Of a stretch of 21,133 nucleotides of DNA, positions 1 through 21,133 are shown in pieces. Source of the DNA: a virus; IMG/VR virus record IMGVR_UViG_3300046529_000116, positions 1 through 21,133 of that record; one strand, written 5' to 3'. The notes below the pieces were generated by a model, which saw only the letters and a list, made by a program, of their open reading frames with translations, had not been told where the DNA came from and searched no databases. A program made the translations under genes and the position numbers. Position 1 is the stretch's first letter, and the number at the start of each line of letters is the position of its first letter.

Positions 1-1281
1 ATTCCCTGGAGGATGGTACTGTCCTTTAAACTCATTAAGACTACCATTCCAGTCAGCTACCTTCTTAGCGAAGGTATCTACTAGTTGCTGATTACCACTA
101 GCTTGAGCATTCTTAAGACCAATCCTAGCATCTAGTAATTTCTCATGATAAAAATCTTCAATAGCTGCGGATGTTTGCTTTCCATATGTCTGCTTAGACA
201 TTGGACGAGGCTTAGATAACTCAATCAAACTATTGATCTGATTTTGAATATCTTCTCGTGGTTGTCCTAGATCACGAGAAAGATCCTGCATCATACTATT
301 AATTCTCTTCGCATCATTCTCTACTATGAGTCCTGCACGATTCATAGTAACAGCACGAAACTTATGATATAGATTATTAAACTCTGGAGTATCAGAGTAA
401 GTAGAGAATAATGTCTTAATACCTGAATCAATCTTCTGTATCATTGCATTCTTTTTTATGGCATCAAACGGCATAGCAGCAATATCGGCAACCTTACCTG
501 CTGCTTTACCTGTTAATTCTAAAGGTCCAAAGTTAGCTAATGATTGTTCACCTTGAGCAATTCTCTGTCCTGCTGTCTTACCAGTAGGAGTAGATAGAAC
601 ATTCTTAACTGTTTGAGCAGAAGCAGGCATACCAGTTTCTTTTGCTAAACCTTCCATTAATGGTGACTTTAACTTAATAGGATTACCTAATACCTTCTGC
701 TCTTCTGCAATCTTCTTAAACTTACCTAATTGAGTCTCTTCTCCTACTCCAGTATATGTAAGAGGATCAGTAGCTATATCAGTACCTAAGTTAGCAAAGA
801 ATCTTCCACCAGCAGCTAGAATATCTTTAGTTCTGTTCCATCTATCTTCCCAAGGTAATGTAGGATTAATTAATGGAACAGCTTCCTTAGCCATACTTAT
901 AGGACTCTCACCAACCTTAGGCTTAAGAGCAGGAATAAGAGCATCTAATACATTACTACCATATTGCTGATTCTTACTACCTGCTATAGCTGATAACTCT
1001 TCCTGCTTCTTAGGATCAGAAGTTAACATCTTACCTAGAGGAGCAAGAACTTTCTTAGTAGTAACATCTCCTGTAAATCCTAATACTTTACCAGCTGTCT
1101 CTAATGCACTAGCACTTTCACCCTTAGGCTTACCAGTTCTACCAACCTGTGTATAGTTATCATACTTACCCGGGTTATCTGTTTGAAACATCTTTCCTAG
1201 ATCAGCATCATTCTTAATATCATCATACTCACCCGGGTATTGGGCTCTCTTAAGCTTCCCTAGATCTTCAACGGTTGGCAT
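1..1281 (-). CDS. Large internal virion / ejection-type protein, N-terminal part (runs off window)
   Basis: The frame is open from an ATG at 1281 to the window edge, giving the first 427 residues and no stop. The ATG overlaps the upstream stop by one base (TAATG). Residues 6-42 contain two 21-residue tandem repeats: DLGK at 6 and 27, and PG-[EK]-YD at 16 and 37. Around residues 161-180 there is an FFANLGTDIATDPLTY segment of a type I associate with very large internal virion proteins of podoviruses. The rest is rich in Lys, Ala and Gly and looks mostly helical, with no signal peptide. Its place at the end of the structural operon, after fibres and two small Gln/Ala-rich proteins, fits an ejection protein. 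A fused enzymatic domain could lie beyond the window. The reading frame is certain; the role is inferred. Confidence 0.8.
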   Translation of the reverse strand, partial: MPTVEDLGKLKRAQYPGEYDDIKNDADLGKMFQTDNPGKYDNYTQVGRTGKPKGESASALETAGKVLGFTGDVTTKKVLAPLGKMLTSDPKKQEELSAIAGSKNQQYGSNVLDALIPALKPKVGESPISMAKEAVPLINPTLPWEDRWNRTKDILAAGGRFFANLGTDIATDPLTYTGVGEETQLGKFKKIAEEQKVLGNPIKLKSPLMEGLAKETGMPASAQTVKNVLSTPTGKTAGQRIAQGEQSLANFGPLELTGKAAGKVADIAAMPFDAIKKNAMIQKIDSGIKTLFSTYSDTPEFNNLYHKFRAVTMNRAGLIVENDAKRINSMMQDLSRDLGQPREDIQNQINSLIELSKPRPMSKQTYGKQTSAAIEDFYHEKLLDARIGLKNAQASGNQQLVDTFAKKVADWNGSLNEFKGQYHPPGN

Positions 1282-2384
1282 TATTTACTCTTCTTTAAAA
1301 AATCTATGGGTTTATTAGCTTCTTCCCAAGTCGTTTGCTCTGAATCTGGAATTTTATCCCACCAAGGTTTTATCCAACTATAATGATTAGGATCATTTAA
1401 ATTAGAAGTATTAATCCCCTGCTTAACTGCATCATATGTTTCAGGAGAAACTGGAATAGTCTGACGAATAGGAAACTGTTTAAATAAATTAGGATACTTA
1501 ACAGCTGCTCTTTCAAATACTGAAGTCATAGGTTGTTGATCTCTAAGACTCATATAAGCTCTCTTAAGTAATTCAGAGGTACTAGTAGATGCCATTTCAG
1601 GATTATCTTCTTGAGTCCAGAATTTATATAGATCATGTACATCTACTGTATTAGGTTCTTTTCCTGCCTTAACAAAGAACTGCCCAAGAGTATTAGCTAA
1701 CTCATTCTTACGATCTAAGTATCCACTATGAGGATCATTAGTTCTATAACCTTCTGGATAATCTGAATATCCCATTAGTAAATGAGGATCAGTTTCTCCC
1801 ATATCTGTTAATGGCCTGGTAAAGTTAGTACGTTCCATAGCAGGTTGAACTGTGATAGGTAACTGAGCACCCTGTTTAATAGTATCCTCTAAGATAGGAT
1901 GAAGTCTTTCTGGAATACCCATCTCTTTTCCACGAATTGAATTAGCTAATGCTTGAATATGCCAAGGAGCTTCTTCTGCTATTGCTTCACCCGCTATAGG
2001 TGGTGCTACTAACCCCATTGTTAATTCAGGATATCGTCTTAGTAAATTATCCAATCCTCCATGCTGCATAAGAGGACCAACAATAGGCTCAAGCATCTTA
2101 GCAGTTTCATATGGATCATTTCTTAATGCCATCATCTTCATAGCTGCTAATCCTGTCTTACCTAAATTACCAACATCTTCAGGTAAAGGAACAAAACTCT
2201 TAAGAGCAGGAACAATATTACTTAATGGGGCATCAGGGTTACGATTCGTTCTAGCAGTGCGAATATCAGCAAAAAACCTATCAATAGCGTTATTAGACCG
2301 AATAGAACCATTATTCCCAAAATCTTCAGGAGTGTTCCTAGATTTAGTTGGCGTATCATATAGGTAACTGAATTTATCTTCCAC
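1281..2384 (-). CDS. Uncharacterised virion-associated protein, 367 residues
   Basis: The chosen start is GTG at 2384. A GGTAGG stretch lies just upstream, and the next in-frame ATG is about 80 codons in. The stop overlaps the start of the following gene (TAATG), and the gap to the preceding gene is 2 nt. I do not recognise a domain. The N-terminal 45 residues are polar and Asn-rich. Residues 60-140 hold moderately hydrophobic, Gly/Pro-broken helices without a clear membrane span. The C-terminal third is rich in Pro, Trp and Asp. Its place between ejection-type genes suggests a structural or internal virion role. No catalytic signature was seen. Confidence 0.75.
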   Translation of the reverse strand: MEDKFSYLYDTPTKSRNTPEDFGNNGSIRSNNAIDRFFADIRTARTNRNPDAPLSNIVPALKSFVPLPEDVGNLGKTGLAAMKMMALRNDPYETAKMLEPIVGPLMQHGGLDNLLRRYPELTMGLVAPPIAGEAIAEEAPWHIQALANSIRGKEMGIPERLHPILEDTIKQGAQLPITVQPAMERTNFTRPLTDMGETDPHLLMGYSDYPEGYRTNDPHSGYLDRKNELANTLGQFFVKAGKEPNTVDVHDLYKFWTQEDNPEMASTSTSELLKRAYMSLRDQQPMTSVFERAAVKYPNLFKQFPIRQTIPVSPETYDAVKQGINTSNLNDPNHYSWIKPWWDKIPDSEQTTWEEANKPIDFLKKSK

Positions 2385-2386
2385 GG

Positions 2387-3124
2387 TTACCTACCCGTTG
2401 TTCTGCCACGTCGTGCTGTAGTTCCTACTCCCGGCTCAACATATGGAATTCCTAGTTCTTTAGCTAACTGAGGGTTACCTGCTGCATACTTAAAGAACGT
2501 ATCCATCTTTTCCATAGCAAGATCATTAACAGTTCTACCTGATAATGCAGCTTCTTGATAAGTAGTAGGGCCTAATAAATCTAGTGCTGCTTGTAAAGCA
2601 GGACTTCTCTGACTTGATTTAGGTGTATTATATTCATACCTAGTACGAGCCATCTCACCTTGATTACGAATTCTAGCAACTTCCTGATCTGAAAATCCCA
2701 TAGCTCTTGCTCTATCCATCTCAGCTTGTGATTCTTGAAATTTAGGAAGTAAAGGATTTAAGAAATTCATACGATTAGGAGCATTGAATTTATACCCTCC
2801 AACATTCATCGGGACATTAGCTCCCGCTCCCGGCTGGAAGGGCTCTAATCCTTGCGTATATTCACCCTGCGCCCGGTTCTCCTGCCCGGTAAGGCCGGAA
2901 GTCTCGGCTCCATAGCGAGCAATTTGTGACGGCACTAAGGAATCTTGAGCAGTATTATGTGCAATATCTGATTGTGCTAGTTGTCTCTTTATTTCTAGCT
3001 CTTGCTGATCCATTAAAGCCTTACGTTTAGCTTCTGCTAATGCTCTTTGTGTTTCCTGTCCTGCTCGATATCCTTCACCTACACCAGCTATTCCAGATGC
3101 TAGATAATCAAAGGCAGTAGGCAT
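2387..3124 (-). CDS. Candidate internal virion (ejection) protein, 245 residues, Gln/Ala-rich
   Basis: ATG at 3124 overlaps the stop of the upstream gene (TAATG). The N terminus is a Gly-rich amphipathic helix (FDYLASGIAGVGEGYRAG). A charged Ala/Gln coiled-coil-like stretch follows at about residues 21-57. Residues 60-102 are Gly/Pro-rich and come from a DNA stretch (about 2818-2945) clearly richer in G+C than its surroundings, with many CCG, CGG and GGC codons. A second helical region covers roughly 125-160. Small Ala/Gln-rich helical proteins at this position resemble the DNA-ejection proteins of T7- and P22-like phages, but the sequence alone does not prove that. Confidence 0.7.
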   Translation of the reverse strand: MPTAFDYLASGIAGVGEGYRAGQETQRALAEAKRKALMDQQELEIKRQLAQSDIAHNTAQDSLVPSQIARYGAETSGLTGQENRAQGEYTQGLEPFQPGAGANVPMNVGGYKFNAPNRMNFLNPLLPKFQESQAEMDRARAMGFSDQEVARIRNQGEMARTRYEYNTPKSSQRSPALQAALDLLGPTTYQEAALSGRTVNDLAMEKMDTFFKYAAGNPQLAKELGIPYVEPGVGTTARRGRTTGR

Positions 3125-3717
3125 TAGTACCTCTGATTAAGTGCGCCACTAAATGGACGACTATTGAAGTATGAAGGATCTTGCCAATGCATATAGGAAT
3201 TTGGATCTTGTGCCTGATAAGGATCATAGTAATTAGGATCTAAATAACGCATACGATCTACTTGACTATTTTGCAGAGGATAGCCAGCATCATGTGCATT
3301 AGTTGCAGCAGTTAATGCTGACATTGCTGGTGCTGCCTCAGGAACTAAGAAACTACCTACAGTCTTACCAATACTAGCAATACTACCTAAAGTAGATTGA
3401 TGCTGTTGTTCACGAAGTAACTTCATTTGATTCTGGAAATCTAGTGCTTGTTTGTATACATCGAACTGTTCATTACGCTGATGACCAAATGCAGTGTTAG
3501 TAGCATTCTCTACACCTTGATTAGTACGATTCTGAGCTTCTCCTAGTACTCCAAATGCTGCACCTGAACCAGCAAGTCCAGATCTATTTAATTCATCTAG
3601 AGTACTACGCTGATCTTGTTGACCTGATAATAATGCTCTACGACGAAGTAGAGCTAACTCAGGATCATTCTGATCTGGATTGAATTGAAACTGAGGGTAG
3701 TTCATACCATATGGCAT
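3124..3717 (-). CDS. Candidate internal virion (ejection) protein, 197 residues
   Basis: ATG at 3717 is preceded by a good ribosome-binding site (AGGAG). The first 100 residues are helical and rich in Gln, Asn and Arg (LLRRRALLSG, DFQNQMKLLREQQ). Residues 108-138 form a hydrophobic Gly/Ala/Val stretch that could enter a membrane. The tail (159-185) is rich in Asp, Pro and Tyr with a repeated DP-[NS]-[YS] motif. The helical N-terminus plus hydrophobic segment resembles T7 gp14-like internal core proteins that form the trans-envelope channel. This is analogy by composition and gene position, not a recognised homology. Confidence 0.7.
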   Translation of the reverse strand: MPYGMNYPQFQFNPDQNDPELALLRRRALLSGQQDQRSTLDELNRSGLAGSGAAFGVLGEAQNRTNQGVENATNTAFGHQRNEQFDVYKQALDFQNQMKLLREQQHQSTLGSIASIGKTVGSFLVPEAAPAMSALTAATNAHDAGYPLQNSQVDRMRYLDPNYYDPYQAQDPNSYMHWQDPSYFNSRPFSGALNQRY

Positions 3718-3725
3718 GATATCTC

Positions 3726-3947
3726 CTAACTAGATTCTATATTCATTGTAGCTAATTGAACTACTTCTGACCCTAACATACTTCCAATATCCGCTTTAAC
3801 ACCATCCAAAGCTGCTGATATACTCGCCAAACTAATAACTGATTTCTGTCCTACAAATGTATCTGATCCAGTATCCTTTTTCCATATAGCATATGCATAT
3901 GGACCATTAGTAATAACCTTTACTATATTAACCTTAAATGTTGCCAT
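3726..3947 (-). CDS. Small uncharacterised protein after the tail fibre gene, 73 residues
   Basis: ATG at 3947 overlaps the stop of the large fibre gene (TAATG), so it is probably translated by coupling with the fibre. The gap to the next gene is 8 nt. The first half looks like beta strands (FKVNIVKVITNGPYAYAIW) and the second half like a helix (VISLASISAALDGVKADIG). There is no signal peptide or membrane span. A small gene directly behind a fibre could encode a fibre chaperone or tip protein, but nothing in the sequence shows this. Confidence 0.65.
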   Translation of the reverse strand: MATFKVNIVKVITNGPYAYAIWKKDTGSDTFVGQKSVISLASISAALDGVKADIGSMLGSEVVQLATMNIESS

Positions 3948-5788
3948 TAGGATACCCTCATATAGATATCATATTTACCTGATCCATATGTTCCACCTGT
4001 CTTAGTTACTGCATATGTAAAGTTTCCAGATGATCTACGAACAGGGATAGAGAAGTAAGCATAGTTAGCTATATTATTTAAGTTGAATCCTGTAATACAG
4101 TCTAATGTTTTTGCTCCAGATTGATCCGTCCATCCTATTGTTACTTTAACTACTGGATTGTTAACTGCGTCAGCTGTAGAACATAGAATATACACATCTA
4201 AACAATATATCTGAGTAAAGGCAGAAAGTAATGTAGCTGTTGGAGTTACGTTAGTAGTACCTTTATCTGCATTCTGTGCGGTAGCTGATCCATTAGCAGC
4301 AGTTGATACTTTATTTGTTATACTTTGTGAAGCTACTGTAGTAACTAATGTACCACCAGTAGTTGGTAATATTAATGAAATACTTCCAGAAAATGCTGGT
4401 AATAAAAGAGAGTAATCGTTTCCTGTTCCATCAAATGCATATAACCAAACTTGTCCTCCACCACTACTAACTAAAGACTCCATACCAAAACCACTATTAC
4501 CATCTGTATATAATAATCCATTAATGTTTAAGTTAGCATTAATGACACTATTAGCACTAGCAGTAAATCCATTACTAAAAGTAAGATTACTAGTAAAGAT
4601 TTGAGCATTACCTCCTAGTACAGCTAATGTATTAGGAGTAACACCACTTTCAGGTAACTTGAATACTTTAGTAGATCCAGTTAAAATAGCCGATAAATCA
4701 AAGGTAGCTTGTTTTGTTATATCTCCAGAAGCCTGTAACTTAAATCTATCATCACGATAAGTTTGTAATGCTCCCCATGTTTGAGCTAAATCAATGAGAG
4801 CAATTGTTCCTGATGCATCCGGTATTGTTATTGTTCTAGTATTAGCAGCGGTAATACCCGATAGCTGAAATTGTAATTGCTTAGTAGGAGTTACATCATC
4901 TTGAATTATGAATACATTATCTTTAATTGTTAATCCAGTTGGAGCAACTGTTCCACTAAATACACCATTAATATCAACATATGCTACTTCTGTTCCTGCT
5001 ATGCCTCTGAAAGATAATAAACGTCCTGAAACAAGTTGTGTTGCTCGTGCAGCTATAACTAAACTAGGGGAAGAATCTGCCATCCCCGCTACACCTTCAC
5101 TATTAAGATATAAAAGTATTCCAGCAGCATTAGGAGTATCACTACCACTAAAAATAACTTTACCAGTATCTCCTATTAAAACTTGTCTAGATATTAATAT
5201 TGCATTACCACTAGGACTGCCACCAACTGTGATAGGACTAAAATAAGCTATTAAGCGTCTAGAAACACTGTGACCTATAGCTTGAAGAGTGTAATTAACC
5301 CATCCGGGGCTATTTGGACTAAAAGCAGTAAATGTATATGTTCCAACACCACCAATATTAAAAGCTGTCTGATTAGGAGTATAAGTACTAGTTGATTGTA
5401 AAGCTACTTGTCCTGGAGTTACTACAATCTCTAGAGTATCTTGATTAACAGGAGGACTATTTAATCTAGAAATTAAAAATTTATCGGGAACACCGTTAGC
5501 GAATAAAAATTGTGTAGTACCTCTAACTATCTGACTTGGTGTTCTACCATTAAGATAAAGATATTGAGGGTGATCATCATATAGAGTAAGATTAGTTAAT
5601 AAATGGTGATCACTAATTCCAGCAGGAGGAGAAACAGGAGTACCCGTACTTCCTGTTAAAGTAACTCCTACCGCATTAAATCCCTGTTCTAATAACCAGA
5701 AGTTATAACGAAAGGATTCTAATTCAGCAGGAGTAAAAGCTTTAACTGTACTGATATCTCTAAGCTTAAATGGCTTGATATCAGCCAT
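3947..5788 (-). CDS. Tail fibre / receptor-binding protein, 613 residues
   Basis: The N-terminal 45 residues (IKPFKLRDISTVKAFTPAEL...) probably attach the protein to the virion. Residues 60-82 carry a D-HH-L ... DDHPQYLYLNGR motif widely seen in phage fibre and appendage proteins. The middle is a Thr/Ser/Gly-rich beta-strand protein with fibre-type repeats: TITIPDASGT (319-328), VFKLPESG (375-382) and LILPTTGGT (472-480). The last 100 residues alternate strands and end in SGKYDIYMRVS, likely the C-terminal head domain. It starts at ATG 5788, one base after the upstream stop. No cleavage or depolymerase motif was seen. Fibre identity is strong; the receptor is unknown. Confidence 0.85.
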   Translation of the reverse strand: MADIKPFKLRDISTVKAFTPAELESFRYNFWLLEQGFNAVGVTLTGSTGTPVSPPAGISDHHLLTNLTLYDDHPQYLYLNGRTPSQIVRGTTQFLFANGVPDKFLISRLNSPPVNQDTLEIVVTPGQVALQSTSTYTPNQTAFNIGGVGTYTFTAFSPNSPGWVNYTLQAIGHSVSRRLIAYFSPITVGGSPSGNAILISRQVLIGDTGKVIFSGSDTPNAAGILLYLNSEGVAGMADSSPSLVIAARATQLVSGRLLSFRGIAGTEVAYVDINGVFSGTVAPTGLTIKDNVFIIQDDVTPTKQLQFQLSGITAANTRTITIPDASGTIALIDLAQTWGALQTYRDDRFKLQASGDITKQATFDLSAILTGSTKVFKLPESGVTPNTLAVLGGNAQIFTSNLTFSNGFTASANSVINANLNINGLLYTDGNSGFGMESLVSSGGGQVWLYAFDGTGNDYSLLLPAFSGSISLILPTTGGTLVTTVASQSITNKVSTAANGSATAQNADKGTTNVTPTATLLSAFTQIYCLDVYILCSTADAVNNPVVKVTIGWTDQSGAKTLDCITGFNLNNIANYAYFSIPVRRSSGNFTYAVTKTGGTYGSGKYDIYMRVS

Positions 5789-5789
5789 A

Positions 5790-6368
5790 TTAACCTACCT
5801 GTAGATACTTTATTGTTACAGCATTAGCAGGAAGATTAGTACCAATACCCGAAACATTAGTCCAAATTTGTATTCTTATTTGATTACTTACTTTAACAAT
5901 TCCAGTAGCATATAAAGTTGGCGTACCCGGAGTATTAGGAATATCTATTTGTACACAAATAGGAAGATAAGTACCCCAAGCTAATCCAGTATCCCACTGA
6001 AGTCCTGACTGACCATTAAAACCTGCAACGGATAATATACCCGGATTAGATAGAGACTTAACATCTAGTCTAGCTAGATCAATTGCTAGTAATCCTACTT
6101 TAGCTCTAGTTGCTGCTCCATCTATTAACTCAGGTGTTCCTACTGATACATCATTAATTCTAGTTTGAGGAACACCATTGGGTTTAGCAGCAAGACAAGT
6201 ACCGGGAATAGCTGCTAATGGATCTATATTGATAGCACTAATACCACCATTGATAGTATCATATACTTGATTGATATCATTATTAGCTTCACTAGCTAAG
6301 ATATCAGCACCAACTTGATAATCTTTATTACCTCCAACAATCTTATTTGGTCTAGTTATAGTTCCCAT
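5790..6368 (-). CDS. Short fibre-like / appendage protein, 192 residues
   Basis: ATG at 6368 has an AAGG site 5 nt upstream. The N-terminal part (ITRPNKIVGG, EANNDINQVYDTINGGI) resembles adaptor segments of phage fibre or appendage proteins. The middle is Ala/Gly/Pro-rich and the last 80 residues are beta-rich (WGTYLPICVQIDIPNTPGTP, IRIQIWTNVSG). It sits between the nozzle-like gene and the large fibre gene, so it could link the fibre to the tail or form a second short fibre. No enzymatic motif is visible. Confidence 0.7.
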   Translation of the reverse strand: MGTITRPNKIVGGNKDYQVGADILASEANNDINQVYDTINGGISAINIDPLAAIPGTCLAAKPNGVPQTRINDVSVGTPELIDGAATRAKVGLLAIDLARLDVKSLSNPGILSVAGFNGQSGLQWDTGLAWGTYLPICVQIDIPNTPGTPTLYATGIVKVSNQIRIQIWTNVSGIGTNLPANAVTIKYLQVG

Positions 6369-6375
6369 TTTAACC

Positions 6376-8277
6376 TTATGCTAAGGGAAGTACTTCTACC
6401 AATCCCGTAATCATATTCATTCCAAGTTCAGTTGCTCCACCATCAGTTATTTCTAATCTAGGTGACGTAGCTCTAGACTCATCAAAGGTAGTAAATACTA
6501 CTGCTGATGTATTACCACCCCATTTACCTCCACCAGCATCAAGTCCCCAATTAACTCCACTATCCCATTTAGCAGGAGTAATTAATAAAGGAGTAATTAA
6601 TCCTTGCTGCTCTCGTCCATCAGTATCATCTATATGAGTAATACGTAAATCTGCATCGTTGCTAAAAGTACAATGTATAAATAGTTTAAGAGTAAGAACA
6701 TCAGCTAACATTCCTAAAGGACCGATAGAAAGTCCCGCTGTTCCATATATTTTGTTACCCCTATCATTTTTAGTAAACTCTGTTCTAACTCTAAGATAAC
6801 TACCATTAGCTATTCTAGCTTCTCCCCAAGTTAGCTCACCTTTATCTAACTTAGAGTCCCAAGTACAATAACAAGAAGGATTGTAGAAATCTCCATTCTC
6901 ATGGGGTCCTTCCCACTTGTTATTAATTAAATCATACTCTAACGTTCTCCAATTATATCCCTTATTGTTACGCTGATCATAACTTAAAATATATCTATCA
7001 GCATGGTAAGCTGCTACTACCCTAGATAGAGCAGTTTCAGTCATACCTGTAAATTCAGATTGAATACCTTGCCCTATATCTTGTAAGTTAGTTCCATCAA
7101 AGTTAAATACCTTACCCTTCTGTGATAAGAAAGTTAATCCATTAGGACTAGTTGTACAAGAGTAAGGAGATACTGTACCTACTCCACCGCTCTTATTATC
7201 AGAAGGTTGTATATTAATTAATCCATATCCAAATCCACGAGATAACCAACAAGAATTTCTTTTAAAGAATACTAATCCACCTGCTACCTTTCCTACTCCT
7301 GTTAGAATATCATTATCATTATTCTGTACTGCAAAGAATCCTGTAGAACTAATGATACGATCAGGAAATCCTACATCAGAAACTTTAACTAAAGAAGCAT
7401 TAACACCTGCCATACCAAACCAATAAGCACGATCATCAAATCCCATGATTACATATCGTGCATCAGTAGGTGGTGCTTCCACAGCTACATAGTCAACTCC
7501 TAAGGCTGTATCAACTATTAAGTCTGTATATGTAGTAGCTCCACTAGCTCCTGTTATTTCAGTTAATAAATGATATACATCTAAATTAGCCGCTGTACGA
7601 TAAATACGTTTAGCAGTCTGCCCATACTTAGCAGCAGCATTAACAAGACCTGATATATTAACAGAATTCTGAGTACCTGTTAAAGTAACTGTAGATACTC
7701 CAATTACTACAGGAGAACCCGGACCTTCTCCTAAGTCTCCTTGTACACAAGTAACTATATATTTATATGTAGCTAATAATGTAAGTAATCCGCCACCTGT
7801 AGTAGCGCCTACACAAGTAGGAGTAGGAGGCTGTAATAATCCTGCATAGATATTATCAGTACCATTATATCGCTGAGGTTTAGTTCCATCAGCAATATAC
7901 ATACGATCTTTATATACCATCCAACTAGCTAGTTCTACAGTAGACATAATATTAGCAGGAGTACCATCTATGTCTATTGCAGTCCAAGCTCCGGATACAT
8001 CATCCCCTTTAAATAATTTACCGCCGGCACCAGCAATTACCATTCGAGTACCATCTGCTCTGTAATATCTAGCATTAAGTAATACTCGGGTATCACCATT
8101 CATCTTAGCTGGTGCTGTACCATAATTACCATGACCGGGACGTTTAGTTAATGTACCCCTACGTCCTATCCTGATATTACGACACATCCATAGTTCATCT
8201 TTATTTAACTCTATAGGCGGATCAACTAAATTAACACCACCTGTAAAAGGTCCTAATTGTAAAGGAGTAGCACTCAT
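6376..8277 (-). CDS. Tail nozzle-like protein (P22 gp10 / T7 gp12 type), 633 residues
   Basis: The N-terminus has the pattern typical of podovirus nozzle proteins: FTGGVNLVDPP, then CRNIRIGRRGTLTKRPG at residues 32-48. Repeated blade-like beta segments follow (MVIAGAGGKLFKG, WMVYKDRMYIADGTKPQRYNG, GLTFLSQKGKVFNFDG), as in a beta-propeller. The length suits this family. The gene directly follows the adaptor gene with an ATGA overlap at 8277, the usual adaptor-nozzle order. In related phages the protein forms the hexameric tube below the adaptor through which DNA leaves. I assign it from motif and context; fold prediction would settle it. Confidence 0.8.
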   Translation of the reverse strand: MSATPLQLGPFTGGVNLVDPPIELNKDELWMCRNIRIGRRGTLTKRPGHGNYGTAPAKMNGDTRVLLNARYYRADGTRMVIAGAGGKLFKGDDVSGAWTAIDIDGTPANIMSTVELASWMVYKDRMYIADGTKPQRYNGTDNIYAGLLQPPTPTCVGATTGGGLLTLLATYKYIVTCVQGDLGEGPGSPVVIGVSTVTLTGTQNSVNISGLVNAAAKYGQTAKRIYRTAANLDVYHLLTEITGASGATTYTDLIVDTALGVDYVAVEAPPTDARYVIMGFDDRAYWFGMAGVNASLVKVSDVGFPDRIISSTGFFAVQNNDNDILTGVGKVAGGLVFFKRNSCWLSRGFGYGLINIQPSDNKSGGVGTVSPYSCTTSPNGLTFLSQKGKVFNFDGTNLQDIGQGIQSEFTGMTETALSRVVAAYHADRYILSYDQRNNKGYNWRTLEYDLINNKWEGPHENGDFYNPSCYCTWDSKLDKGELTWGEARIANGSYLRVRTEFTKNDRGNKIYGTAGLSIGPLGMLADVLTLKLFIHCTFSNDADLRITHIDDTDGREQQGLITPLLITPAKWDSGVNWGLDAGGGKWGGNTSAVVFTTFDESRATSPRLEITDGGATELGMNMITGLVEVLPLA

Positions 8278-8942
8278 GGTATTGGAATATTCCTAGGTAT
8301 TCTAGGTCTAGCTAATCTACTTGAACGTAAATCATCAGGACCACTAAATACATTATTAACATCAGGACGACGATACTTAGAAGCACCTAGAGTACGTAAA
8401 ATACTCTTCTCTGCTGCTTGAGAAGATTGCTGTGCAGTTATATTTCGATCTAATGCGTATCCAGCAGTTAAAGCTACTTGAGCTAGATAGTTATGCCATT
8501 CAGCAGGGATATCAGTGTATTCTACATCCGTAGCTACTATAGGATCAGGATACTTCTGATATTGATATTCTATAGTATCAATACCTGTAGGAACAAGATA
8601 CAATCCTAATGTCTTACCATTAAGATAATACCAATTAATTGTTCCTGTACGAGTACGATAATCAGGAGCATCATGAGATAAAGCTAACTCATCTATGGGG
8701 GTTAGTACTATACGGCGTACAGGAATACGAAACGATTTTGCCCAATGAAAATCATCAGCAAGCTGGATATCAGGTACACCACCAGTAGTAGGTTTAGCAG
8801 CATACCTATTAAGACTCGAGAATTCATACATATCGCCTAAAGATGTTACAGCAGTTTCTAACCAATCTAGGATTTGAGTATCTCTTTTATTACCTACGCG
8901 TAGCTCACTGGAAACTGTTGATAACATCCCATTTCCAGTCAT
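8274..8942 (-). CDS. Head-to-tail adaptor protein (SU10/P22 gp4-like), 222 residues
   Basis: ATG at 8942 has a strong GAGGAG site and lies one base after the upstream stop. The layout is that of podovirus adaptors: an N-terminal helix (RDTQILDWLETAVTSLGDMYEF), a strand-rich middle (RRIVLTPIDELALSH, INWYYLNGKTLGLYLVPTG, IEYQYQKYPDPI), then helices beginning with DIPAEWHNYLAQVALTAGYALD. That last segment is typical of the family. The ring of these subunits docks on the portal and binds the nozzle, whose gene follows. The C-terminal 30 residues are Arg/Pro-rich and probably flexible. Confidence 0.82.
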   Translation of the reverse strand: MTGNGMLSTVSSELRVGNKRDTQILDWLETAVTSLGDMYEFSSLNRYAAKPTTGGVPDIQLADDFHWAKSFRIPVRRIVLTPIDELALSHDAPDYRTRTGTINWYYLNGKTLGLYLVPTGIDTIEYQYQKYPDPIVATDVEYTDIPAEWHNYLAQVALTAGYALDRNITAQQSSQAAEKSILRTLGASKYRRPDVNNVFSGPDDLRSSRLARPRIPRNIPIP

Positions 8943-8943
8943 A

Positions 8944-9342
8944 TTACTCCTCGTTATCGTCTACGTTAATCTTCTCTATCTTAGATAACTTAGTTACACG
9001 AACCTTCTTGCCTTTATTATTCAGAATAATAACACTACCATCTGCACGTACCTCTAGTACTTCAGTAACAATCTTCTCTGGCAGAAATTTAACTCTATCT
9101 CCTACCTGATACACAACAGAAGTATCTACATTCTCTTCTGACTTAGTACGTAGCTCAGCCTTAACTCTACCAGGAACATTATTAGGATCAATACCATCAG
9201 CAATTAAAGGAAAGAACTCTTCAGTAATCTCTCCACTAGCAAGTAACTCTGCCTTCTTCTTTCCCGGTAAATTAGCTAAATCATACTTATGCTTCCCTAC
9301 TATTAAATCCATAGAATCCATAGCCTCAGACTGCTCAGCCAT
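8944..9342 (-). CDS. Small head/neck-region protein with KOW/SH3-like C-terminal half, 132 residues
   Basis: I choose ATG at 9342 because GGGAG lies 5 nt before it. A GTG at 9348 is also in frame but sits only 2 nt from that same site. The N-terminal half (MDLIVGKHKYDLANLPGKKKAELLASGE) looks helical. Residues from about 75 to 125 show a small beta-barrel pattern (YQVGDRVKF ... TEVLEVRADGSVIILNNKGKKVRV) reminiscent of KOW or SH3-like folds. The tail is acidic. Position between capsid and adaptor genes suggests a minor head or neck component. Function is unknown. Confidence 0.7.
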   Translation of the reverse strand: MAEQSEAMDSMDLIVGKHKYDLANLPGKKKAELLASGEITEEFFPLIADGIDPNNVPGRVKAELRTKSEENVDTSVVYQVGDRVKFLPEKIVTEVLEVRADGSVIILNNKGKKVRVTKLSKIEKINVDDNEE

Positions 9343-9351
9343 CTTCACTCC

Positions 9352-9537
9352 CTACTTTAGAGTAAATGCCCATATCCAACACTTTATATTTTCTAATATA
9401 GACACAGGGGAACCACCAAAGAAATTCCTACTGCCACACTTACAACCTTTCCATTTAGTAACATGTCTATCCGTAAGAAGCCGCTTGCAAGCACGACAGC
9501 GGTATAAATCTATGAGGCTCCCCTGTGTTATTAACAT
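9352..9537 (-). CDS. Small zinc-ribbon protein, 61 residues
   Basis: ATG at 9537 overlaps the stop of the preceding gene (TAATG). Four cysteines form a zinc-ribbon pattern: C14-x2-C17 and C32-x-C34, the latter inside a GCKCGSRNFF context typical of rubredoxin-like zinc knuckles. The C-terminal 20 residues are hydrophobic and aromatic (SILENIKCWIWAF) and may anchor or pack against a partner. It lies inside the head module beside the candidate decoration protein. It might bind nucleic acid or stabilise the virion; neither is shown by the sequence. Confidence 0.7.
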   Translation of the reverse strand: MLITQGSLIDLYRCRACKRLLTDRHVTKWKGCKCGSRNFFGGSPVSILENIKCWIWAFTLK

Positions 9538-9977
9538 TAGCTCTGACCTAATCCCTTAAGCATAACACCAGCAGCAGAAGCAGTACCACCCGTAAGAACC
9601 CTACCAAAGCGATCCTTAGGAATATCACTAGCTGCCGCAACAGCAGCAATAGTACCAGCACCCGCAGCTGCCATTTCTAATACATCACCAGCAGTACGCT
9701 GTGCATCTACCTTTACTGTTGGGTAGTATCCGTAGCACTGAATAGGAATGAAATCTCCTACTGCCATAGTACGAGTAGCTACACCAGCAAAGGAACGAAT
9801 AGAACTAGAACTCTGAACAACATCTAGTCCTAGAATTATTGTAAGACCAGTAGGAACAGCATCAGCACCAGTTGCCCACTGACATACCTGACCAGCAACT
9901 AATGAAGTTGCCTGAAAACAACGGGCAGCAACAAATGCATGGTCAGCAGTATTCTTAGTAATACGAGGAATATTCAC
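9537..9977 (-). CDS. Candidate capsid decoration (head-stabilising) protein, 146 residues
   Basis: The start is GTG at 9977; no in-frame ATG exists nearby, and GGGGAG lies about 10 nt upstream. The protein is rich in Ala, Gly, Val and Thr, with beta segments (GQVCQWATGADAVPTGLTI, VGDFIPIQCYGYYPTVKV, TAGDVLEMAAAGAGTIAAV). This resembles small DUF2190-like capsid cement proteins, which also usually lie next to the coat gene. The 55-nt gap after the coat gene contains a perfect 6-bp hairpin (9999-10015), the only longer gap between two head genes. The decoration role is inferred. Confidence 0.7.
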   Translation of the reverse strand: MNIPRITKNTADHAFVAARCFQATSLVAGQVCQWATGADAVPTGLTIILGLDVVQSSSSIRSFAGVATRTMAVGDFIPIQCYGYYPTVKVDAQRTAGDVLEMAAAGAGTIAAVAAASDIPKDRFGRVLTGGTASAAGVMLKGLGQS

Positions 9978-9998
9978 TTGTCTGATCTCCCCATCATG

Positions 9999-10015
9999 GT
10001 GCAGAACAACTGCAC
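9999..10015 (-). repeat. Hairpin between coat and decoration genes
   Basis: The inverted repeat GTGCAG / CTGCAC has a 5-nt loop and lies in the 55-nt gap between the coat gene stop and the next gene's GTG start. No T-tract follows in the direction of transcription, so it is not a standard terminator. It could stabilise the coat mRNA 3' end or mark a processing site, helping coat to be made in excess. The structure is seen; the role is inferred. Confidence 0.4.
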
Positions 10016-10032
10016 GGTATGGTTATGATTTT

Positions 10033-11004
10033 CTACGTCATTCCGCCAAGACGAGCCTGACGGGCACGATTGCTACATACAAAATTACCCATAACTAGAA
10101 CCTGTGAAGTCTTAGCATCCTGATTCTCAGGACGAACGAAAGGAGTAGTAATGAAATCAGTCTCCTTATCAATCGTCACTGCAAGATACTTAGAATTCAG
10201 TAAGAACATCGTACCTGCCGGACAATACTCATCAAATCCAAGTACTAATCCCTTGAACTTGAGAAGTTCAAAGCCGGAGTTTCCGACCTTATTATCCGGA
10301 GTATTCATCTCATACTTAGCATTCTGAACTAAAAGGTTCTCATAGTTCTCATGCACAGTACGAGTAGTAATACCGATATCAGGATGCTCATTACCACGTG
10401 ATGCTAAGTTGTACTGAGCACGCATAGCAGCAAGGTAGAAAGTATTATTACCTACTGCACCCTGCCACTGATTCTGCCACCAAGTAGCTACCGAAGAATC
10501 AATACCACCAACAGTACCGAATCCTCCAGTAGTACCATCCTCTACTAGAAGATCTAACCCGAAGAAATCCTTCGAGTTATTACCAGTACCATCACCAAAC
10601 ATCTGCTGGTCTAATACATCCTTGTAGGTAATCTCTAACTGAGATACCTTAGACTCAAGCAGATTGATGATACGCTGCTTACCACTATTCTGACGCTCTT
10701 CCTTACGGCTAATAGAAACACTACCAGCTAACTGCTTCCACGGATACTTAGCCGCAGTGATACCTTCCTGCGGAGTAACATCAATTTCCTCATATCCGTC
10801 ATATGACTTAACAGTGGAGTTCTTACCATACATCAGTGAAACAATGATGGATTCTCCACCATCCTCATAAATCTTACGCTGGTTATTAAATAGCCACCAG
10901 AATAAGAAGAAACTATTGCTTAAGTTATCAACCAGTGTCTCGCGGTAATTTGCAATAGTGGTTGATAACAAAGCATCAAACGCAGTATTTCCAGGAAGTG
11001 CCAC
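10033..11004 (-). CDS. Major capsid protein, 323 residues
   Basis: The start is GTG at 11004, with AGGAG about 10 nt upstream. The sequence has the features of a HK97-fold coat protein family common in uncultured tailed phages. These include an N-terminal helix (DALLSTTIANYRETLVDNLSN), a WWLFNNQRKIYEDGGESI segment (the equivalent of the E-loop/N-arm region), SVSISRKEERQNSGKQRIIN, and a long helix ending in YKDVLDQQMFGDG. Later strands such as YLAVTIDKETDFITTPFVRP are typical of the P- and A-domains. It follows the acidic scaffold candidate and precedes the decoration candidate, the classical head order. No prohead protease gene is seen nearby. Confidence 0.85.
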   Translation of the reverse strand: MALPGNTAFDALLSTTIANYRETLVDNLSNSFFLFWWLFNNQRKIYEDGGESIIVSLMYGKNSTVKSYDGYEEIDVTPQEGITAAKYPWKQLAGSVSISRKEERQNSGKQRIINLLESKVSQLEITYKDVLDQQMFGDGTGNNSKDFFGLDLLVEDGTTGGFGTVGGIDSSVATWWQNQWQGAVGNNTFYLAAMRAQYNLASRGNEHPDIGITTRTVHENYENLLVQNAKYEMNTPDNKVGNSGFELLKFKGLVLGFDEYCPAGTMFLLNSKYLAVTIDKETDFITTPFVRPENQDAKTSQVLVMGNFVCSNRARQARLGGMT

Positions 11005-11018
11005 TTAGATTAAGCTCC

Positions 11019-11867
11019 TTAACGAGGAATTTTAAAACCTTGTTTAGTAAGAGAATTAATAGCATCCTGTGCAGCTTGCTGGAAAGTTCTCTTACCCGTA
11101 GTCTTATTAGTATCAGACCCTTCAGAAGTTGTAGGCTTAAGACTCTTAGCATTCTTCTTGGACTTAAGGATCGCCATCTTATTTTGCTTCTGCATAGTTG
11201 ACTTCTTAGCAAGGAACAATGCATCTTCGTACGATAACTTAGGGTTATCTTCAAGAATATCATCCATCCTATTTGCATACAACTTCCAGTCTGGATTATC
11301 CTTCTTGAATTGATTAGCCCTCTTAATCATCACACGATTATAACGTTCCTGCTTTTCTGCACGATCCCTTTCCTCCATCTTGCTAGTAATCTTTTCCTCT
11401 AACTTCTGTAGGTGCTTAGCAGTTAATGGAGCATCCTCAGCCTCATCATCCGCAGTATCATTAGATGATGTAGATTTAGGATTCTCATTTAATGATTTAG
11501 CCCATGCCTGAAAGCGGGGGTCATTTACTATAGCCTGAAATTGGCGTGCCTGCTTTACTACAGCAGTTGCCTCTTGCATTCTCCTAGTAAAGATACCCTG
11601 CATTTCCTTAAATGGACCGCGAAGCTCCTTAGGAACTGATTCTGGATCAGTGAAATACTTTCTAGTAATTTCAGCTGAATCCGTAGTATCAGTATCCTCC
11701 GAGTCATCTTCGCTAGTGTCACTTCCATCATCACTAGTATCTGCTTCTACATCAGCATCAGTAGATTCATCCGTATCCTCGACTGAAGTATCTGTACTAT
11801 CATCAGTAGATGAAGTATCAGTACTATCATCATCGGGAACATTTGGATCACCGATTCGAAACCCCAT
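11019..11867 (-). CDS. Scaffolding protein candidate, 282 residues, highly acidic N-terminus
   Basis: Residues 12-66 are an unbroken Asp/Ser/Thr/Glu-rich low-complexity tract. Helical, charged coiled-coil-like segments follow (about 85-125 and 145-195). The C-terminal 50 residues are basic (KSKKNAKSLKP, TGKRTFQQAAQDAINSLTKQGFKIPR). An acidic front, helical middle and basic C-terminal helix that can bind coat is the layout of procapsid scaffolds such as P22 gp8. It lies between portal and coat, where scaffolds are normally encoded. The ATG at 11867 overlaps the preceding gene by 20 nt. Confidence 0.78.
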   Translation of the reverse strand: MGFRIGDPNVPDDDSTDTSSTDDSTDTSVEDTDESTDADVEADTSDDGSDTSEDDSEDTDTTDSAEITRKYFTDPESVPKELRGPFKEMQGIFTRRMQEATAVVKQARQFQAIVNDPRFQAWAKSLNENPKSTSSNDTADDEAEDAPLTAKHLQKLEEKITSKMEERDRAEKQERYNRVMIKRANQFKKDNPDWKLYANRMDDILEDNPKLSYEDALFLAKKSTMQKQNKMAILKSKKNAKSLKPTTSEGSDTNKTTGKRTFQQAAQDAINSLTKQGFKIPR

Positions 11868-12189
11868 TATACTTACTCACTTTCTCTCTTGAGTTTGTTT
11901 TACGAAGTAAGTCATCATACTGTTGTCTACTCGTGACATATACAGGATCAGGAGTTAGATGTTCAATTAAGACACCCTTCGTAGAACGTTTAGTTAATAG
12001 ATGATGAACAGGATCTTCCGTTTTACTAACATGAATTGTTTTCTTTGCATTAGCCTTATACTCAGTAGCTACATCACGATATGACCATAACCCACAAGTA
12101 GGACACCTATGTCTACGATCACGTTTAATTAGAGGCTTACTAATTTCCTCTACATGATTATTACCACACCTATAAATATACATAGGCAT
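11848..12189 (-). CDS. FmdB-like zinc-ribbon protein between portal and scaffold, 113 residues
   Basis: The start ATG abuts the portal stop (TAAATG), with AGGAG upstream. The N-terminus MPMYIYRCGNNH followed by RHRCPTCG reads as a zinc ribbon: C8 and H12 pair with C29 and C32. This is close to the MPxYxYRC start of FmdB-type ribbons. The remaining 75 residues are basic (NAKKTIHVSKT, LLTKRSTKG, YDDLLRKTNSREK), so nucleic-acid contact is possible. It overlaps the scaffold start by 20 nt. It may be a regulatory or minor head protein; the role is unknown. Confidence 0.72.
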   Translation of the reverse strand: MPMYIYRCGNNHVEEISKPLIKRDRRHRCPTCGLWSYRDVATEYKANAKKTIHVSKTEDPVHHLLTKRSTKGVLIEHLTPDPVYVTSRQQYDDLLRKTNSREKVSKYNGVSNR

Positions 12190-14088
12190 TTAAATAGGAC
12201 TCCTAGCTAATGCTGTGCCTCCCCGTCCTCCGGGGATCGGCGGCTCGTTTCCCGGAAGGCCACCAAGGCTTTCAGGATTCTCCGATTTCGCAATACCCTG
12301 CTTAGTTGGATCAGGAACACTCGCGGGAGCGGTCGGCGATCCTGATGGATTTATGAGCCTTGGAAGCAAAAGTCCCTTGGACACCGCCATAGACATTTGC
12401 TCTTCTAGCATTTTGTATATCTCTTCATTTAAGTAACTCTCAGGATTAGTCAAGTCAAACTTACGAGTTAGATCTTGACGTATCTTAACTTGATTGTAAT
12501 AAGGATCATTTTTAGTAATAGCATAAAACTGCATATACTGTGATCTATCAACTTCCTTATTGATAGGAAGAGTAGAACCATAAATAATCTCAAAGTTAAC
12601 ATCACTCCTTAATTCATCATCATCCGTAACCTGTTGCCAATATTGAGCGTCATCTCCAATATACTTAGCTACTTGGTTAGCATCCATAAACTTCATACAC
12701 ATTTGCATTATACCAATAATAGTCTCTTGAACAAAATCACTAACAGCATCAATACGCTCTTCTACTCGTACTCGTGAACGAGCTGCTTTAATAGAAACTT
12801 CAGTAGCAGTCTGTCCACTATCTCCCATAGAAGCGTAATCATTAGTACCAAGAATAGCAAACAAACTTTCCATAATTCTATTTTCATACTGATACACTTC
12901 CGCAGGTAATGCAGCATCAGCTACAGGCCATATACCTTCACCAACGGGTTCATCTTGATAAGTAGATTCACACTGTACATAAGTACCATCTTCACCAGCA
13001 ACTAACTTTTCAATAGATGAGTCACTTAAGAATCCTGGCTTAGCTATATAACGACGATTGTATCTACGAGTATGACGAGCTTCCTTAGTACGAATATCAT
13101 TAAGTTCTAGTAACTGAGATTCAGCTGGTTCAATGTCACCTGTAGGATAGTAACGATCAGGTACTTCATTGAACCGTAATTCAATGTAGGGATGAAACTT
13201 ACTGTTTAAGAATCCAAATTCAAAGTCTTTCTCACTAAGGATATTAGGAGAACCCTCAGCTATAGTTATTACCTTAGAATTCTGACAATCATAAATTTCG
13301 TATAGTACATCATATTGTTCATCTTGATCACCAGAAATACGTCCACCTAATTCATATCCAGGCATTTCATGCATTACATCTTTTAATGACCAAGATGGCT
13401 TTAGATCACTTGTATTATACTCATCCATCTTTAATACAATATCATGCGGAAGAATAATACGTTCAGCTATCCACCATAATTGATCAGGTGTAGATGTAAC
13501 CGCAGGAACAATTATATTCCTAGGGGATACTCTTAGTGCCCACGGCATTTCTTTAGTTATCTTAAGATTTAGTAAATAGGAATCTTCTGCATCATCTTCT
13601 CCACCTAAACTAATACCCATCTTCTTAAGTAAGTCATCTACTAATGGAGTATCAGTAGTATCATTAAGATTCTGAGTTTCAAACTCAGTGTCATATCCTA
13701 ACTTGATATATGCAATACCTGTAAGTACTCCATCAAGAATACAGGACTTATTAGTACTCTTAAGTTTAAGCTCTTCAATCATGAAACGTGATAGTCTTTG
13801 TGATGTTAATGCACGCTTATCCGCTAAACCTCCATCCTCTACTATTTTCTGAGGACGTACAATAACATCAGGATTACGAGAGTACACAGCAGGTACAACA
13901 GTACGCACATGTGTATGAACCATATTCACACATACTTCATCTAAATCCTGCTGTGTCTGATTATTCTCATCAAAGTACTTACCTATCAAGTATCCATAAA
14001 TACGATTCCAGACCTTCTCTCGGGGTTTCCTATATTCAAGAGAAAGTCGTATTTTATCTTTCCACTCAGATACGACGTCATCAGACAT
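12190..14088 (-). CDS. Portal protein, 632 residues
   Basis: ATG at 14088 overlaps the terminase stop (TAATG). The N-terminal 80 residues (WKDKIRLSLEYRKPREKVWNR, VCVNMVHTHVRTVVPAVYSRNPDVIVRP) match podovirus-type portals, in which the YSRNP segment is common. Central WALRVSPRNIIVPA and YIELRFNEVPDRYYPTGD and the helix ESLFAILGTNDYASMGDSGQTATEVS are further portal-like segments. Length suits the family. The dodecameric ring is the DNA entry vertex and docks terminase and adaptor. The last 54 residues (about 579-632) are Pro/Gly-rich and likely disordered; their DNA is markedly G+C-rich compared with the gene. Confidence 0.88.
   Translation of the reverse strand: MSDDVVSEWKDKIRLSLEYRKPREKVWNRIYGYLIGKYFDENNQTQQDLDEVCVNMVHTHVRTVVPAVYSRNPDVIVRPQKIVEDGGLADKRALTSQRLSRFMIEELKLKSTNKSCILDGVLTGIAYIKLGYDTEFETQNLNDTTDTPLVDDLLKKMGISLGGEDDAEDSYLLNLKITKEMPWALRVSPRNIIVPAVTSTPDQLWWIAERIILPHDIVLKMDEYNTSDLKPSWSLKDVMHEMPGYELGGRISGDQDEQYDVLYEIYDCQNSKVITIAEGSPNILSEKDFEFGFLNSKFHPYIELRFNEVPDRYYPTGDIEPAESQLLELNDIRTKEARHTRRYNRRYIAKPGFLSDSSIEKLVAGEDGTYVQCESTYQDEPVGEGIWPVADAALPAEVYQYENRIMESLFAILGTNDYASMGDSGQTATEVSIKAARSRVRVEERIDAVSDFVQETIIGIMQMCMKFMDANQVAKYIGDDAQYWQQVTDDDELRSDVNFEIIYGSTLPINKEVDRSQYMQFYAITKNDPYYNQVKIRQDLTRKFDLTNPESYLNEEIYKMLEEQMSMAVSKGLLLPRLINPSGSPTAPASVPDPTKQGIAKSENPESLGGLPGNEPPIPGGRGGTALARSPI
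12220..12236 (-). repeat. GC-rich hairpin near the end of the portal gene
   Basis: A perfect inverted repeat TCCCCG / CGGGGA with a 5-nt loop lies inside the portal's Pro/Gly-rich 3' end, about 30 nt before its stop. No T-tract follows on the coding strand, so it is not a classical terminator. It may be a by-product of Pro/Gly codons, or it may slow ribosomes or polymerase before the zinc-ribbon gene. Confidence 0.35.
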
Positions 14089-15671
14089 TACGACTTCCTC
14101 GTGTTATATGCACCAAGACGCTTCTTATGCTTATTCTTAAACCTATCCCTAGTAGCTGTAAATGATCTGGGATTGATACGCTTAAGAATAGCTAATACTC
14201 CGGGACTCTTGGTTAGCTGTGTAATATAAGACAAAGCATCTATAGTATCTTCATTAGCTACTTTAGGATAGCGAGTTAACTCATCAACTAAAGTAGCCAT
14301 ACCACCTGTTAAATTTTCTAACTTACCATCCCTACAGGGAATAATGAATAACCCAGCTTTCCAATAAGGAACCATTCCCTTAATACGCATACGCTTAGTA
14401 ACACGAGTATCAGTTTGTAATTCAACAATAGGTAACTTAATACCTTTCATGATACCAAGTAACTGAACATACTTCTTAAAAGTCTTTTGCCATGCTACTG
14501 TTTCAAATCCCATCTTGATAGGTTTGAATTCATTAAATACTTTAGCTAAGGTATCAACAGTATCATGTTCGTCAGCTTTAACTCGCACACAGTCTAATAT
14601 GTAATTTTGCCATTTATCATCTATTCCAACGGTGGTAACTGCAAGATAATCTTTTCCGTCCTCATCTCGCATAGGATCAATGGTGGAATAGACATTAAGT
14701 CTTTTAGGGACTTCGGAAAAGTCACATGTACGTATCCATGATCTTTTGAAGGTAGCTGTATCATCATCAATCGGGTTAAGTCTATATTGACAGGAGAATA
14801 CGTATGGTCCCTGTTCAACTAACTGATCCCGTAAGAAGTCTGCACTAAGTCTTTCTGGCCATAATAAATCGGAATCCCTAACTCGGCCTTTAAGTAAATC
14901 ATCATTAGTTCCTTTAAAGCTGTCTCGGATGAATACGTCGAATCTAGCTGGTAAACCAATCTCCTCCCTACTTCTCTCTTTATTGATGATATAGTTGTAA
15001 AGATCATTGTAGTGCCAGATAGTCCCCTTAATATATAGATAACCACCAGGATCAAGCAGAGAGAATAGAAGTCGATACCATCCAATAACTTTATCTATTT
15101 GATCCTGATTCATTGTGTTTTGTTCATCATGCGGATCATCCACATGAATTACATCATAATGCATACTAGTGGTAGTAACATCAACACCCGCACACATAAT
15201 CGTAGGTTCCTTCTTACGCTTAGTGCGGGTACCAATTATAATATCACTAGCATTCCACTTTCTAGCATTCTTCTTAAGATCTCCATAGATAGACTTAAAC
15301 TCTTCATTATCTTCTACATGACCTATAATCTCTTCTAAAATCTTAGTAGCATTAGTAAACTTCTTAGAGGCTAATAAGATACGAACATTTGGATTGTTAA
15401 TCATCTGCTGAATAGACAATCCAATCGTACCTATCGAAGTCTTAAGAGAGCCACGGGGAGTAAGAGACATCTTGAAATGATTATTAGGATTTTCAAGGTG
15501 TCTGCAATACTCTCCGTGGAACCCATGTTTATTTGTTAAATCTTTATACCCTAAAATCTCTTTACAGAGAAAATGTAAATCTCGCATTCCCAGTCGGCGT
15601 TTTTGTTCTTTTAATAGGCCATGAAGCCTCTCTTTATTTTCGGTTAAATAACTAGTTTCCAGAAGGGACAT
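14088..15671 (-). CDS. terL: Terminase large subunit (TerL), 527 residues
   Basis: The ATPase half has a Walker-A-like TPRGSLKTS (71-79) of the PRGxxK[ST] type, Walker B DVIHVDDPHD (173-182) and a coupling motif KGT (215-217). The C-terminal RNase H-like nuclease shows the expected acidic residues: D332 in STIDPM, E390 in MGFETV and D478 in EDTIDALS. The protein cuts concatemeric DNA and drives it through the portal. ATG at 15671 has a GAAGGTGG site and overlaps the small-subunit gene by 20 nt. The Walker A form is that of T7 gp19-like enzymes. All catalytic residues I can check are present. Confidence 0.93.
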   Translation of the reverse strand: MSLLETSYLTENKERLHGLLKEQKRRLGMRDLHFLCKEILGYKDLTNKHGFHGEYCRHLENPNNHFKMSLTPRGSLKTSIGTIGLSIQQMINNPNVRILLASKKFTNATKILEEIIGHVEDNEEFKSIYGDLKKNARKWNASDIIIGTRTKRKKEPTIMCAGVDVTTTSMHYDVIHVDDPHDEQNTMNQDQIDKVIGWYRLLFSLLDPGGYLYIKGTIWHYNDLYNYIINKERSREEIGLPARFDVFIRDSFKGTNDDLLKGRVRDSDLLWPERLSADFLRDQLVEQGPYVFSCQYRLNPIDDDTATFKRSWIRTCDFSEVPKRLNVYSTIDPMRDEDGKDYLAVTTVGIDDKWQNYILDCVRVKADEHDTVDTLAKVFNEFKPIKMGFETVAWQKTFKKYVQLLGIMKGIKLPIVELQTDTRVTKRMRIKGMVPYWKAGLFIIPCRDGKLENLTGGMATLVDELTRYPKVANEDTIDALSYITQLTKSPGVLAILKRINPRSFTATRDRFKNKHKKRLGAYNTRKS

Positions 15672-16206
15672 TGGCCACCTTCAACTGCTTTGATAGCATT
15701 TCAATTTCTTTCTGTAACTCTTCGTCACTCTTCTCAGTTTCACCTGTACGATCTATAATTTCAGACTTATCTACTAGATCACCCGTCATCTTTAAGAAGT
15801 TCCAAGTATCCTTCATGCTGCCTCGTGCTAATGCACGATGAACATTACGATAAGCATGAACTAACATGAAATTTCTACGACGACGAATTTCCTTAGCTAA
15901 CTGTTCAATAAAGAATGGCTCATTACGCCAACGACTAAACGTAGTATCTTCAACACCAATACGTCTAGCAATCCAACTATAGCTATAATTATGAACAAAG
16001 TCAGTCATCAGGTGAATAGCCATCAATTGCTGATCAGTTAAAAACTTAGGCCGCATCTGATGTTCTGCCCAAGTATCAACTGTTTTCTTAAATGACTTCT
16101 GTTCTTTTGCATTCTTAAGTCTTTCTAATCTACGTCCTTCAATACCTACTAATCTCTTCTCAAATACACGTAACTCTTTAAGGGGCTTCTTAAACTTGAT
16201 TGCCAT
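15652..16206 (-). CDS. terS: Terminase small subunit (TerS), 184 residues
   Basis: A helix-turn-helix is visible at about residues 72-96 (SYSWIARRIGVEDTTFSRWRNEPFF), followed by a basic helix (AKEIRRRRNFMLVHAYRNVHRAL) and a C-terminal charged coiled-coil-like tail (DEELQKEIEMLSKQLKV). This layout, and the position directly before and overlapping TerL, identifies the DNA-recognition subunit. The N-terminal 50 residues are very basic. It binds the packaging site; a candidate site is the repeat-rich spacer at 20589-20735, which is speculation. Confidence 0.85.
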   Translation of the reverse strand: MAIKFKKPLKELRVFEKRLVGIEGRRLERLKNAKEQKSFKKTVDTWAEHQMRPKFLTDQQLMAIHLMTDFVHNYSYSWIARRIGVEDTTFSRWRNEPFFIEQLAKEIRRRRNFMLVHAYRNVHRALARGSMKDTWNFLKMTGDLVDKSEIIDRTGETEKSDEELQKEIEMLSKQLKVANVPSGN

Positions 16207-16212
16207 TTTAGG

Positions 16213-16308
16213 TTAGCCTTTTATAATTAGAAGGATTAAGACTATAACAAAAATTCCACAGCCAACTAAGACTATGGGGGAGACTTTTTTGTATGTCTCA
16301 ATCCGCAT
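16213..16308 (-). CDS. 31-residue membrane peptide, lysis block
   Basis: The gene is short and easily missed. ATG at 16308 overlaps the stop of the 71-residue membrane protein (TAATG), and the TAA at 16213-16215 lies 6 nt before the TerS start. The peptide begins MRIETYKKVS and continues with one hydrophobic stretch (PIVLVGCGIFVIVLILLII, about 11-29) ending KG, so it should sit in the membrane with a basic N-terminus. The junction pattern matches seven others in this operon, which supports real coding. A holin, antiholin or pinholin-like helper is possible. Confidence 0.6.
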   Translation of the reverse strand: MRIETYKKVSPIVLVGCGIFVIVLILLIIKG

Positions 16309-16523
16309 TATTTATCCTCTTCGATTTCAGATAATTGTTCAATAGTGACGAGCTTGTTATTTAACAAGATACGCGTAATGAAAGTAATAGTACGCGAATT
16401 CCTCTCGTCACTTTGAACAACTTTATCTAGAGTGAGTTTTGTTATCCAATAGAATCCTGTAATACCAAGTATTACTACGCCTAATGAAGAAATAGCAAGT
16501 ATTTGATTTATTGAGAGGCCCAT
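16308..16523 (-). CDS. One-span membrane protein, holin candidate, 71 residues
   Basis: I choose ATG at 16523, 7 nt after the exported protein's stop, over a GTG at 16577 that would overlap that gene by 47 nt. Neither start has a strong ribosome site, so this is a judgement. The protein starts MGLSINQ and has a single span at about 7-29 (ILAISSLGVVILGITGFYWI). A charged cytoplasmic-looking tail follows (DKVVQSDERNSRT) and ends in acidic residues. A one-span protein beside an endolysin fits a class III holin or spanin-like role. The family is not recognised. Confidence 0.6.
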   Translation of the reverse strand: MGLSINQILAISSLGVVILGITGFYWITKLTLDKVVQSDERNSRTITFITRILLNNKLVTIEQLSEIEEDK

Positions 16524-16530
16524 AAGAAAA

Positions 16531-18579
16531 CTATTGATCCGTATCTGGATTATTTCCGTTTCCGCCCCCGGATACACGATTAACTAAAATTGCTAAATGC
16601 ATTAGAGGGAGGATTGGGTCATTGGTGGATAAGTCAATACCAACATTGATATCTCTAGTAGGTGTATGGGCACAAGTAACTTTAACATTTCTAGTAGCAT
16701 CTACTCCAATATTGTAAGTAGTACTATCTGCCGAGAATACACCACCTGCTGATGTTTCAAATACAAAGTTATTTAATATTAGTGTAGCTGTTCCTATATT
16801 ATGAATTTTATAGGTTACAGAAGAATCTACACAAGTGATACATAACATTGTAGGAAAAGAAGCAGATGCTAATTCTACCTGTGGAGATCCTGTATGAGCA
16901 GTAGAACCTACATCACTACCAGATGATCCTACTCCAATAGCAGGAGAACCTACTCCTAATCGTGGATCAAAATAACTAGTAGTAGGATTCCAATTTATAG
17001 GTCTAATTAACTTATTAATTAAAGGATCAACACTACCTACAACTGATAAACTATCTCCACCTTTAACTGTAGTTACAGCATTCCATGCACCACCCGATCC
17101 ACTAGTAGAACAGAAATAACCATTATTATACCACCCAATATTACGATCTCCTATTGCAGTAGTATAACTAGTTATATTATATAAGTTATACTGAGTAAAT
17201 AAACGATTCTGCCAGAAGGCAATATTACCGTAGAATACTCCCCAATCTAAATCCCATTGAGCTAAGTTACCCGGTTTACAGGAAGTAAATTGAGTTGACG
17301 AAGTTCCCTGCTGAAATATGTTATTAGTTACAGTTAGAGAGTTATAAGGAAGCGAAGAACCAAAATCCTTATTATCCCATAACTGAAGGATACCTAGTTT
17401 AGTATCTCCAACTAGAGTATTATGATCTATAACACTAACAGCTGGAACAGGACCTTTAATAAAAATATGTCCAGTATGAGTAGCTAGTGTATTATATAAA
17501 AGATCATTACCATTCATAGGTTCAAAGTAAACAAAACTAAAATGCTCTCCTTGTACTAAACAAGAATCGAAGTCTACATCAGCCATAGTTCCTGGAAGAT
17601 TCCCAGAAGATGTAATTATCTGTTGGCAAAATGCTGGACCTAAAGCTAATAATGTATCACCAATGAATGCAAAATGCATTGTACTATCACGGATAGTAAC
17701 TAATGATAAACTACTAGGACAATCTCCAGTACCTTCACGAGTATCATTATTTGTAAACGTAAGTCTACAGTATTTAATAGTAGAATTAGATGTATGGAAA
17801 AACTTAGTAGCAGAAGTCCAGTCTCCTGTTACACTAGTTGGCTGTATTGTAAAGTCTACTGTGTTAAACCAAAAACTAGTACTATCTACGTATCCATGTG
17901 GAGTAGGATCTCCTATAGGAACTGTTTGTCCCCAATAGAAGAGATTAGCTGAAGTAAATAAAACCTTTCCTACATCCCACATATGATTGTAAAAAATTTT
18001 ATTTCCTATACACTTAGAATTAGCAGCATGACCTAATACATAAGTTCCATTATCATCAATCGAACCATACTGACTTTGAAATGAATTCCAAGCAATGTAG
18101 TTATAATCAGTATGTGCTAATCCATAACCTCGATCAAAATTACAATACTGTACTGAATCTCTACTTGATCCCTGATCTAAAAACAACCCGCATAAAAAAT
18201 GTATACCCTTAATACTAACATAAGGTTTTATAGTAGAACAACTAAAGACCTTAACTCTTGATCGTATAGTTGAATCTGTTAAGCAGTCTCCGTCAAGCGA
18301 TGCACCAATGAATGTAATAAATCCGCCACCAGTAGGATTGCTACCGGCACTATCAGGATTAATAGAAGTATCAGAATAGTAGTTACTGCCAGTATCATAC
18401 ACGTATACTTTATCACCCGGTAGCGTAGCGTGATTTGCTTTACCAATTGTACGCCATGCGGTTGACCATGATGTTCCGGGATTTCCATCTGACCCATCTA
18501 TACGTAAGTAATATGTGGTAGCAAATACAGGAGAAGCTAACAGGAGCAACCCTGTTAGTATTCCTAGGATTTTCTTCAT
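16531..18579 (-). CDS. Sec-exported parallel beta-helix protein with C-terminal choice-of-anchor-D/ASH-like domain, 682 residues
   Basis: ATG at 18579 has a GGAAAGGA site. A textbook signal peptide (MKKILGILTGLLLLASPVFA) should be cut after residue 20 (VFA|TT); there is no lipobox. Residues 23-60 (LRIDGSDGNPGTSWSTAW..., ATLPGDKVYV) begin a right-handed beta-helix of the kind found in secreted bacterial proteins. Repeats such as NYIAWNSF, CIGNKIFYNHM and VIDHNTLVGD extend to about 540, closed by LGVGSPAIGVG. Residues about 574-667 read as an ASH/choice-of-anchor-D-like domain (IHNIGTATLILNNFVF, STNDPI). Such proteins bind or cut polysaccharide. A signal peptide on a phage late gene between endolysin and holin candidate is unusual. 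No clear catalytic residues were identified. Confidence 0.85.
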   Translation of the reverse strand: MKKILGILTGLLLLASPVFATTYYLRIDGSDGNPGTSWSTAWRTIGKANHATLPGDKVYVYDTGSNYYSDTSINPDSAGSNPTGGGFITFIGASLDGDCLTDSTIRSRVKVFSCSTIKPYVSIKGIHFLCGLFLDQGSSRDSVQYCNFDRGYGLAHTDYNYIAWNSFQSQYGSIDDNGTYVLGHAANSKCIGNKIFYNHMWDVGKVLFTSANLFYWGQTVPIGDPTPHGYVDSTSFWFNTVDFTIQPTSVTGDWTSATKFFHTSNSTIKYCRLTFTNNDTREGTGDCPSSLSLVTIRDSTMHFAFIGDTLLALGPAFCQQIITSSGNLPGTMADVDFDSCLVQGEHFSFVYFEPMNGNDLLYNTLATHTGHIFIKGPVPAVSVIDHNTLVGDTKLGILQLWDNKDFGSSLPYNSLTVTNNIFQQGTSSTQFTSCKPGNLAQWDLDWGVFYGNIAFWQNRLFTQYNLYNITSYTTAIGDRNIGWYNNGYFCSTSGSGGAWNAVTTVKGGDSLSVVGSVDPLINKLIRPINWNPTTSYFDPRLGVGSPAIGVGSSGSDVGSTAHTGSPQVELASASFPTMLCITCVDSSVTYKIHNIGTATLILNNFVFETSAGGVFSADSTTYNIGVDATRNVKVTCAHTPTRDINVGIDLSTNDPILPLMHLAILVNRVSGGGNGNNPDTDQ

Positions 18580-18588
18580 GTTCCTTTC

Positions 18589-19086
18589 CTACGCAGATAG
18601 AGGTAACTTAGAAAGATCAGCAAACTCAAAGTGCATACCATCTTTACGGGTACCTTTAAAATTACCACCCCATGCGAAACCATACTTAGCAAATATCTCT
18701 ATGGTTAATGGATCAACTTTAGGATCAGACCCAAATGGATTATCAGCAACATCAAGATCAATTGCTGTTCCCCATGAGTGTCTAGATAACTTGGTTGACT
18801 TACGTTGCATACGAAACACAAAACATCCACCATAGTCATTTATGGTGGGTGATGTGAAAGGATTAGTAAGAACTTCATCGAGAGCTGATTTAAGAATAGG
18901 TGCAATAAGTTTATTACACCTTACTTTGGTAACTTGAACATTAGGATTCCAACAAGTTGTTAGAGGTTTAATCAGAGGTATAGTAACAATCCAAAGCTTC
19001 TCATATTCAGGACCAAGTGTTCCTGTATCATCACAGTACTGAATAGGATTACCAAAAATTTTATTGAGCTGATCGTCAGTTAACAT
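18589..19086 (-). CDS. M15 family peptidase (endolysin: L-Ala-D-Glu / D-Ala carboxypeptidase type), 165 residues
   Basis: The zinc site is clear: H103 and D110 in SRHSWGTAIDLD, and H152 in DGMHFEF, with D149 as the likely general base, as in M15C endolysins. The aromatic YGFAWGGNF segment before the last histidine is also typical. The protein cuts the peptide stem of peptidoglycan at the end of infection. There is no signal peptide or separate wall-binding domain, although residues 1-90 are a longer N-terminal region than the minimal fold needs. The holin candidates downstream would release it. Confidence 0.88.
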   Translation of the reverse strand: MLTDDQLNKIFGNPIQYCDDTGTLGPEYEKLWIVTIPLIKPLTTCWNPNVQVTKVRCNKLIAPILKSALDEVLTNPFTSPTINDYGGCFVFRMQRKSTKLSRHSWGTAIDLDVADNPFGSDPKVDPLTIEIFAKYGFAWGGNFKGTRKDGMHFEFADLSKLPLSA

Positions 19087-19088
19087 GA

Positions 19089-19511
19089 TTATGCCGGAAT
19101 GAGTAAGGTTGGAGTTACTCGAACAACACAGTTAGTATCTCCGGTATCATTTGATGCTGTGAATGCTATGTAGTTTTCAAAAGCTATATTAGGCATAGCT
19201 ACTTGCGAAGAGTACATATAGAAAGTAAGAGGATTAGTAACACTGTTGGATATTAACAATGTTGCAGAAACTACTGTAGGAGCAAAGGTAAAGATTGTAG
19301 GTTGAGGAATAGGGATGGCAGTAATACCATCCTTAGAGAAGATAGGAGTAAATAAGTCAAGTGTGCAATCAGCAGCATCTGTTCGCCAAATTTCTATCTT
19401 GAGGAAATCTGCTGCATTGGTAGGAAACCAACCTGTAGTAGCCACATTAGCAGCTGGACTTGCTAATGGAATTAAACAGGCTAAGGAGGTTGATCTAGTA
19501 GAACGTCTCAT
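19089..19511 (-). CDS. Uncharacterised beta-rich protein, 140 residues; paralogue of its upstream neighbour
   Basis: ATG at 19511 has a consensus AGGAGG site. The protein begins MRRST and shares an ordered set of motifs with the product of 19523-20002: W[FY]PT.[GA]AxxLK[IV]EIW, FSKDG[IL]TA, [FW]E[ND]YI[AS]F and a final VTP..L.PA. It is beta-strand-rich with few charges. It is probably a tandem duplicate that has diverged to about half identity or less. No fold is recognised; a virion surface or small fibre role is possible. Confidence 0.72.
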   Translation of the reverse strand: MRRSTRSTSLACLIPLASPAANVATTGWFPTNAADFLKIEIWRTDAADCTLDLFTPIFSKDGITAIPIPQPTIFTFAPTVVSATLLISNSVTNPLTFYMYSSQVAMPNIAFENYIAFTASNDTGDTNCVVRVTPTLLIPA

Positions 19512-19522
19512 GTAGGTCCTCC

Positions 19523-20002
19523 TTATCCTGATGCAGGACTTAGGTAGATAGGAGTAACTTTAATATTAACACCAGTTAAGGTTGAGTTAGCTGGTGGACC
19601 TGTGATAGATAGAATAGATAATCCAAAACTTATGTAATCTTCCCAACAGGTACTAGAGAATTGAGCTAGGTTAGGATAGACTATAAAGATTCCTGGATTG
19701 GTAGGACTTGCAGGAATAGTAGCAGCACCACTAGAAGGATGCACACTAATAATAGAACCTACTGCTGGTCCAACAACACCTGCTGTTAAACCATCTTTAG
19801 AAAAGAATATTAAACATTGATCAATAGTATCTACTAGTCCTGTTACTGCTTGGATAGCATCACACCATATCTCAACTTTAAGAATTTCAGCACCACGAGT
19901 AGGCCAGTACTGTGCAACTCCACCAATTGCAATAGGTAATGCGGCAGGAGCAGTAGGAATACTAAAACCAGATATGGTTGTTGGTGTTCCTGATCTTCTC
20001 AT
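19523..20002 (-). CDS. Uncharacterised beta-rich protein, 159 residues; paralogue of its downstream neighbour
   Basis: I choose ATG at 20002, which overlaps the upstream stop as TGATG and makes the product begin MRRSG like its paralogue. An in-frame TTG one codon earlier is less likely. Shared motifs are YWPTRGAEILKVEIW (32-46), FFSKDGLTA (66-74), CWEDYISF and VTPIYLSPA at the end. An insert before FSKDG and a longer Gly/Pro loop explain the extra length. The spacing of motifs supports gene duplication. The function is unknown. Confidence 0.72.
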   Translation of the reverse strand: MRRSGTPTTISGFSIPTAPAALPIAIGGVAQYWPTRGAEILKVEIWCDAIQAVTGLVDTIDQCLIFFSKDGLTAGVVGPAVGSIISVHPSSGAATIPASPTNPGIFIVYPNLAQFSSTCWEDYISFGLSILSITGPPANSTLTGVNIKVTPIYLSPASG

Positions 20003-20229
20003 CAATCACTCTCGACTAATTCCAACTCTGGCGCATTATCAAGAATCATTGTCATTGAATATTCTTTACCAACTTCATATCCCATACGCCCTATTGAAGC
20101 AAGTGTTATTGTTCCAGCAGGAAGTGAAGTCGTGGGTTTGATCTGAAAATCATGAACAAATAAAAGATGCTGCTTACCCTGCTGATCTGCAACCATTCGC
20201 TCTGAGACTGCAAGTAATATAAAGATCAT
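20002..20229 (-). CDS. Small uncharacterised protein, 75 residues
   Basis: ATG at 20229 overlaps the preceding stop (TAATG), and its own stop overlaps the next start (TGATG), so it is coupled on both sides. The first 9 residues are hydrophobic (MIFILLAVS) but too short for a signal peptide. The rest is mixed (LLFVHDFQIKPTTSLPAGTI, EYSMTMILDNAPELELVESD) with an acidic end. I do not recognise it. The double coupling argues for real coding. Confidence 0.62.
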   Translation of the reverse strand: MIFILLAVSERMVADQQGKQHLLFVHDFQIKPTTSLPAGTITLASIGRMGYEVGKEYSMTMILDNAPELELVESD

Positions 20230-20492
20230 TATCCATTCTTATCCATATCAGAAGCATGGGGGTTACCAGCAGGCATAACAGGATTAGTACGCTTGCTAGT
20301 TGTAGTGGAACCAGATGCACCAGAAGGATTGGAACGCTTATTAAAACCACCCTTGAAAGAATCAGCAGAAGGAAGATGTGCCATTTGTGAACCACTATCA
20401 GACTTAGCACCACCAATACTTCCTGAATCCCCAGCAGGTCCAACTTTGTAGATGTTTGCCTTAGGTGTAGGACCTAATACGTTGTCTGCCAT
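20229..20492 (-). CDS. Small disordered Ser/Gly/Asn/Pro-rich protein, first gene of the operon, 87 residues
   Basis: I choose ATG at 20492, which has a GGGGG run about 7 nt upstream. An in-frame GTG at 20504 has no such site. The product is low in hydrophobic residues and rich in Ser, Gly, Asn, Pro and Lys (SGSIGGAKSDSGS, SNPSGASGSTTTSKR), so it should be unstructured. No domain is visible. As the first gene behind the spacer it would be among the earliest on the late transcript. The stop is shared with the next start (TAATG). Confidence 0.6.
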   Translation of the reverse strand: MADNVLGPTPKANIYKVGPAGDSGSIGGAKSDSGSQMAHLPSADSFKGGFNKRSNPSGASGSTTTSKRTNPVMPAGNPHASDMDKNG

Positions 20493-20521
20493 CACAACCC
20501 CCACAAATTAAAATATTACTA

Positions 20522-20544
20522 TCACAAAAAGATTTTTTCTGTGA
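20522..20544. repeat. Imperfect inverted repeat TCACA...TGTGA near the operon start
   Basis: TCACAAAAA pairs with TTTTCTGTGA through a 4-nt loop with one bulged base. It lies 30 nt upstream of the first gene in the transcribed leader or promoter. It could be an operator or a leader hairpin; the A/T core makes it weak. Confidence 0.35.
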
Positions 20545-20588
20545 CGCTGGACAAAATACTATATATCTCGTTTCATGGCCTAAGGATT

Positions 20589-20647
20589 CGCGGAAGTTTT
20601 TTCTTAACTCGTTACAACGCAACAAGATCCAGCCCCGCGGAAAGTTT
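20589..20647. repeat. Near-direct repeat pair CGCGGAA(A)GTTT
   Basis: CGCGGAAGTTT at 20589-20599 recurs as CGCGGAAAGTTT at 20636-20647, 47 nt apart (start to start). Both sit in the GC-rich part of the spacer, where paired sites might bind a protein such as the small terminase subunit or an initiator. Only the repeat itself is seen. Confidence 0.4.
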
Positions 20648-20680
20648 AAGGGAAACCGATCCCGCCAAGGACGTGCTGTA

Positions 20681-20730
20681 TATAGCGCCTATAGGCCCTA
20701 TGGGGCGTAGTAGCCCCTAGCTGCGCTATA
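20681..20730. repeat. Nested inverted repeat (cruciform-capable)
   Basis: The outer arms TATAGCGC (20681-20688) and GCGCTATA (20723-20730) are a perfect 8-bp inverted repeat. Inside, CTA(t)GGGGC (20698-20706) pairs with GCCCCTAG (20713-20720) around a 6-nt loop, with one bulged T. GCCTATAGGC (20687-20696) is a perfect 10-bp palindrome. There is no T-tract on either side, so this is not an ordinary terminator. Confidence 0.6.
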
Positions 20731-20735
20731 GGCCC
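20685..20735. repeat. Near-direct repeat GCGC(C)TATAGGCCC
   Basis: GCGCCTATAGGCCC (20685-20698) and GCGCTATAGGCCC (20723-20735) differ by one base insertion. They overlap the arms of the nested inverted repeat, so the same word is used both as direct and inverted copies. This is a pattern of protein-binding sites at origins or packaging sites. Confidence 0.5.
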
Positions 20736-20760
20736 CCTGCACACCAATGATAGCTTTAGA

Positions 20761-20776
20761 TAGTATTCAGATACTA
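20761..20776. repeat. Short hairpin TAGTAT-TCAG-ATACTA
   Basis: A perfect 6-bp inverted repeat with a 4-nt loop lies at the border of the GC-rich island and the AT-rich tract. In DNA this poor in G+C it may be chance. Confidence 0.3.
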
Positions 20777-20828
20777 CGTATCTATTATACCTATATACAT
20801 AATATATAACATAAATAATACTACGTAT
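20771..20828. repeat. Direct repeat ATACTACGTAT, two copies
   Basis: The 11-bp word occurs at 20771-20781 and 20818-20828, with a TACGTA palindrome inside each copy. The 47-bp period equals that of the CGCGGAA repeat pair. Two copies of an identical word with a dyad core could be operator sites. Confidence 0.4.
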
Positions 20829-21133
20829 ATAGTAAGGTACTTAGATAAAATAAACATAGTGGGTAGGGATAGTAATATCTAGTGTATAAATATAAGAGTG
20901 ACTTAGTAATAGGAGTTACCTAATATAATTAGTGAATACACTCGGGTATCAATTCATATATGGTTACATACTATATTGATATACTATTACTATATGTCTC
21001 TCTACTACTATCTATATATAAATACCTACTTGAATAGTAATATAGATAAGTAATACAATTGGATATTCCTAAAGATAACAATATAGGTAGTTATATACCT
21101 TTATCTACTCTTTATATAAAACTATATATAATT

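Follow-up and report, generated by a model that had tools for sequence, protein, structure and literature searches.

A beta-helix protein with a predicted Sec signal peptide encoded in the lysis block of an environmental phage

The phage contig considered here (IMG/VR record IMGVR_UViG_3300046529_000116; its 21,133 nt, taken as a whole, are called the window) encodes on the minus strand, at 16531–18579, a protein of 682 residues in which a Sec-type signal peptide directly precedes a right-handed beta-helix, and the gene lies in the lysis block, between an M15 peptidase endolysin and small genes for proteins with one transmembrane segment. A first-pass annotation had singled out this open reading frame, and both its architecture and its placement in the lysis block are borne out. 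Phage depolymerases are mainly regarded as components of the virion, apart from a few soluble ones that lysis sets free. The explanation favoured here, with a probability of about 0.45, is that the product is a cysteine-rich, glycan-acting protein which is exported late through the Sec system, does not become part of the virion, and is released around lysis. If true, Sec export of a depolymerase encoded beside the endolysin would imply that the phage readies the cell exterior before the burst.

The IMG/VR record is identical with the window and contains the 682-codon frame at exactly these positions; across 11,916 nt the window agrees with a further contig (IMGVR_UViG_3300047444_000182) at 100% identity, so the frame is not an assembly accident of a single contig. 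Its ATG is a credible start, judging from the Shine-Dalgarno-like sequence AGGAAAGGA (18582–18590, minus strand) just 5′ of it, which overlaps the stop codon of the endolysin gene; a further in-frame start candidate, TTG, is found at codon 11. Codon usage, compared with that of the neighbouring genes as the first-pass annotation had proposed, cannot be told apart from that of the other phage genes (z about 0.5). There is therefore no sign of recent capture, which is ruled out on this measure for the host as donor, and the gene appears to have been kept by the phage. Of the earlier suggestion of a captured host gene only the architecture is left in its favour.

Residues 1–20 (MKKILGILTGLLLLASPVFA; 18520–18579, minus strand) were recognized as a Sec signal peptide by a rule-based scan asking for a positively charged n-region, an uncharged h-region, an AXA-type site and no transmembrane segment thereafter, all of which are found in the protein; cleavage is predicted between A20 and T21. 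The score of 5.69 is the best in the window, the next two being weak (3.88 and 3.78), and the signal peptide is a clean one, as had been noted. The same rule fires on one of 90 open reading frames of at least 300 aa in MCP-related phages and on none of 48 of that size in four records of Bacteroidota phages. In cellular relatives there are signal peptides at the same boundary, and the predicted cut coincides with the position where relatives devoid of a signal peptide begin. The protein contains 14 cysteines (2.05% versus 0.85% in the other proteins; Fisher p 0.006), a modest enrichment as other small proteins of the lysis block are also near 2%, which would be in keeping with an oxidising compartment. 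No lipobox, transmembrane segment or sorting domain is present in the sequence of the C-terminus.

The whole protein has no significant match in Pfam, PHROGs, NCBIfam or PDB, nor among phage and plasmid sequences, and a scan of genome contigs with the single 682-residue sequence retrieved no relative. Similarity resides in residues 19–131 (18187–18525, minus strand), the entry cap and first coils of the beta-helix, which are common to secreted bacterial proteins of the PL9/GH136 type. Here, residues 20–127 match the PelN profile NF041899 (E 1.2e-5) and the cap matches the Pel9A-like beta-helix family PF22842 (E 0.0055), both in the cap region only and under the curated cut-offs; it also matches GH136 7v6i (E 0.002, phmmer) and PL9 5olq (E 0.022). 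A local iterative HMM gave E about 1e-23 for the cap, a value referring to a database of one sequence and to a model made from fetched relatives that had been seeded by the same protein.

The following residues, 132–565 (16885–18186, minus strand), probably form the body of the right-handed beta-helix, with moderate confidence as the alignment is below 25% identity; there is no match to the Pfam Beta_helix family anywhere in the protein. Asparagine-ladder positions are apparent in an alignment of 37 sequences (N363, N387, N419/N420, N452 and N486), and an SPAIGVG motif is located close to the end of the body. AlphaFold modelling and Foldseek, both proposed in the first-pass annotation, support the expected fold class. 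AF2 on the 37-sequence alignment produced a regular beta-helix of stacked rungs (pTM 0.64; mean pLDDT 57, with the cap above 90), a model which may lean to the relatives because these are beta-helices and identity in the body is about 20%; from the single sequence the pLDDT was 32.5. The best solved matches in Foldseek were XylC, GH136 and PL9 enzymes and chondroitinase B, all with low TM-scores (for GH136, E 9e-6 but TM 0.23–0.26), and the surface adhesin PfbA, also a beta-helix, was among the fold matches. The fold class is thus credible on the modelling, the detailed shape of the model is not. The ASH or choice-of-anchor-D-like domain, claimed together with the beta-helix, fared less well: residues 586–654 (16618–16824, minus strand) resemble an ASH/HYDIN-like Ig domain when the domain is searched in isolation (PF22544, E 0.0024), but at 18.5 bits against a Pfam cut-off of 25.5 this is a weak resemblance only.

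Solved relatives of the cap, by profile and by fold, are glycan enzymes; nevertheless no enzyme class can be assigned to the protein because it lacks the DDGFD motif, which we take, from Pel9A, to be the calcium site of PL9; only DDNGT is found. PL9 membership is ruled out on this ground, and no catalytic residues were identified. The motif is present in two other members of the cap family (L074 and L088). The protein resembles the PL9 pectate and rhamnogalacturonan lyases (PelN, Pel9A, 5olq) in its predicted secretion and, by profile and structure, in the N-terminal cap and first coils, but not in the motif, and its body is beyond recognisable similarity. For the GH136 lacto-N-biosidases (7v6i, 7v6m, 5gqc) there is likewise sequence similarity of the cap and a match in fold, but reliable alignment is confined to the cap and does not reach the active-site residues.

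Viral and cellular sequence collections were scanned with a pattern built from the cap, for which reason the sampling of the family is not random. When a signal peptide is defined as a hydrophobic stretch of 12 residues lying no more than 60 residues ahead of the cap motif, one directly precedes the cap in 45 of 50 cellular rows but in only 2 of 22 viral rows, that is, the protein of the window and one from contig L018 (Fisher p 3e-11, or 7e-5 with the viral rows collapsed to nine clusters); L020/L039, with an export-like N-terminus far upstream of its cap, was counted as lacking it. Because of this distribution the 682-residue protein is, as far as its sequence tells, built like a secreted, glycan-acting protein of bacteria. 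The cellular members are secreted beta-helix proteins of soil and water bacteria. The viral ones without signal peptide (the IMG/VR group L023–L042 and gp049 of Cellulophaga phage phi17:2) share the cap, the beta-helix and a place among phage late genes with the protein of the window; they differ in beginning at or near the cap, many of them with M-A-T-Y-Y-V, right at its predicted mature end, and in L030 and L042 they are encoded among head-tail genes. phi17:2 gp049, taken by length and annotation as the 942-aa BFVD match R9ZZB2, starts at its cap; its annotation as a structural component of the virion derives from similarity to a protein of phi4:1. The family thus bears out the expectation that a signal peptide is normally missing from phage forms of this fold. 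In a tree of the cap the protein sits on a long branch, and the tree is compatible with more than one placement and origin; neither grouping with the viral clade devoid of signal peptides (p-AU 0.289) nor with L018 (p-AU 0.624) is rejected. L030 carries a tandem of two cap-family-like genes without signal peptide (9995–12181 and 12706–14790), placed between those for head and tail, the former with a C-terminal module common to other members of the L023–L042 group, and in L039 a phage-contig protein (9197–11419) combines an export-like N-terminus, a Gly-rich linker, a PKD domain and a cap-type beta-helix.

The contig is podovirus-like. All main genes are on the minus strand, in the order two paralogous small proteins, M15 endolysin, the 682-residue protein, two one-transmembrane open reading frames of 71 and 31 aa, TerS (15652–16206; phrog_7344, E 5.5e-9) and TerL (14088–15671; phrog_38, E 2.6e-71), beyond which follow a portal-sized protein, a scaffold-like protein, the major head protein and further structural genes; the fibre-like genes of the phage are found at 3947–6368, far from the gene considered here. 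The endolysin (18589–19086, minus strand; 165 aa, Peptidase_M15_4, PF13539, E 1.2e-14) is devoid of a signal peptide and is 32% identical to M15 proteins of Flavobacterium phages. A Bacteroidota host, suggested by these relatives, is disfavoured by Shine-Dalgarno-like motifs at 11 of the 25 gene starts of the window versus 5.3 in shuffled sequence (p 0.0045). The adjacent paralogues heading the block (19089–19511 and 19523–20005, minus strand) are 34% identical (E 1.7e-14) and match no family.

The 71-aa gene (16308–16523, minus strand) begins 8 nt past the stop of the 682-codon gene; its start is likely the ATG at 16523 rather than the GTG at 16577. The proposed holin candidate is present insofar as this small one-transmembrane protein is encoded 3′ of the gene, but it is only 71 aa long and matches no family in profile and sequence searches. 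Its stop is overlapped (TAATG) by the 31-aa frame (16213–16308, minus strand), also with one transmembrane segment, and the tandem (16213–16523) could be a holin pair. The tight packing of the block suggests one late transcript, which would include the 682-codon gene.

Export by the infected cell, rather than incorporation into the virion, is probable since the signal peptide is usual in the cellular members of the family and lacking in most phage relatives. Late synthesis, export, a glycan target and a role in release, as we infer them, would combine as follows. The protein would be made late, exported by the Sec system of the host and cleaved after A20; its mature form, a right-handed beta-helix as in secreted bacterial glycan-cleaving or -binding proteins, followed by an Ig-like domain at the C-terminus and lacking any visible anchor, would fold outside the cytoplasm, where the 14 cysteines could give disulfides. 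In a host with two membranes it would remain in the periplasm until the action of the endolysin frees it; in a host with one membrane it would act outside before lysis. The target would be the host's own surface or matrix polysaccharide around the time of lysis, and the result that capsule, EPS or debris no longer hold back lysis and the spread of progeny.

This mode of working would be similar to that of PghP and LevP of Bacillus phage phiNIT1, soluble and apparently non-virion depolymerases, except that export would precede lysis where those are released only at burst. PghP, a γ-PGA hydrolase, is reported to be late and apparently not a virion part, its synthesis falling at the close of infection and its release coinciding with the burst; it and LevP, a levanase, both seem to be acquired from a host (PMC6966330). 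They are phage-encoded proteins acting on capsule or EPS, as the 682-residue protein would be. The folds are different, and in place of the signal peptide found here the GH32 enzymes of Bacillus phages have none, which is the usual state for the phage form of such an enzyme and indicates that a phage need not export it (PMC4595243). That a phage lysis protein may use a true Sec signal is known from the endolysin Lys44 (PMC6116005). A literature search retrieved no report of a Sec-exported phage beta-helix protein, which is not proof of absence.

One alternative, that the protein is a spike or decoration of the virion, either exported and attached at or after lysis or retaining its N-terminus uncleaved, is somewhat unlikely. 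Viral relatives of the cap do occur in head-tail surroundings (L030, L042) or attached to an N-terminus of tail-fibre type (L021), and a structural protein of phi17:2 is among the BFVD matches; relatives starting at the cap show, though, that a signal peptide is not needed for such a role, and the gene is in the lysis block, away from the phage's own fibre-like genes. A tailspike depolymerase would be expected to have a virion-attachment domain and no signal peptide, while here the signal peptide directly precedes the cap, and no virion-attachment or other extra N-terminal domain is present. The contrast drawn in the first-pass annotation between a signal peptide and a virion role agrees with most phage relatives but is weakened as an exclusion by runs of late genes with signal peptides in two other phages. 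In L018, read from its sequence as a Bacteroidota-like phage contig, the cap with its signal peptide is encoded within such a run upstream of the endolysin; in this run, tail-like genes and one combining a tail-spike profile with a GDSL lipase domain stand side by side, so a spike passing through Sec keeps some probability. In MW202554.1 (L004), whose TerL ranks first (30%) among the matches in named phages, the stretch between portal and MCP (14767–20267) contains genes for proteins with predicted signal peptides (846 aa, 197 aa and a ConA-lectin-like one of 263 aa) and, after them, a GH28-like beta-helix gene that shows a signal peptide only when read from a GTG start.

Quite unlikely is a non-enzymatic accessory protein coating or changing the envelope, blocking superinfection or altering adhesion: beta-helix adhesins such as PfbA exist and a glycan binder can do without catalytic residues, but the C-terminus has no lipobox, transmembrane segment or sorting domain, and a late position beside the endolysin leaves little time for exclusion. 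The protein would, with still lower probability, be host-derived cargo of the accessory metabolic type, digesting environmental (e.g., pectin-like) polysaccharide for the infected cell, as its secreted soil and water relatives and the pectate lyase PelN as best profile match might suggest; codon usage is fully phage-like, a late lysis block is a poor site for a gene feeding the host, the PL9 motif is absent, and the fragment bears no sign of lysogeny. That the N-terminus does not work as a signal peptide, owing to an internal start (the TTG at codon 11) or to its being a membrane anchor, is highly improbable; the call comes from a rule-based predictor only, but the strong Shine-Dalgarno-like sequence before the ATG, the AXA-type site and the agreement of the cut with the start of relatives without signal peptide argue against this reading.

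A wider proposal is that some environmental phages recurrently and independently assemble a late, Sec-exported, glycan-acting beta-helix module as an exported counterpart to virion tailspikes, serving a matrix-dissolving step before lysis or yielding spikes which join virions outside the cytoplasm; with the window phage, L018, L150 and MW202554.1 as the putative cases, it is at present unlikely to hold in this form. L150 was found through TerL and encodes, one block upstream of it, a 741-aa protein with signal peptide (5448–7673); no Pfam family matches, so its assignment as beta-helix-like is a reading of the sequence only. The genes of these three phages resemble the one described here in joining a signal peptide to a beta-helix-type protein in the late region, and L150 also in its distance to TerL; the cap family is shared by L018 only, and the bodies are unrelated. 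Among 69 TerL-related loci, a large frame with a clear signal peptide by rule is present only in L149 and L150, and is hence not a fixed trait of the TerL lineage; among the 238 large frames of these loci only the L150-type one (on two contigs) passes, suggesting that such late genes are rare and scattered. An MCP alignment contained no stretch conserved enough for scanning. In the annotation of depolymerases or metabolic cargo genes of phages, it would be worth checking for export signals.

The run in L018 (5122–16735) comprises GDSL-lipase/tail-spike-like, beta-helix, RCC1-like (with PKD) and small proteins, all with signal peptides, followed by a muramidase-type endolysin. In L150, a dual-specificity-phosphatase-like frame separates the 741-aa gene from TerL. 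TerL of MW202554.1 (9804–12341) is interrupted by an intein-like insertion with an N-terminal Cys after a conserved FAC stretch, and is annotated as two terminase genes and one hypothetical.
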